Notes under the pieces: generated by a model | The model's database searches: none | Told to the model about the DNA's origin: nothing | The model's input: only the letters and a program-made list of their open reading frames with translations | Translations under genes and position numbers: made by a program | Origin: Guyparkeria hydrothermalis | Lineage (GTDB): Bacteria; Pseudomonadota; Gammaproteobacteria; Halothiobacillales; Halothiobacillaceae | Assembly (NCBI RefSeq): GCF_023555375.1 | Contig: NZ_JAJSEE010000001.1 | Coordinates: 372,001-436,000 of the forward strand | DNA: 64,000 bases | Direction of reading: 5' to 3' | In this document: piece by piece, positions 1 through 64,000 of the stretch | Layout: each line of letters starts with the position of its first letter | How positions within the stretch are numbered: position 1 is the stretch's first letter

Positions 1-579
1 GCGGCCCTCGGCGTACAGGCCCGCGAGCAGCACGCAGGATTTCACCTGGGCGCTGGCCATCGGCATGGCGTAGTCGATCGCCTTGAGCGACTGGCCGCCG
101 TGGATCTTAAGCGGAGAACGCCCCTCGGGGCCGGACTCGATCCGTGCGCCCATGGCGGTAAGCGGGTCGATCACCCGCTTCATCGGCCGGCGCGAGAGCG
201 AGGCATCGCCCTCGAGCACCGAATCGAACGCCTGGCCCGCGAGGATGCCCGACATCAGTCGCATCGAGGTGCCGGAGTTGCCCACGTACAGCGGTTTCGC
301 CGGCGCCTTCAGACCGTGCAGCCCGACGCCCTCGATGGTCACGCGCCCGTCGACCGGGTCGGTAATGGATACCCCCATCGCCCGGAAGCAGCGCAGGGTG
401 TTGAGGCTGTCCTCGCCCTCGAGAAAGCCGCTGACCTCGGTGGTGCCCTCGGCGAGCGAACCGAACATGATCGAGCGATGTGAGATCGACTTGTCCCCCG
501 GCACGCGCGCCTCGCCCTCGAGGGACTGGGCCGCGGTGCTGCGGAACGTCAGGGAAGCGGGGTCATGAGCTGCGGTCAT
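1..579 (-). CDS. aroA: 3-phosphoshikimate 1-carboxyvinyltransferase (EPSP synthase), 3' end beyond window
   Basis: EPSP synthase joins phosphoenolpyruvate to shikimate 3-phosphate in the cytosolic shikimate pathway. Only the first 193 codons are inside the window. Seen directly: the N-terminal substrate motif VPGDKSISHR at about residues 27-36, with the Lys and Ser that bind the substrates, and YVGNSGTSMRLM near residue 98, the family's LxxGNAGTxxR signature. The ATG at 579 was chosen because the nearby ATG at 590 meets a stop after three codons. It is the last visible gene of the minus-strand serC-serA-pheA-hisC-tyrA-aroA run and starts 42 bases after the tyrA stop. In Pseudomonas tyrA and aroA are fused; here they are separate. 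Confidence 0.95.
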   Translation of the reverse strand, partial: MTAAHDPASLTFRSTAAQSLEGEARVPGDKSISHRSIMFGSLAEGTTEVSGFLEGEDSLNTLRCFRAMGVSITDPVDGRVTIEGVGLHGLKAPAKPLYVGNSGTSMRLMSGILAGQAFDSVLEGDASLSRRPMKRVIDPLTAMGARIESGPEGRSPLKIHGGQSLKAIDYAMPMASAQVKSCVLLAGLYAEGR

Positions 580-621
580 GGCGCGGTCATCCGAGGTTGA
601 ACGGGATAGGAATGCGGGGCG

Positions 622-1530
622 TCAGGCGCCACGCGTGTCGGGGCGGCTCGTCAGGTCGGCCTGCGCCGCCGGGTAGAGCGCGTCGCGCACGGCCTTGGCC
701 TCGGCAAAGTAGGACTCGATCGCCTCGCCATCCGCGCTCTCGAGCATGTCGCGCAGGCAATCGAGCTCGGCGCGGTAGTGATCGAGCATCGCGAGGATCT
801 CGTCGCGGTTGTCGAGGCAGATGTCCCGCCACATCACCGGGTCGGAACTCGCGATGCGGGTGAAGTCGCGAAAGCCGCCGGCGGCGTAGCGGAACACCTC
901 GTAGCGCTCGGCCAGGCGGGCGAGCGACGAGACCATGGCGAAGGCCGCGGCGTGCGGCAGGTGCGAGGTGGCCGCGAGCACGTGGTCGTGGTGGGCGACG
1001 TCCAGTTGCTCTACCCGGGCACCCACCGCCTGCCACATCGCCTCGATGCGGGCGACGTCCTCGGCACGGTTTTCCGCGATCGGGGTCAGGATCACGCGGT
1101 GGCCGCGATAGAGCTCCGCCGTCGCGGCTTCCGGGCCGCTGCGTTCGCGACCGGCGATCGGGTGGCCCGGAACGAACCGGGCCAATTGCGAGGCCGAGAG
1201 ATGCGCCCTCGCCCGCTCGACCACCGCGCCCTTGACGCTGCCGCCGTCGGTGACCAACGCGTCGTCCGGCAGGCAAGTGGCCAGCTCACCCAGTACCGCG
1301 TCCATCGCCTTGACCGGCGTGGCCAGAAAGACGATGTCGGCGCCGGCGACCGCCTCCGAGATCGAGTCGGCCGGTCGGTCGATCAGGCCAAGGCGCTCGG
1401 CGGCCAGGCGGGTATCGAGGCGCCGCGAGTAGCCGACCACCTCGCCCACCTCGCCACGCTCGCGCAGGGCCAGCGCCAGCGACCCGCCGATCAGGCCGGT
1501 GCCGATCAGGGCCAGGCGGCGGAACATCAT
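622..1530 (-). CDS. tyrA: Prephenate dehydrogenase (TyrA family)
   Basis: NAD(P)-dependent oxidative decarboxylation of prephenate (or arogenate) on the way to tyrosine. The 302-residue protein opens with a Rossmann dinucleotide loop (LIGTGLIGGSLA, residues 7-18). It carries the family motifs VFLATPV (about 68) and FVPGHPIAGRERSGP (about 118), with the catalytic His in the GHP segment, and ATSHLPHA near residue 188. There is no chorismate mutase domain, so it is monofunctional. Its start overlaps the hisC stop by four bases (ATGA), which indicates translational coupling. Arogenate or mixed specificity cannot be excluded from sequence. Confidence 0.93.
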   Translation of the reverse strand: MMFRRLALIGTGLIGGSLALALRERGEVGEVVGYSRRLDTRLAAERLGLIDRPADSISEAVAGADIVFLATPVKAMDAVLGELATCLPDDALVTDGGSVKGAVVERARAHLSASQLARFVPGHPIAGRERSGPEAATAELYRGHRVILTPIAENRAEDVARIEAMWQAVGARVEQLDVAHHDHVLAATSHLPHAAAFAMVSSLARLAERYEVFRYAAGGFRDFTRIASSDPVMWRDICLDNRDEILAMLDHYRAELDCLRDMLESADGEAIESYFAEAKAVRDALYPAAQADLTSRPDTRGA

Positions 1531-2699
1531 GCCGAGCCGTCCTCGTCAGCCAGACGGGCCAGCACCCGCTCGAGCGCCTCGATGGCCCGACGGTTCTGCT
1601 CCGCGGTGCCGATGGTGACGCGCAAGGCCTGCGACAACCTGCCCTTGGCCTCCATACCCCCGAGCGGCCGAACGATCACGCCCTCGCGCAGTAGCGCCTC
1701 GAATGCGCGTCCGGCGGCGAACGGGGTGATCACGGTGATGAAGTTCGCCCGGCTGGGCACGCTCTGCCAGCCATTGGCTTCGGCCGCGGCGGCCCACTGA
1801 GCCAGGCCGGCGCGATTGACCTCGCGGCTCTCCACGATGAACGCGTGATCCTCGAGTGCCGCCTCGGCGGCGCGCAGGGCGAGCGCGTTGACGTTGAAGG
1901 GATGACGCACCCGGTCGAGCAGGCTCGCGATCATCGGATCGCTCACCGCGAAACCGACCCGCAGGGCGGCCAGGCCGTAGATCTTGGAGAAGGTGCGCGT
2001 GACCACCAGGTTCGGGTAGTGGGCCAACAGCTCCATGCCATCCGGGAACCCCGGGTCGTCGACGTATTCGGTGTAGGCCTCGTCGAGCACCACGATCACG
2101 TCCGACGGCACGGCATCGAGCAGGGCACGCAGCTCGGCGGCCTCGACCCAGGTGCCGGTGGGGTTGTTGGGGTTGGCGAGAAACAGCACGCGGGTGTGCT
2201 CGTCGACCGCCGCGGCCATCGCCTCAAGATTCGCCCCGAAGGGCATGTCCGGGTCGTCCGCCGGCCGGGCCGGCACCACCTTGGCCTCGGCGCCCGCGGC
2301 CTGGGTGGCCAGCGCGTAGACGGCGAAGGCGTGCTCGGAGAACACGGCGTTCACGCCCGGCTCGAGGTAGGCGCGCGCGACCAGTTCGAGCACGTCGTTC
2401 GAGCCGTTGCCCAAAGTGACCTGCTCGGAGCGCACGCCGAAGTGCTCGCCGATCGCCCGCTTGAGATGAAACCCGCTGCCATCGGGGTAGACGTGCAGGT
2501 CGGCCAGGCCCGCCTGGATCGCCTCGACCGCACGCGGCGAGGCGCCGAGCGGATTCTCGTTGGAGGCCAGCTTGAGCACGTCCGCCACGCCGTACTCCCG
2601 GGCGACCTCCTCGGCCGGCTTGCCCGGAACGTACGGGCGGATCGCCGCGACGCAGTCACGCACGCGACCGAACGTCATTGCCGTCTCGCTCGAGTCCAT
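1527..2699 (-). CDS. hisC: Histidinol-phosphate/aromatic aminotransferase (HisC2 type)
   Basis: PLP-dependent class I/II aminotransferase of 390 residues. The sequence shows LASNENPLG near residue 48, NPNNPTGT near 180, the DEAY segment after it, and the PLP lysine in RTFSKIYGLAALR near residue 240. Set between pheA and tyrA, with no histidine genes nearby, it probably transaminates aromatic keto acids or prephenate as well as or instead of imidazole acetol phosphate; that is inference from context. The ATG at 2699 is preferred over a GTG three bases upstream because GGAGG lies six bases before it. It overlaps the pheA stop by one base (TGATG). Confidence 0.92.
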   Translation of the reverse strand: MDSSETAMTFGRVRDCVAAIRPYVPGKPAEEVAREYGVADVLKLASNENPLGASPRAVEAIQAGLADLHVYPDGSGFHLKRAIGEHFGVRSEQVTLGNGSNDVLELVARAYLEPGVNAVFSEHAFAVYALATQAAGAEAKVVPARPADDPDMPFGANLEAMAAAVDEHTRVLFLANPNNPTGTWVEAAELRALLDAVPSDVIVVLDEAYTEYVDDPGFPDGMELLAHYPNLVVTRTFSKIYGLAALRVGFAVSDPMIASLLDRVRHPFNVNALALRAAEAALEDHAFIVESREVNRAGLAQWAAAAEANGWQSVPSRANFITVITPFAAGRAFEALLREGVIVRPLGGMEAKGRLSQALRVTIGTAEQNRRAIEALERVLARLADEDGSA

Positions 2700-3844
2700 C
2701 ACTCGCCTCCCGGCTGGCTGATCACCGGCACCGGATAGGAGCCCAGCACCCGCAGCTGGCCGCAGTGCGGTCGCAACTGCTCGAGTGCGGCGGCCACCGC
2801 CGGATCATCGCGATGCCCGGCGATGTCGATGAAGAACACGTAGTCCCAGACCCGGTCGCGCGCCGGGCGCGACTCGATGCGCAGCACGTCGATGCCTGCC
2901 TCCGAGAGCGGCAGCAGCAGGCGCGTCAACGCCCCGGGCTCGTTGGTCACCGACAGCAACAGCGCCGTCTTGTCGTTGCCCGAGACGGCCACCGGCTCGC
3001 GGCCGAGCACGGCGAAACGCGTGGTGTTCTGGACGTTGTCCTGGATATTCGCGGCACGCACCACCAACCCGTGCCGCTCGGCGGCGAACGCCGGCCCGAT
3101 GGCGAAGACCTCGGGGTCCGACGCCGCCTGCTGGGCGGCCGCACTGTTGCTGGCCACCGCTATGCGCTCGATGCCCGGGAAATGCGCATCGAGCCATTCG
3201 CGGCACTGGGCCAGCGACTGGGCATGCGAGACGATCACGCGCGGCGTGCTGCCGGCATCGGGGTGCGCCATCAACTGCTGGTCGATGCGCAGCGCCACTT
3301 CACCGCAGAGCAGCAGATCGCTGCCGGCGAGCGAGTCGAGCGTAAGCGAGACACTGCCCTCGGTGGAGTTCTCCAGCGGCACCACGCCGTAATCGACGCT
3401 GCCGGCGGCAACCGCACGGAAGACCTCGGGGATGCCCGGCTCGAACTGCAGCCGGCCCCCGTGGCCGAAGGCCGCCACCGCCGCCAGCTCGGAGAACGTG
3501 CCCGACGGCCCCAGGGTGGCGATCGACAGCGGCCGCTCGTGGGCCAGGCAGGCCGACATGATCTCGCGGAACAGCCAGGCAACGGTGTCGTCGTCCAGCG
3601 GCCCGGGGTTGAGTTCGCGGATGCGCGAGAGCACCTGCGCCTCGCGCTCCGGCCGGTAGAAAGACTGCCCCGGCTCGTGGGCGGGATCGCGTTCCTTGAT
3701 GAACGCGACCTGCTCGGCCAGGCGCGCACGCTGGCTGAGCAGGTCGAGAATCTGCCGATCGATCGAGTCGATCAGCACCCGCACCTCGTCCAGGCTTTCG
3801 GGCAGTGCCGCGTTCACCGCGGCGTTGGCGTCAGTGCCGCCCAT
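2699..3844 (-). CDS. pheA: Bifunctional chorismate mutase/prephenate dehydratase (P-protein)
   Basis: Converts chorismate to prephenate and then to phenylpyruvate, the committed route to phenylalanine. Three domains can be read in the 381 residues: an AroQ chorismate mutase (about 18-100, LIDSIDRQILDLLSQRARLA), a prephenate dehydratase (about 110-285, starting IATLGPSGTFSE and including ENSTEGSV with the catalytic Thr region) and a C-terminal ACT domain (about 295-375, NEPGALTRLLLPLSEAGID and ESRPARD). The ACT domain is the expected site for phenylalanine feedback inhibition. It lies 15 bases downstream of serA and is coupled to hisC. Confidence 0.95.
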   Translation of the reverse strand: MGGTDANAAVNAALPESLDEVRVLIDSIDRQILDLLSQRARLAEQVAFIKERDPAHEPGQSFYRPEREAQVLSRIRELNPGPLDDDTVAWLFREIMSACLAHERPLSIATLGPSGTFSELAAVAAFGHGGRLQFEPGIPEVFRAVAAGSVDYGVVPLENSTEGSVSLTLDSLAGSDLLLCGEVALRIDQQLMAHPDAGSTPRVIVSHAQSLAQCREWLDAHFPGIERIAVASNSAAAQQAASDPEVFAIGPAFAAERHGLVVRAANIQDNVQNTTRFAVLGREPVAVSGNDKTALLLSVTNEPGALTRLLLPLSEAGIDVLRIESRPARDRVWDYVFFIDIAGHRDDPAVAAALEQLRPHCGQLRVLGSYPVPVISQPGGE

Positions 3845-3859
3845 GGGCCCGAACGATGA

Positions 3860-5023
3860 TCAGAGCAGGCGCAGGCGCAGGACGCCGTCGATCGCCGCGA
3901 GCTCGTCGCGGGTCTCGGCCGGCACGTCACGGTCCACGTCCAGCAGCGTGTAGGCCACCTTGTCACGCGACTCGTTGACCAGGTGCTCGATGTTGACGCC
4001 GGCCTTGCCGAGGATGTGCGAGATCTGGCCGACCATGTCCGGGCGGTTGAGGTTGGCGATCGCGATGCGCTGCACACCGGAACGGGCCATCTGCACGTGC
4101 GGCATGTTGACCGAGTTCTTGATGTTGCCGTTCTCGATGTAGTCGCGCACCTGGTCGGCGACCATGATCGCGCAGTTGTCCTCGGCCTCGTCGGTGGACG
4201 CGCCCAGGTGCGGCAGCGTCAGGCACTTCGGGTGGTTCTTGGTCAGGTTGGTCGGGAAGTCGCAGACGTAGGACAGCGCCTTGCCGTTGTCCAGCGCGTC
4301 GACCATGTCCTGCTCGTTGACGATGCCGTCGCGGGCGAAGTTCAGGACCACGACGTTGTCCTTCATGAACGCCAGGCGCTCGGCGTTGATCAGGTCCTTG
4401 GTCTGCTCCATCAGCGGCACGTGCAGAGAGACGAAGTCGGCCTTGGCCAGCACTTCGTCAACGCTGCCCGCCTGGTGGACGTCCGGGGAGAGTTCCCAGG
4501 CACGCTCGACGCTGATGCCCGGGTCAAAACCAATCACGCGCATGCCCAGCGCCTTGGCCGAGTTGGCCACGCGCACGCCGATCGCGCCCAGGCCGATGAT
4601 GCCCAGGGTGCGTCCCGGCAGCTCGAAGCCCTTGAAGTTCTTCTTGCCGGCCTCGGTCGCCTTGTGGATTTCCTCATCGGAACCCTCGAGGTTGCGGGCG
4701 AAGTCCCAGGCCGGGCCGATGTTGCGGATCGACATCAGCATGCCGGCGATGACCAGCTCCTTGACCGCGTTGGCGTTCGCGCCCGGGGCGTTGAAGACCA
4801 CCACGCCCTGCTCGGTCATGCGGTCGACCGGGACGTTGTTCACGCCGGCGCCGGCGCGACCGATCGCCAGCAGCGATTCCGGCAGGTCCATGTCGTGCAT
4901 CTTGGCCGAGCGGACCAGGATGGCGTCGGCGTCATTGAGCTCGGCACCGATGTCGTACTTGTCGGTCGGCAGGCGCTCGAGGCCCTTGTTGGAGATGGCG
5001 TTGAGGGTGTGAATCTTGTACAT
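3860..5023 (-). CDS. serA: D-3-phosphoglycerate dehydrogenase, ACT-domain form
   Basis: First enzyme of phosphorylated serine synthesis, oxidising 3-phosphoglycerate with NAD+. The 387-residue protein has the NAD loop GRTLGIIGLGAIGVRVANSA (about 155-174), VVLNFARDGIVNE near residue 226 with the substrate arginine, the catalytic His in CLTLPHLGASTDEAED near residue 272, and a C-terminal ACT domain (about 318-387) that usually senses serine. A Shine-Dalgarno AAGGAA precedes the ATG. It lies 45 bases after serC and 15 before pheA. Many gammaproteobacteria keep serA elsewhere, so its place in this operon puts two serine steps together ahead of aromatic synthesis. Confidence 0.95.
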   Translation of the reverse strand: MYKIHTLNAISNKGLERLPTDKYDIGAELNDADAILVRSAKMHDMDLPESLLAIGRAGAGVNNVPVDRMTEQGVVVFNAPGANANAVKELVIAGMLMSIRNIGPAWDFARNLEGSDEEIHKATEAGKKNFKGFELPGRTLGIIGLGAIGVRVANSAKALGMRVIGFDPGISVERAWELSPDVHQAGSVDEVLAKADFVSLHVPLMEQTKDLINAERLAFMKDNVVVLNFARDGIVNEQDMVDALDNGKALSYVCDFPTNLTKNHPKCLTLPHLGASTDEAEDNCAIMVADQVRDYIENGNIKNSVNMPHVQMARSGVQRIAIANLNRPDMVGQISHILGKAGVNIEHLVNESRDKVAYTLLDVDRDVPAETRDELAAIDGVLRLRLL

Positions 5024-5068
5024 GACGGATTCCTTGAAAACAGTTTCTGGCAGCGAGGCGAGCGGGGC

Positions 5069-6151
5069 TCAGCCGTGGCGCTTGGCGAAGTCGTTCATGA
5101 AATGGATCAGCGCGTCGACGCCGGCTTCCGGCATCGCGTTGTAGATGCTCGCGCGCATGCCGCCGACCGAACGGTGGCCGTTGAGCGTGACCAGGCCCTG
5201 GCGACCGGCCTCTTCGAGGAAGGTCTTGTCGAGCGAATCGTCGGCCAGCATGAACGGCACGTTCATCCAGGAGCGGTAGGCCGGCTCAACCGGGTTGCGG
5301 TAGAAGTCGTTGCCGTCAATGGCGGCGTAGAGCTTCTCGGCCTTGCGCTGGTTGATCTTGCCCATCTCCTCGAGACCGCCCTTGGCGAGCAGGTGCTCGA
5401 ACACCAGACCGGCCATGTACCAGGCGTAGGTCGGCGGGGTGTTGAACATGGAGTCGGCTTCCGCCTGGGTGGCCCAGTCGAGCATCGCCGGGGTGTTCTC
5501 GCGCGACTTGCCCAGCAGGTCCTCGCGGACGATGACGATGGTCAGGCCCGCCGGGCCGATGTTCTTCTGCGCGCCGGCGTAGATGACGCCGAACTTGGAG
5601 ACGTCGATCGGGCGCGACAGGATGGTCGAGGACATGTCCGCGACCAGCGGCACGTCACCGGTGTCCAGGATGTAGGGGAACTCCACGCCGGCGATGGTCT
5701 CGTTCGGCGTGTAGTGGACGTAGTCGGCATCCGGGGAGAACTGGGTCTCGCCCTCGGCCGGCAGCGTGGTGAAGTTCTCCGGCTTGGTGTCGGCGACGAC
5801 GTTAACGTCGACGAAGCGCTTGGCTTCCTTGATCGCCTTGACCGACCAGTGACCGGTGTTCAGGTAGTCGGCCTTGCCCGAGCCGTTGCCCAGGTTCAGC
5901 GGGATGGCGCCGAACTGGGTGGAGGCGCCGCCCTGCAGGAACAGCACCTTGTAGTTGTCCGGGATGTTCATCAGCTTGCGCAGGTTCGCTTCGGCCTGCT
6001 CGGCGATGCCGACGAAATGCTTGCCGCGATGGCTCATTTCCATGACCGACATGCCGGTCCCCTGGTAATCGACCATCTCGTCCCGTGCGCGGGTGAGGAC
6101 CTCGGTGGGCAACATCGCCGGACCGGCGCTGAAGTTGTAAACGCGAGCCAT
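5069..6151 (-). CDS. serC: Phosphoserine aminotransferase
   Basis: PLP enzyme that converts 3-phosphohydroxypyruvate and glutamate to phosphoserine; the family also acts in pyridoxal phosphate synthesis. The protein has 360 residues, the usual length. Diagnostic segments are YNFSAGPAMLP at the N-terminus, FLQGGAS near residue 70, and IYAGAQKNIGPAG near residue 190, which carries the PLP lysine. GGHRSVGGMRAS-like residues near 330 belong to the substrate phosphate site. The start MARVYNFS is preceded by AGGAGTAGTC. The leader contains a 10-bp stem hairpin at 6183-6206. Confidence 0.96.
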   Translation of the reverse strand: MARVYNFSAGPAMLPTEVLTRARDEMVDYQGTGMSVMEMSHRGKHFVGIAEQAEANLRKLMNIPDNYKVLFLQGGASTQFGAIPLNLGNGSGKADYLNTGHWSVKAIKEAKRFVDVNVVADTKPENFTTLPAEGETQFSPDADYVHYTPNETIAGVEFPYILDTGDVPLVADMSSTILSRPIDVSKFGVIYAGAQKNIGPAGLTIVIVREDLLGKSRENTPAMLDWATQAEADSMFNTPPTYAWYMAGLVFEHLLAKGGLEEMGKINQRKAEKLYAAIDGNDFYRNPVEPAYRSWMNVPFMLADDSLDKTFLEEAGRQGLVTLNGHRSVGGMRASIYNAMPEAGVDALIHFMNDFAKRHG

Positions 6152-6182
6152 GACTACTCCTGAACAGAAACGGAAAACAAGC

Positions 6183-6206
6183 GACCGGGCGATACCTCGC
6201 CCGGTC
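6183..6206 (-). other. Hairpin in the gyrA-serC interval
   Basis: Perfect 10-bp stem with a 4-base loop, followed on the minus strand by GCTTGTTTT. It sits about 30 bases before the serC start codon. It may be a second terminator for gyrA or a leader structure for serC; the sequence does not decide between these. Confidence 0.45.
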
Positions 6207-6217
6207 CATCATTCAAT

Positions 6218-6244
6218 CGGAAACAGCCCGCTCGGGCGGGCTGT
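6218..6244 (-). terminator. Rho-independent terminator downstream of gyrA
   Basis: GC-rich 8-bp stem with a 4-base loop (CAGCCCGC against GCGGGCTG, 6224-6243), followed on the minus strand by TTTCC, about 30 bases after the gyrA stop. The T-tract is short, so efficiency may be partial. Confidence 0.6.
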
Positions 6245-6274
6245 GTGGGGCGGCGTCCTTCGCCACGGCGGGGA

Positions 6275-8851
<2,577 letters not shown>

Positions 8852-9186
8852 TCGAGTGTCCTGGTACCCACGAGTGTCCTGATTCATCGGCTCGGCTGTT
8901 GCCACCGAAAACGGCGCATGGCGGCGACCGCTTACGGCCCCGCTCGCAACCCTTGGCCCGTCCGGGCCACCGAAGCCCGCGACACCGCCGCAAGCCCGTC
9001 AGGGCAACGGCCGAATGGGGGCTCCGGCAAACCGGTGCATGGTACCACAGAGAGCCCCCTCGGCGCGGGCGGTGGACCGCGCGCCCTCAACCACCCGGGC
9101 GCGCCCCGCTTGCGGGCCGTTAAAGGAGGGCGAGGCAGGATTCGCCAAGGGCGATACGGCCAGCAGCCGGCCGGAGCCAAGACACG
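8852..9186. other. Intergenic region between mtnA and gyrA
   Basis: No gene is supported here. It holds the gyrA leader with a duplicated 11-bp segment (8853-8863, 8871-8881) and an 8-bp inverted repeat, GGGGGCTC/GAGCCCCC, at 9017-9024 and 9052-9059 enclosing 27 bases. The gyrA promoter must lie in this interval, but no convincing -35/-10 pair was found. Confidence 0.5.
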
Positions 9187-10230
9187 TCAATCAAACAGGC
9201 GGGCGATCGAGCCCCGATCCGGGTGACGCACGACACCAGCCTCGGTGACCAGGGCATCGATCAGCCCGGCAGGGGTGACGTCGAAGGCGGGGTTGTAGAC
9301 GCTGGCACCCTGCGGGGCGAGCAGCTGGCCGCCGACCTCGCTCACCTCGGCGGCCGGCCGCTGCTCGATCTCGATCGCCGTGCCGTCGTGGCAGCCGCGG
9401 TCGATCGTCGAACGCGGCGCGACCACCATGAACTTCACCCCGTGGTGACGCGCCAGCACGGCCAGCGAGTAGGTGCCGATCTTGTTTGCCGTGTCGCCGT
9501 TCGCGGCGATGCGATCGGCACCCACGATCACCCAGCCGACGCGCCCGGTGGCCAGCACGCTCGCTGCCGCCCCATCGCAGATCAGCCGGTAGTCGATCGA
9601 CTCTTCCTGCAGTTCCCAGGCCGTCAGCCGCGAGCCCTGGAGCCAGGGCCGGGTTTCATCGACGTACACGCCCTCGATCCGACCCGCCGACCAGGCATCA
9701 CGGATCACCCCGAGTGCCGTCCCCTGCCCGGCGGTGGCCAGCGCCCCGGTGTTGCAATGGGTCAGCACCCAGCCGCGGTCGCCGTCGCGTTCGATCAGTG
9801 CTGCGCCCCGCTGGCTCATGGCGAGGTTCGCCTCCACGTCGCGCGCCTCGATGGTCCGCGCCTCGTCGCTCAGTCGCTCGAGCCGCTGCGCGTCCGGCAG
9901 GGATTCCGCGTCGCGCAGGCACGCGACCATCCGATCCAGCGCCCACACCAGGTTCACCGCCGTCGGACGGGCGGCAGCCAGCTCGCGATACCCCGCATCG
10001 AGCGCGTCGACCGTGAGCGTCTCGCCCTGCGCGGCGAGCGACCGCGCCGCCAGCAGATACCCGTAGGCAGCGGCCACGCCAATCGCCGGCGCACCACGCA
10101 CCGCCATTTCGCGTATCACTTTTGCCACGCACGTTGCGTCCGTACAACAGATCCACTCGACCCGATGCGGCAGGCGCCGCTGATCGAGCACGTGAAGGAT
10201 ATTGTCCTTGTATTTCAGCGCTTTAAGCAC
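9187..10230 (-). CDS. mtnA: S-methyl-5-thioribose-1-phosphate isomerase
   Basis: Isomerises methylthioribose 1-phosphate to methylthioribulose 1-phosphate in methionine salvage; related to eIF2B subunits. Visible motifs are MAVRGAPAIGVAAAYG, the cysteine segment THCNTGALATAGQGTALG, and VGADRIAANGDTANKIGT with the catalytic Asp. The GTG start at 10230 is preferred (347 residues) because AGGAG lies six bases upstream; the upstream ATG at 10326 would add 32 residues without family resemblance. No other salvage gene is nearby. The mtnA-gyrA neighbourhood is also known in Pseudomonas. Confidence 0.9.
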   Translation of the reverse strand: MLKALKYKDNILHVLDQRRLPHRVEWICCTDATCVAKVIREMAVRGAPAIGVAAAYGYLLAARSLAAQGETLTVDALDAGYRELAAARPTAVNLVWALDRMVACLRDAESLPDAQRLERLSDEARTIEARDVEANLAMSQRGAALIERDGDRGWVLTHCNTGALATAGQGTALGVIRDAWSAGRIEGVYVDETRPWLQGSRLTAWELQEESIDYRLICDGAAASVLATGRVGWVIVGADRIAANGDTANKIGTYSLAVLARHHGVKFMVVAPRSTIDRGCHDGTAIEIEQRPAAEVSEVGGQLLAPQGASVYNPAFDVTPAGLIDALVTEAGVVRHPDRGSIARLFD

Positions 10231-10346
10231 ACCAAACTCCTGGATAAAACCCTGATGGAATGACCTGTCGGCATCGACTTCGGAAGGCGGAATAATCCCC
10301 GTTGCGCGATTTTGATGCCTAGGCACGCAATCAATCGGCGCTATTT

Positions 10347-10376
10347 TTGCACTTTGCCGGAATGGGCGGCTACTAT
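10347..10376 (+). promoter_or_regulatory. Probable sigma-70 promoter of the OmpA-C protein gene
   Basis: TTGCAC at 10347-10352 and TACTAT at 10371-10376, separated by 18 bases, about 95 bases upstream of the start codon. The gene has a strong Shine-Dalgarno sequence and its own terminator, in keeping with high expression as a single-gene unit. Confidence 0.5.
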
Positions 10377-10472
10377 TCCGGTGAGATTCAACCGTTGCCG
10401 GACCTGAATCGCGCTATCCCTAGCGACACCAAAGTCATCTCTGACCTCAGAAGAAACAAGGAGATTTCACAG

Positions 10473-11087
10473 ATGAAGAAAATGACCGTGATCGCTGCCT
10501 CGGTTGCAGCCACGTTTGCCTTCTCTGGCCAGACCTTCGCCGGGGGTCAGTCCCCGTACGTATTCACCAGCAACGGTGAGCCGGTCAAGACCGGTCATGG
10601 TCCGTGCCTGTACAACGCTCACGGTACGCTGAACAGCGAAACCGCGATCGAAGAGTGCAACCCGGAGCTGGTACAGAAGGAAGCCGCGCCGGCACCGAAG
10701 CCGCTGGTCGAGCCGCCTCCGGCACCGGAAGCCAAGACCATCACGCTTGAGGCCGACACCTACTTCGACTTCGACAAGTCGAACCTCAAGCCGGAAGGCA
10801 AGGACACCCTGAACGCACTGGTACGCGACATGGGCGACCTGAACGCCGTCGCCAACATCGAAGCCGTCGGCCACACCGACAGCATCGGTACCGACGAGTA
10901 CAACCAGGGCCTGTCCGAGCGTCGCGCCGCGACCGTCAAGAACTACCTGGTTGACCAGGGCGTTCCGAGCGACAAGATCGAGACCCAGGGCATGGGCGAG
11001 TCGAACCCGATCGCTACCAACCAGACCCGTGAAGGTCGCGCTCAGAACCGTCGCGTTGAAATCACCGTACAGGGCACTGCCCAGTAA
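10473..11087 (+). CDS. OmpA-C domain envelope protein
   Basis: A 204-residue exported protein: signal peptide at residues 1-22 (MKKMTVIAASVAATFAFSGQ...FAG), a short Pro/Ala-rich linker near residues 65-90, and a C-terminal OmpA-like peptidoglycan-binding domain (about 95-202). The domain shows TYFDFDKSNLKPEG, GHTDSIGTDEYNQGLSERRA and a terminal ...QNRRVEI segment, which bind meso-diaminopimelate in the family. There is no eight-strand N-terminal barrel, so it is a short OmpA-C type rather than OmpA itself. AAGGAG sits ten bases before the ATG. The likely role is anchoring the envelope to peptidoglycan. Confidence 0.88.
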   Translation: MKKMTVIAASVAATFAFSGQTFAGGQSPYVFTSNGEPVKTGHGPCLYNAHGTLNSETAIEECNPELVQKEAAPAPKPLVEPPPAPEAKTITLEADTYFDFDKSNLKPEGKDTLNALVRDMGDLNAVANIEAVGHTDSIGTDEYNQGLSERRAATVKNYLVDQGVPSDKIETQGMGESNPIATNQTREGRAQNRRVEITVQGTAQ

Positions 11088-11111
11088 GGCGTCTACAACG
11101 TCCGACGCGAC

Positions 11112-11141
11112 AAACACCGCCTTCGGGCGGTGTTTTTGTTT
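11112..11141 (+). terminator. Rho-independent terminator after the OmpA-C gene
   Basis: Perfect 10-bp stem AAACACCGCC/GGCGGTGTTT with a TTCG loop, followed by TTGTTT, 25 bases after the stop codon. Confidence 0.92.
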
Positions 11142-11262
11142 GGGGCTCTTTTTATCTCGCCGCAGGCGAACGCGATCGAGATATACCCGATGGTGCCTAT
11201 ACTGGTCACCGAGGCGCCCCTGAGCCCGAACGCCACATAATCACAAGTATCGAGGAACCGTC

Positions 11263-12096
11263 ATGGAAGAAGCAGGCTTTTTCTCCCTGTACGTAGTGCC
11301 GTGGATCATCAAGATCCTGATCGCCGCCGCGATCGCCGTCGGTGGTTACTTCATCGCCAAGATGGGCAGCCCCTGGCTGGCCAAGCTGCTGGGCCGGAGC
11401 GGCCTGGACCAGATGCTGGTGGGCTTTGTCGTCGCCCTGGCCCGCGCGGCGTTCCTGCTGTTCGTCGCCATTGCCGCGCTTTCCCAGCTCGGCCTGGACA
11501 CCACCTCGCTGGTTGCCCTGGTCGCCGGCGCCGGCATTGCCGTCGGTCTGGCGCTCAAGGACTCGCTGGCCAACTTCGCCGCCGGTGTCATGATCCTGAT
11601 CTTCCGCCCCTTCAAGGCCGGTGATTTCATCATCTCCGGCGGCCTGATGGGCACCGTCAACGAGATCGGCATTTTCCACACCCGCATGAACACGCCCGAC
11701 AACGTCGAGCTGATCGTGCCGAACGGCCAGCTCTACGCATCGGCGATCACCAACTACAGCGTGCGCGACACCCGCCGCCTGGACCTGGCGATCGGCATCG
11801 ACTACGCCGACGACATCGCCAAGGCCAAGGAGCTGATCATGCAGGTGTTCGAGAAGGACGATCGCGTGCTCAAGGACCCGGCCCCGGCCGTACTGGTCGA
11901 CCAGTTCGGCGCCTCGAGCGTCGACCTGCTGGTCCGTCCGTGGATCCGCTCGGCCGACATGCCGCACATCAAGTCCGACCTGCAACAGCAGATCAAGGAA
12001 ACCTTCGATGCCAACGGCATCACCATCCCGTTCCCGCAGATGGTGATCAGTTCGGCCGAGGAAGGCGCCGGCGACGACAAGCTGACCAAGAGCTAA
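11263..12096 (+). CDS. mscS: Small-conductance mechanosensitive channel, MscS type
   Basis: Inner-membrane channel that opens on hypo-osmotic shock. The 277 residues are close to the family's usual 286. Three membrane segments can be read (about 8-30, 50-72, 76-100). The third has the Gly/Ala-rich pore helix GAGIAVGLALKDSLANFAAG, followed by RPFKAGDFI of the beta domain and a cytoplasmic alpha/beta cage to residue 265. It is preceded by GAGGAACCGTC and followed by its own terminator, so it appears monocistronic. Confidence 0.93.
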   Translation: MEEAGFFSLYVVPWIIKILIAAAIAVGGYFIAKMGSPWLAKLLGRSGLDQMLVGFVVALARAAFLLFVAIAALSQLGLDTTSLVALVAGAGIAVGLALKDSLANFAAGVMILIFRPFKAGDFIISGGLMGTVNEIGIFHTRMNTPDNVELIVPNGQLYASAITNYSVRDTRRLDLAIGIDYADDIAKAKELIMQVFEKDDRVLKDPAPAVLVDQFGASSVDLLVRPWIRSADMPHIKSDLQQQIKETFDANGITIPFPQMVISSAEEGAGDDKLTKS

Positions 12097-12142
12097 GGCC
12101 GTCACCCTCCCCCGCCCCGGGGGAGGAAGCCACGAAACGCAA

Positions 12143-12177
12143 AAAGCCCGCCGGACAACGGCGGGCTTTCGCTTTTT
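12143..12177 (+). terminator. Rho-independent terminator after mscS
   Basis: Stem AAAGCCCGCC/GGCGGGCTTT with a 7-base loop (12143-12169), followed by CGCTTTTTC. It lies 46 bases after the mscS stop, between mscS and the tRNA-Ser genes of the opposite strand. Confidence 0.9.
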
Positions 12178-12191
12178 CTGGTCAGACGATT

Positions 12192-12282
12192 TGGCGGAGA
12201 GGGAGGGATTCGAACCCTCGGACCCCGAGAAGGGGTCAACGGTTTTCGAGACCGCCCCGTTCGACCGCTCCGGCACCTCTCC
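12192..12282 (-). tRNA. tRNA-Ser (anticodon CGA)
   Basis: 91 bases including an encoded CCA. The acceptor stem GGAGAGG/CCTCTCC, the anticodon loop CTCGAAA reading UCG codons, the long variable arm typical of tRNA-Ser and the T-loop GTTCGAATC are all visible on the minus strand. Confidence 0.97.
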
Positions 12283-12346
12283 AAACGGGAAGGATGCGAC
12301 AGCGGTCGCACCCACGCCCGGCGCGCAGGCCGGGCCACACAGAAAC

Positions 12347-12437
12347 TGGCGGAGAGAGAGGGATTCGAACCCTCGGTACGGGGTTACCGTACACACGCTT
12401 TCCAGGCGTGCTCCTTCGACCGCTCGGACACCTCTCC
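12347..12437 (-). tRNA. tRNA-Ser (anticodon GGA)
   Basis: 91 bases including an encoded CCA. Acceptor stem GGAGAGG/CCTCTCT-type, anticodon loop CTGGAAA (GGA, reading UCC and UCU), long variable arm and T-loop GTTCGAATC. It lies 64 bases upstream of the tRNA-Ser(CGA) gene on the same strand, so the two are probably co-transcribed. Confidence 0.97.
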
Positions 12438-12559
12438 GTTTTCCACCCGACCCGGGCAACCCGCGTCAGGAAGGGCGCAGAGTTTAACCAAACCGACCGG
12501 CCATGACAATGGTCAGCGACGACGGCCGCCCGGCCACGAGTTTCAGCGCCCGAGTTTCA

Positions 12560-13906
12560 TCACCCCGGCTCGAGCACCGCCATCGACTCCACGTGGGCGG
12601 TGTGCGGGAACATGTCCATCACGCCCGCAGCCAGCAGCCGCCAGCCATACTCGTGTACCAGCCGGCCCACGTCGCGGGCAAGCGAGCCCGGATGGCAGGA
12701 CACGTACACCACACGCTCCGGGCGCATGCGCGCGATCACGGGCATCATCGCCTCGGCCCCGGCCCGCGGCGGATCGAGCAGGATCCGCTCGAACGACTCG
12801 CCCAGCCAGCCATGCCCCGCGTGCGGCTCGAACAGGTTGCCGACCACGTGGCGGGTCGTCTCGATGCCGTTGTCACGCGCGCAGGCTGCACCGCGCTCGA
12901 CCATCGCCGCATCGGCCTCCACGGCGGTCACCGATCCCGCCGTCCCCGCCTTTCGGGCCAGCGGCAGGCTGAAGTTACCCAGTCCCGCGAACAGGTCCAG
13001 CACGCGATCACCCGGCTGCACCGCCAGCCAGTCGAGTACCTGGTGGACCATGCGCTGGTTGATATCGGCGTTGACCTGGGCGAAATCCAACGGTGAAAAG
13101 CGGATCTCGACGTCGAATTCGTTCAGGCGGTAGCTCGGGTAGACGTCGCGCGCGCCGGCCACCAGCGGCTCGAGCGTCTCCGGGCCGCCCGGTTGCAGGA
13201 AGACGGCGAAACCATGCGCGTCGGCAAAGGCATCCAGCCGCGCCCGATCGGCCTCGGTCAGCGGCACCATGTTCCGGAACGCCAGCGCGCAGTGCGTATC
13301 ACCACAACCCACCTCGATCTGGGGCAGGTCGCGCCGGGCATCCATCGCGCCGATCAACTCGGCGATGGCCGGCAGTTTCTCACCGACCCGCGGGTCGAGT
13401 ACCGGGCAGGTGTCGATGTCGGTGATCAGTGCCGAGCCGAGTTCGCGAAAACCCACCAGCGCCCGCCCCTTCTTGCGCACGTACCGCACGCCCAGACGGG
13501 CCATACGTCGGTACCCCCAGATCGGCCCGGTCAGCGGCGCGAGCACCTGCTCCGGCTCCACCCGGCCGATACGCGAGAGCTGATCGAGCAGGGCCTGCTG
13601 CTTGTGGGCCACCTGAGCCTCGGCCGCCAGGTGCTGCATGGCGCAGCCACCGCAGACGTGGAAATGCGGACACCCCGGCTCGATGCGCTCCGGGCTGGGC
13701 GTGTCCACGGCCACGGCATCCCCGAGGTCGAAATGCCGGCGCTGGTCGCGGTAGACAAAGCGCACGTCCTCGCCCGGCAGGGCCCGGCCGATGAAGGTGG
13801 CCTTGCCGTCGAGGTGGGCGACACCCCGGCCCTCCAGCGTCAGTGATTCGATATGGGCGGAAAACTCGCCCCGTGGAAGTTGCTTGATGCGCTTGCGTCG
13901 CGCCAT
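12560..13906 (-). CDS. rlmD: 23S rRNA (uracil-5-)-methyltransferase RlmD (RumA)
   Basis: SAM-dependent methylation of 23S rRNA at the position equivalent to U1939. The 448 residues comprise an N-terminal TRAM domain (about 10-65), the iron-sulfur cysteines CPHFHVCGGC (about 78-87) with a fourth Cys in DTCPVLDP near 160, the SAM motif LDLFAGLGNFSLPLA near 300, and the catalytic cysteine in VVYVSCHPGSLARD near 415. The protein length and four-cysteine cluster favour RlmD over TrmA or RlmC. In related genomes rlmD sits beside cysM and relA; relA is absent here and a small exported protein separates rlmD from cysM. Confidence 0.93.
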   Translation of the reverse strand: MARRKRIKQLPRGEFSAHIESLTLEGRGVAHLDGKATFIGRALPGEDVRFVYRDQRRHFDLGDAVAVDTPSPERIEPGCPHFHVCGGCAMQHLAAEAQVAHKQQALLDQLSRIGRVEPEQVLAPLTGPIWGYRRMARLGVRYVRKKGRALVGFRELGSALITDIDTCPVLDPRVGEKLPAIAELIGAMDARRDLPQIEVGCGDTHCALAFRNMVPLTEADRARLDAFADAHGFAVFLQPGGPETLEPLVAGARDVYPSYRLNEFDVEIRFSPLDFAQVNADINQRMVHQVLDWLAVQPGDRVLDLFAGLGNFSLPLARKAGTAGSVTAVEADAAMVERGAACARDNGIETTRHVVGNLFEPHAGHGWLGESFERILLDPPRAGAEAMMPVIARMRPERVVYVSCHPGSLARDVGRLVHEYGWRLLAAGVMDMFPHTAHVESMAVLEPG

Positions 13907-13956
13907 GGGATTCGCTCTCGGGAAGATTGGTCCGGAAACGGCTGGCCGCTCCGGGT

Positions 13957-14328
13957 TCAGCGAGATTCGACCGGCGCACAGGGGCGCTGCAGGGCCGCTT
14001 CCAGGGCCCGGGCCCGCTTCGGCGGTCTCAGGGGGCTCCGGATTGTCCGCGGTGGCCGGTCCCGCAGGGCGTCACGCACCACGAAACGGGCGAACCATTC
14101 GCGACCGGCCCCGATATCGACCGGCCGCCCGGCGTTCGTTTCACGGGCCAGTTCACGTGCCGCCGACTCGGTGAGTCGGACATGCACCGACACCTCGTCT
14201 TCGGCCGGGACGAACCGGACGGCCTCCACCCGTTCGCGGCAGAGGTCGAATGCCAGCGGCGGCCCAGCCTGGGCGGGAGCCGCCAGGGCCACCGACAGCA
14301 AGACAGCGAGTGCGGCTGCCCGCATCAA
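13957..14328 (-). CDS. Small exported protein of unknown function
   Basis: 123 residues, with a clear signal peptide (about 1-21, MMRAAALAVLLSVALAAPAQA, cleaved after AQA) and a mature part with two cysteines (about 29 and 117) that could form a disulfide. The segment EVSVHVRLTESAARELARET resembles short accessory domains of SecD-type proteins, but this is only a weak likeness. The start overlaps the cysM stop by four bases (ATGA), so it is translated with cysM. No function can be assigned. Confidence 0.7.
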   Translation of the reverse strand: MMRAAALAVLLSVALAAPAQAGPPLAFDLCRERVEAVRFVPAEDEVSVHVRLTESAARELARETNAGRPVDIGAGREWFARFVVRDALRDRPPRTIRSPLRPPKRARALEAALQRPCAPVESR

Positions 14329-15227
14329 CCGGCAGGAAAGACGCCGGTGGATAGGTAGCGATCGCCCCGGTCGCAGACGATGGTGACGATCACCGCGTTC
14401 TCCACCTCGGCGGAGACCTTCAGCGCCGCGGCCATCGCCCCGCCCGAGGAAATCCCGGCCATGATGCCCTCCTCCCGGGCCAGCCGTCGGGTCATCTCCT
14501 CGGCCTCGTCCTGCTCGATGTCCAGGGTGCGATCGACACGGGCCGGCTCGAAGATGCTGGGCAGGTATTCCTTCGGCCAGCGGCGGATACCGGGAATCTG
14601 CGCCCCCTCGCCCGGCTGGACGCCGACGATCTGCACGTCGGGATTCTGCTCCTTGAGGTAATGCGAGGTGCCCATGATCGTGCCGGTGGTGCCCATGGCC
14701 GCAACGAAATGCGTCACCCGGCCCTCGGTGGCCGCCCAGATCTCCGGGCCGGTGGTCAGATAATGCGCGCGCGGGTTGTCGGGGTTGGCGAATTGGTCGA
14801 GCACGACGCCCTCACCGCCCGCGGCCATGGCCGCGGCGAGATCGCGCGCGCCCTCCATGCCCTCCTCGCGGGAGACCAGCTTGAGCTCCGCCCCGTAGGC
14901 GGCCATCGACTGGCGGCGTTCGATCGACATGTGCTCGGGCATGATCAGGGTCAGGCGCAAGCCCAGTGTCGCGGCCACCATCGCCAGCGCGATGCCGGTA
15001 TTGCCGGACGTGGCCTCGACCAATCGGTCACCGGGCTTGATCTCGCCGCGCTCCATGGCGCGCGAGATCATCGAGTGGGCGGCCCGGTCCTTCACCGACC
15101 CGGCGGGATTGTTTCCCTCGAGCTTGCCGAGGATCACGTTGCCGCGTGCCGCGCCGGTGGGGTCGAGGCGCTGGATTCGCGCCAGCGGCGTGTTGCCGAT
15201 CAATTGATCAAGACGGTGACCTAACAT
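14325..15227 (-). CDS. cysM: Cysteine synthase B
   Basis: PLP-dependent O-acetylserine sulfhydrylase that can use sulfide or thiosulfate. The 300-residue protein begins with LDQLIGNTPL and has the PLP lysine in GNNPAGSVKDRAA near residue 46, ATSGNTGIALA near 73, and the phosphate loop AMGTTGTIMG near 180. Its length and the RRWPKEYLPSIF segment are CysM rather than CysK features. It is divergent from the BarA-like gene, with 79 bases between them, and coupled to the small exported protein downstream. Confidence 0.93.
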   Translation of the reverse strand: MLGHRLDQLIGNTPLARIQRLDPTGAARGNVILGKLEGNNPAGSVKDRAAHSMISRAMERGEIKPGDRLVEATSGNTGIALAMVAATLGLRLTLIMPEHMSIERRQSMAAYGAELKLVSREEGMEGARDLAAAMAAGGEGVVLDQFANPDNPRAHYLTTGPEIWAATEGRVTHFVAAMGTTGTIMGTSHYLKEQNPDVQIVGVQPGEGAQIPGIRRWPKEYLPSIFEPARVDRTLDIEQDEAEEMTRRLAREEGIMAGISSGGAMAAALKVSAEVENAVIVTIVCDRGDRYLSTGVFPAG

Positions 15228-15306
15228 ACGCTTTGCCGGCTCGCTCCAGTTACCCGTTTCATCTCAAAACCCCACCGGGGATCGGCGGATTTTCCGCGCC
15301 CCGAGT

Positions 15307-17607
15307 ATGCCACAAAGGCCTTCGGTGAACGCTTCGACCCGCAGAACACAACCCACGCCGAAAGCGGGCCGCACCGGCCGCCTGGCACCGCTGGTCGCCG
15401 GCGCGCCCCGGGTCGTGGTTGCGCTGGCCCTGCTCGCGCTTGCTGCCCCTCCGGTGTTGCTGGCCATCGAGGCATCCCTCGCCGGCCGCTCGCTGCCCTC
15501 GCCCGGGTTCTGGATGGTCACACTGGGCTGGGGGGCGACCTGGATCGTGCTCGTCGTGGCGGCCGCAGCGTTTTCCATGCGACGAGGCACGCCCTCACGG
15601 GAACCCAGAACCCCGGACGACACGCCGGCACAACCCCCGCGCCGGACCGGTGCGGAAAGCCAGCTCTCGGCCGCGTCGGTCCTTGAGCTGGTCAACCAGC
15701 AATGGGTGACCCCGCTGGGTCATATCCGCTCGGCGGTCGACTCGCTCGCCACCCTCGAGCGCCGGCTGAGCCGCTGTGCGCCCCCGGCCGAGCCCGGGCA
15801 GCAGGAGCCGGCCAAGTCGCTGCAGCTCATGCGCCACGCCAGTCACCGCCTGCGGATCTCGATCGAGAACATCATCGACTACCACGAGATCAACGCCGGA
15901 CGCATGACGCGCACCGACGGGCGGGTCAACCTGCGCACCACCGGCGAGGACCTGGTCACCGACTGGCAGACCACGGCCCAGCGCGACGGCGAGGTGCTGC
16001 AATTCATCGGCTACCAGGACCTGCCGCGCGAGATCGTCTTCGATCCGCAGATGCTGCGTCGCCTGCTCGACCGCCTGCTCAACGAGATCCTCTGCATCGC
16101 CCAGCTGCACGAGCCGGCCATCACCCTCGAGCTCGAGGACGATTTCGAGAACGACGGCGGCGATCGGATCGGGCGGTTTCGGCTGACCGTCGACGGCCAA
16201 CTCCGCGAGGGGTCGCTCGATCGCGAACAGCTCACCGAGCGCCTCGTCCAACCGCTCCCTGAAGGCCTCGAGGGGCTGTTGGTCGATGACCTGATCGATC
16301 TCTGGATCCTGCGCTGCATCTCGCATCACCTCGATTCGGCACTCGAGGTGGTCGAAACCACGCCCGATCGCTTCGGCATGACCGCCACCTTCAGCGCCCC
16401 CATCCTGATCGGCGAGCCCGACAGCAGCGACCGGCTGGCCGGCCAACTGATCGCGGTGGTCTGCGCCTCACCACAACATCGACGGGCCTGGCAGGGCAAT
16501 CTCGCCGCGCTCGGGGCGAGCATCCAGGTCGAGCCGGACTTCGGTCAGCCGGTCGACCTGCTGTTCATCGACGAGCGGATCGTCGAACGCCACCACGACG
16601 ACCCGGCATTCGGCCAGTGGGTATCGCTCGCCGGGCGCGTTATCGGCCTGTCCAGCCACCTGACCATCCGCGGGCGCCCGGCCGCCCCGCTGCACTGGGC
16701 CGACTTCACCCTGCCGCTGTTCATCCGCGCCCGAGCCCTGGCCGCCTCGCTGGAGCGCGTCCTGGGGGCCCCGGCACCCGGGCCGGGCCGCCGTCCGGCG
16801 CGATTGGCGCCACCGACGCAATCCCAACGGCCGACCGCCAGCACCGCGCCATCCCGTCCGGCCAAGGCCGGTCGACACGCCCTGTATTCGTTCGCCGGGC
16901 GCACCGCGCTGGTGATCGACGACGACCCGGTCTACCTGGCCCACCTCGGTCAGACGCTGCGTGAACTGGGCTTTCACGTCCTCGAGGCCACCAACGGCAA
17001 ACACGCGCTGGCCCTGGCCGACCACGAGGACATCGACGTGGTCTTCACCGACATGCACATGCCGGACATCACCGGCGCGGGCGTCGCCCGCATCCTCAAA
17101 AAGCGGCCGCGTCACCTCGAGACGCCCATCATCGCGATCACCGCAAACCGGCAGGGCAACGTCCACCAGGACCTGTTGCACAGCGGCATCGAGCGGGTGC
17201 TGACCAAGCCGGTGACCGCCGGCGACCTGCTGAGCGCGATCGGCGAATTCTTCCCGCTGGAAACGCACGGCCGCGTCGACCCGGAGGCCAGCCCCCCCGC
17301 CAACGGCGACCGCAAGGACGAGCGCGATCCCTTCCTGACCCGCCTGCTCTGTGACGAGCTGCCCGGGTACCGTCGCCTGCTGACCGAGCAGACCGAGGAC
17401 CGCGACGCGCTGCGCCATGCCGCGCACAAGCTCCGGGGCGCCGCCGCCTGCTGCCGGGAAACCGAACTACAGACCCTCGCCGGCGAGCTCGAGGACGCAC
17501 TGGACGCCAATGCCGATGCCAAACGGATCGACCCGCTGCTCGACTCGCTGATCGGCTGCATCGACGGCATCAACGCCAACCCCGTCTGCGACAGCGGCGC
17601 GTCCTGA
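15307..17607 (+). CDS. BarA/GacS-like hybrid sensor with a degenerate kinase core
   Basis: 766-residue membrane protein. Seen: two membrane helices (about 34-56 and 67-90) with only a short loop between them; a DHp-like region whose His is replaced by Gln (NQQWVTPLG, residue 131); a phosphorelay-like helix ending IENIIDYHEINAG; an ATPase-like fold in which the N-box reads DPQMLRRLLDRLLNEIL, with both usual Asn lost, and no glycine boxes; a degenerate receiver (about 378-490); an intact receiver (about 530-650) with Asp582, Thr and Lys634; and an HPt domain with His707 in HAAHKLRGAA. Its position next to cysM-rlmD is where GacS/BarA sits in relatives. Inference: it cannot autophosphorylate and may act as a phosphorelay or phosphate sink. 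Confidence 0.82.
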   Translation: MPQRPSVNASTRRTQPTPKAGRTGRLAPLVAGAPRVVVALALLALAAPPVLLAIEASLAGRSLPSPGFWMVTLGWGATWIVLVVAAAAFSMRRGTPSREPRTPDDTPAQPPRRTGAESQLSAASVLELVNQQWVTPLGHIRSAVDSLATLERRLSRCAPPAEPGQQEPAKSLQLMRHASHRLRISIENIIDYHEINAGRMTRTDGRVNLRTTGEDLVTDWQTTAQRDGEVLQFIGYQDLPREIVFDPQMLRRLLDRLLNEILCIAQLHEPAITLELEDDFENDGGDRIGRFRLTVDGQLREGSLDREQLTERLVQPLPEGLEGLLVDDLIDLWILRCISHHLDSALEVVETTPDRFGMTATFSAPILIGEPDSSDRLAGQLIAVVCASPQHRRAWQGNLAALGASIQVEPDFGQPVDLLFIDERIVERHHDDPAFGQWVSLAGRVIGLSSHLTIRGRPAAPLHWADFTLPLFIRARALAASLERVLGAPAPGPGRRPARLAPPTQSQRPTASTAPSRPAKAGRHALYSFAGRTALVIDDDPVYLAHLGQTLRELGFHVLEATNGKHALALADHEDIDVVFTDMHMPDITGAGVARILKKRPRHLETPIIAITANRQGNVHQDLLHSGIERVLTKPVTAGDLLSAIGEFFPLETHGRVDPEASPPANGDRKDERDPFLTRLLCDELPGYRRLLTEQTEDRDALRHAAHKLRGAAACCRETELQTLAGELEDALDANADAKRIDPLLDSLIGCIDGINANPVCDSGAS

Positions 17608-17729
17608 TCGCCCGCCGCGTATTTAAGGGAATCGTGATTCAGCTGGCCCGAATTCGCTGCTAGGATGCTGTGAGACAGATGTCACCCAGGGTCGGGTGGC
17701 CAACCGCAGGCAGGGAAGGAACAGGGACG

Positions 17730-19358
17730 ATGCAACTAGACAACGTCGCGGCGTATGGAGGGGCTGATTCGGGCATGGTCGTCTTTCTCTGCACTGCCTC
17801 CGGGCGCGTCCTGAGCGCCAGCCCCCGGGCCGAGGAGCTGTTCCCGGCCGATGGCGAGCAGACCCTCCGCGAACGCCTGGAAAGCCGCCTGCGACTGAAC
17901 ACCACCCCGTCGCTGGGCAGCGCGCTGATCGACGGCGAGGAAACCTCGCTGGTCGGCCTGATGGACAACCGCGAGATCACCCTCGGCGTCACCCCGCTGA
18001 ACGACCACCAGCGGATGGTGGTGATGATCGAGAGCCTCTGCCCGCCCACCAGTCTCGACTCGCTCACCGGCCTGCCGGACCGCAGCGCGATGCTCGAACG
18101 CATCCGCGAGATCCAGTCCGACGGGGAAGGCGGCCACCGCCTGATGCTGATCGACATCGACCGTCTCAAGACCGTCAACGACTACCTCGGCTATCACGTC
18201 GGCGATCGGGTGATCCGCGATCTTGCCGTCGCCATGCAGGCGGCCGTCCCCGACGACGTCATGGCCTCCCGCTGGAGCGGCCATGAATTCATGCTCCTGA
18301 TCCCGCCGCGCCAGGCCGAGCACAGCTCGCAGATCGCCGAGCGCATCCGCTCGGCCGCCGCCAGCGTACGCTTCAATGCCGGGGAAAAGGCCACCCAGCT
18401 GGGCACCGTCACCGTCAGCATCGGCCACGGCGCGCTCGGCCCCGGCGAGACCAGTCGCACCCAACCCCGCGACCAGCTCTCCTCCCTGAACGCGGCCGTC
18501 TACGAGGCCAAGCGCACCGGGCGCGACCGCGTGGTCAACGCCGACCGGTTGCAGCAACCGTCCGTCTACACCACGGGCGGGGCGCTCGACCGTGCCATCC
18601 ACGAGGGCCGCATCGTGGCCGCCAGTCAGCCGATCGTCGATCTCAAGACCGGCGAGGTGGTCGCCGACGAGGCACTGGCACGCATGATCACCCCCGAGGG
18701 CGACGTCATCCCCGCCGGGCTGTTCATCGAGGCCGCCTCGCGACTACAGATGGCCCATCGGATCGACTTCGAGATCATCAACCAGACGATTACCAACTGC
18801 GTGGCCTCGATCGATCACCGACCGATGGCGCACTTCGTCAATATCTCCGGGGACTTCCTGCAGCACCCGGAGCTGATGGAACAGGTGATCAGCAACGCCC
18901 GGGCCGCCTGCGAGTGCATCGGCGGTTCGGGCCAGGTGGAGGTCAAGCCGCTGGTCCTGGAGATGACCGAGCGCGAGGTGCTCGAGGACACTGCCGATGC
19001 CTTCAGTGCGCTCAAGCCATTGATCGATTTCGGTCTGCGCCTCGCCCTGGACGACTTCGGCAGCGGCTACTCCTCCTACCGCTACCTCCTCGACATGCCC
19101 TTCACCTTCCTCAAGATCGAGGGGGCGTTGGTGCAGAACATGAGCGAGAGCGTGCGCGCGCAGAAAATCGTCCAGCACATCCAGGCCATGGCGAAGGACA
19201 TGGGCCTGATCACGGTCGCCGAATTCATCGGCGACACGCGCACCGCCGACATGCTGCGCGAGATGGGAATCGACTGGGGACAGGGCTTCCATTTCGGCCG
19301 TCCGGAGATCATCCGCCCCCTGACGAACCACAACCGGGCCATGGTCCACGACATCTGA
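17730..19358 (+). CDS. GGDEF-EAL protein, probable c-di-GMP phosphodiesterase
   Basis: 542-residue soluble protein. A PAS-like N-terminus (about 8-105, VFLCTASGRVLSASPRAEELF) is followed by a GGDEF domain (about 108-270) whose signature is SGHEF instead of GGDEF, so cyclase activity is unlikely. The EAL domain (about 288-535) keeps Glu-Ala-Leu at 314-316, VNISG, EMTE, DDFGSGYSS (Asp441-Asp442) and QGFHFGRP; the usual LKIDG reads LKIEG. The metal-binding set looks complete, so phosphodiesterase activity is likely. The start at 17730 follows GGAACAGGGACG. It lies 122 bases downstream of the BarA-like gene on the same strand. Confidence 0.88.
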   Translation: MQLDNVAAYGGADSGMVVFLCTASGRVLSASPRAEELFPADGEQTLRERLESRLRLNTTPSLGSALIDGEETSLVGLMDNREITLGVTPLNDHQRMVVMIESLCPPTSLDSLTGLPDRSAMLERIREIQSDGEGGHRLMLIDIDRLKTVNDYLGYHVGDRVIRDLAVAMQAAVPDDVMASRWSGHEFMLLIPPRQAEHSSQIAERIRSAAASVRFNAGEKATQLGTVTVSIGHGALGPGETSRTQPRDQLSSLNAAVYEAKRTGRDRVVNADRLQQPSVYTTGGALDRAIHEGRIVAASQPIVDLKTGEVVADEALARMITPEGDVIPAGLFIEAASRLQMAHRIDFEIINQTITNCVASIDHRPMAHFVNISGDFLQHPELMEQVISNARAACECIGGSGQVEVKPLVLEMTEREVLEDTADAFSALKPLIDFGLRLALDDFGSGYSSYRYLLDMPFTFLKIEGALVQNMSESVRAQKIVQHIQAMAKDMGLITVAEFIGDTRTADMLREMGIDWGQGFHFGRPEIIRPLTNHNRAMVHDI

Positions 19359-19420
19359 CCGCCCGGTTGCCGACGGCCTTCCTCGGCACGGCAAAATGCG
19401 CTATCCTGCGCGCCCTGTTT

Positions 19421-19497
19421 CGGAGTGTAGCGCAGCCTGGTAGCGCACCTGCATGGGGTGCAGGTGGTCGGGGGTTCAAATCCCTCCACTCCGACCA
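19421..19497 (+). tRNA. tRNA-Pro (anticodon GGG)
   Basis: 77 bases with encoded CCA. Acceptor stem CGGAGTG/CACTCCG, anticodon stem CCTGC/GCAGG with loop ATGGGGT, and T-loop GTTCAAATC are all present. It reads CCC and CCU codons. Confidence 0.97.
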
Positions 19498-19514
19498 AAT
19501 CGATCAATCAGTTG

Positions 19515-19548
19515 GGCCGCCTGTAATGGGCGGCCTTTCTGCGTTTTG
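19515..19548 (+). terminator. Rho-independent terminator after tRNA-Pro
   Basis: Stem GGCCGCC/GGCGGCC with a 7-base loop at 19515-19535, followed by TTTCTGCGTTTT. It also lies between the tRNA and the convergent copS gene. Confidence 0.75.
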
Positions 19549-19586
19549 GACGACGAGAATGTCGTCCCGGTTTCAATGGATCGCTT

Positions 19587-20999
19587 TCAGGGAGCGGACG
19601 CGGCAGCCGACCGCGGTAGGGTGACGTGAAATCGAGTTCGACGCCCGAGCGAGTCAGCAGCAATCTCCCCGTCATGCGCGTGAATGATGGCCCTCGTGAT
19701 CGCCAGACCCAACCCCAGCCCGCCGGTGGTACTCCCATGGCGAGGCCTTGCCGCCTCGGCCCGATAAAACCGATCGAAGATCATGGGCAGCTCCGATGGC
19801 GGAATGGGATCACCGGTGTTCTCGACGATCAGGGATACGGTTTTCGATTGTTCCGCGATAGTAATCCGCACCTCACCGCCCTCTCCCGCATGGCGGATGG
19901 CATTGGAGAGCAAGTTGCTGAATGCACGCCGCAACATCAGGCGGTTCCCGCGGACCGAGGCCTGGCCCGACGCCTGCAAACGAACGCCCTCCTCCTCGGC
20001 CAACGCGTCATAAAACTCCAGCAGGTCAGCAATCTCGTCGTGCAGGCGAATCTCTTGAATCGACGGCAAGGAGAGGCCGTTGTCCGCCTGAGCCAGGAAC
20101 AGCATGTCGGCGATCATGCGCGAGAGCCGATCAAGCTCCTCGGCGCTGGAGGCAAGCGTTTCCTGGTACTCGTGTTGAGTCCGCGATCGCGACAGGGCGA
20201 CCTGGGTCTGGGTGAGCAGGTTGCTCACCGGCGTTCGCATCTCGTGGGCCAGGTCCGAGGAGAAGTTCGACAATCGCCGGAACGCCTCCTCCAAGCGAAC
20301 CAGCATGCAATTGAGTTCGTGGGCAAGCCCCCTGAGCTCCCGGGGTACCGACTCCTCCGGCAAACGGCAGTCGAGCTGCGAGGCGGTGACCGAGGCCGCA
20401 CGCTGCTGTAGCAAGCGAAGCGGTGAAAGCCCACGCCGCGATGCCCACCAGCCCAACAGACCACTGAGAAACGCCGCCACCGGAATGAACACGCTCAACG
20501 TCCGACCATAGCGCTCCATGAACCGCTCGTGGTGATCGATATTGATCGCCACCACCACGAGAAACGGCGTGAGATCCGACAAGGCCGTCTGCATGGTCGT
20601 GGCAAGCCCGCGGTAACGCGAGTCACCCTCACTCCAGGCGAACAGCACATCGGCTTGCTCGACCTGTTTCCGGTTGATCGCCTGATCGGGGAACGACAAG
20701 TCGGGCGGCGCGAGAATGGTCGAGCCACCGTCGGTTCGAACGAACACCTTGAGCTTCGGGTCGCTACGGAACATGTCGAGCACCGCCTCATCCAGCGCCT
20801 GCAGTTCCTGCGCGTCGGGCGGGCTGGCCAGCAACCGCTCCAGCACCTCGACCTTGCCCTCGAGAAGGCTGCGATCCATCTCGATGAAGTGACGTTCGAC
20901 CGCGGCATTGAGCAGCCAGCCAAGGCCGATCAACACCGAAGACGACAGCAGGACGAACAGCAGTGTCAGCCGGGCGGTGAGGGAGAGGGCCAATTTCAT
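19587..20999 (-). CDS. copS: Heavy-metal sensor histidine kinase (CusS/CopS type)
   Basis: Inner-membrane sensor of 470 residues. Membrane helices at about 8-30 and 165-187 enclose a periplasmic sensor region. HAMP (about 188-240) is followed by the H-box [16 protein letters not shown] near residue 250, the N-box [15 protein letters not shown] near 365, and the G-boxes ENTGDPI and [11 protein letters not shown] near 435. All catalytic residues are present. It overlaps copR by four bases, and the pair is divergent from the multicopper oxidase genes, so periplasmic copper is the probable signal (inference from context). Confidence 0.9.
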
Positions 21000-21679
21000 G
21001 CCTCGGGCTCGTCTTCCATGACGTAGCCCATGCCCCGCACCGTTCGAATCAATCGGCGTTCAAATGGCTCGTCGACCTTGCGACGAAGCCGGCGGACGGC
21101 CACCTCAACCACGTTGGTGTCGCTGTCGAAGTTCATGTCCCAGACCTGGGAGGCGATCAGCGAGCGCGGCAACACCTCGCCTTTTCGACGCATGAAAAGC
21201 TCCAGCAGGGCGAATTCCTTTGCCGTCAGATCGATTCGCTCTCCGGCCCGTGTGGCCCGGTGGCCGAGGCGGTCGAGCTCGAGGTCGGCCACGCGCAGGG
21301 TGGTCGGTTCGGGTTCTGCCCGACCACGACGCAAAAGGGTGCGCACGCGGGCCAGCAATTCCGAGAAGGCGAACGGCTTGATCAGGTAATCGTCGGCACC
21401 CAGATCGAGGCCTCGCACGCGATCCTCGACCTGGTCCTTCGCGGTGAGCAGAAGAATCGGCATGTCTCGACCGTTCCGACGCAGGGTCTCCAGCACCTGC
21501 CACCCATCCATGCCGGGGAGCATGACGTCCAGCAGCATCAAATCGAAGGGCTCGGTAAGCGCCAGATGCAGCCCCTCGACACCATCCGGCGACAGGTCGA
21601 CGGTATACCCAGCTTCGGTCAGACCCTGCTGCAGGTACTGGCCCGTTTTGCTCTCGTCTTCGACGATCAACACCTTCAT
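20996..21679 (-). CDS. copR: Heavy-metal response regulator (CusR/CopR type)
   Basis: OmpR-class response regulator of 227 residues. The receiver (1-118) has acidic Glu-Asp near residues 7-8, the phospho-Asp in [14 protein letters not shown] near 51, Thr in LLLTAKD and Lys in YLIKPFAF. The winged-helix DNA-binding domain spans about 128-222 ([19 protein letters not shown] and [14 protein letters not shown]). It probably binds the two inverted repeats described at 21739 and 23775, activates the copper genes and autoregulates. Confidence 0.92.
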
Positions 21680-21738
21680 TCGACAGCTCCCGAATAATCT
21701 GGGGTCATTCTGCCACCGCGCCGAACCTGGCTCATGAA

Positions 21739-21793
21739 GATTACAAGGATGTAATCAGCGGGTCAGGCGCCTGACAGCTCGCCGGGCTACCTT
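21739..21793 (+). promoter_or_regulatory. CopR-type operator and promoter module of the first copper unit
   Basis: Box 1 is a perfect inverted repeat GATTACA-AGGA-TGTAATC (21739-21756), of the ATTAC-N-GTAAT kind bound by CusR/CopR/CzcR regulators. Box 2 is the perfect 14-bp palindrome GTCAGGCGCCTGAC (21762-21775). A possible -10, TACCTT, follows at 21788-21793 with no good -35, as expected for an activated promoter. The same arrangement with identical spacing recurs at 23775. It lies between divergent copR and the multicopper oxidase gene and could serve both. Confidence 0.75.
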
Positions 21794-21848
21794 CGTGGGC
21801 AAGTCGTTAAAAGTCATCCCGACAGGCGAACCAAGGGAGCACTCAACA

Positions 21849-23351
21849 ATGGATCGACGTCGTTTCTTGAAGCACAGCGTCGCGGTGGCCGCCACGGCAA
21901 GCCTGGGCTCGATTACCGCGCAACCCGCCCGGGCGGCCAGCCGCAACCGTCCCACCCTACCGATGCCCGAGGTCCTCGACGTCACCCAGAGCGGGCGTCT
22001 GGAACTGACGGCCCAGGCCGGCAAAACGGTGTTCGCAGGCGGATCGTCCTCACCGACGCTCGGCTACAACCAGGGTTACCTTGGCCCGTTCGTCCGTGCA
22101 CGCCAGGGCCAGGAGGTCGCCGTCCGGCTGCAGAACGATCTCGACGAGCCACTCGCCACTCACTGGCATGGCCTGCTCGTCCCCGGGGAGGTCGATGGCG
22201 GCCCTCACCAAGCGATCGACCCCGGCAAGGTGTGGGAGCCGATCCTGCCGATCGACCAGCCGGCATCGACGGCGTGGTTTCACGCCCATACCTTCCCGCA
22301 TACGGCTCGCCAGGTCTACGCGGGCCTGGCCGGGGTGTTCCAGATCGACGATGGACTTGATGCCGACCGGGGCGTGCCTCACGAACACGGTGTCGATGAC
22401 CTGACGCTGGTGATCCAGGACCGACGCCTCGACGATGCCGGTCGACTGGATTACCGGCTGAGCATGTTCGATCGCATGCACGGCTTCCAGGGTGACCGCC
22501 TGTTCGTCAACGGCGCAGAACAACCCCGTAGCCCGGTGCCGAACTCCATCGTCCGGTTACGCCTGCTCAACGGCTCGAATGCCCGCATCTTCCACCTGCG
22601 CTTCGAGGACGGGCGCCCGATGCATGTGATCGCGGGCGACGCCGGGTTCTGGCCCAAGCCGGTGGCCACCGACGAGCTGCGCCTGTCACCGGGCGAACGC
22701 TTCGAGGTACTGGTGGATTTCCGCGACGGGCGCGAGGTGGCGCTGATCACCGGCCCGGATCAAAATCGGGGCGGCCCCGGCATGATGGGGATGATGAGCA
22801 ACATCCGCTCGTTTGCCTCCGGGCTGGTCGAAGGCGACCAACGGGTGCTGTCGTTCCACCCGGATGACCGCAAGGGTCGGGTGGATCGTCTCCCGGAGGC
22901 CACTGGTGACTCCCTGCCATCGCGGCCGACAACCTTCGATCGTCGACGCCACTTCCGCCTCGACATGATGCTCGGTGGCATGCCGATGATGCGAGGCATG
23001 ATGGGCGACGGCTCCGGCCCCTCCATGGGGATCAACGGCCAGCCGTTCGATCCGCATCGCATTAACGAGGACGTCGCGCTCGGCACCATCGAACACTGGA
23101 CCATCGAGAGCGACATGCTGATGCACCCGTTCCACATCCATGGCGTGCATTTCCAAGTGCTGACCGACGAGACGGGGCAGTCGCCCCGGCTGGAAAATCG
23201 AGGCGCGAAGGACACCCTGCTGGTCGATGGCCGGGCAGAGATCGCGGTGCGTTTTACCCAGCCGGCCGGCAAGGACACCCCGTTCATGTACCACTGCCAC
23301 ATCCTCGAACACGAGGATGCCGGGATGATGGGTCATTTCACGGTTTCCTGA
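21849..23351 (+). CDS. Tat-exported multicopper oxidase (CueO-like)
   Basis: 500-residue periplasmic copper oxidase that probably oxidises Cu(I). The start MDRRRFLKHS gives a twin-arginine signal peptide (about 1-33); the in-frame ATG at 21795 would bury it. All four copper motifs are visible: THWHGLLVPG, WFHAHTFPH, MHPFHIHGVHF and YHCHILEHEDAGMMGHF. Two methionine-rich stretches (MMGMMSN near 318 and MMLGGMPMMRGMMGDG near 375) resemble the copper-binding inserts of CueO. It is a shorter protein than the CopA-type oxidase 1 kb downstream. Confidence 0.9.
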   Translation: MDRRRFLKHSVAVAATASLGSITAQPARAASRNRPTLPMPEVLDVTQSGRLELTAQAGKTVFAGGSSSPTLGYNQGYLGPFVRARQGQEVAVRLQNDLDEPLATHWHGLLVPGEVDGGPHQAIDPGKVWEPILPIDQPASTAWFHAHTFPHTARQVYAGLAGVFQIDDGLDADRGVPHEHGVDDLTLVIQDRRLDDAGRLDYRLSMFDRMHGFQGDRLFVNGAEQPRSPVPNSIVRLRLLNGSNARIFHLRFEDGRPMHVIAGDAGFWPKPVATDELRLSPGERFEVLVDFRDGREVALITGPDQNRGGPGMMGMMSNIRSFASGLVEGDQRVLSFHPDDRKGRVDRLPEATGDSLPSRPTTFDRRRHFRLDMMLGGMPMMRGMMGDGSGPSMGINGQPFDPHRINEDVALGTIEHWTIESDMLMHPFHIHGVHFQVLTDETGQSPRLENRGAKDTLLVDGRAEIAVRFTQPAGKDTPFMYHCHILEHEDAGMMGHFTVS

Positions 23352-23411
23352 GCCCGCTCGCCCGCGGTGGCGGGCCCGGGCCTCGGCCCAACGTTATCAG
23401 GAGAAAAGAAA

Positions 23412-23624
23412 ATGGGATGGGATCACACCATGGGATTTGGCGGAGGCTTCATGTGGATCGTCTGGATACTGCTAATCGCGGTGATCGCCTGGCTGATCGT
23501 CGCCCTCTCGCGACAAGGCCGTTCCTCAGGAGAGCCGTCTCCCCGGGAGATTCTCGATCGCCGCTACGCTCGGGGCGAGATCGACAAGGAAACCTATGAA
23601 CGCATGAAGGACGAGCTCGACTGA
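23412..23624 (+). CDS. Small membrane protein with SHOCT motif
   Basis: 70 residues: one membrane helix (about 14-33, MWIVWILLIAVIAWLIVALS) and a C-terminal SHOCT-type motif (EILDRRYARGEIDKETYERM, about 48-67), which in other proteins often mediates oligomerisation. AGGAG lies 10 bases before the chosen ATG. It is 60 bases downstream of the multicopper oxidase. Small SHOCT proteins are common beside copper genes, but their role is not known. Confidence 0.85.
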   Translation: MGWDHTMGFGGGFMWIVWILLIAVIAWLIVALSRQGRSSGEPSPREILDRRYARGEIDKETYERMKDELD

Positions 23625-23774
23625 ACACCTCCCGCCCCGACCAACCTGGTCGGGGCCATTGCCTTCCGGGGCGGCTGCACCAATACCGACAACCTCGACC
23701 GCCCCCCTCTCTCTTCGAACCAACCACTCGCTGGCCTGGCCGCCTCGGGAGAGGCCCTGACGCGTGCGCACGTA

Positions 23775-23829
23775 GATGACAAAACCGTAATCCCGCCGTC
23801 AGGTCCATGACAGCCCGGCTGCGTAAGGT
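23775..23829 (+). promoter_or_regulatory. Second CopR-type operator and promoter module
   Basis: Box 1 GATGACA-AAAC-CGTAATC (23775-23792) is an imperfect copy of the operator at 21739. Box 2 GTCAGGTCCATGAC (23798-23811) is an imperfect copy of the palindrome at 21762. The distance from box 1 to box 2 (23 bases) and to the possible -10 TAAGGT at 23824 (49 bases) is the same as in the first module. It drives the cupredoxin-copA-copB genes. Confidence 0.72.
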
Positions 23830-23871
23830 CATGGGTATCGAAACAGGCACGTCACGGCAGGCAATGCCGAC

Positions 23872-23913
23872 ACTAAGAGGAACAGATCCATGACTAAGAG
23901 GAACAGATCCATG
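23872..23913 (+). repeat. Perfect 21-bp tandem duplication over ribosome-binding site and start codon
   Basis: The 21 bases at 23872-23892 are repeated exactly at 23893-23913. Each copy holds AAGAGGAACAG and ends in ATG, so the cupredoxin gene has two complete in-frame initiation sites seven codons apart. Confidence 0.95.
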
Positions 23914-24384
23914 GCAACGAAACACGCAGTAATCGCCTCGCTCCTGCTTCCCTTCGCGGCCCTCGGCGCAGGTCAACACTCCGGCGGTCATGGGGGTGCA
24001 GGCACGGCCACCGGCGAGCCGGGGCAGATGACCAACGTCGATCGCCACATCGTGGTGAAGATGGACGACCGGATGCGATTCGAGCCGTCGTCGATCGAAG
24101 TGAAAGCCGGCGAAACAGTGCGTTTCCGCGTCAGCAACACCGGCAATCAACCCCATGAGATGGTCATCGGATCGATCGAGGACCTTAAGGCCCACGCCGA
24201 AGAAATGCGAGAGCACCCGGGCATGGCCCACGACGAGCCAAACATGATCCAGCTCGACGCCGGCGAATCGGGCGATCTCGTCTGGCGATTCACGCAGCCC
24301 GGACAGGTCGAATTTGCCTGCCTGCTGCCCGGCCACCTCGAGGCCGGCATGAAAGGCCACATCGACGTGGCACCGGGCCAGTAA
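23911..24384 (+). CDS. Periplasmic cupredoxin
   Basis: 157 residues: signal peptide (about 1-20, ending FAALGAG), a His/Gly-rich linker, and a plastocyanin-like domain (about 45-157). Type 1 copper ligands are visible: His in NQPHEMVIG near residue 85, and Cys, His and Met in CLLPGHLEAGM near 139-149. The family ferries or buffers copper in the periplasm. An equally good start at 23890 adds MTKRNRS, created by a tandem duplication of the initiation region. It is first in the unit cupredoxin-copA-copB, behind its own CopR-type module. Confidence 0.9.
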   Translation: MATKHAVIASLLLPFAALGAGQHSGGHGGAGTATGEPGQMTNVDRHIVVKMDDRMRFEPSSIEVKAGETVRFRVSNTGNQPHEMVIGSIEDLKAHAEEMREHPGMAHDEPNMIQLDAGESGDLVWRFTQPGQVEFACLLPGHLEAGMKGHIDVAPGQ

Positions 24385-24435
24385 AACGCCGCACCCCCAT
24401 AAACCGTCCTTCTCGACGCAATCGGAGGAGATCCC

Positions 24436-26340
24436 ATGAAGCCCAACGACATCCTCACCGCCGACGGGCTGTCCCGTCGCCGGTTCTTGCGCAGCGCCAC
24501 ATCCATGAGCGTCCTGGCCGCTCTCTACGGGGTAGGCGCCCTCCAGCCGGCCCTCGCCTGGCCCCGCAGCGGCAACCTCGAGGCCAAGAAAGAGGTCGAC
24601 GGCAACACCGACATCTTCCGGCTGACCATCGACCGCACGTCAATGCCTATCGATGGCAAGGACGCGCGCCCGATCACGGTCAACGGCACCGTGCCCGCGC
24701 CCCTGATCCGCCTGAAGGAAGGTCGCGACGTGCGCATCCTGGTGACCAACAACCTCGACGAGGACACCTCGATCCACTGGCACGGCATCCTGCTGCCTTT
24801 CGAGATGGACGGCGTGCCGGGCGTGACCTTCCCGGGCATCAAGCCTGGCGAGACCTTCGAGTACCGCTACCCGGTGCGCCAGAGCGGCACCTACTGGTAC
24901 CACAGCCATTCGGGGCTCCAGGAACAGCTCGGCCACTATGGCCCGCTGGTGGTCGACCCAGCCGAGCCGGAGCCCTACGCGTACGATCGGGACTACGTGG
25001 TCATGCTCTCCGACTGGACCTTTGAAGATCCGCACGACGTCTTCCGCAAGCTCAAGGTCGCCGAGGGCTACTACAACTACCAGAAGCGCACCGTCCAGGA
25101 CCTGCTCGAGGACATCAAGTCCAAGGGCTGGGAGCAGACCATGCGCGAGCGGGCGATGTGGGGCGAGATGCGCATGAGTTCGCGCGACCTGCTCGACGTG
25201 ACCGGCAGCACCTACACCTACCTGCTCAACGGGCGTTCACCCGCGGACAACTGGACCGCCCTGTTCAAGCCCGGGGAAAAGGTGCGGCTGCGGGTCATCA
25301 ACGGCTCGGCGATGAGCTTCTTCGATGTGCGCATCCCGGGATTGAAGATGACCGTGGTGCAGGCCGACGGACAGGACATCGAGCCCGTGCCGGTCGACGA
25401 GTTCCGTATTGGTGTTGCCGAGACCTACGACGTGATCGTCGAGCCGAACGAGGATCGCGCCTACACCATCTTCGCCGAGGCCATGGATCGCAGCGGGTAT
25501 GCCGCCGCCACCCTGGCGACCAGAGAGGGCGCACGCGGCGAGATCCCCGAGCGTCGCCCCATGCCCGAGCGCGGCATGGAGTCGATGGGCATGGACCATG
25601 GAGACATGGATATGAACATGGGCCACGGCGACATGGACATGGGCCGGAACGACATGTCGGGTGACATGAATGGCGGCGTGGAGATGGCAGCCGACGCTAG
25701 CGACCCGCATGCCGGCCACGACATGAGCGGCGGCAGTCAGGCCCTGAATGACGATCACTCCGGCGGCATGAACATGGCCGAGGACGAACCTTCCGAATGG
25801 CCCCTTGCCGGCCGAAAGATCAGCCACGGCCACGATGATCACGGCCCGGGCGCGGCCATGGTCGCCAGCAATCCGCAGAATCGCATGAGCGATCCGGGCA
25901 TCGGGCTCGAAAGTACCGAGGACCACAAGGTGCTGGTCTACGACGACCTGCGGGCACGCGCCCCTTGGCCGGATCAGCGTGAACCGGAGCGAGAAATCGA
26001 ACTTCACCTGACCGGCAACATGGAGCGGTACATGTGGTCGTTCGACGGCAAAAAGTTCTCCGAAGTCGACGGCCCGATCCGCTTCCACCACAACGAACGG
26101 CTGCGCCTGATCCTGGTCAACGACACCATGATGGATCACCCGATTCACCTCCACGGCATGTGGATGGAGCTGGAAAACCGTCATGGCAAGTACCGGCCGC
26201 GCAAACACACCCTGTCGCTCAAGCCCGGCGAGATGGTCTCCGCGCAGATCACCCCGGAACACAAGGGCGACTGGGCCTTTCACTGCCATCTGCTCTATCA
26301 CATGGACGCCGGCATGTTCCGTGTCGTGTCCGTAGCCTGA
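24436..26340 (+). CDS. copA: CopA/PcoA-type multicopper oxidase
   Basis: 634-residue periplasmic copper-resistance oxidase. A twin-arginine signal SRRRFLRS (about 13-20) is followed by the three-domain oxidase. Copper motifs are IHWHGILLP, YWYHSHSG, HPIHLHGMW and FHCHLLYHMDAGM. A Met/His/Asp-rich insert (about 375-480, with repeats such as MDHGDMDMNMGHGD) is the typical CopA copper-storage region. EFRIGVAETYDVIVEP is conserved in PcoA. It starts 51 bases after the cupredoxin and 20 before copB; a Shine-Dalgarno GGAGGAG precedes it. Confidence 0.95.
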   Translation: MKPNDILTADGLSRRRFLRSATSMSVLAALYGVGALQPALAWPRSGNLEAKKEVDGNTDIFRLTIDRTSMPIDGKDARPITVNGTVPAPLIRLKEGRDVRILVTNNLDEDTSIHWHGILLPFEMDGVPGVTFPGIKPGETFEYRYPVRQSGTYWYHSHSGLQEQLGHYGPLVVDPAEPEPYAYDRDYVVMLSDWTFEDPHDVFRKLKVAEGYYNYQKRTVQDLLEDIKSKGWEQTMRERAMWGEMRMSSRDLLDVTGSTYTYLLNGRSPADNWTALFKPGEKVRLRVINGSAMSFFDVRIPGLKMTVVQADGQDIEPVPVDEFRIGVAETYDVIVEPNEDRAYTIFAEAMDRSGYAAATLATREGARGEIPERRPMPERGMESMGMDHGDMDMNMGHGDMDMGRNDMSGDMNGGVEMAADASDPHAGHDMSGGSQALNDDHSGGMNMAEDEPSEWPLAGRKISHGHDDHGPGAAMVASNPQNRMSDPGIGLESTEDHKVLVYDDLRARAPWPDQREPEREIELHLTGNMERYMWSFDGKKFSEVDGPIRFHHNERLRLILVNDTMMDHPIHLHGMWMELENRHGKYRPRKHTLSLKPGEMVSAQITPEHKGDWAFHCHLLYHMDAGMFRVVSVA

Positions 26341-26360
26341 ATACCGGGAGGAACTGACCA

Positions 26361-27146
26361 ATGACCATTCAGACGATCAAGCACCCGAGTCGATGGCTGG
26401 CGACCGCCTGCGTGCTGGCACTGACACCAGCGCTTGCCATGGCCGACGGACGAGGTGACTACGCCCGCGAACAGGGATGGGATTCCCCCGTCCCCGACAT
26501 GCAGACCGGAATGCTGTTGTTCGACCGGCTGGAGTACGCTGCCGGGGACGACGAGGACAGCGTCGACTGGGAGTTCAAGGGTTGGTACGGCGGCGATACC
26601 AACCGGCTGGTGATCAAGGGCGAGGGGGAACACGTCGTCTCCGGTGGAGACGGTGGTGAGATCGAGGCCCTCGATCTACTCTACGGCCGCCTGATCGCCC
26701 CCTACTGGTCCGTGCAGGCCGGTGTCGGCTACCAGCTCGAATACGGCCCCGGCCCCAACCACGACCGCGGCTTCGCCGTGGTGGGCCTGGAGGGCCTGGC
26801 GCCCTACTGGTTCGAAATCGATACCAGCCTGCGGATCAGTGAAGACGGCGACGCCTCGGTCGACTTTGAGGCCGAGTACGACTTCCTGCTCACCCAGCGA
26901 CTGGTCCTGCAGCCGCGCATCGGGACATCTTTCGCCTTCCAGGAGGTCGAAGAGTTCGGCGTCGGCCAGGGTGTGAACCACGTAAAGGCCGGACTGCGGC
27001 TTCGCTACGAAATCCAACGCGAGTTCGCCCCCTACATCGGGGTGAGTTGGAAGAAGCAACTGGGAGACACCGCCGACCTGGCCCGAGAGGAAGGCCATGA
27101 CACTGAGGATCTTCGACTGGTCGCCGGCGTACGCATGTGGTTCTGA
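26361..27146 (+). CDS. copB: CopB/PcoB outer-membrane copper protein
   Basis: 261-residue outer-membrane beta-barrel protein with a signal peptide (about 1-28, ending ALAMA). The mature part starts with the conserved MQTGMLLFDRLEYA segment and continues as alternating beta strands; it ends in MWF, an aromatic C-terminus typical of barrel insertion. The Met-rich N-terminal extension seen in some CopB proteins is missing, as in the shorter PcoB forms. It probably works with CopA in periplasmic copper sequestration. Confidence 0.9.
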   Translation: MTIQTIKHPSRWLATACVLALTPALAMADGRGDYAREQGWDSPVPDMQTGMLLFDRLEYAAGDDEDSVDWEFKGWYGGDTNRLVIKGEGEHVVSGGDGGEIEALDLLYGRLIAPYWSVQAGVGYQLEYGPGPNHDRGFAVVGLEGLAPYWFEIDTSLRISEDGDASVDFEAEYDFLLTQRLVLQPRIGTSFAFQEVEEFGVGQGVNHVKAGLRLRYEIQREFAPYIGVSWKKQLGDTADLAREEGHDTEDLRLVAGVRMWF

Positions 27147-27174
27147 CCACCACGCAACAGTGCCCTGGAGAAGC

Positions 27175-27288
27175 ATGAGCAAGGCTCCCGTTTCAGGATG
27201 GGGGCCGTTGTCCGTTAACGAGCACCGACATCTGCGCTATGACGTGACCGCTCTCGACCTCGTCAACCCGGAGTTTTCTATCGGATGA
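27175..27288 (+). CDS. Possible 37-residue ORF downstream of copB
   Basis: An ATG preceded by GGAG opens a 37-codon frame starting MSKAPVSGWGPL. No domain, signal peptide or known family is recognisable. It may be a fragment of a former gene or chance; it lies in the 196-base gap between copB and the APC permease. Confidence 0.2.
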   Translation: MSKAPVSGWGPLSVNEHRHLRYDVTALDLVNPEFSIG

Positions 27289-27342
27289 CCGACACGACGA
27301 GGCCGTGACGATCAACTCCTGATGTCTACAGAGGGGAGCAGG

Positions 27343-28701
27343 ATGAACAAAGCGAACGACCGCACGAGCCGCTATCAAGAGGGGAGCCTGACCCTGCCGG
27401 GAGCAGTGATGCTGGGGACCGGGGTCATGATCGGTGCCGGCATCTTTGCCTTGACGGGGCAAATGGCCGAGATGACCGGCGTACTGTTTCCCTTGGCCTT
27501 CCTGTCAGCGGCGGTCATCGTGGGCTTCAGCGCCTATTCCTACATAAAAATCTCGAACACCTGGCCGTCTGCCGGCGGCATTGGGATGTATCTCCAAAAG
27601 GCCTATGGAAACCGCTTGCCAACTGCGTTCAACGCCTTGTTGATGTATTTCTCGATGGTAATCGCTCAAGCCTTCCTTGCACGGACCTTCGGCTCGTATT
27701 CGGTGCAACCCTTTGGTGGGGATGAATCCGGCCTTTTGGTGCCTGTTCTGGGTGTGTCACTCATCATCGCTGCCTTCGTGATCAACCTCTTGGGCAATCG
27801 CCTCATTCAGGGAGTTGCCTCGCTCATCGGCATTCTCAAGATCGGAGGCATTTTCTTGTTCGGTCTCGCCGGTATCTGGGTTGCTGACAGCATCACCGTT
27901 GATTTTTCCAGCACCGGGGACGCCGGAACCCTCGGCAATTTTCTCGGCGCCACCGCGCTGGGCATCCTGGCCTTCAAGGGATTCACCACGATTACCAATA
28001 GCGGCTCCGAGGTAAACAATCCCCATCGAAATGTCAGTCGCGCCATCGTCATTTCCATCGCCGCCTGTGTCGTCATCTACTCCCTGGTTGGTTATGCCGT
28101 CGCCAGCAATCTGTCATTGGCCGAGATCATAGAAACGAGAGACTATTCTCTGGCGGCGGCAGCCCGACCGGCGCTGGGCGAATACGGCGTGTGGTTCACG
28201 GTCATCCTTGCGATGACGGCCACCGCAGGCGGCATCCTCGCCAGCATCTTCGCCGTCTCCCGCATGCTGGCCATGCTGACCGAGATGGAACTGGTGCCTC
28301 ACCGACATTTCGGCATGCCGGGCAGCATCCAGAAGCACACACTGGTCTACACCGTCGTCCTCGGTATCTTCTTGACGGCTTTCTTCGACCTCTCCCGCAT
28401 CGCTGCCCTGGGCATCGTTTTTTACCTGATCATGAACATCGCCATCCAGTGGGGTGTGCTCCGTTATCTCAGGACAGAAGTGGATGCGCGGGCGTGGATA
28501 CCCGCGACGGCCATCGTTCTGAACCTGCTCGCCCTGTTGGGCTTCGTCTGGGTAAAACTCAACACGGATCCGTTTGTCATCGGCGCGGCGATGGCCACGA
28601 TGATTGCGATCGCGGCGGCAGAGTGGGTTTTCCTGCGAAAGGCAGGGAGAAGGCACCCTCCCGTGCATGCCGAGCATCAGACGCCGGATCATCGCGGATA
28701 A
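27343..28701 (+). CDS. APC-superfamily amino acid/polyamine permease
   Basis: 452-residue membrane protein with about 12 helices. The first helix carries GVMIGAGIFALTG (about 27-39), the substrate-binding GxG motif of the APC superfamily, and the sixth contains GFTTITNSGSEVNNP. The substrate cannot be read from sequence. The start at 27343 follows GGGGAGCAGG. Codon use is visibly less GC-rich than in the flanking genes, which suggests later acquisition. It is followed 83 bases on by the GDCCVXC protein gene. Confidence 0.85.
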   Translation: MNKANDRTSRYQEGSLTLPGAVMLGTGVMIGAGIFALTGQMAEMTGVLFPLAFLSAAVIVGFSAYSYIKISNTWPSAGGIGMYLQKAYGNRLPTAFNALLMYFSMVIAQAFLARTFGSYSVQPFGGDESGLLVPVLGVSLIIAAFVINLLGNRLIQGVASLIGILKIGGIFLFGLAGIWVADSITVDFSSTGDAGTLGNFLGATALGILAFKGFTTITNSGSEVNNPHRNVSRAIVISIAACVVIYSLVGYAVASNLSLAEIIETRDYSLAAAARPALGEYGVWFTVILAMTATAGGILASIFAVSRMLAMLTEMELVPHRHFGMPGSIQKHTLVYTVVLGIFLTAFFDLSRIAALGIVFYLIMNIAIQWGVLRYLRTEVDARAWIPATAIVLNLLALLGFVWVKLNTDPFVIGAAMATMIAIAAAEWVFLRKAGRRHPPVHAEHQTPDHRG

Positions 28702-28784
28702 GGCGTGCCGACAAAACCCAAGCCGATCAGCTCAGCCCCACCGCCAAGAAAACGCCGACGATAAGACGATAAAAGGAACAAGTG

Positions 28785-29021
28785 ATGCCCAACGACCCGT
28801 TGTCTTACAACTCGACAATCAAGTGTCCCGAATGCCGGCACTCGCAAACCGAGACCATGCCCACCGATGCCTGTCAGTGGTTCTACGAATGTGACGGGTG
28901 TCAGACCTTGCTGCGGCCGAAGCCAGGTGACTGCTGCGTATTCTGCTCATACGGCAGCGTGCCCTGTCCACCGATCCAAGATGGCCAGGGATGCTGCGAG
29001 GCGCAATCCAGCGGGGGGTAA
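28785..29021 (+). CDS. Cysteine-rich GDCCVXC-domain protein
   Basis: 78 residues with ten or so cysteines: a CPEC pair, a CDGC pair, the hallmark GDCCVFCSYG near residue 46 and CPP shortly after, ending GCCEAQ. The paired CxxC motifs suggest a metal site of zinc-ribbon type. The family includes selenoprotein forms; here the motif is all-cysteine. Members are often found near mercury or other metal-resistance genes, which fits its position after a copper island. AGGA lies seven bases before the ATG at 28785. Function unknown. Confidence 0.8.
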   Translation: MPNDPLSYNSTIKCPECRHSQTETMPTDACQWFYECDGCQTLLRPKPGDCCVFCSYGSVPCPPIQDGQGCCEAQSSGG

Positions 29022-29126
29022 ACCGGCAACGCAACGGAAGGCCATCGGAATGCCCGTCATCGCCGAAACCAGTCCGACCATACCCCGCCTGCAACGAGCG
29101 TCAGGGAGCAACTACTCGACCAGGAC

Positions 29127-29723
29127 CTATTGCAGCCCGGGCTGGTCGATGAACTCGCGGCATTCGGCCGGGCTCATGTCCTTGGCGCAGCGCTCGGCGC
29201 GATCGACGTTGCGATCCAGGTAATGGTTGTAGAACGCCGGGGCCGCGCCGGTGATCTCGCCGATCCGCTCGCCGTCCGGTGAGAAGAAGAGCACGTAGGG
29301 CACGCCCCGCACGTCCAGCTCGTCGGCGAAGGCCGCCGGCTCCTTCCACTTGCCATCCACGCCGATGAAGCGATCGTCGGAGTCGATCTGCACGCGACGG
29401 ATGATCAGGCGCCCCTGGTAGTCCGGGTCGAGCCGCATCGGGATCAGGAATTCGTCGTCGATCTTCTGGCAGTAGCCGCAGTAGCTCGCGTGGAAGAACA
29501 GCATCATCGGCTTGTCGTGCTTTTGCATCCAGGCGAGATCCGCGGGCAGGTCGGCGAGGTGGTCGACGAAGCGGACCTCCTCGTAGATGGCCATCGTCGA
29601 GTCAGCGGCATCGGCGGCGACCACCGGGGTGACCGCACCCAGCCCGAAGGCCAACAGCAGGGCGGCCAGCGGGCGGCTCAGGGCGGAAAGAAATCGCTGA
29701 GGGAGGTGGCGGGATACGGGCAT
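29127..29723 (-). CDS. Periplasmic thioredoxin-like protein (SoxW/DsbE-like)
   Basis: 198 residues with a signal peptide (about 1-37, ending VVAADA) and a thioredoxin fold. The active site reads FFHASYCGYCQKID near residue 82 (CGYC), and the cis-proline segment is RGVPYVLFFSPDG near 142. CGYC and the inserted region after it resemble SoxW and thiol-disulfide proteins that act on c-type cytochromes or sulfur enzymes. Two extra cysteines (about 181 and 189) lie near the C-terminus. The substrate is unknown. It is divergent from the HD hydrolase gene. Confidence 0.82.
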   Translation of the reverse strand: MPVSRHLPQRFLSALSRPLAALLLAFGLGAVTPVVAADAADSTMAIYEEVRFVDHLADLPADLAWMQKHDKPMMLFFHASYCGYCQKIDDEFLIPMRLDPDYQGRLIIRRVQIDSDDRFIGVDGKWKEPAAFADELDVRGVPYVLFFSPDGERIGEITGAAPAFYNHYLDRNVDRAERCAKDMSPAECREFIDQPGLQ

Positions 29724-29925
29724 GGTGACACTCGCTGGTTGTGTTGGGGCGTATATGCCTGGCACCCACGATACGACCAACCAGCCGCGCAATCCATCGT
29801 GGCACCGTTTCTGAGGCACGCCGGCCCGCAAGCGGGCCAGCCACTTGAGCGCAGCGGGTTGGGCGGGCACACTTGTCGCGCCACGCGCCCCTCTCCCGGA
29901 ACCGCTTCACGATCGTCGCGCCGCC

Positions 29926-30480
29926 ATGACCCCAGCCGATGCCCACCACTTCGCCCAACACCCCTCGCACGTGGTGCGCCGCGCGCTGGCGATCGCGATC
30001 GAGGCACACGCGGGCCAGGTGCGTCGCTACACCCACGAGCCGTTCGTCACGCACCCGATCGCCGTCGCACAGACGGTCCGTCCCTTCCACGGCGACCCGC
30101 TGGTGCTCGCCACCGCCCTGCTCCATGACGTGGTCGAAGACACACCCGTGACCGCCGCCGATCTCGACCGCGAGATGCCCAGCTCGGTGGTGCGCATGGT
30201 GCTTTCGCTGACCAACCCCTCCTCTCCGGACGACGGCGATCGCGCGGCCCGCAAGCGGATCGACCACGACCACGTCGCCCGCGCCGAACCCCGCGCGCAG
30301 ACCATCAAGTACGCCGATGTCTGGCACAACGTGCGGTCGATCGCCCGCCACGATCCCGAGTTCGCGCCCACCTATCTCGCCGAGAAGGTCAGCCTGATCC
30401 GTCGACTCGATCGCGGCCACCCGGTACTGCGCCGGCGTGTCTGGCAATGCCTGGTCGAACTCACATCGCCCGCGTCGTAG
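29926..30480 (+). CDS. Stand-alone SpoT-type HD hydrolase (probable (p)ppGpp hydrolase)
   Basis: 184 residues consisting only of the hydrolase domain of RelA/SpoT proteins. Visible motifs: RRYTHEPFVTHPIAVAQTV near residue 34, the metal-binding His-Asp in LLHDVVEDT near 66, and IKYADVWHNV near 125, matching the K-x-A-D-x-x-H-N motif. There is no synthetase, TGS or ACT domain, so it resembles small alarmone hydrolases of the MESH1 type. The start at 29926 (MTPADAHH) lacks a clear Shine-Dalgarno sequence; an upstream frame to 29845 has no family likeness. Confidence 0.8.
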   Translation: MTPADAHHFAQHPSHVVRRALAIAIEAHAGQVRRYTHEPFVTHPIAVAQTVRPFHGDPLVLATALLHDVVEDTPVTAADLDREMPSSVVRMVLSLTNPSSPDDGDRAARKRIDHDHVARAEPRAQTIKYADVWHNVRSIARHDPEFAPTYLAEKVSLIRRLDRGHPVLRRRVWQCLVELTSPAS

Positions 30481-30484
30481 TCGC

Positions 30485-31609
30485 TTAGCCCACTTCGGCG
30501 AGCATGCGCCGAAAACGCGCCAGCGACAGCGTGAACAGCACCCCGCCGATCGCGGCCAGCGCGAGGAATTGCGGCCAGACCACCTCGAAGCCCGCGCCGC
30601 GGTAGAGCACCGCCTGCGCCATGGCGACGAAGTGCAGGGTCGGGGCGGCCTGCATCAGCAGGTGAACCCAGTCGGGCAGGCTTTCGGCCGGGGTCATGCC
30701 GCCAGAGAGGATCTGCAGCGGCAGCAGTACCAGCAGGATCAGCAACCCGAACTGCGGCATCGATCGGGCGATGGTGGCGAGAAAGATCCCCAGCGAGGTG
30801 GTGGCGAACAGGTGCAGCAACGCGCCGACCAGGAACAGCCACACCGATCCCTGAATGGGGATGGCCAGTAGCCCCTGGACTACCACGGTCAACGAGAAGC
30901 TCGCGGCGAGCAGCACGACCACCGACATCGACCAGATCTTGCTCGCCATGATCTCGAACGGCGTGACCGGCATCACCAGCAGGTGCTCGACCGTGCCGTG
31001 CTCGCGCTCGCGCAGCAGCGCCGCGCCGGTGAGCACGATCGCGAGCATGGTGATGTTGTTGATCAGCTCCATCACGGCACCGAACCGGGCGACCTGCAGC
31101 TCGGGGTTGAACCGCGCCCGCCAGACCAGCTCGACCGGCGGGGACGGCGCCTCGCGGTAGCCGGCGAGAAAGGCATCGATCTCGCCCTGCACGATCGCCT
31201 GGATGTGACCGCTACCGACGAAGGCCTGACTCATGCGGGTGGCATCGACGTTCAACTGGATGGCCGGGCTCCGGCCGGCGAGCACGTCGCGCTGGAAGCC
31301 GGCCGGGATGTGCAGGGCGAAGGTGTCGAGCCCGGCGTCCATGCGCGCGTCCATTTCGACGGCGGAAATAAAGCGCGGCGGCAGGAACGACGGCGGGTAG
31401 AAGGCATCGGCGATGCGCAGCGACAGCGGCGAGCGGTCCTCGTCGACGATCGCGATCGGGGCCTTGTTGAGCGTCTCGGGCATGGCGGTGGCCGCCGTGT
31501 AGATCGCCAGCGAGAAGGCGAACACGATCAGCACCAGCATGATGGTGTCCCGCCACAGGCTGCGGAACTCCTTCAGCCCCAGATACCAGATGTTGCTTCC
31601 CATCCGCAT
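30485..31609 (-). CDS. ABC-2 type permease (YhhJ-like)
   Basis: 374-residue inner-membrane subunit: one N-terminal helix (about 24-44), a large periplasmic region (about 45-175), then five helices (about 180-365). The sequence matches the pattern of YhhJ/YbhR-type ABC-2 exporters. It begins nine bases after the rbbA-like gene stops and is the last of three genes equivalent to yhiI-rbbA-yhhJ. GGGAG precedes the ATG. The substrate is unknown. Confidence 0.88.
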   Translation of the reverse strand: MRMGSNIWYLGLKEFRSLWRDTIMLVLIVFAFSLAIYTAATAMPETLNKAPIAIVDEDRSPLSLRIADAFYPPSFLPPRFISAVEMDARMDAGLDTFALHIPAGFQRDVLAGRSPAIQLNVDATRMSQAFVGSGHIQAIVQGEIDAFLAGYREAPSPPVELVWRARFNPELQVARFGAVMELINNITMLAIVLTGAALLREREHGTVEHLLVMPVTPFEIMASKIWSMSVVVLLAASFSLTVVVQGLLAIPIQGSVWLFLVGALLHLFATTSLGIFLATIARSMPQFGLLILLVLLPLQILSGGMTPAESLPDWVHLLMQAAPTLHFVAMAQAVLYRGAGFEVVWPQFLALAAIGGVLFTLSLARFRRMLAEVG

Positions 31610-31618
31610 AGAGGCTCC

Positions 31619-34378
31619 CTAACGCTCCTGTCGCCTAAGCAGCAGGGTGGCGATCGCGATCAGCACCGGACCGGCCAGCAGCAGGGGCAGGAAGGCCCCG
31701 GCCAGGTCCTCGAAACCCAGCGCCTTGGAGAAGGTCCCGCGCGCGATGGTCACGAAATGCGTGGCCGGGAAGACCTGCCCGATCACCGCGCCCATCCCTT
31801 CCAGCGCCGTGACCGGGTCGATCAGCCCCGAGTACTGCGTCGAGGGGATCATGGTGAGGATCGACGTGCCGAAGATCGCCGCCAGCTGGCTTTTCACGAA
31901 CGTCGAGATCAACAGCCCCAACGCGGTCGAGGCGAACACGTACAGCACCGCGGCCAGGCTCAGGGCGAGGAAGCTGCCGGTGATGGGCACGCCGAAGACG
32001 ACCACCGCCAGGGCGACCAGCAACAGGTAATTGCCCATCGCCAGCACGACGTAGGGCAACTGCTTGCCCAGGAGGAATTCCAGGCGCGTGACCGGGGTGA
32101 CGTAGAAGTTCACGATCGACCCCAGCTCCTTCTCGCGCACCACGGACAAGGCGCTGAGGATCGCGGGGATCAGCATCAGCAGCAGCGGGATCATCGCCGG
32201 CACCATCGCCGGCAGGCTTTTCACGTCGGGGTTGTAGCGAAAGCGTGTCTCGATGGACGCGGCACCAGCCAACGCCGCCTCGCCCACCGACTCGCGCGCC
32301 CGCATGGCCAGCCAGTGCTGGTGCATGCCCTGGGCGTAGCCGGCCAGGGTCTCCGCGCGGGTGGGCATGGCGCCATCCACCCAGGCGCCCACCTCGACCG
32401 GCGCGCCCCGGGCGATGTCGCGCGCAAAGCCGGGCGGGATCTCGATCACCATGCCCAGTTCGCCCGAGCGCATGCGCCGGTCGAGTTCCGCGTAGCTTGC
32501 CACCGGCGGGTGCTCGATGAAGTACCGCGAGCCGGACAGGCCGGCGATGTAATCCCGGCTGACGGTGGTGTTGTCGCGATCGAGTACCGCGAAGGACAGG
32601 TCGTCGACGTCCATGTTCATGCCGTAGCCCAGCACCAGCATCAGCAGCACGGTGCCCAGCGCGGCCAGTGTCAGGCGGATCGGGTCGCGCGTGAGCTCTC
32701 GCCCTTCCCGGTGGGCGTAGGCGGCCAGGCGCCGCGCACTGAACACGCCGTGGCGGGGGGGCGACCGCCTGCCCGCGAGTTCCGCCGGGCGCTCGCCGCT
32801 GCCGCGGGTTTCCCGGTTACGCGGCACTGTGGGTTCCTCGTTCTCGGCGGCGCCCTCGAGGTAGTCGATGAACGCGGCCTCGAGGTCGGCCGCGCCACGC
32901 GAGGCGATCACCTCCTCGGGCGTGCCGGTGACCAGCACCCGCCCGGCGTGCATCAGCGAGAGCCGGTCGCAGCGCTCGGCCTCGTTCATGAAGTGCGTCG
33001 AGATGAAGATGGTGACCTGCTCCTCGCGGGCCAGCTCGATCAGGATGCGCCAGAAGGCATCGCGGGCGATCGGATCGACGCCGGAGGTCGGCTCGTCGAG
33101 GATCAGGATCTCGGGCTCGTGTACCAGTGCCACGGCCAGCGACAATCGCTGGCGCTCGCCCAGGGGCAGTTCGTCCGGCAACGCGTCCATCACGCGGTCG
33201 AGGCCGAAACGGCTCGCCACCGCGGCGACCCGCGCGTCGAGGGCCGATCGATCGAGGCCAAACAGCCGGGCATGCAGTTCGAGGTTCTGGCGGACGCTCA
33301 GCTCGCCGTAGAGCGAAAAGCCCTGGGTCATGTAGCCGACCCGGTGGCGGGTGGCCAGATCGTGCGGGTCGAGGCGATGCCCGAGCAGTCGCGCCTCGCC
33401 CTCGCTTGCCGGCAGGAGACCGGTGAGCATCTTCATGGTGGTGGTCTTGCCGCAGCCGTTCGAGCCGACGAAACCGAAGATCTCGCCGCGCGGAATGGAG
33501 AAGCTGACGTCCTCGACCGCGGTGAAGGTGCCGAAGCGCTTGGTCAGGCCCCTCGCCTCGATCGCCACCGGGGCGGTTCGGGCATCCGGGTGCGCGCTGT
33601 GGTCGACCGGTCGATGCTCATGTTGCTCGGCCGCCGGCAGCAGCGAGATGAAGGCCGACTCGAGCGTCTCCTGCCCGGTGCGCTCGAGCAGCGTCGCCGG
33701 CTCGCCCGTCGCCAGCACCCGACCGGCATTCATCGCCACCAGGCAATCGAAACGCTCGGCCTCCTCCATGTAGGCGGTGGCCACCAGCACACTCATGCCG
33801 TCGTGCTCGGCGCGGATGCGCTCGATCAGGCGCCAGAACTGGCGACGCGAGAGCGGGTCGACGCCGGTGGTCGGCTCGTCGAGGATCAGCAGGTCCGGTG
33901 AGTGGATCAGCGCACAGCACAGCCCCAGCTTCTGCTTCATGCCGCCGGAGAGCTTGCCCACCGGCCGGTCGGCGAACGGGGCCAGGCCGGTGGCCTGCAG
34001 CAACTCGTCGATCCGTCGCCGGCGCTCGGCCCGGGCGTGCCCGAACAGGCCGCCGAAGAAATCGACGTTCTCGAACACCGATAACGTGGGGTAGAGGTTG
34101 CGACCCAGCCCCTGCGGCATGTAGGCAATGCGCGGGCTGACCTGCCCACGAAAGCGCGCCCGCCCGATGTCGCCACCGAGCACCTCGATCGTCCCGGACT
34201 GGATCGCGCGGGCCCCGGCGACCAGCGCGAGCAGGCTGGACTTGCCCACGCCGTCCGGTCCGATCAGGCCGACCATCTGCCCGGCGGGGATGTCGAGGTC
34301 GACCCCGTCGAGCGCCACCGTCTCGCCGTAGCGCAGCCCGACCCCGCGCAGGCGGGCGACCGGTGCGGGGCTTACCAT
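31619..34378 (-). CDS. rbbA: RbbA-like ABC transporter, two ATPase domains fused to a permease
   Basis: 919-residue fusion. ABC domain 1 (about 8-235): Walker [10 protein letters not shown], signature LSGGMKQKL, Walker [17 protein letters not shown] domain 2 (about 265-490): Walker [10 protein letters not shown], signature [10 protein letters not shown], Walker [14 protein letters not shown]; the changed second signature is also typical of E. coli RbbA. The ABC-2 permease half (about 545-915) has one helix, a periplasmic domain and five helices. RbbA was described as a ribosome-associated ATPase, but the operon context says exporter. It overlaps the HlyD-like gene by one base. Confidence 0.9.
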
Positions 34379-35454
34379 CAGTCGGGCACCCGTATCGCCA
34401 GGTGCTCGGGCCAGGGCTGATCGTCGTCATAGCGCACCCAGGCCACCCCCGGCAGGCCGGTCTTGACCTGCACGATGTAGCGCTCGAGCAGGTCGACCGG
34501 CAGGCGGGCACGCACGCGGAACATCAGCTTCTGGCGCTCCTCGCGGGTCTCGACCGTCTTGGGGGTGAACTGCGCCACGTCGCTGATGAACGAGATGCGG
34601 GCGGGAATGACGTACTGCGGGGCGGCGTCGATTACCAGGCGGGCCTCGGCGCCGATGGCAATCCGGCCGACCACGTCGGTGGGCAGAAAGAACGTCATGT
34701 AGACGTCCTTGAGGTCGATCATGTTCATCACCCGGCCGCCGGCACCGACCACCTCGCCCGGCTGGGCGACGAGATACTGGATGCGTCCGTCGCGCGGGGC
34801 ATACAGGGTGCTGTCGGCGATGTCCGCCTCGATGCGCTCGATGGTCGCCCGCGCGGCGGCGACGGCCTCCTCGGCCCCGACCACCTGTGCCCGCGCGGTC
34901 GCGATCGCCGCATCGGCCGCGGCAATCTGGGCACGCGCGGCACTGACCGCGGCCGCCGCGCCCTTCACCCGGGCCTCGTCGTTGTCCACCTCCTGGCGGG
35001 AGACCGAGCCGCTCTTGACCAGCTGCGAGGTGCGCGCCAGGCGCTTTTCCGCGATGTCGAGCTCGGCCTGCCGCTGGGCCAGCAGGGATTCGGCCGCGGC
35101 CCGTTCCGCCTCGCGCAGGATCACCTGGCTGCGAGCGGTCACCACGTCGCTGCTCGCCTGGCGCAGGTGCGCCTGCGCCTGATGGAGCTCGGCCTCGAGC
35201 GTGCTGGTGTCCAGAGTCGCGACCGGCTGACCGGTGGTGACGAACTCGCCCTCCTCGACCCGGATCGATTCGACGCGCCCCGGCACCTTGGCCGCGATAT
35301 CGATCTCGACCGCCTCGATCCGCCCGTTGCCGCTGGCAAGACCGGGGTGATCCTCGACCACCGTCAGCTGCTGGTAGGCCCACCAGCCGACAAAGCCCAC
35401 CACCAGGGCGATGGCGGCCATCCGAATCATCCAGCGGCGGCGGATCGGGGACAT
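34378..35454 (-). CDS. HlyD-family membrane fusion protein (YhiI-like)
   Basis: 358 residues: one N-terminal helix (about 9-29), a lipoyl/barrel-sandwich domain (about 42-78 and 205-240, [19 protein letters not shown] and [19 protein letters not shown]), a long alpha-helical coiled-coil hairpin rich in Ala, Glu and Arg (about 85-200), and a beta-barrel domain to the C-terminus. It links the RbbA/YhhJ exporter to the outer membrane. The ATG at 35454 follows AAGGAG; the longer upstream frame to 36135 is antisense to the GGDEF gene and is rejected. Confidence 0.9.
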
Positions 35455-35676
35455 GTTTCGGGCTCCTTGTCCGGGGATCGACGTGACCCGTCCATCATGC
35501 GCCAGCCGGCCGCCGACGAAAAGCCCCGCAGGTCCGCTTGAAGCCGCAGCATGACGGGCCATGGGGGCAATCGACTTTCCTGCTTTATTCCGGGTGTCAT
35601 ACTGGGGTAAATTGGCGCGAAAAACGGTTCGTCGAGCTATCGATGACCAGCGGGCACGATTTTCCGGGGACATGAC

Positions 35677-37065
35677 ATGGCGGAGTCTGGCGACTTCTAC
35701 CGCAAGAGCTACGAGCGCATGCTCCGGGAATTCACCCGCCTGGAGGACCACGACCTGCGCCTGGTCAAGCTGTTCAAGCTGACCGTCAGTCGCACGCTGA
35801 TCGCGGTGGAGAAGGCCTACCCGAGCCTCGTGCCGCTGTGCAATCGCATCCGCAGCCACGTCAGCCGCCAGGCCGATGCCGACTTTCCGCTCGACCGCCT
35901 GCAGGTGGACATCGAGCAGCTCTCCGAGCAGCTGCGCAAGCTGGAAAGCGGCCACGAGCCAGCCAGCGACGACGCCCAGGAGCGGCCCGACAACTCGCGC
36001 GCCGAGTACCAGCGCAAGCTGTTCGTGCGCGAGTTCATCCCGCAGATGCTCGAGGGCATCGCCTTTATCGGGCCGCTGGAGAGCCATCGGCGCCAGCTGC
36101 TCGAGGCGATCGCCGCCCACCAGTTCGATGCCCACCCCAGCCTGCTGATCGATCGCACCGTGGCGCTGATCAACGAGATGCGCCAGATGATCGAGCAGGA
36201 GAAGACCGAGCTCACCCTGTTCCTCGACGAGATCAAGTCATCGGTGCAGAAGATCGAGGAGGACGCCTTCCACCAGGGCAAGCAGGCCGAGGAGCGCCGC
36301 GGCAAGCTCCGGCGCTTCGACAACATGCTCGGGCGCACCGTCGGCAAGCTCAAGAAGGAGATCGAGCAGGCCGAGGACATCGAGACCATCAAGCAGACGG
36401 TGCGCGACCAGATCGAGCAGCTGCACGGCAAGGTACGCGAATTCCACGAGACCGAGGGCCGGCGACTGGCCGAGTTCGAGAGCCAGAACCTGCGCCTGCG
36501 CGGCTACCTGACCACGGTGATCAAGCGTGCGCAGATGCACGAGAACAAGCTCAAGGAGAAATGCGCGGACCGCAATCGCTGCATGCTCACCGCCCTGCCC
36601 AACGCCTTTGCCTTCGAGCAGCAGCTGCGCATGGAGCTGGCGCGACTGCGTCCGGGCCGCCCGCCGATCTCGATGCTGTTCGTCGACATCGACCACCTCA
36701 AGACGATCGTCAAGAGCGACGGTCAGCAGACCGCCGACAAGATCCTGATCGTGCTGGTGCAGACGATCTCGCGGATGATCCACTACAGCGACTACTTCGC
36801 CCGCATCGGCATCGACGAGTTCGCCATCCTCTTGAAGGAACAGGACGGGGATGCGGCCATGGAACTGGCCGAGGCGATCCGGGCGCGCGTGATGCGCACG
36901 CGACTGCGCCATGGCGCCAAGAGCCTGTCGCTCACGCTGTCCTGCGGCGTGACCGAACTGGAGGTCGGCCAGACCTCCGAGGAGGCCTACCGCCACGCGC
37001 TCGAGGCGCTGCAACACGCCAAGACCCTGGGCGGCAACCGCTGCCAGCGGATCGGCCCGCGCTAG
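35677..37065 (+). CDS. Coiled-coil protein with degenerate GGDEF domain
   Basis: 462-residue soluble protein. The N-terminal 290 residues are predicted to be almost wholly helical and coiled-coil (heptad-like Glu/Lys/Leu stretches, for example about 185-290). The C-terminal GGDEF domain (about 305-460) has the signature ARIGIDEFAILL, where the second Gly is Ile; the usual DxLTGLxNR reads LTALPNAF, and the Asn and Asp that bind the guanine and metal are replaced in FVDIDHLKTIVKSDGQQTADK. Cyclase activity is therefore doubtful; it may bind c-di-GMP or act by oligomerisation. No membrane segment. Confidence 0.85.
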   Translation: MAESGDFYRKSYERMLREFTRLEDHDLRLVKLFKLTVSRTLIAVEKAYPSLVPLCNRIRSHVSRQADADFPLDRLQVDIEQLSEQLRKLESGHEPASDDAQERPDNSRAEYQRKLFVREFIPQMLEGIAFIGPLESHRRQLLEAIAAHQFDAHPSLLIDRTVALINEMRQMIEQEKTELTLFLDEIKSSVQKIEEDAFHQGKQAEERRGKLRRFDNMLGRTVGKLKKEIEQAEDIETIKQTVRDQIEQLHGKVREFHETEGRRLAEFESQNLRLRGYLTTVIKRAQMHENKLKEKCADRNRCMLTALPNAFAFEQQLRMELARLRPGRPPISMLFVDIDHLKTIVKSDGQQTADKILIVLVQTISRMIHYSDYFARIGIDEFAILLKEQDGDAAMELAEAIRARVMRTRLRHGAKSLSLTLSCGVTELEVGQTSEEAYRHALEALQHAKTLGGNRCQRIGPR

Positions 37066-37086
37066 GGAACCGGAGATCTCCCGGCG

Positions 37087-37986
37087 TCAGTCCCAGCCCT
37101 TGCGGTGCGCCACCTCGGGGTTGAGCAGGCAAATCTGCTGGATCAATGGGTCGGGGTGTTCGCGCTCGGGCTCGATCTGCATCAGGCGCAGCAGGTAGGG
37201 CAGCAACGCCCGACGCACGCTCACCCGCCGCTCGCCGTCGACCATGCCGTAATCCGCGGCGATCACCGCCTGCTGGGCCGCGGGCAGCTCCGGGTGCACG
37301 CCCACGCGCAACACCACCTCCTCGAACCAGTCGCCATCCGCATCGCGCGGTGCGCCCGGTCGATCCGGCAGCGATTCGGCGTTCGCCATCCGCGCCAGTA
37401 CGAAGTCGCGATATTCCTCGTGCTCGTGACTGAACGCCCTCAGGTGCCAGCGAAAGCCGCTGAACACCAGCGTGTGCGGCGAGAGCTCGATCGGGCGCGG
37501 CTCGGGACGCCGCATGGACTGGTAGTCCACCCGCAAGCGATGCCCGTTGCTGGCCGCCGCCGAGACCGCCCGCAGGATGTCGAGATCCAGCTCGCGCTCG
37601 AGCGGGCGCAGCAATTCCACGTTCGGCCCGGCCGCCGCCAGTGCGACCACCGGCCGATCCGCCCCCGGCAAGGCGCCCAGCACGTCCAGCAGCTCCGAGG
37701 TCCGCCCCGACAACAGCCGCGCGGCGAAGTGTTCGCCCGGCTCGTAATACTTCTGGGAGCGGTTGTAGACGAGGTTGCCCGGGGCGAGCGCCTGGTAGAC
37801 GGCGAAGTCCTTGGAGGCCTGCGCGCGGCTGATGCCGAAGGTCTCGGTCAGCGCCTGGGTGCGTAGCCAGCCATTGAGCAGCAGGGTGCATTCGAGCAGC
37901 TTGAGACGCTGGCGCAGGTCCCACTTGAGGTCGTCGATGGCCGGATCGGGGGCCGGATCAGTCATAAGGGGCGTCGCGATAGTCAT
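37087..37986 (-). CDS. WYL-domain transcriptional regulator, BrxR/CapW-like
   Basis: 299 residues: an N-terminal winged helix (about 20-90, TFGISRAQASKDFAVYQ followed by PGNLVYNRSQKYYEP), a WYL domain (about 125-215, with LVFSGFRWHLRAFSHEHEEY and RDFVLAR) and a C-terminal WCX-like part (about 220-299). This order and the PGNL-Y-R-S-K-Y pattern are those of BrxR and CapW, repressors of BREX and CBASS phage-defence loci. No defence genes are adjacent. It is divergent from a 104-residue unknown gene. The ATG at 37986 follows GGAG at 10 bases. Confidence 0.82.
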   Translation of the reverse strand: MTIATPLMTDPAPDPAIDDLKWDLRQRLKLLECTLLLNGWLRTQALTETFGISRAQASKDFAVYQALAPGNLVYNRSQKYYEPGEHFAARLLSGRTSELLDVLGALPGADRPVVALAAAGPNVELLRPLERELDLDILRAVSAAASNGHRLRVDYQSMRRPEPRPIELSPHTLVFSGFRWHLRAFSHEHEEYRDFVLARMANAESLPDRPGAPRDADGDWFEEVVLRVGVHPELPAAQQAVIAADYGMVDGERRVSVRRALLPYLLRLMQIEPEREHPDPLIQQICLLNPEVAHRKGWD

Positions 37987-38040
37987 GGTTCCCATTCTCC
38001 GCCCACCCGACGGTATGTCAATAAAAATGACGCGAGTTTG

Positions 38041-38092
38041 TTGACACGTCCAAATTGTGTGCATACTATCTGGACATGCCTAGTTTGTAGGC
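38041..38092 (+). promoter_or_regulatory. Strong sigma-70 promoter with operator-like repeats
   Basis: TTGACA (38041-38046), a 17-base spacer and TACTAT (38064-38069) form the best promoter in the window. An inverted repeat GTCCA/TGGAC (38048-38052, 38071-38075) brackets the -10, and a second one, GCCTA-GTTTG-TAGGC (38078-38092), covers the expected start site. This is a typical layout for repression, most simply by the divergent WYL regulator. Confidence 0.7.
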
Positions 38093-38114
38093 AGTCAACG
38101 AAAGGAGCACCGCC

Positions 38115-38429
38115 ATGCAGACCTACCACGACGACGTGATCGATTTCTGGGCCAACATCTTCCGCGCCTGCCGACTGTCGACCACCGGGCTCGACCTGGA
38201 GACCTTCCTCGAGGCCCCCGCCCAGCACCTGGAACGACTGGGCCTGTCGGATGCCGTCGAGATGCTCGCCGGCGGCCACCTGCCGCTGCTGCCCGAACAG
38301 GCCGCGGTGCGTCGCGAGATCGACGCCCGCTTCCCCCACGCCCCCGCAATCAACCCGGTGCCGCAGTCAGCGGCCACCCGGGCGGGCGCCTTTCTCCCGC
38401 CACCGACCTTCCTCGCCACCGCGAGCTGA
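38115..38429 (+). CDS. Protein of unknown function divergent from WYL regulator
   Basis: 104 residues, start MQTYHDDVIDFW, preceded by AAAGGAG. The N-terminal 75 residues look helical; the C-terminus is Pro/Ala-rich (about 76-104). No signal peptide, membrane helix, cysteine pair or known domain is recognised. It has a near-consensus promoter with repeats that could bind the neighbouring regulator. The next gene on the strand is 133 bases away. Confidence 0.75.
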   Translation: MQTYHDDVIDFWANIFRACRLSTTGLDLETFLEAPAQHLERLGLSDAVEMLAGGHLPLLPEQAAVRREIDARFPHAPAINPVPQSAATRAGAFLPPPTFLATAS

Positions 38430-38562
38430 TCACGGCCCTCGCCTCGCCGACGGGGCAATTAGTCTCCGCGGCGTCGCCGGGCCGCATCCGCTGGACGGTC
38501 GGGCTCGCGTATAGTTGGGTGACTGTCACCCACGCCCGAACCGAGAGCCTGACCCGAGAGCA

Positions 38563-40290
38563 ATGGACGCGACCAACTCGTTTATCCTGCTCGGCGCCCT
38601 GCTGCTGTTCACCAGCATCCTCGCCGGCATGGCCTCGTCGCGGTTCGGCTTCCCGCTGCTGCTGATCTTTCTCGGCGTCGGCATGCTCGCCGGCCAGGAC
38701 GGCATCGGCGGCGTGCAGTTCGACGACTTCGAAACCGCCTTCCTGATCGGCAACCTCGCGCTGGCGATCATCCTGCTCGATGGCGGCCTGCGCACGCATA
38801 TCCGCACCTTCCGCGTCGCCCTCAAGCCGGCCCTGTCCCTGGCGACCGTCGGCGTGATGATCACCGCCGGGGCCATGGGCGCGCTGGCCACCTGGCTGAT
38901 GGGTTTCGACTGGTACTACGGCCTGCTGATGGGGGCGATCATCGGCTCGACCGACGCCGCGGCGGTGTTCTCACTCTTGAAGGGCAGCGGCACCCGACTG
39001 AACGAACGGGTCGGCTCCACCCTGGAGATCGAGTCGGGCATCAACGACCCGATGGCGATCTTCCTCACCATCACCCTGCTCGAGGTGATCTCGGCCGGCC
39101 AGTCGCTGTTCGACCCATGGATCCTGGTGTTCCTGGTCCAGCAGTTCGGCATCGGCGCGGTACTGGGTGTCGCCTTCGGCTTTGTCCTGCGCGAGGTGCT
39201 GCGGCGGATCGAACTGGCCGAGGGGCTATATGCGCTGTTGATCGCCTCGGGGGGCTTGCTGTCGTTCGCGCTGATCAACGAGCTGGGCGGCAGCGGCTTT
39301 CTCGGGGTCTATCTCACCGGGCTGGTGATCGGCACGGCGCGCAACCGCGGTACCTTCCACGTGCTGCGCATCATGGACGGACTGGCCTGGCTGGCGCAGG
39401 CGGGCATGTTCCTGATCCTGGGGCTGCTGGTGACGCCCACGGCGGTGCTCGACCAGATCGTGCCGGCGCTGATCCTGGCCTTCGCCCTGCTCCTGGTGGC
39501 CCGGCCGATCGCGATCTGGATCGGGCTGTGGCCGTTTCACTTCAACTGGCGCGAGACCACCTTTATCGCCTGGGTGGGATTGCGCGGCGCGGTGCCCATC
39601 GTGCTGGCGCTGTTCCCGATGATCTACGGCATCCCCGATGCCGAGCGCTTTTTCGAGATCGCCTACGTGGTGGTGATCACCTCGCTGTTGATCCAGGGCA
39701 GCACCGTGCCGCTGGCCGCCCGCCTGCTCAAGGTCGAGGTGCCGCCGCTGGCCGAGCCACGCCAGCGCGCCGATCTGAACCTGCCGATCGAACCGCGCCT
39801 GGAGATGGTGCAGTTCGTGGTGGGCGAGCACACGGACGCCGACGGCGCCGGCCTCGACCGGCTGCCGTTCGGCGAATCGGTCACGGTCGCCGGCGTGGTG
39901 CGCAACCTCGCGTTGCGCAAGGCAGAGCGCGGCTTTCGCTTCCAGGCCGGCGATATCGTGCTGACCATCATCCCCGAAGACATGATCAACGACCTCAACC
40001 GCTTCTTCACCGGCGAACGGCGCAAGAAGGCGGCGCTCGCCGAGCAGACGTTCTTCGGTGCCTTCTCGCTGCGTGGCGGGGCGCGGATCGCCGATCTCGC
40101 CCAGGTCTACGGCATCCAACCGCCCGAGGCGTTGCAGGAGGCGACCCTCGACGAGGCGATCAAGTCGCTGTTGCGCAACCCGCCGGTCGTGGGCGATTCG
40201 GTGGATCTCGATCGCGTCAGCCTGACCGTGCGCGAGATGGAGGGACCCACGATCACCCAGGTAGGTCTCAAGTTCCGCGAGGAGGGTTGA
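38563..40290 (+). CDS. nhaP2: K+/H+ antiporter of the NhaP2/CvrA type
   Basis: 575 residues: a CPA1 sodium/proton exchanger domain with 12-13 helices (about 1-385; ion-binding segments GSTDAAAVFSLL and ESGINDPMAIFL), a TrkA-C regulatory domain (about 400-485) and a CorC/HlyC-like C-terminal domain (about 490-575). This three-part architecture is that of E. coli CvrA (NhaP2), which exports potassium. The ATG at 38563 begins the first helix; GAGAG lies just upstream. Confidence 0.9.
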   Translation: MDATNSFILLGALLLFTSILAGMASSRFGFPLLLIFLGVGMLAGQDGIGGVQFDDFETAFLIGNLALAIILLDGGLRTHIRTFRVALKPALSLATVGVMITAGAMGALATWLMGFDWYYGLLMGAIIGSTDAAAVFSLLKGSGTRLNERVGSTLEIESGINDPMAIFLTITLLEVISAGQSLFDPWILVFLVQQFGIGAVLGVAFGFVLREVLRRIELAEGLYALLIASGGLLSFALINELGGSGFLGVYLTGLVIGTARNRGTFHVLRIMDGLAWLAQAGMFLILGLLVTPTAVLDQIVPALILAFALLLVARPIAIWIGLWPFHFNWRETTFIAWVGLRGAVPIVLALFPMIYGIPDAERFFEIAYVVVITSLLIQGSTVPLAARLLKVEVPPLAEPRQRADLNLPIEPRLEMVQFVVGEHTDADGAGLDRLPFGESVTVAGVVRNLALRKAERGFRFQAGDIVLTIIPEDMINDLNRFFTGERRKKAALAEQTFFGAFSLRGGARIADLAQVYGIQPPEALQEATLDEAIKSLLRNPPVVGDSVDLDRVSLTVREMEGPTITQVGLKFREEG

Positions 40291-40345
40291 TCACCCGGAC
40301 TTGCTCACCCGGGAATCTCGCCCAGCACATCTCAGCCGGGACATC

Positions 40346-40945
40346 TCACCCGGGCTCGAGCAGCCGCGCGACCCGCTCGCGCAGGGCCGGGACCACCTCG
40401 GCCTCGAACCAGGGGTTGTTGCGTAGCCAGCGATTGTTGCGCGGACTGGGATGCGGCAGGGGAAAATGTGTCGGGGCAAGCCGGCGCCAGTCGGCGACGA
40501 CGTCGGTCAGTCGCTGACCGCCCTTGAGCCCGAGGTGCCAGGCCAGCGCGTAGCGGCCGATCACGACCGTGGTTTCCACCTCCGGCATGGCCGCCAGCAA
40601 CGGCCGACGCCAGGTCGGGGCGCACTCGGGTCGCGGTGGCAGGTCCCCGCCCCGGCCGGTGCCGGGAAAGCAGAAGCCCATCGGCACGATGGCGATCGCC
40701 GGGTGGTGGTAGAAGGTCTCGCGGTCGATCCCGAGCCAGTCGCGCAGCCGGTCGCCGCTGGGGTCGTTGAACGGCAGGCCGGTCTCATGCACCCGTCGTC
40801 CCGGTGCCTGGGCGGCGATCAGCAGGCGGGCCTCACGGTGGGCGATGAACACCGGCCGCGGCCCCAGCGGCAGATCCGCCTCGCACAGCCGGCAGGCGCG
40901 AATCTCCGCCTCGAGTTGCTCGAGCGCGACCGGCTCAGCCGGCAT
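40346..40945 (-). CDS. Uracil-DNA glycosylase-family protein
   Basis: 199 residues. The fold's two signatures are present: IAAQAPGRRVHETGLPFND (the GxAPGxxE-type motif I) near residue 47 and LPHPSPRNNRW (motif with catalytic His) near 165. Two cysteines near the N-terminus (CRLC) are not enough for the four-cysteine iron-sulfur cluster of family 4 UDG. The exact base specificity is not clear. The start at 40945 overlaps the end of the HDAC-like gene by 11 bases, so they form one unit. Confidence 0.78.
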   Translation of the reverse strand: MPAEPVALEQLEAEIRACRLCEADLPLGPRPVFIAHREARLLIAAQAPGRRVHETGLPFNDPSGDRLRDWLGIDRETFYHHPAIAIVPMGFCFPGTGRGGDLPPRPECAPTWRRPLLAAMPEVETTVVIGRYALAWHLGLKGGQRLTDVVADWRRLAPTHFPLPHPSPRNNRWLRNNPWFEAEVVPALRERVARLLEPG

Positions 40946-41876
40946 CCCCGTCCAGGGCCTTGAGGTGGGCGAGCACCGAATCTTCCAGCCCCTCGAGATC
41001 GTAGCCACCCTCCAGCAGGGACACCACCGGCAGGTCGTCCCCGCCGGCCGCGGCGATCACCTCGCGGGTGATCCAGGCAAAGTCCTCGTCCTCGAGGATC
41101 CAGCCGCCCAGTGGATCGTTCTTGTGGGCGTCGAAACCCGCGGAGAACAGCAGCAGCTGCGGGCGGAACTCGCGCAGCGTCTCGAACCAGACCGAGTCGC
41201 GCACGCCCTGTCGGAACGCCTTGCCGTCGGTCATGTTGGGCAGGCCGATCGGGAAGCAGTTGTCGGCGATCGGCGGGATGCCCGCATACGGGTAGTACGG
41301 GTGCTGGAAGATCGAGAAGAAGCGCACCGCGTCGCTGTTGGCCACGATCTCCTCGGTGCCGTCGCCGTGGTGGACATCGAAATCGACGATCGCCACCCGC
41401 TCGAGGCCATGGTGGCGGATGGCGTAGTAGGCGGCGATCGAGACGTTGTTGAATACGCAGAACCCGCGCGGCTGGCAGGGCCCGGCATGATGGCCCGGCG
41501 GGCGGGTGGCGAGAAAGGCCCGGCGCTCGGGCCCCGGCAACACGGCATCGACCGCCGCCTTGGCCGCGCCCACCACCCGCCGACTGGCCTCGATGGTGTA
41601 CTCGTTGAGCGAGGTATCGCCGTCGACCCGCAACGCCTGGAAATCGTCGCCTGTTGGCGCCTGGCTGAAGATCGCCTCGACGTAGCGCGGGTCATGGGCC
41701 AGCTCGTAGTCGCTCTTGTCGCCCAACGGGGCCTCGACCCGCGTGTGCCGATCGGCCGGAAAGCGGTCGATGGCCGCCATCACGGCGTCCAGGCGCTCGG
41801 GGCGCTCCGGGTGCGGCAGCATGACGTCGTTCTCGTTTACGTGCTTCCAGCAGACCGGGTGGCTGTAGATCAGCAT
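40935..41876 (-). CDS. Histone-deacetylase-family hydrolase
   Basis: Zinc-dependent amidohydrolase of 313 residues, of the class II HDAC/acetylpolyamine amidohydrolase family. Visible: HPERPERL near residue 22, RPPGHHAGP (catalytic His pair) near 124, GFCVFNN, VDFDVHHGDGT near 163 with zinc-binding Asp and His, FSAGFDAH near 245 with the second Asp, and LLEGGYDLEGL near 290 with the substrate-binding Tyr motif. The natural substrate in bacteria is unknown; acetylated polyamines or acetyl-lysine are candidates. It is followed by the overlapping UDG-family gene. Confidence 0.88.
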   Translation of the reverse strand: MLIYSHPVCWKHVNENDVMLPHPERPERLDAVMAAIDRFPADRHTRVEAPLGDKSDYELAHDPRYVEAIFSQAPTGDDFQALRVDGDTSLNEYTIEASRRVVGAAKAAVDAVLPGPERRAFLATRPPGHHAGPCQPRGFCVFNNVSIAAYYAIRHHGLERVAIVDFDVHHGDGTEEIVANSDAVRFFSIFQHPYYPYAGIPPIADNCFPIGLPNMTDGKAFRQGVRDSVWFETLREFRPQLLLFSAGFDAHKNDPLGGWILEDEDFAWITREVIAAAGGDDLPVVSLLEGGYDLEGLEDSVLAHLKALDGDAG

Positions 41877-42013
41877 GAGGATTCCTCGTCGACGGGTGGG
41901 CGGGCATCGGTCAAATCAAGCACCCGACCCGGCCGTTGTAAAGGAAATCCCGCGGGTATCGAGTGCCTTAACTACCGATTGGGCTACCCATTGCGCACCG
42001 ATTGGGCCACCGA

Positions 42014-42913
42014 TCAGCCCGTCGTGCCGCCGGCCCGCACGGTCAGCACGTCGCCCTTGGACTCGCGCAGGATGTGCTGGGCGACGCTGCCGAGCAGCAG
42101 GTGCCGCAGGCCGGTCTCGCCCTGCGTGCCACAGACGGTCAGGTCGGCGTGGGCATTCACCGCGGCATCGACCACGGCGGTACCGGGGTGGCCGGCGATG
42201 ATGCGGTAGTCGGGCTCGTGGTCGCTGCTCACACCCACCTCGTGGGCAAATTCGCGCAGCCGGTCGTGCAACGCCTGCTCCTGTTCGTCGCGCAGGCGCT
42301 CGTAGGTGTCCGCATCGAGGTAGGTCTCGAACCAGGTCTCGTAGGCATGCACCAGGGTGAACTGCGCCCGCGGCGCCCAGGCCAATGCCGCAGCCAGGGC
42401 CGCCCGGCTGGATTCGGAGAAGTCCACCGCCACCACCACCTTCTGGTAGCTGTGGGTGGGCTCGACCCGCGCAACCAGCACCGGCACGTTGCCGGCCCGC
42501 ACCACCTTCTCCGCGGTGGTGCCGATGAACCAGTCGCGCACCGCGTGTCGACCGTGCGCCCCCACCACGATCAGGCTCGCCTCCATGGACGCCGCCATCT
42601 CGCTGGCCACCGCGGCCGGCTTGCCCAGGCGCGCCTGGACGTCCGACTCGGGCAGCTCGATGGCCAGCTGCCCCGCCGCGTCCTTGAGTTGCGACTGCAA
42701 CCCGGCCAGGGCCTCGCGCAACAGTTCGGCACGCAGGTCGTCCGGGTCGAGGTCCCGACTCTTGACCACCCACCACAGCGGTTCCTCCTGGATGACGTGC
42801 AGTGCGGTCAAGGGACAGCCACGACGCGCGGCCAACTGCATCGCACGGGTAACCGCGACCTCGCTGGCACCGGAGAGGTCACTGGCAATCAGGATAGGGC
42901 AGGACTCGGCCAT
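42014..42913 (-). CDS. Tandem UspA universal stress protein
   Basis: 299-residue soluble protein made of two UspA domains (about 6-155 and 158-298). Both keep the ATP-binding type motif: VVGAHGRHAVRDWFIGTTAEKVVR and VCGTQGETGLRHLLLGSVAQHILR. The form resembles UspE-type double proteins. It is divergent from the DUF1538 operon; the start codons are 149 bases apart. A role in stress or energy-limited conditions is the family's usual one. Confidence 0.9.
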   Translation of the reverse strand: MAESCPILIASDLSGASEVAVTRAMQLAARRGCPLTALHVIQEEPLWWVVKSRDLDPDDLRAELLREALAGLQSQLKDAAGQLAIELPESDVQARLGKPAAVASEMAASMEASLIVVGAHGRHAVRDWFIGTTAEKVVRAGNVPVLVARVEPTHSYQKVVVAVDFSESSRAALAAALAWAPRAQFTLVHAYETWFETYLDADTYERLRDEQEQALHDRLREFAHEVGVSSDHEPDYRIIAGHPGTAVVDAAVNAHADLTVCGTQGETGLRHLLLGSVAQHILRESKGDVLTVRAGGTTG

Positions 42914-43062
42914 GGGTCGCTCCTTGAGTCGGCGATGGGTGTCGGCAATGGCGATGATTGGAAGGTACCATCAGTCGTCATCAGCGTCATGGCGAGCGTT
43001 TGGCGTCGCGACGGCGGTGCTCACCACCTCGAGGAGCAGTCACGGTTTTGCGCGAGCTCACG

Positions 43063-44577
43063 ATGTTCTGGCACACCCTGCTGCACGCCGGCCGCAACCT
43101 GCTGCCGATCGTGCTGGTGGTCGCCGCGTTCCAGCTGTTCGTGCTCCAGTCCGTGCCCGAGGGGCTGACCGGCATCCTGATCGGTTTAGGGGTTGTGGTC
43201 GTTGGCGTGGCGCTGTTCCTTCAGGGCCTGGAGATGGGCATCTTCCCGATCGGCAAGAGCCTGTCGAACGCCTTTGCCCGGCGCGGTTCCCTGCCCCTGC
43301 TGCTGGGCTTCGGCTTTGCCTTCGGTTTTGCGGCGGTGATCGCCGAGCCGGCCCTGATCGCGGTGGCCGAGCAGGCACAGACCATCAGCCAGGGACACAT
43401 CGATGCCCTGACCCTGCGACTGATCATCGCCACCTCCGTGGGGCTGGTGGTCGCCCTGGGGGTGCTGCGTACCCTGCTCGGCTGGCCGATCCACTGGTTC
43501 ATGATCGGCGGCTACATTGCGGTGGTTTCCGTCACCTGGTTCGCCCCGCCCGAGATCGTCGGGCTCGCCTACGACTCGGGCGGCGTGACCACCAACATCG
43601 TCACCGTGCCGTTGATCGCCGCGCTGGGCATGGGGCTGGCCGCCTCGATCAGTGGCCGCAACGTGCTCTCCGACGGCTTCGGCCTGGTGGCACTGGCCGT
43701 GATGGTGCCCATGATCACCGTGCAGGCCTACGGCATCTGGGTCTTCGAGATCGTCGGGGTCGACCCGGGTGCCGACTCGCTGGACATGGCCGCACAAGCC
43801 GATGCCAAACAGGCCAATCTCGATCCGATGGGCATCCTGATGGGGCTGTTGGTCACGCTGCGCGACGTGCTGCCGATCATCGCCGCCGTGCTGTTCTTCC
43901 AGCTGGTGATCCTGCGCCAGCGCATCCCGCATCTCAAGCGCGTGGTGGTCGGCTTTCTGCTGGTGATCCTGGGGCTGTATGCCTTTGTCGTCGGCCTCAA
44001 GCTGGGGTTGTTCCCTATCGGCGAGCGCATGGCCGACCAGCTGATCGCCCGCGACAACGTGATTTTCCTCTACCTGTTCGCCTTCGCCATCGGCTTTGCC
44101 ACCACCATGGCCGAGCCGGCATTGATCGCGATCGGCGACCAGGCCGAACAGGCCGCCCAGGGGCAGATCCGTGCCAGCGTGATCCGGCTGCTCGTGGCCG
44201 TGGGGGTGGCAATCGGCATCACCATCGGCGTGCACCGCATACTGGCGGGGGATTCGATCCACCATTACGTGATCGGCGGTTACGCGCTGGTGATCGCGCT
44301 GACGGTCATCGCGCCGCGCTACATCGTGGCGCTGGCCTATGATCTCGGCGGGGTGACCACCTCGGAGGTGACCGTGCCGCTGGTGACCGCGCTGGGCATT
44401 GGCCTTGCCACCCAGATCGAGGGGCGCGACGCGCTGATGGACGGTTTTGGCCTGATCGCCTTTGCCTCGATCTTCCCGATCGTGACCGTGCTCGGCTACG
44501 CCATATTCGCCGATCTTGCCAACCGCTGGCTGGCAAACCGGCCCACGCGCCGGCCACCGAACGACACATCGACTTAA
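43063..44577 (+). CDS. DUF1538 membrane protein with internal duplication
   Basis: 504 residues with about 12-14 helices in two homologous halves (about 8-225 and 275-490). Each half contains the same series: G-x-x-x-G-x-FPIG, then AEPALIA, then YD-GGVTT-VTVPL, then GR-L-DGFGLIA. The two halves are inverted or parallel repeats, as in many secondary transporters and channels. The family (DUF1538) has no established substrate. The ATG at 43063 is chosen; a TTG at 43048 has a better-placed GAGGAG. It is followed 15 bases on by a PII-like gene and then a CBS gene. Confidence 0.88.
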   Translation: MFWHTLLHAGRNLLPIVLVVAAFQLFVLQSVPEGLTGILIGLGVVVVGVALFLQGLEMGIFPIGKSLSNAFARRGSLPLLLGFGFAFGFAAVIAEPALIAVAEQAQTISQGHIDALTLRLIIATSVGLVVALGVLRTLLGWPIHWFMIGGYIAVVSVTWFAPPEIVGLAYDSGGVTTNIVTVPLIAALGMGLAASISGRNVLSDGFGLVALAVMVPMITVQAYGIWVFEIVGVDPGADSLDMAAQADAKQANLDPMGILMGLLVTLRDVLPIIAAVLFFQLVILRQRIPHLKRVVVGFLLVILGLYAFVVGLKLGLFPIGERMADQLIARDNVIFLYLFAFAIGFATTMAEPALIAIGDQAEQAAQGQIRASVIRLLVAVGVAIGITIGVHRILAGDSIHHYVIGGYALVIALTVIAPRYIVALAYDLGGVTTSEVTVPLVTALGIGLATQIEGRDALMDGFGLIAFASIFPIVTVLGYAIFADLANRWLANRPTRRPPNDTST

Positions 44578-44592
44578 AGAGGACGAACCGCG

Positions 44593-44940
44593 ATGAGATT
44601 TTCCGTACTGGTCGCCATTCTCGCCGAGGACATGGAGGAGAAGGCCATCGAGGTGGCCAAAGCCGCCGGTGCCGGCGGGGTTACCCTGCTCGATGCGCGC
44701 GGTATCGGCGCCGAGGAGAAGAAGACCTTCTTCGGCCTGACCTACGAGGGCAGCCAGTCGGTGCTGCTGTTCGTGCTCGAACGCTCGCTGTCGCTCAAGG
44801 TGATGAAGGCGCTGACCCGGGAACTCGAGCTGACCGAACACTCGCGCGGCGTGGTGTTCACCCTGCCGCTGGAGCACATCGCCGGCATCGAGAACCGGCA
44901 GGTAGAACGATTCCAGGAGAACCTGAAAGATGACCTCTGA
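44593..44940 (+). CDS. PII-like signalling protein linked to DUF1538
   Basis: 115 residues with a ferredoxin-like PII fold: FSVLVAILAEDMEEKAIEVAKAAGAGG at the N-terminus, a T-loop-like stretch (about 40-58, IGAEEKKTFFGLTYEGSQ) and a VLERSLSLKVMKAL helix. The uridylylated Tyr51 context of GlnB is not present. It is therefore a PII-like protein rather than GlnB/GlnK, in line with PII relatives that regulate transporters encoded beside them. It overlaps the CBS gene by 11 bases. Confidence 0.8.
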   Translation: MRFSVLVAILAEDMEEKAIEVAKAAGAGGVTLLDARGIGAEEKKTFFGLTYEGSQSVLLFVLERSLSLKVMKALTRELELTEHSRGVVFTLPLEHIAGIENRQVERFQENLKDDL

Positions 44941-45340
44941 AACCCGCCCCCGACTCGTCGGTGACGTCATGGTCCGCGAGGTGGCGACCATCTCGCCGCT
45001 GGCCACCCTGCGCGATGCCCTGCGCCAGATGCGCCAACGGCAGGTGAAATCCCTGGTGGTCGAGAAGGCCCACGAGCACGACGCCTACGGGATCCTGACC
45101 TACACCTCGATCCTGCGGACCATCGTCGCCGAGGAAGGCGACATCGATCTCGCCAACGTCTATGACGTGATGAGCAAGCCGGCCATTTCGGTGCCCGAGG
45201 GCATGGAGATCAAGTACGCCGCGCGCCTGATGGTCTCCCAGTCGATCCGACGGGTGATCGTGCTTCGGGGCGACACGCTGGTCGGCATCGTCACCATGAG
45301 CGACATCGTCGAGTCGATCATGGAACTGGCCGAGCGCTGA
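44930..45340 (+). CDS. CBS-domain pair protein
   Basis: 136 residues made of two CBS motifs (about 8-65 and 75-132): VGDVMVREVATISPLATLRDAL and VYDVMSKPAISVPEGMEIKYAA. The pair forms a Bateman module that binds adenine nucleotides such as AMP or ATP. No catalytic domain is attached. Overlap with the PII-like gene shows joint translation, so it probably modulates the DUF1538 protein in response to energy state (inference). Confidence 0.88.
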   Translation: MTSETRPRLVGDVMVREVATISPLATLRDALRQMRQRQVKSLVVEKAHEHDAYGILTYTSILRTIVAEEGDIDLANVYDVMSKPAISVPEGMEIKYAARLMVSQSIRRVIVLRGDTLVGIVTMSDIVESIMELAER

Positions 45341-45360
45341 CACATGGACGAATAAACGAG

Positions 45361-45392
45361 AAAGGCGGACCCGTCCGGGCCCGCCTTTTTTG
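45361..45392 (+). terminator. Rho-independent terminator of the DUF1538 operon
   Basis: Stem AAAGGCGG/CCGCCTTT with an inner CCG/CGG pairing and a T-rich tail, 20 bases after the CBS stop codon. The A-rich 5' side means it may also act on the convergent hydrolase gene. Confidence 0.88.
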
Positions 45393-45429
45393 TTTCCACC
45401 CGGCCCGGTCAGGCCGGTTCAACCTCGGC

Positions 45430-46341
45430 TTACTGCCAACCGATGAACGCGGTGGCGGCATCGGCCGCGTCGTAGAGGAACAGGTCACGGAACATGTGAT
45501 CCGCACCGGAGACGACCGTCATCTCGATGTGATCGTCCTCGACCCGCTCTCCCATCTTCTCCTCGAGGTCGGTGACCGTGTCATCGGCGCCGGCGACCAC
45601 GACCAGGGTCTCGATCGAGGTTTCACCCAGCACGGTGGGCGTGTTCATCCGCGGGTCCTCGCGGTAGTAGCTGACCACGCTCGAGGCGGCGGCACGGGTG
45701 TCCGGGCAGTAGATGAAATCCATTTCCATGATCTCGTCGCCACGGCCCTCGTCGACCAGGGCCTCGGCCTTCTCCAGCAGCGGGCCGAGCTCGGTGTCGT
45801 AGTTCGACTGGTAGTCCTTGGCGTAGTAGCCCTCGGACCAGGTCTGCGGGGCGAGCAGCACGGCCTTCTCGACCATCGGGTCGGCCTGGTCGGCGAGGTA
45901 GCGAGCCACCTGGTTGCCGCCACGCGAGTGACCCATCACGGCCAGCCGCTCGGCGCCCTCGCCCTTGAGCCACTCGACCCAGGCGGCGATCTCGTCGACG
46001 GCATCCTCGTGCTTGTGACGATGGGTGGAATCGCAGTCGTACATGCCTTCACGGGCGTCCTGGCCGAGGCTCAGGTTGATGGCCAGCGAGTTGTAGCCGG
46101 CGTCCCGCAGCAATTCCTGCATGCTGCGCATGATCTCCATCTCGCCGTGGGCGAGCGTGCCGTGCACCATGAGCACCACGCCCTCCTCGACCGAGCTGCC
46201 GGGCGCCATTTCCATGTGCCCGATCAGGGTCATGTCGTCATGCTCGAGCTCGACGCGATCGGCCGCTTGAGCCAGGCCGAACGCGCCGACCAACGGCAGG
46301 CAGAGCACCGCGGCGGCGATGCGTTTCATCAGGTTTTTCAT
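45430..46341 (-). CDS. Secreted alpha/beta hydrolase
   Basis: 303 residues with a signal peptide (about 1-26, ending GLAQA). The hydrolase fold shows VLMVHGTLAHG (oxyanion region) near residue 56, the nucleophile Ser in VMGHSRGGNQ near 143, a candidate acid in VAGADDTVTD near 251, and the catalytic His in SGADHMFRD near 281. It resembles DUF3530- or lipase-like secreted hydrolases without a clear substrate. GGGGAG lies upstream. It is convergent with the CBS gene and separated by the terminator. Confidence 0.85.
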   Translation of the reverse strand: MKNLMKRIAAAVLCLPLVGAFGLAQAADRVELEHDDMTLIGHMEMAPGSSVEEGVVLMVHGTLAHGEMEIMRSMQELLRDAGYNSLAINLSLGQDAREGMYDCDSTHRHKHEDAVDEIAAWVEWLKGEGAERLAVMGHSRGGNQVARYLADQADPMVEKAVLLAPQTWSEGYYAKDYQSNYDTELGPLLEKAEALVDEGRGDEIMEMDFIYCPDTRAAASSVVSYYREDPRMNTPTVLGETSIETLVVVAGADDTVTDLEEKMGERVEDDHIEMTVVSGADHMFRDLFLYDAADAATAFIGWQ

Positions 46342-46860
46342 TGTTATCTCCCCTTGGTGGATTTAGGTCATCCGGCGACCGAGTGTAGTCCGGGCGCCAG
46401 GTCATGCCCAGCAATCAAGCCGGCTAAATGATTCGTGGGCTAATGGATTCACGGGTCGAGGATGACGGCCCTGCCGCCAACGGGCACTCGACTGAAGGCC
46501 GTGACGTGACGCGCGTGGTTCAGGCAGACAAAAAAATGGGCAGGTCGCTCCGCGTGGGAACAGACCTGCCCGCAAAACTCACCGCAGGAGGAGTCGATGA
46601 AAACGAAGAGACATCTCAACGCGACTCACCGGCTATGACCGGGACGAGATTCAGGAGTTCCCCGGGTCTCGGTGAATCGGTTGCATGGGCGCATGCCTGG
46701 GACGTGTCTGGGGTTGGGTCGACTCGATCGCCCCGCACCGTCTCCTCGTCTTCATTTGACGAGGTCAGTATAGCGCCTCGTTATGCAAATACAAACGTTT
46801 CGCATTACCTTTTGCGTAGGGAGTTGAGAGCCGGTGCCGATCAGACCCAATGTCAGTCGA
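46342..46860. other. Non-coding stretch between hydrolase and dnaE2
   Basis: 519 bases without a supported long gene. It holds a minus-strand terminator at 46531-46571, a perfect 7-bp inverted repeat CCTCGTC/GACGAGG at about 46744-46764, and a 13-codon frame at 46597-46638 (MKTKRHLNATHRL) behind an excellent GGAGGAG. The right part (46760-46830) is unusually A+T-rich for this window. It could contain a small RNA on the minus strand. Confidence 0.5.
46531..46571 (-). terminator. Rho-independent terminator, minus strand
   Basis: Perfect 9-bp stem GGGCAGGTC/GACCTGCCC with a 16-base loop (46538-46571), followed on the minus strand by ATTTTTT. It is about 290 bases downstream of the dnaE2 stop, so it ends either dnaE2 mRNA or a separate small transcript. 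Confidence 0.75.
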
Positions 46861-49800
46861 TTAGTGAAAGTCGCGTGAGCGCGTGGGCAGCTCGCCCAGC
46901 CACTCGCTGTGATCGACCAGCATGCGCGCGACGAGGTGGGCGACCCCCTCGCGCTGCTGCCACTGGCCGCGCACCTCCAGCAGCCGGGCATTGACCACCA
47001 CCTGGCGGTACTCGGCGACGCGATCTGGCCAGACGATCACGTTGACCGTGCCGACCTCGTCCTCGAGCGTGAGGAACACCGTGCCCTTGGCCGTGCCGGG
47101 GCGCTGGCGCATGGTCACCAACCCGCAATAGCGCGTGTGCGCGCCGTCGTGGCGGGTCTTGAGCTCGTCGCTGCGTCGCAGGCGCAATCGTCGCAGCCGC
47201 TCGCGCAGCAGGCCCAGCGGGTGGCCGTTCAGGGACAGGCCCAGCCGCCGGTAGTCGGCGACGATGGTCTCGGCGCGGTTCGGCGCGGGCAGGTCGATGG
47301 CCGAGTCCGCCACCGGTCGGTCGGCAGGCAGGCCGGCCTCAAGCTCCATGTCCGCGGGGATGCCACTGGCCGACCACTGCGCCGCGTAGCGATTGGCCTC
47401 CAGTGCGGCAAAGGCCCCGGCGTGGGCCAGCGCGCGCCGATCGCGGGCATCCAGGCGGGCGCGTCGCACACAGTCGGCCACGTCGCGAAAGGGCATCTCG
47501 TCGCGCGCGGCCAGCAACCGCTCGATGCCGGCCGCGGAGAGTCCGTGGATGCGTCCCAGGCCCAGGCGCAGGGCGTGGGTCTCGACGGCCCCCCCCTTCC
47601 CGGCCCGTGATTCATCTCCCCGAGCTTCCAGCGTGCTCTCGTCCCGACTTGCCACCACGCAGGGCGGGCGCACCACCACCCCGTGACGGCGAGCGTCCTG
47701 CACCAGTTGCGACGGGCCGTAGAAGCCCATCGGCTGGCTGTTCAGGAGCGCACAGTAGAAGGCGACCGGCTCGTGGCATTTCAACCAGGCCGAGGCGTAG
47801 GCGATCACGGCGAAACTTGCCGAGTGCGACTCGGGAAAGCCGTACTCGCCGAAACCGAGGATCTGGCGATAGACGCGATCGGCGAACTCGGGCGCAAAGC
47901 CGCGCGCGGTCATGCCGTCATAGAGCTTCTTGCGAAAGTCCTCGAGCGTGCCGCGCTTGCGCCACGCCCCCAGTGCCCGGCGCAACTGGTCGGCCTCGCC
48001 GGCGGAAAACCCCGCGGCCACCATGGCCAGCTCGATCACCTGTTCCTGGAAGATCGGCACGCCCAGCGTGCGGCCCAGCACCCGCCGGATGGCCTCGTTG
48101 GGGTATTCCTCGCGCTCGAGCCCCTGGCGGCGCTTGAGGTAGGGGTGGACCATCTCGCCCTGGATCGGCCCGGGCCGGACGATGGCGATCTCGATCACCA
48201 GGTCGTAGAACGAGCGCGGCTTGAGGCGCGGCAACATGCTCATCTGCGCGCGCGACTCGATCTGGAACACGCCGACCGTGTCCGCCCGGCTGATCATCTC
48301 GAAGGTGGCCGGGTCCTCGCGCGGGATCGACCACAGCGCCAGCTCGCGGTGGCGGTGATGATTGACCAGTTCCAGCGCCCGGCGCACCGCCGAGAGCATG
48401 CCCAGCGCCAGTACGTCGATCTTCATCAGACCGACGGCATCCAGATCGTCCTTGTCCCACTGGATAACCGTGCGATCGGCCATCGAGGCGTTCTCCACCG
48501 GCACCAGATCGGCCAGTTGCCCGCGGGCGATGACGAAGCCGCCGACGTGCTGCGACAGATGCCGCGGCATGCCGGTCAATTGCCGGGCGATCGACAGCCA
48601 CCAGCGAATCTGGCGGAGGTTTCCATCGACGCCGGCCGCCGCCAGATTCTCGTCGCTGACCTCGCGGTCCCACCAGGCCAGTTGCTCGTTGACGCGCTCG
48701 GTGAGGTCCTCGCCCACGCCCAGCGCGCGGGCGGCGTCGCGCAGCGCGGACTTGCGCCGGTAGCGGATCACGGTGGCCGCCAGCGCGGCGCGGTCGCGCC
48801 CGTAGCGTCGGTAGAGGTATTGCATCACCTCCTCGCGGCGGTGGTGCTCGAAATCGACGTCGATGTCCGGCGGCTCGGCCCGTTCCCTGGAGATGAAGCG
48901 CTCGAACAGCATCGAGGACTCGGCCGGGTTGACCGCGGTGATGCCGAGCGCGAAGCACACCGCCGAATTGGCCGCCGAGCCGCGCCCCTGGCAGAGGATC
49001 CCGCGCGAGCGGGCAAAGCGCACGATGTCGTGCACGGTGAGAAAGTACGGCTCGAAGGCCATCGCCTCGATGATGCCGAGCTCGCGCTCGATCTGGGCGG
49101 ACACGCGTTCGGGGATGCCCTCGGGCCAGCGCACGGCCGCCCCCTCGAGGGTCAGGCGGCGTAGCTGTTCGGCGCCGGTCACCCCGTCGGGGATGTCGTC
49201 GAGCGGGTACTCGTAGGAGAGCTCGTCGAGCGAGAAGTGGCAGGAGTCGGCGAGACGCAGCGCCTCGGCGCGCCACTCGGCCGGGAAGAGCGAAGCGAGC
49301 GCGGCGACCGGGCGCAGGTGGCGCTCGGCGTTCGACGGCAAGCGGTCGGCCGCCTCCATCACGGTGACGCGATGGCGCAGGGCCGTGACCACGTCGAGCA
49401 GCGGCTTTTCCTCGCGTTCGGCCATCAGCGTGTCGCCCAGCGCGGTGATCGGCAGGCCATGGGCCGTGGCCCACGCCCGGGCGTGGGCCACCCGATGCCC
49501 GTCCAGCCCGTCAAGCCACGCGACCACGCCCAGCCACGGGCGGATACCACCGGCGAGCAGCCAGTTCGGCGAGCGGCTCTCGCCGGCCGGCACCTGCCAG
49601 ATCACCCGCACCCCGGCGCCCATGTCATCCACCGGGCCATCCACCAGGCCCTCCAACACGTCCGCCCGCTCGAGCCGGTACTCACCCTTGGCCGCCGCGC
49701 GCCGCCCGCGGGTGATCAGCTGGCTGATCGCGGCGTAACCCGCCCGGCTCGCGGCGAGCAGTACCAGCTCGTCCCCTTCCTCGAGCACCAGACGCGTACC

Positions 49801-50004
49801 GATGATCAGTCGCGGGCGCCCGGCCTCCGGCAACGCCCGCCAGCCCTGCAGGGCACGCACCACCCCGGCCAGCGAACACTCGTCGCAGATGGCGATGGCG
49901 GCATAGCCACGCTCGGCCGCCACCGCCACCAGCCGCTCGGGGTCCGGCGTGGCGGCGAGGAAGCTGAAATTGGAGCGGGCGGACAGCTCGGCATGGGCGT
50001 TCAT
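46861..50004 (-). CDS. dnaE2: Error-prone DNA polymerase DnaE2 (ImuC)
   Basis: 1047-residue alpha-type DNA polymerase used in SOS-induced translesion synthesis. PHP domain (about 3-200, YAELS-like start SNFSFLAATPDPERLV), polymerase core with the catalytic Asp in PPDIDVDFEHHRR near residue 378 and the third Asp in a KIDVLALGML segment near 540, GRGSAANS near 345, and a C-terminal OB domain. It lacks the beta-clamp region and extra length of DnaE1 (about 1160). The usual partners imuA and imuB are absent nearby. A LexA-type box lies immediately before the ATG. Confidence 0.93.
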   Translation of the reverse strand: MNAHAELSARSNFSFLAATPDPERLVAVAAERGYAAIAICDECSLAGVVRALQGWRALPEAGRPRLIIGTRLVLEEGDELVLLAASRAGYAAISQLITRGRRAAAKGEYRLERADVLEGLVDGPVDDMGAGVRVIWQVPAGESRSPNWLLAGGIRPWLGVVAWLDGLDGHRVAHARAWATAHGLPITALGDTLMAEREEKPLLDVVTALRHRVTVMEAADRLPSNAERHLRPVAALASLFPAEWRAEALRLADSCHFSLDELSYEYPLDDIPDGVTGAEQLRRLTLEGAAVRWPEGIPERVSAQIERELGIIEAMAFEPYFLTVHDIVRFARSRGILCQGRGSAANSAVCFALGITAVNPAESSMLFERFISRERAEPPDIDVDFEHHRREEVMQYLYRRYGRDRAALAATVIRYRRKSALRDAARALGVGEDLTERVNEQLAWWDREVSDENLAAAGVDGNLRQIRWWLSIARQLTGMPRHLSQHVGGFVIARGQLADLVPVENASMADRTVIQWDKDDLDAVGLMKIDVLALGMLSAVRRALELVNHHRHRELALWSIPREDPATFEMISRADTVGVFQIESRAQMSMLPRLKPRSFYDLVIEIAIVRPGPIQGEMVHPYLKRRQGLEREEYPNEAIRRVLGRTLGVPIFQEQVIELAMVAAGFSAGEADQLRRALGAWRKRGTLEDFRKKLYDGMTARGFAPEFADRVYRQILGFGEYGFPESHSASFAVIAYASAWLKCHEPVAFYCALLNSQPMGFYGPSQLVQDARRHGVVVRPPCVVASRDESTLEARGDESRAGKGGAVETHALRLGLGRIHGLSAAGIERLLAARDEMPFRDVADCVRRARLDARDRRALAHAGAFAALEANRYAAQWSASGIPADMELEAGLPADRPVADSAIDLPAPNRAETIVADYRRLGLSLNGHPLGLLRERLRRLRLRRSDELKTRHDGAHTRYCGLVTMRQRPGTAKGTVFLTLEDEVGTVNVIVWPDRVAEYRQVVVNARLLEVRGQWQQREGVAHLVARMLVDHSEWLGELPTRSRDFH

Positions 50005-50009
50005 GCCGA

Positions 50010-50029
50010 TACTGTATATTTACACATCA
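50010..50029 (-). promoter_or_regulatory. LexA-type SOS box at dnaE2
   Basis: The 20 bases read TACTGTATATTTACACATCA, matching the E. coli consensus at 15 of 20 positions, with one perfect half-site. It overlaps the -10 of a likely promoter and ends six bases before the start codon. Confidence 0.72.
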
Positions 50030-50038
50030 TTTGTGCAA
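50011..50038 (-). promoter_or_regulatory. dnaE2 promoter
   Basis: On the minus strand TTGCAC (50033-50038), a 16-base spacer and TACAGT (50011-50016). Transcription would start about seven bases further on, at the A of the ATG, and no Shine-Dalgarno sequence is visible; the mRNA is probably leaderless. Confidence 0.5.
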
Positions 50039-50094
50039 GCCGCTCGACCAGGGGGCGCCGGGGGACGACGCCGGGCGGCCGGACGGAAAACGGC

Positions 50095-51134
50095 TCAGTC
50101 GCCGCGGCGGGCCCAGTCGAGCAGGGTGTCGTGGACCGCTCGCAACGGTGCCGGATCGGATCGGCCCGTCGCCCCTCGCTGTGCCGGCTCGGGGCGGGTG
50201 CCCGAGGGCTGCTCGCCGAGATCACCCGACGCCCGGGGCTCGACTGACTGGCCGATGGTGTCGTCGATTGCGGCACGCAGCACATCAAGGATCGTCGACT
50301 GCAGGGCCTCGATATCGTCACCGGCCAGCTCGGCCAGTCGCGCCTGGAGGGACTCGAACTGGGCCGCCAGCCGCCGTGTCGAGGGCAACTCGTGGCGCAA
50401 CACCTGTCCGTGCAGGTCGGCGGGCAGCCGGTCGATCGCGGCGTGGGGAATGATCAGGGTGATGATTTCGCCGCTCGACGTGCGCAGGACCGAGGATTCG
50501 CGCACGTCGAGGATCAGGATGTCGCCCGGGCGCACGTAGACACCGCGGCCGGCGCATTCACCGTGCAGCGATCCGCGGACATAGAGCTGGATGAAGTAGT
50601 GATCGAACGCGGCTTCGGCGTCACGGGCCTTGCGCCGGGCGTAGGAATGGGGGTTGAAGCGGATACGACAGGTCGCCCAGTTGTCCAGCAGATCGCACTC
50701 GATCTCCCCGTCCATCGTCTTGTCCACCAAGGGAAGCCCCACCGGAATCCGATGCCCCTCTGGCGTGTCGAGGTCACCGTGATCAAGGCGCGGCGACGCA
50801 GGCGTGCCGGTGGCCACGGCAAGACGCCGCAACGCCGAGCACGGGGACCTCGACATGCCCCGAAGGGCGCCCCTTGAGTCGGCCATCTGCTGCGTTGCCG
50901 TCCTTGGAAAGGGAATTACCCTTTCACGGCGGACGGTCGCCTTGCATCTAACCGACTCAAGGGGCGCAGAGGGGCATCGGATCCCGGTGGGGCTTCCCCG
51001 GGCACGACGTGATCAAAAAAAGATCCGGCAATCGCGTTCCAGGCGGCATTGCGCTCCTCCGGCGGCAGATCGGCCGTGCGGAACACCCCTCGTCGTGGAG
51101 GATTGACGGGCTTGGGCTGGTCTGCGGCTGACAC
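50095..51134 (-). pseudogene. AraC-type sensor-domain gene split by a palindromic element
   Basis: Two pieces of one gene are separated by the 268-bp element at 50731-50998. The N-terminal piece (GTG at 51134; ...GVFRTADLPPEERNAAW...FFDHVVP) and the C-terminal piece (LVDKTMDGEIECDLLDNW... to 50095) join naturally into the AraC_binding_2 domain (PF14525-like) found in FeaR-type regulators, but they are now in different frames. The C-terminal piece can be read as a 263-residue frame from an ATG at 50886 that lies inside the element. No helix-turn-helix region follows the sensor domain, so even the intact gene would have lacked the AraC DNA-binding part. Confidence 0.7.
50731..50998. mobile_element. 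268-bp nested palindromic (MITE-like) element
   Basis: Outer inverted repeats of 32 bases (50731-50762 and 50967-50998, one mismatch) enclose two foldbacks. Foldback A: arms 50762-50781 and 50840-50859, 18 of 20 matching. Foldback B: perfect 15-bp arms at 50868-50882 and 50952-50966, with an inner CCGTCC..AAAGGG..CCCTTT..GGACGG hairpin. The outer repeats abut both foldbacks. There is no transposase gene. It interrupts an AraC-type gene; no clear target duplication was found. Confidence 0.75.
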
Positions 51135-51223
51135 GCACTTGCCCCCTGATCACGGTTCAAGACAAGTCAGCAATCATCTCGGCAAATGCCGGTGAATTCA
51201 ACCGGTTGCTTCAGCAATGTCGC

Positions 51224-53029
<1,806 letters not shown>

Positions 53030-53182
53030 GGCGGGTATTGGGCCAGATTCGGCCCCGGAAGGGAACCGCACCATCCCGGGTGACCGCCCCGCATGCCCGA
53101 GCGCGGGGCTCGGGAAATGGACGAAGCCGCGTCGGTCGGCTAACGTGCCGTCTTCCGTGACATTGTGACAGGCATATTCGAT

Positions 53183-54760
53183 ATGGATCTCAACGAGATG
53201 GACGCATTCGACAAGGTGGCTGCACCCGCCCGGCGGGAGCTGTTGCGCTTCGGCGTGGCGCTGCTGTTTGTGATCGGGGTGGCGCTGTTCACCTGGCTCA
53301 CCCAGGGCCACGTCAGTCTCGTGATGGTCGTCGCTGCGGTGATCGGTGCCTACATGGCCATGAACATCGGCGCGAACGATGTGGCCAACAATGTCGGCCC
53401 GGCGGTGGGCTCCAAGGCCCTGACCCTGGGCGGGGCGATCGCGATCGCCGCCATCTTCGAGGCCGCCGGCGCGATCATCGCCGGCGGTGACGTGGTCAGC
53501 ACCATCAAGGGCGGCATCATCGACCCGGCCGCCATCGGCGACCCGATGACCTTCGTCTGGCTGATGATGGCCGCGCTGCTGGCCGCGGCGATCTGGCTCA
53601 ACCTCGCCACCGCCTTCGGCGCCCCCGTCTCGACCACTCATTCGATCGTCGGCGGGGTCATGGGCGGCGGTATCGCCGCGGCCGGCTGGGGCATCGCCAA
53701 CTGGGGCACGGTCGGCCAGATCGCGGCCAGCTGGGTAATCTCTCCGTTGCTGGGCGGCCTGCTCGCCGCCGCCCTGCTCTACCTGATCAAGCGCAGCATC
53801 ACCTACCAGGGCGACCTGCTCACCGCGGCGAAGAAGCGCGTGCCCTGGTTCCTCGCGCTGATGGCGTGGGCGTTCGGCACCTATCTGGTGGTCAAGGGCC
53901 TGAAGAAGATCGTCGAGGTGCCGTTTTTGGGCGCAGCACTGATTGGCGTGGTCATCGCCGCGATCGTGTTCTTCCTCGTCCGCCCGCTGGTCGCCCGCGC
54001 CGCCGACGGCATGAAGGAGAACAGCAAGGCGAGCGTCAACCGTCTGTTCACCCTGCCGCTGATTTTCGCCGCGGCCCTGCTGAGCTTCGCGCACGGCTCG
54101 AACGACGTGGCCAACGCCGTCGGCCCGCTAGCCGCGATCAACGATGCCCTGACGCAGGCAGGCACCGCGTCCCAGGCGGCCATCCCGTTGTGGGTCATGC
54201 TGATCGGCGCCCTGGGCCTGGCGGTGGGCCTGGCGCTTTACGGCCCCAAACTGATCCGCACCGTCGGTCACGAGATCACCGACATCGACCAGATGCGCGC
54301 CTACTGCATCGCCATGGCCGCCACGCTGACCGTCATCCTCGCCTCGCAGCTCGGCCTGCCCGTCTCGACCACCCACGTCACCATCGGCGCGGTCTTCGGC
54401 GTGGGCTTTCTGCGCGAGTATCTCAAGTCCAATTACGACCGCCTCGAACAGCAAGTGCGCGACCTGCACCCGGACAGTGACGACGACGAGGTGATGCAGG
54501 AATACCTCGAGCGCTTCCGCGCCGCCCCACTCAAGGTCAAGGAGCAGATGCTCCAGGAACTCAAGGACAAGAACACGCGCCGCGAGGCCCACATCAGCAA
54601 GCGCCAGCGCAAGGGCCTGAAGAAGATCTACAAGCGGGAACTGGTCAAGCGCTCGCTGGTACTCAAGGTCATCGCCGCCTGGGTGATCACCGTGCCGGCC
54701 GCCGCGCTGCTGGCCGCGATGTTCTTCTTTTTGATCCGCGGCCTCTTCGCCGCCGGTTGA
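53183..54760 (+). CDS. Pit-family inorganic phosphate transporter
   Basis: 525-residue inner-membrane permease of the PiT family (PF01384). The two family signatures are present in the two homologous halves: NIGANDVANNVGPAVGSKAL near residue 63 and HGSNDVANAVGPLAAI near 302. About 12 helices, a soluble loop in the middle (about 210-290), and a charged cytoplasmic segment (about 430-500) ahead of a last helix. The ion could be phosphate or sulfate in this subgroup. A GTG at 53165 is an alternative start. Confidence 0.9.
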   Translation: MDLNEMDAFDKVAAPARRELLRFGVALLFVIGVALFTWLTQGHVSLVMVVAAVIGAYMAMNIGANDVANNVGPAVGSKALTLGGAIAIAAIFEAAGAIIAGGDVVSTIKGGIIDPAAIGDPMTFVWLMMAALLAAAIWLNLATAFGAPVSTTHSIVGGVMGGGIAAAGWGIANWGTVGQIAASWVISPLLGGLLAAALLYLIKRSITYQGDLLTAAKKRVPWFLALMAWAFGTYLVVKGLKKIVEVPFLGAALIGVVIAAIVFFLVRPLVARAADGMKENSKASVNRLFTLPLIFAAALLSFAHGSNDVANAVGPLAAINDALTQAGTASQAAIPLWVMLIGALGLAVGLALYGPKLIRTVGHEITDIDQMRAYCIAMAATLTVILASQLGLPVSTTHVTIGAVFGVGFLREYLKSNYDRLEQQVRDLHPDSDDDEVMQEYLERFRAAPLKVKEQMLQELKDKNTRREAHISKRQRKGLKKIYKRELVKRSLVLKVIAAWVITVPAAALLAAMFFFLIRGLFAAG

Positions 54761-54774
54761 GCGCACTCGCTGGC

Positions 54775-54789
54775 TACAATCCCCCTATG
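54775..54789 (+). promoter_or_regulatory. Possible tmcA -10 box giving a leaderless start
   Basis: TACAAT at 54775-54780 ends six bases before the ATG at 54787, so transcription would begin at the start codon. No good -35 was found, and the gene could also be read from the pit transcript. Confidence 0.3.
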
Positions 54790-56964
54790 CCAGCGCACCC
54801 GACCCTCCGCGACACGCTCGACGCGGCCCTGCCCGCCTGGCAACGGGCCGGGCACCGGCTGGCCGTGCTCATCAGCGGCACGCCCGACTGGGTGATGACC
54901 CAGGCCCAATCGCTGGTCGATGACGACAGCCTCTGGATCGGTCCGGATGCGCCCACCGATACGACGTCACTCGGTTTTCGCCGCGCGGGCGAGGCGCTGG
55001 GTGGCGAAAGCGGTCGGTTGTTCGTCAACGCCCTGACGGGCTTCGATCCCGATGCCCTCGGCGCGGCGGCCGGGCGGGTCCGCGGGGGCGGCTGCCTGGT
55101 GCTGTTAACCCCGCCGCTTGGGCATTGGCCGTCGCTGACCGACGCCGACATGGCGCGGCTGGTCCCATATCCCTTCCAGGCAGGCGATGCCGGCCCGGCC
55201 TACCGCGAGCGACTGGTGCGTATCCTCGGCATTGCCCCCCGCCTCTGGCACCTTGCCGAAGGCCAGCCGGTTGCCCCGCCGCCATCGCCCGAACCGGTCC
55301 AGGGCCGGGGCGCCGACGCCTCCCCCTCTTTGCCCTCTCGCACGGTTGATCAGTCGCAGGCCATCGAGGCCATCCTCGCCGTCGCCCGCGGCCGTCCGCG
55401 CCGTCCGCTGGTCCTGCGATCGCACCGTGGCCGCGGCAAGACCTCGGCACTGGGCCTGGCCGCCGCGCAGGTGCTGGAGCAAGGACTTGGCGACGTGCTG
55501 GTGACCGCCCCGCGGCGCGAGGCGGTCGCGCCCCTGTTCGACCGCCTGCGTGAAAGGGCGGACACGGCCGCGGACAACGACGGGGCCGTTCGGCTGGGAA
55601 GCCAGCGACTGCGCTTCCTGCCGCCCGACGTGCTGCTCGAGCAACGCCCCGAGGCGCGGCTGCTCCTGGTCGACGAGGCCGCCGCCCTGCCGACCGCCGT
55701 GCTCGAGGCACTGTTCGACGCGTTCCCACGCTGCGTGTTCGCCACGACCGAACACGGTTACGAGGGCAGTGGTCGCGGGTTCACCCTGCGCTTTCTGCCC
55801 CGCCTCGAGGCCAGCGCGGTGTCCGTGCGCCATCACTGGTTGACCACGCCCATTCGTTGGTCACCGGACGACCCGCTCGAGCAATTGGTCGATCGGCTGT
55901 TGCTGCTGGATGCCGACCCCACCGAGACCCTGCCGGTCGATACACGGCAGACGCCCCGTCCAGCGGCACGCCTGGAGCCAAGCGCACTCGCCGGCGACGA
56001 GCGCCGACTGCGCGAATGGTTCGGCCTCCTGGTGGCCGCGCATTACCGCACCACCCCGCGCGATCTGCGCCAGCTGCTCGATGGACCGGCCAGCCAGCTC
56101 TGGTCGATCGAGACCGGCGCGGCCACCGATCGAGCGGTGATCGCCACGGCCGCCACCCAGGACGAGGGCGGCCTGCCGGACGACCTGGCGGCGGCGGTCT
56201 TCGACGGCGAGCGCCGCCTGCGCGGCCACCTGCTGCCGCAAACCCTGGCGGCCCACGCGGGCTGGCCCGACTGGCCTCGACTGACCGGTCGACGTATCCA
56301 GCGCATCGCCGTCCACCCGGCCGCACGGCGACAGGGGGCCGGCGGCGAGCTGGTCGCCGCGATCGCCGCGACCGCCCGCGACGAGGGGCGCGACTTCGTC
56401 GGTGCCAGTTTCGGTGGGGACGACGAGCTGGTCGCCTTCTGGGCCGCAGCCGGCATGCGGGTGCTACACCTCGGACAGCATCGCGACCACGCCTCGGGCA
56501 GCGAGGCGGTGGTCATGGCCATGGGCCTGAGCCCCGCGGGCAAGGCGGCGGTCGAGCGCGCGGCCGCCGGCTTCGTTGACCGGCTGCCCACGCGGGCCGC
56601 CGGCCCGTTGCGGCACGTCGAGCCCGAACGCCTCGCCACCCTGCTCGCCGTTACCCCGCCCCGGCCTGTGCCCGCATTGACGCTCGACCAGCACCGCCAG
56701 CTGATCGCCTGCGCCCGACACCGCCATCACCTGGATGCCGCGCTGGATACCCTGCGCGCGTGGCTGACACCGGCCCTGACGCAACCGGCGGCCCAGCGGG
56801 CCCTCGAGCCGGAGCGGCGCGCATTGCTGATTGGTCGTATGCTGCAGTTGCGGGACGAGACAACGCTGGCCCAGCGATTCGGGCTGGCCGGTCGCCGTGC
56901 CGTCGAGGCCACGTGCCGAGAGGCCCTGGCCCGGTTGCTCGACGCGCTGACGGATCAACGCTGA
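54787..56964 (+). CDS. tmcA: tRNA(Met) cytidine acetyltransferase TmcA
   Basis: Makes N4-acetylcytidine at the wobble position of elongator tRNA-Met, using acetyl-CoA and ATP. The 725 residues (E. coli 671) contain an N-terminal domain (about 1-170), a RecD-like ATPase with Walker A HRGRGKTSALG near 220 and VDEAAALP near 295, a GNAT acetyltransferase (about 450-600; acetyl-CoA loop RIAVHPAARRQGAGGELV near 510) and a C-terminal tRNA-binding part. It starts 26 bases after the Pit gene. Confidence 0.92.
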   Translation: MPAHPTLRDTLDAALPAWQRAGHRLAVLISGTPDWVMTQAQSLVDDDSLWIGPDAPTDTTSLGFRRAGEALGGESGRLFVNALTGFDPDALGAAAGRVRGGGCLVLLTPPLGHWPSLTDADMARLVPYPFQAGDAGPAYRERLVRILGIAPRLWHLAEGQPVAPPPSPEPVQGRGADASPSLPSRTVDQSQAIEAILAVARGRPRRPLVLRSHRGRGKTSALGLAAAQVLEQGLGDVLVTAPRREAVAPLFDRLRERADTAADNDGAVRLGSQRLRFLPPDVLLEQRPEARLLLVDEAAALPTAVLEALFDAFPRCVFATTEHGYEGSGRGFTLRFLPRLEASAVSVRHHWLTTPIRWSPDDPLEQLVDRLLLLDADPTETLPVDTRQTPRPAARLEPSALAGDERRLREWFGLLVAAHYRTTPRDLRQLLDGPASQLWSIETGAATDRAVIATAATQDEGGLPDDLAAAVFDGERRLRGHLLPQTLAAHAGWPDWPRLTGRRIQRIAVHPAARRQGAGGELVAAIAATARDEGRDFVGASFGGDDELVAFWAAAGMRVLHLGQHRDHASGSEAVVMAMGLSPAGKAAVERAAAGFVDRLPTRAAGPLRHVEPERLATLLAVTPPRPVPALTLDQHRQLIACARHRHHLDAALDTLRAWLTPALTQPAAQRALEPERRALLIGRMLQLRDETTLAQRFGLAGRRAVEATCREALARLLDALTDQR

Positions 56965-57058
56965 TGGGCCGGCTGATGGGGCGTTGCGCAGGCCGGCAGG
57001 CACGACGAACCACCGGATGTCACGCCCGTCGTCACGCCCTTCGCCAAGGAGTACGAAG

Positions 57059-58066
57059 ATGAAAGTCGCGTTCTTTTCCACCAAGCCCTATGACCGCGAA
57101 TCCTTCGAGGCACTGGATCACGACCACCAGATCGATTTCTTTCCCCAGCGGCTGACCGAGGACACGGTCCATCTCGCGCGGGGCTACCCGGCCGTCTGCG
57201 CGTTTGCCAACGACGTGCTCGGCGCCGCGGTGATCCGGGCGCTCGCCGAGGGCGGTACCGAGGTGCTCGCCCTGCGCTGCGCCGGCTGCAACCACGTCGA
57301 CTTCGATGCGGTGGCCGAGACCGGCCTGCGGGTGGTCCACGTGCCGGCCTACTCGCCGAATGCGGTGGCCGAACACGCCGTGGCCCTGCTGATGGCGGTC
57401 AACCGACAGATCCCGCGGGCGACCGCGCGGGTGGCGATGGGCAATTACGCCCTGCACGGCCTGGCCGGCTTCGACGTGGTCGGCAAGACGGTGGGCGTAA
57501 TCGGCACGGGCAAGATCGGGGCGGTGTTCGCCCGGATCCTCAAGGCCGGCTTCGGCGCCCGCGTGATCGCCCATGACCCCTACCCCAACCCGACCTGCGA
57601 GGCGATGGGGGTGGAGTACGTTTCCCTCGATGCACTGTTCGAGCGATCGGACGTGATCAGCCTGCACTGCCCGCTAACCGAGGACAGCCATCACCTGATC
57701 GATGCCGACGCCATTGCCCGCATGAAGCCGGGCGTGGTGATCGTCAATACCGCGCGTGGCGCGGTGGTCGACACGCCGGCGGTCATCGACGGCCTCAAGA
57801 GCGGGCGGATCGGCGGGCTGGGCATGGACGTCTACGAGCACGAGGGGCCGCTGTACTTCGAGGACCGCAGCGACGAGATCCTGACCGATGACCTGTTCGC
57901 CCGCCTGCTGGGCTTTCACAACGTGGTGATCACCGGCCACCAGGCCTTTCTCACCCACGAGGCTCTCGAGCAGATCGCGAGCCAGACCCTGCAGAACCTC
58001 ACCTGCATCGAGACCGGCACGGCCTGCGAGCGCGAGATCACCCCGGCCGAGGAACAGGCCGACTGA
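57059..58066 (+). CDS. ldhA: D-lactate dehydrogenase (fermentative type)
   Basis: NAD-dependent reduction of pyruvate to D-lactate, 335 residues, in the D-2-hydroxyacid dehydrogenase family. Visible: LRCAGCNHVDFDA near residue 78, NAVAEHAVALLMA near 103, the NAD loop VGVIGTGKIGAVFARIL near 150, NTARGAVVDT (catalytic Arg) near 232, and the catalytic His in TGHQAFLTHEAL near 296. The length and the FHNVVITGHQAFLT segment match E. coli LdhA rather than SerA. AAGGAG precedes the ATG at 57059. Confidence 0.93.
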   Translation: MKVAFFSTKPYDRESFEALDHDHQIDFFPQRLTEDTVHLARGYPAVCAFANDVLGAAVIRALAEGGTEVLALRCAGCNHVDFDAVAETGLRVVHVPAYSPNAVAEHAVALLMAVNRQIPRATARVAMGNYALHGLAGFDVVGKTVGVIGTGKIGAVFARILKAGFGARVIAHDPYPNPTCEAMGVEYVSLDALFERSDVISLHCPLTEDSHHLIDADAIARMKPGVVIVNTARGAVVDTPAVIDGLKSGRIGGLGMDVYEHEGPLYFEDRSDEILTDDLFARLLGFHNVVITGHQAFLTHEALEQIASQTLQNLTCIETGTACEREITPAEEQAD

Positions 58067-58127
58067 CCGCGGCGCGAACGCAACACGCCTCGGCGCGGTA
58101 CAATCCCCGGCTTTGCCCCGAGCGCCC

Positions 58128-58760
58128 ATGGACCTGATCACCCCGCTGCAACTCTCCTCGCTCGAGCCCGTCGGCCAGGGCGCCCAGAAGCTGGTCTTCC
58201 GTCACCCGCAGGACCCGCGCGTGCTGGTCAAGGTGGTCAACCCGCGCTTTATCGAGCGCCGTGACCGCAAGGATCGCTTCTACCAGAAGTGCCGCCGCAT
58301 CGGACATCACCGGGCGTTTGCCCGCGAGATGATCGAGCACCTCGCCGCGCGAGCGCTGGCGCCCGGTCGACTTGCCTCCTGCCCACACATGCAGAACATC
58401 CTCGGCGTGATCGACACCGACATGGGCGCAGCCCTGCTGGTCGAGGCCGTGCTCGACGAGCAGGGGAACCTCGCCCCCACCCTGCGCGATCTGGTGGAGT
58501 CCGGGCGCTACGGCGAACGCGAAGAGCAGGCATTCGAGGGATTCCTCGACTGGGCACTGACCTCCAACGTGCTGATTAACGACCTGTCGGCCGACAACCT
58601 CGCCTGGCACCCGGATGGCCACTTCGTGATGATCGACGGGCTGGGCGATCGTGCCGGCATCCCGATCCGCGCGGTCAGCCCCTGGCTCAACCGGCTCTAC
58701 AAGCGCAAGAAGATCCGGCAATTGCGCGAGGAAATCGCCTCACTGCAACCAGGCGCCTGA
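58128..58760 (+). CDS. YrbL family protein
   Basis: 210 residues of the PhoP-regulated YrbL family (PF10707), related in fold to protein kinases. Seen: VGQGAQKLVFRHP (a glycine-rich-loop equivalent) near residue 14, LVKVVNPRF (Lys) near 32, and DLSADNLAWHPDGHFVMIDGLGDR near 158, comparable to the kinase catalytic loop and metal-binding Asp. Activity is not known. A -10-like TACAAT lies at 58099. It starts 62 bases after ldhA. Confidence 0.82.
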   Translation: MDLITPLQLSSLEPVGQGAQKLVFRHPQDPRVLVKVVNPRFIERRDRKDRFYQKCRRIGHHRAFAREMIEHLAARALAPGRLASCPHMQNILGVIDTDMGAALLVEAVLDEQGNLAPTLRDLVESGRYGEREEQAFEGFLDWALTSNVLINDLSADNLAWHPDGHFVMIDGLGDRAGIPIRAVSPWLNRLYKRKKIRQLREEIASLQPGA

Positions 58761-58850
58761 TCCCAAGGACCTGATGCCAGGTACCTGATCCAGGGCGCGG
58801 ACGACCGGTTCCCTGCTACTCTCCGTGCTGAACGACACTGGGAGGAAACC

Positions 58851-60122
58851 ATGCGCCCCGAAACCATCGCCCTGCACGCAGGCTACGAGCCGGATGACCA
58901 GCACGCCGTCGCCGTGCCGATCCACCAGACCACCTCCTACAGCTTCGACAGCGCCCAGCACGCCGCCGACCTGTTTGACCTGAAGGTCCAGGGGAACATC
59001 TACTCACGCATCATGAACCCCACCTGCGGGGTGCTCGAGGCACGCATGGCCGCCCTCGACGGCGGCGTGGGCGCACTGGCCACGGCCACCGGCATGGCGG
59101 CGATCACCTACGCGATCCAGACCGTCGCCCAGGCCGGCGACAACATCATCTCCATCAGCGAGCTCTACGGCGGCACCTACAACCTGTTCGCCCACACCTT
59201 CCCGCGCCAGGACATCGAGGTGCGGATGCAGGACAAGGACGACTTCGCCGGCATCGAGGCGGCGATCGACGAGCGCACCCGCGCGATCTACTGCGAGTCG
59301 ATCGGCAACCCTTCGGGCAGCGTCGCCGACATCGAGCGCCTGGCCGACATCGCCCACCGTCATGGCCTGCCGCTGATGGTCGACAACACGGTGGCCACGC
59401 CCTTCCTGTTGAAACCCATCGACTACGGCGCCGACATCGTCATCCACTCGGCGACCAAGTACATCGGCGGCCACGGCACCACGCTCGGCGGGGTGATCGT
59501 CGACTCGGGCAACTTCGACTGGGCCGCGCACCCGGATCGCTTCTCGCTGTTGATCGACCCGGACCCGTCCTACCACGGCGTGAGCTACACCAACGACGTC
59601 GGCGAGGCGGCCTTCATCACCCGCGCCCGCGTCGTGCCCTTGCGCAACACCGGCGCGGCGCTGTCGGCGCAATCCGCCTGGAACCTGCTGCAGGGGCTGG
59701 AGACGCTCTCGCTGCGCATGGATCGCATTTGCGAGAACACCCAGGAGGTGGCCGAGTTCCTCGAGGGTCACCCGCAGGTCGGCTGGGTGCAGTACGCGGG
59801 CCTGCCCGAGCACAAGGACCATCGCCTGGCGCAGAAGTACATGGACGGGCGCGCCTCCGGCATCCTCAGCTTCGGCCTCAAGGGCGGTCGCGAGGCTGGC
59901 GTGAAGTTCTACGACGCCCTCGATCTGATCCTGCGGCTGGTCAATATCGGCGATGCCAAGAGTTGCGCCGCCATCCCCGCCTCGACCACCCACCGCCAGC
60001 TCAACGACGAGGAACTTCGCGCCGCCGGCGTGCCGCCGGACATGGTGCGCCTGTCGATCGGCATCGAACACGTCGACGACCTGATCGAGGATCTCGACCA
60101 GGCGCTCAAGGCGGCACGCTGA
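58851..60122 (+). CDS. metY: O-acetylhomoserine sulfhydrylase
   Basis: PLP enzyme that makes homocysteine from O-acetylhomoserine and sulfide, 423 residues. It begins MRPETIALHAGYEPD and carries the motifs PIHQTTSYSFDS, SRIMNPT, ISELYGGTYNLF and HSATKYIGGHGT, the last holding the PLP lysine near residue 205; GVSYTNDVGEAAF and DAKSCAAIPASTTHRQL are typical of the MetY branch rather than MetB or MetC. GGGAGGAAACC precedes the start. The related O-succinylhomoserine sulfhydrylase (MetZ) is less likely by length. Confidence 0.93.
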   Translation: MRPETIALHAGYEPDDQHAVAVPIHQTTSYSFDSAQHAADLFDLKVQGNIYSRIMNPTCGVLEARMAALDGGVGALATATGMAAITYAIQTVAQAGDNIISISELYGGTYNLFAHTFPRQDIEVRMQDKDDFAGIEAAIDERTRAIYCESIGNPSGSVADIERLADIAHRHGLPLMVDNTVATPFLLKPIDYGADIVIHSATKYIGGHGTTLGGVIVDSGNFDWAAHPDRFSLLIDPDPSYHGVSYTNDVGEAAFITRARVVPLRNTGAALSAQSAWNLLQGLETLSLRMDRICENTQEVAEFLEGHPQVGWVQYAGLPEHKDHRLAQKYMDGRASGILSFGLKGGREAGVKFYDALDLILRLVNIGDAKSCAAIPASTTHRQLNDEELRAAGVPPDMVRLSIGIEHVDDLIEDLDQALKAAR

Positions 60123-60178
60123 CGTAATCGAGGACGGACGCGAACACTCGCGCTACCCAGCGAGCGACGCCACTGTCG

Positions 60179-60272
60179 GTCGGGCTTCAGCCCGACAGCC
60201 GCCCAGACCACCCCGCCCCTGCCGAAACCGAATCACCTGTCATCCGGGTGGAATGTCGGGCTGAAGCCCGAC
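60179..60272. repeat. Inverted pair of REP-like palindromes
   Basis: Two 18-bp palindromes, GTCGGGCTTCAGCCCGAC (60179-60196) and its reverse complement (60255-60272), in the gap between metY and the convergent DUF1614 gene. The shared core extends to 20 bases with flanks. Such pairs resemble BIMEs and may end both transcripts. Confidence 0.85.
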
Positions 60273-60312
60273 CTACGAATGACGGTGGTTTCTGGTAAGG
60301 GGCTTGACCGCC

Positions 60313-60966
60313 TCAGGCCAGCAACACCGCGATAATGCCGGTGACGAAGATGCCGTCGAAGGTGCCCGCCCCGCCGATCGAGGCCACCGGCGAACCGAGC
60401 TTGCGCACGTCCTTGAGACGCAGCAGGTCGGCGCCGATCAGCACGCCGATCGTCCCGCCCACGTAGGCCAGCGCCGCACTGTGTTCCGGATCGATCAACA
60501 GGCCGAAACCCGCCGCGGCCAGCGGCGCGACCAGGATGGGCATGCCGATGCCAAGCCCCGGTATCGGGCGGCTGGCCACGTAGGCGACGGTAGAGACCAG
60601 GGCCACGGCCAGCAGGTGGTTGCCCAGCGGGGCGCCCGCGTTGAGCACGAGGTAGGCGGCAAAGGTCACCGGTAGCAGACAGCCGCCCAGGTTCACCGCG
60701 ACCGTGGTGACACCCTCGAAGGGTTGCTGGCGATGCGCGAGGATGCGCCGGATCGGTTCGGGGACGGGCTGGTCGGGCTCCTCGGCCTGCATGCGAAACA
60801 GCGGCACGTTGACCAGGCTGCCCATCAACGAGACGAACAACAGGGTCATGCCCGACTCGGGGGCCAGACCGAGCTTTTCGAAGGCGATCTGCAACGCCCC
60901 GATCTGGATCAGGGTGAACAGCACCACCAGGCCGAGCATGGCGAGGAGAAAACCGGGATTGGGCAT
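60313..60966 (-). CDS. DUF1614 membrane protein
   Basis: 217 residues with about seven helices (for example 4-24, 35-52, 88-108, 115-135, 140-160, 165-185, 195-215). Conserved patterns are VAVNLGGCLLPV near residue 88, SRPIPGLGIGMP near 130, and the C-terminal GSPVASIGGAGTFDGIFVTG near 190, all of the DUF1614 family (PF07758). No activity is known. The ATG at 60966 is chosen; a GTG at 60990 is an alternative. It lies convergent with metY. Confidence 0.82.
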   Translation of the reverse strand: MPNPGFLLAMLGLVVLFTLIQIGALQIAFEKLGLAPESGMTLLFVSLMGSLVNVPLFRMQAEEPDQPVPEPIRRILAHRQQPFEGVTTVAVNLGGCLLPVTFAAYLVLNAGAPLGNHLLAVALVSTVAYVASRPIPGLGIGMPILVAPLAAAGFGLLIDPEHSAALAYVGGTIGVLIGADLLRLKDVRKLGSPVASIGGAGTFDGIFVTGIIAVLLA

Positions 60967-61093
60967 ATCGCTGCTCTCGCTCCGTGTCACGGGTGTCCTG
61001 GCATCGGCCCCGATTCAGGCGTCAGGGGCGAACGACCGATGACCAATCCACAGTCGACCACCCGGGGCGACCACCCGAAGCAATCGCATCGGG

Positions 61094-61717
61094 CTATCGC
61101 GCCGAGAGGTGATCCGCCCGTGGGACCGAACGCGCCGCCGACCGACCCGACGCATCCAGCTCGACCAGGCGATCGACCGGCACGAAGGCGCGCCCCCCCA
61201 CCGTGGGCAATTCCCACCCCGCCGGCAAGCCACCGACGCGCCGGAGCCCACGCCAGACCAGTTCCGAGCAGTACATGGCCGGACGGTCGTCGAGGCGGAA
61301 GCGAGTATCGAATGCGGTGTTTCGGGCCAGGTGCCCGTCGAGCCAGGCGCGCAACTGCCGGCGCTGCCCATCGTTGAGCGCCGGGCGCACCAGACGGCTG
61401 AGTTGGGCCTGTCCGGTAAAACGGGCCAGCGGTTCGCGACGGATGTGGCCGCCCAGGGGCGAGCCGTCCATGTGCACCACCTCGAGGTCATCCCCGTCCC
61501 GCACGACCATGCCGACGTGGCTCCAGCGTGGGTCGTGCTCGGCAAAACGGCGGGCCAGGAACGCCCAGGCCCCGTCATTGCCGGTCAGCACGATATCGCC
61601 GGTCTGCAATGGCGGGGCCGTCGGGGTGTCCGGCGAGGTCCCCCCTGCCTGCAGCGGCAACGCGATCAGGGCCAAGAGCAGCGCGACCGCGCGGGCGATC
61701 AGGGATTCGCTTCGCAC
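61094..61717 (-). CDS. YiiX-like cysteine hydrolase (NlpC/P60 superfamily)
   Basis: 207 residues with a signal-like hydrophobic N-terminus (about 6-22) and a permuted NlpC/P60 fold (PF05708-like). The catalytic His lies in RWSHVGMVVRDGDD near residue 62 and the catalytic Cys in MYCSELVWRGL near 146, with QTGDIVLTG near 35. Substrates may be peptidoglycan peptides or lipids. A GTG at 61717 is used as start; it overlaps the preceding lipoprotein gene by 19 bases, which suggests a coupled pair. A longer upstream frame has no family likeness. Confidence 0.78.
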   Translation of the reverse strand: MRSESLIARAVALLLALIALPLQAGGTSPDTPTAPPLQTGDIVLTGNDGAWAFLARRFAEHDPRWSHVGMVVRDGDDLEVVHMDGSPLGGHIRREPLARFTGQAQLSRLVRPALNDGQRRQLRAWLDGHLARNTAFDTRFRLDDRPAMYCSELVWRGLRRVGGLPAGWELPTVGGRAFVPVDRLVELDASGRSAARSVPRADHLSAR

Positions 61718-62010
61718 TGCTTGGCGGCGATCATGATCTCCTGGAAGGTGTTCTGGTCCAGGCGGGTGCCGATCTGCTCGAGGGAGGCATCCTCCTCGCG
61801 CATCAGCTTGACCAGCTCGCCGAACTGCTCCTCGCTGAGGTTCTTGTCCAGCCGCTCGCCCATGCAGGCACAGCCCTCGACATCGCCGGAGTTCTTCTCG
61901 CAGGTGGCCTGGAAATCGGCCTTGGGGCTCGAACAGCCGGCCACGGCCAATGCCAGCGCGCCGGCCGCGGCGGTCAGGCCAGCAACCTTCCCTGTCTTCG
62001 CTTGAATCAT
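61699..62010 (-). CDS. Small lipoprotein of unknown function
   Basis: 103 residues. A signal peptide ends in the lipobox LAVAGC near residue 26; the mature part is helical and acidic, with four more cysteines (about 37, 47, 49, 99), two of them as CAC. No known domain is recognised. It overlaps the YiiX-like gene, so the two products may work together at the envelope. Confidence 0.72.
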   Translation of the reverse strand: MIQAKTGKVAGLTAAAGALALAVAGCSSPKADFQATCEKNSGDVEGCACMGERLDKNLSEEQFGELVKLMREEDASLEQIGTRLDQNTFQEIMIAAKQCEANP

Positions 62011-62292
62011 CTTCAGTTTTCCTCGGATCGATACGTGATGACGTCCTGCCCATCAAGCGGGCGGCGGTTAGGACACTCGGCACGATTCGATGACGTCTCA
62101 GCGGGACCTTCGCGGGCCTAGAGGCAAGGCGCGGTCTGCCCAGAAGGGCCCTCGCCCTCGACACGGGCTGAACCGGATCGGCGCGAACCGGGCCGAAGGG
62201 CGGGGTTGACGGAAAACCCGCCAGCCAGAGGTGCCCTCGAATCGTGCGGCGTGTCCCTAGTTTACCGGCCTGCCCTGTCGAGAACGAGCCGT

Positions 62293-63792
62293 TCAGAGAC
62301 TGCGCAAGAATGTCAGCATGGCATGACGCTCGGCCGCGGTCATTTGTCGGAAGGACTCGCGGGCAGCCCCGGCCTCGCCACCATGCCAAAGGATCGCCTC
62401 AGCCAACCCTCGGGCGCGACCATCGTGCAGGTAGAAGCGGTGTCCGGTCACCAGCTCGTTCAGGCCGATACCCCACAGGGGCGGGGTGCGCCACTCGCGG
62501 CCCGTGGCGACGAAATCGCCTCGCCCGTCGGCCAGACCCTCGCCCATGTCGTGCAGCAGGAAATCCGAGTACGGCGCGATCTCGCGGTTCGACAACAGCG
62601 CGATGCCATCGGGATGCTCGCCGGTCTCTATCGTCGGCACGTGACAGGCGGCGCATCCGGACCGCTCGAACAGGCGCTCGCCGCGGCGGACCTCGGGATT
62701 GTCGACGAAACGACGTGACGGCACAGCCAGTGTCTGGGTGTAGAAGGTGACGTCGCCGAGTCGGCGTTCGCCCGCTTCGGGATCCGGGCTGCCGGTCGCA
62801 CTGCTCCAGCCCAGCTCGGGATCATCGGCCATCGCATCGCGATTGACTGCGGCACCCGGCGCCTCACGGGGGAACACGGGGTTGGTCACCCCCATGTCCT
62901 GGTGGTAGGCGCCGGCGTTCTGTTGGCGCAGCGACGGATTATTGGCCTTCAGGCCGATCCGCCCGATCACCCGCTCGCCGGAGACGGCATCGATAACCCG
63001 GTTGACCCGACCGCTGATGCCGTCGCCATCGGCGTCGTCCGGATCGGCCAGGGCCAGCAGGGTCTCGTCCGCGATCGCCTCGATGTAGCCCCGGCCGTGG
63101 ATTGGCGGCGCCACCCGGGGCGAGGTCTCGATGTCCTCGACCGTGTAGCCCGCCTCGGTCAACGCTTCCGGATCGGCCAGGTCGGTCAGCTCGAACTCGG
63201 GCCGGCGCAGCTCGTAGGCGGTGCCGTCGGCGTACTCGCCGCGCGTCGTGCGCCAGTGCACGATGACCGTCGCCTCCGGTACGGCGCCGGCCACCGCGTG
63301 CTGCTGGAGCTGGGTGCCCATGCCCGGCACGGGGATGGGGCCCGTCCGGGGATCGTTGCCCACGCTCACGCGCAGTAACATCGATTCTCCATCCGCCAGA
63401 TTGCTGCGATCGTCAGCCGGATGGGGCGGCGGCTGCCCGCGCGAATCGCGCGGGTGACAGGCCTCGCAGCTCGAGGCATTGAACACCGGCCCCAACCCCG
63501 GCCGGATGGCGTTGCCGCTGGAGACGAACGGAGTCTCGAAATCCGCATCCCCACGGGTAAAGCGGGCGACTTGTTCGTCGCTCATGCCGGGCAAGGGATG
63601 CGAAAAGGCGTTGCTGGTGGCCGAGTCCACCGTCACCGGCGGAGGCGGATCTGCCCAGGTGACGGCCGTTACGCTCAGCATGGCGGCAATCCACGACAAC
63701 ACCCGACCTGCGAAGCGACGATGGCGCCGGGTAGGAGCAATGCCCGGCCGGGCCGTATCGATCCCGCGCGTGCTCGAACGCGTCATCTTCAT
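62293..63792 (-). CDS. Di-haem oxidoreductase-family cytochrome (DHOR, DUF1111)
   Basis: 499 residues, exported (hydrophobic helix about 30-46). Two c-type haem motifs are visible: CEACH near residue 108 and CAACH near 382. The family (PF06537) is related to cytochrome c peroxidase; distal ligands were not assigned. A Pro-rich segment precedes the first domain. The start overlaps the stop of the upstream imelysin-like gene by four bases (ATGA). DHOR genes with imelysins form iron- or copper-linked periplasmic clusters in other bacteria. Confidence 0.86.
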   Translation of the reverse strand: MKMTRSSTRGIDTARPGIAPTRRHRRFAGRVLSWIAAMLSVTAVTWADPPPPVTVDSATSNAFSHPLPGMSDEQVARFTRGDADFETPFVSSGNAIRPGLGPVFNASSCEACHPRDSRGQPPPHPADDRSNLADGESMLLRVSVGNDPRTGPIPVPGMGTQLQQHAVAGAVPEATVIVHWRTTRGEYADGTAYELRRPEFELTDLADPEALTEAGYTVEDIETSPRVAPPIHGRGYIEAIADETLLALADPDDADGDGISGRVNRVIDAVSGERVIGRIGLKANNPSLRQQNAGAYHQDMGVTNPVFPREAPGAAVNRDAMADDPELGWSSATGSPDPEAGERRLGDVTFYTQTLAVPSRRFVDNPEVRRGERLFERSGCAACHVPTIETGEHPDGIALLSNREIAPYSDFLLHDMGEGLADGRGDFVATGREWRTPPLWGIGLNELVTGHRFYLHDGRARGLAEAILWHGGEAGAARESFRQMTAAERHAMLTFLRSL

Positions 63793-64000
63793 TCCTCGTC
63801 CAGGGCCGCGACCAGTCGCTCCTGCAGCCCCCTCACCGCATCCACCGCCGCCTGGATTCGGGCCTGCTGGGCCGCGTCGCCGCTGACGACCGCCTCGGCG
63901 AAGGCCAGTCGAGCGTTGCCACCATCGGTCTCGCCGATCGCCGCCAGTCGGCCGTTCGCGACCAGCAACGCCCGATCGACGGCCGCGACATCGACACCTT
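63789..64000 (-). CDS. C-terminal end of an imelysin-like protein (5' part beyond window)
   Basis: The last 69 codons of a minus-strand gene. The visible part (VDRALLVANGRLAAIGETDG..., then QARIQAAVDAVRGLQERLVAALDEE) is helical and ends like imelysin (peptidase M75-like, iron-regulated) proteins. Coupling to the DHOR gene supports this. Only a fragment is present, so the call is tentative. Confidence 0.5.
   Translation of the reverse strand, partial: GVDVAAVDRALLVANGRLAAIGETDGGNARLAFAEAVVSGDAAQQARIQAAVDAVRGLQERLVAALDEE

Follow-up and report, generated by a model that had tools for sequence, protein, structure and literature searches.

The window, the stretch of 64,000 nucleotides of the Guyparkeria hydrothermalis genome analysed here, carries an orthologue of the hybrid histidine kinase GacS/BarA which, as alignments with related proteins show, has relay residues retained and kinase chemistry predicted to be lost. 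This kinase-dead orthologue, called pseudo-GacS here, would probably work as a phosphotransfer hub that exchanges phosphate with GacA in one or the other direction. Textbooks place GacS/BarA at the head of the Gac-Csr cascade; in this case the entry kinase appears dead, and the receiver, the HPt, GacA and CsrA are retained (CsrA in 12 of the 13 genomes searched that carry pseudo-GacS). With the kinase chemistry lost, the Gac switch must draw phosphate from another source. The hosts are autotrophs that oxidise sulphur, which makes the input to the global switch a concrete question there, and the genera with pseudo-GacS are a natural experiment on the extent to which a phosphorelay can do without a kinase of its own.

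Gene, domain layout and neighbours

The features of the gene and its surroundings are collected in Table 1.

Table 1. Features of the pseudo-GacS gene and its neighbours (window coordinates)
Feature	Coordinates	Strand	Description	Basis
Pseudo-GacS, kinase-dead GacS/BarA orthologue	15307..17607	+	766 aa, uninterrupted ORF, coordinates exact
N-terminal part, residues 34-93	15406..15585	+	two predicted N-terminal helices, short loop	model, Pfam
Pseudo-DHp, residues 116-202	15652..15912	+	Gln131 at the His site	alignments
Pseudo-ATPase (CA), residues 203-376	15913..16434	+	fold kept in model; N and G boxes lost
First receiver, residues 377-488	16435..16770	+	degenerate, without Pfam match, strongly conserved
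Intact receiver, residues 528-650	16888..17256	+	D538/D539, D582, T612, K634
HPt, residues 673-756	17323..17574	+	His707; Pfam Hpt 3.4e-08
cysM	14325..15227	-	divergent neighbour; above NCBIfam equivalog cut-off
rlmD	12560..13906	-	above NCBIfam equivalog cut-off
GGDEF-EAL protein	17670..19358	+	directly 3' of pseudo-GacS

Above cut-off, the only Pfam domains of pseudo-GacS were the receiver (535-645, 8.8e-24) and the HPt (681-753, 3.4e-08); HAMP, HisKA and HATPase_c were unmatched. The top NCBIfam match was the BarA equivalog, which reached 93.4 bits, below the cut-off of 890, and was confined to the receiver-HPt part. The modelled fragment starting at residue 33 has helices at 2-27 and 34-61 of the fragment, which are putative membrane helices. 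Only a short loop lies between them in the model, so pseudo-GacS appears to have no periplasmic sensor domain. The full GacS/BarA layout of the original prediction thus claims too much: HAMP, HisKA and HATPase have no Pfam match, the periplasmic domain appears to be missing, and the first receiver is degenerate. The usual place beside cysM-rlmD, also predicted, was borne out by the scores of both neighbours. The GGDEF-EAL gene adjoins pseudo-GacS in all 20 orthologous loci, and the GGDEF site of its product reads SGHEF in 20/20.

Loss of kinase residues and retention of relay residues

Orthologues were searched in 57 genomes, which are labelled with G-numbers (G000 is the window's own genome). 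Near-full-length orthologues were found in 10 of the 11 genomes of the window's genus, its own included, the eleventh genome being 64% complete, and, with an identity of about 36-40%, in 10/10 genomes belonging to another, second genus in this family. In a scan of named genomes, 15 loci turned up under the labels Guyparkeria (3), Halothiobacillus (10), Halothiobacillaceae (1) and Proteobacteria (1). The genus names Guyparkeria and Halothiobacillus follow these labels; within the window's genus the labels are mixed (3 Guyparkeria, 3 Halothiobacillus and 1 Halothiobacillaceae), so Guyparkeria is its presumed name.

The motifs of histidine kinases are known as H, N and G boxes. Alignment with E. 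coli BarA and gammaproteobacterial GacS-type proteins set NQQWVTPL (130-137) of pseudo-GacS opposite the H-box SHE(I/L)RTP(L/M), and Gln131 aligned with BarA H302, the phospho-accepting His of autophosphorylation, as had been read from the sequence originally. Comparison with related GacS/BarA proteins had been named beforehand as the test of that reading, and it returned Gln at the His site in 20/20 orthologues versus His in 8/8 intact GacS/BarA-type proteins picked by the analyst. The residue after this Gln is Gln in the 10 orthologues of the window's genus, and His in 9 and Asn in 1 of the second genus. N130, Q131, W133 and TPLGHIR (135-141) were unchanged across a 16-sequence alignment. 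Another His, His139, which lies 8 residues past the lost one, was present in 20/20 orthologues, and the 8 intact proteins have Gly, Ser, Ala or Thr there. The presence of Gln131 in all 20 orthologues of two genera shows that its replacement of His is more than chance and not a local defect.

The N-box residues N415 and N419 of BarA correspond to Arg256 and Glu260 in the window's protein. The claim that both Asn are replaced is thus correct for this protein and does not extend to the second genus, in which the first Asn is still present (10/10), so the N-box loss went further in the window's genus. The DxGxG and GxGxGL glycine boxes had no counterpart in pseudo-GacS in the alignments as judged by eye, in agreement with the prediction that they are gone. 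The idea that D296 is what is left of the Asp of the G1 box was dropped, as the placement of D296 differed between alignments. The relay residues D582, K634 and H707 aligned with BarA D718, K770 and H861 and were kept in 20/20 orthologues; the last receiver and the HPt are as intact as originally proposed.

Predicted fold and selection on the domains

The model of the DHp-CA part (residues 115-376) had a mean pLDDT of 79, falling below 50 around Gln131. Its best Foldseek match was RetS (6.6e-12), followed by GacS 7z8n (1.7e-11), with TM-scores of about 0.5. In VIA-align the top rank went to GacS (Z 18.3, rmsd 4.7, 212 aligned) in a tie with DivL (Z 17.7), the match spanning model residues from about 20 on, just past the Gln131 site; RetS reached Z 15.5. 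Among PDB sequences, a profile search matched 7z8n (1e-05) and RetS (about 3e-04). The whole pseudo-GacS was modelled with a pLDDT of 69.9 and a pTM of 0.46, and its best Foldseek match was ShkA (1.9e-16 over 544 columns; matched chain of 463 residues), followed by RetS and GacS. The matches to GacS, RetS, DivL and ShkA suggest that the kinase fold of the DHp-CA part is retained, with its active-site motifs gone.

The dN/dS values were calculated from six sequence pairs within the window's genus (the window sequence is a member of five) and are rough because dS was mostly 0.4-1.5. The intact receiver was the most constrained part of pseudo-GacS (0.01-0.06). Values were 0.04-0.13 for the degenerate first receiver, 0.07-0.13 for the HPt, 0.07-0.15 for the pseudo-DHp and 0.11-0.20 for the pseudo-CA, and rose to 0.15-0.74 in two short linkers and 0.48-0.68 in the N-terminal part with its linker. 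These estimates indicate that purifying selection acts on the dead kinase domains and far less on the membrane part; the weak constraint on the N-terminal part fits a loss of sensing. The predicted combination of lost kinase chemistry with an intact receiver and HPt turned out to be common to two genera and under selection.

Gene place and descent

The cysM gene is divergent from pseudo-GacS in 20/20 loci, and rlmD is next after cysM in 10/10 loci of the window's genus; in the one locus of G013, no rlmD match was found within 18 kb around the gene. A third genus of the family, represented by G011, has an intact GacS (SHEIRTP, NLLGNAIRY, DTGPGL, VGLGL) at the same place beside cysM-rlmD and provides a natural control. 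Intact GacS also adjoins cysM-rlmD in G027 and cysM in G033, and in E. coli, barA and rlmD are divergently oriented. In other families, only 2 of 11 fetched stretches around cysM contained a BarA match (G040 and G047, about 3 kb off), so the place beside cysM is not general outside the family. In a fourth genus, cysM and rlmD were present and a GacS match was absent from the stretch in the 5 genomes read (the G018 stretch was only 3.7 kb long). UvrY was unmatched at 1e-15 in 3 of the 4 genomes of this genus searched, and the sole match, in the other genome, adjoins another hybrid kinase.

In a receiver-HPt tree, the 20 pseudo-GacS sequences formed one clade (99/99) with the intact GacS of G011 next to it (98/96), on long branches that call for caution. 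The fold, this tree and the intact GacS at the same place in G011 support orthology, and together these comparisons show pseudo-GacS, as far as sequence can, to be GacS/BarA by descent. The loss of the entry kinase in the two genera apparently happened once. A CysM gene tree of 21 rows (4 of 10 genomes from each of the two pseudo-GacS genera, the third genus, four of the fourth and 8 others) had one starred split (98/96), which separated the two pseudo-GacS genera and G033, on a very long branch, from the third and fourth genera and the other families. The CysM tree is unrooted and so neither supports nor refutes a kinase loss inside one family.

GacA, HPt domains and the output side

Among the 30 genomes searched, a UvrY/GacA homologue was found in 13/13 of those with pseudo-GacS. 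Its gene adjoins uvrC, as in E. coli, in 11/11 fetched loci, with D54 and K104 kept, and the window's genome, for which a search for UvrY/GacA had been proposed, has it beside uvrC as well.

HPt domains were inventoried in five genomes (G000, G005, G009, G013 and G015). Four of them (G000, G005, G009 and G015) had 5 matches each, namely 4 in two chemotaxis-type ORFs of about 700 and 2,200 aa, in which HATPase was also present, and 1 in pseudo-GacS. The pseudo-GacS HPt is thus the only one outside chemotaxis-type ORFs in 4 of the 5 genomes. The chemotaxis-type ORFs are presumably CheA and ChpA; these names, like that of housekeeping ATPases below, were given by size and domain co-location. The fifth genome, G013, had 10 HPt matches, four of which lie in other hybrid kinases, and this counts against a hub.

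The canonical GacA box was searched with one mismatch allowed in 27 genomes, including 13 with pseudo-GacS. At this stringency, none was found in the window's genome, and one match each was found in G002, G008, G009, G013 and G017, with control matches in G005, G010, G013, G015 and G017. G011, which has intact GacS, gave 3 matches, one of them exact, and 0 in the control. A conserved canonical box was not found across the two pseudo-GacS genera, which also counts against the hub. The box may have drifted or been lost in these genera, and the output side of the Gac pathway may have changed too; if anything, the box result speaks against an unchanged output.

Candidate phosphate donors

The window's genome has 15 HATPase matches, which were divided by position and size into 9 histidine kinases and 6 chemotaxis or housekeeping ATPases. 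For eight of the 9 histidine kinases, a receiver match is no more than about 2 kb away. The ninth (C4:268939-271692 of G000) is an orphan hybrid with 7TMR-DISM, HisKA, HATPase and receiver domains and without HPt, which we take to be LadS/RetS-like. A second GacS, whose presence had been raised as a check, was not found in this genome, nor was any other HPt-bearing hybrid kinase; the best BarA-equivalog match (E 1.6e-38) was the kinase part of the LadS/RetS-like hybrid. All 20 pseudo-GacS genomes were searched for this hybrid, and it was found in 3, the window's own included, so a LadS-like kinase was rejected as a general donor.

In G007 and G008, other ORFs had both HATPase and receiver matches, and G015 has at least 3 hybrid kinases with a receiver and without HPt. 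G005, a genome of one contig that is 99% complete, has 8 histidine kinases, 6 found by Pfam and 2 by reading ORFs. None of the 8 carries a receiver or HPt, and no hybrid kinase was found in G005; a receiver match was found some 2 kb or less from each of the 8, so none looks like an orphan. Acetate kinase was found in 10 of the 12 family genomes searched and in 8 of the 10 of those carrying pseudo-GacS, with no match in G015 and G010 (the latter a 94% complete draft), which weakens acetyl phosphate as a general donor. No donor or partner kinase common to all pseudo-GacS genomes was found, so donors seem to differ by strain or to be unspecialised.

Both kinds of donor have precedents in related systems. 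In P. aeruginosa, LadS (H1-D1) is described as phosphorylating the GacS HPt and thereby GacA, and a gacS H1 His-to-Gln strain as having reduced output with a LadS-dependent part remaining (PMC4866733). For BarA H302A and G2-box mutants, phosphorylation of D718 from acetyl phosphate is described (PMC4734776).

Proposed mechanism and alternative explanations

The original prediction of a phosphorelay hub or phosphatase fed by another kinase is the best-supported reading. We infer phosphotransfer, its direction and the scaffold role of pseudo-GacS, and likewise the donor. A gacS/barA orthologue would have been turned by descent into a phosphotransfer protein that does not autophosphorylate. Phosphate could enter at Asp582 of the receiver, with acetyl phosphate or a different histidine kinase as its source. 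It could also enter directly at His707 of the HPt, handed over by a hybrid kinase's receiver in the way that LadS supplies GacS in P. aeruginosa. The phosphate would then pass to Asp54 of GacA, which is still present together with CsrA; in reverse, the chain would dephosphorylate GacA via pseudo-GacS. The dead DHp-ATPase part may be retained as a dimerisation and docking scaffold. A wider and rather doubtful extension is that the Gac pathway of Guyparkeria/Halothiobacillus has no dedicated kinase at all: a single ancestral loss would have made GacS a general-purpose HPt hub, and GacA would sum the phosphate that comes from the strain's hybrid kinases (some strains have a LadS-like one, and none was found in G005) or else from acetyl phosphate. 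If so, the input to CsrA would be metabolic, not sensory.

Several other explanations share part of this evidence. Pseudo-GacS could be a phosphate sink only. Acetyl phosphate or a non-cognate kinase would then charge GacA, and pseudo-GacS would drain it from Asp54 through His707 and Asp582 to inorganic phosphate. Reverse relay is known from ArcB and RcsD, and the intact receiver and HPt of the 20 orthologues, the acetate kinase of 10/12 family genomes (8/10 with pseudo-GacS) and the lack of any hybrid kinase found in G005 are all consistent with a sink. However, acetate kinase was unmatched in G015 and in the 94% complete draft G010, and the sequence gives no indication of the direction of the relay; we consider the sink unlikely. 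The strong conservation of the dead domains, with RetS and DivL among the nearest predicted folds, would also fit a docking regulator, in which the dead DHp-ATPase part associates with a different histidine kinase and alters its activity, the relay residues being secondary. RetS docks on GacS and DivL, which is His-less, on CckA in this manner, altering their activity. Such a role is less likely still, given that constraint is strongest on the receiver (dN/dS 0.01-0.06), that all 20 orthologues have the relay residues and that no candidate partner was found in all genomes.

It appears very improbable that pseudo-GacS is a cryptic kinase whose phospho-acceptor has shifted or whose nucleotide site is of an unusual kind. 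The candidate acceptor would be His139, which is invariant in 20/20 and absent from the 8 intact proteins, and the ATPase fold seems to be kept in the model, but the N-box and glycine boxes are lost and Pfam HATPase and HisKA are unmatched. Decay of the gene or a sequencing error has the lost residues in its favour and nothing else; the same change in 20/20 genomes of two genera at about 36-40% identity in pseudo-GacS, and dN/dS well below 1, lead us to count this reading as refuted. The phosphotransfer hub thus remains the explanation that we prefer.

Comparison with known systems

Pseudo-GacS resembles GacS/BarA in its place beside cysM-rlmD, cytoplasmic domain order, DHp-CA fold, receiver, HPt and GacA partner, and differs from it in the absence of the phospho-accepting His, the ATP-binding boxes, the periplasmic sensor and HAMP. 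It thus fails the defining kinase features of GacS and is not to be filed as a GacS kinase. A search of the open-access literature found no description of a degenerate-kinase GacS with HPt, nor of an RcsD-like degenerate kinase with HPt under those terms.

DivL and RetS are fold neighbours of the modelled dead kinase part, and we know of no HPt in either. ShkA, the best Foldseek match of the whole model, has the order DHp-CA-pseudoreceiver-receiver, the same as in pseudo-GacS, and is not known to carry an HPt. Its structure was solved with AMPPNP, so ShkA binds nucleotide, unlike what is predicted for pseudo-GacS.

RcsD is described as a membrane-anchored protein with an inactive histidine-kinase domain and a C-terminal HPt (PMC13317618, preprint; PMC7418988). 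By sequence and model alone, pseudo-GacS has this type of layout, that is, a membrane-bound protein with an inactive kinase domain and intact HPt residues. However, RcsD has a periplasmic domain, an ABL domain and RcsC as its donor, and pseudo-GacS has an intact receiver ahead of its HPt. The gene place and the fold favour GacS over RcsD; at most, pseudo-GacS is RcsD-like in its working. The P. aeruginosa GacS H1 His-to-Gln mutant described in PMC4866733 has the same kind of substitution, and its HPt is used by LadS. That mutant is a laboratory allele with the ATPase and sensor intact and a reduced output, whereas pseudo-GacS is natural and its ATPase also appears lost. On the best reading of these analogies, pseudo-GacS would be a natural counterpart of the GacS His-to-Gln mutant with an RcsD-like way of working.

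A conserved gene pair and a constrained receiver domain

The kinase-dead GacS/BarA orthologue (pseudo-GacS) and the GGDEF-EAL gene form a conserved gene pair; the latter lies immediately 3′ of pseudo-GacS in all 20 orthologous loci, 10 in each of two genera (presumably Guyparkeria and Halothiobacillus, going by their labels). The GGDEF site of the downstream protein reads SGHEF in every one of these loci, and its EAL motif was matched by a simple pattern in 8 of the 20. The pair is perhaps linked to c-di-GMP. Behind the intact GacS of G011, a genome from a third genus of the family, there was no match to this GGDEF-EAL protein within the approximately 1.2 kb of flank covered.

The degenerate first receiver of pseudo-GacS is under unexplained constraint: its dN/dS is 0.04–0.13, below that of the HPt domain in six of six pairs, Asp422 is kept in 20/20 orthologues, and R457, P458, and W464 are invariant.

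Features in the window and in related stretches
Feature	Location	Strand	Remark
GGDEF-EAL protein gene	window 17670-19358	+	directly downstream of pseudo-GacS
Degenerate first receiver	pseudo-GacS residues 377-488 (gene: window 15307-17607)		
Small ORF	window 13957-14328	-	between rlmD and cysM
CusS-type sensor kinase and response regulator, with adjoining ORF	window 19587-21679; 21795-23351	-; +	ORF multicopper-oxidase-like by eye
tRNA-Ser (cga, gga), tRNA-Pro (ggg)	window 12192-12437; 19421-19497	-; +	two tRNA-Ser, one tRNA-Pro
LadS/RetS-like hybrid kinase	L120:2940-5693, contig C4 of the window's genome		7TMR-DISM, HisKA, HATPase, receiver
Exact canonical GacA box	G011 C96:139538-139555 (stretch L161)		

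Neighboring genes and Gac-related elements

The region is flanked by the tRNA genes listed, and the ORF adjoining the CusS-type genes reads, by eye, like a multicopper oxidase. The small ORF had no match in a Pfam search, and tblastn at 1e-8 matched only the window's own locus among the genus's 10 loci in which the rlmD-cysM gap is visible.

G011, the sole family genome shown with an intact GacS beside cysM, carries the exact GacA box; two further boxes, with one mismatch each, were found elsewhere in this genome, and there were no control matches. The LadS/RetS-like 7TMR-DISM hybrid kinase of the window's genome has approximately 130 extra C-terminal residues without a Pfam match and is present in three genomes, all in the window's genus.
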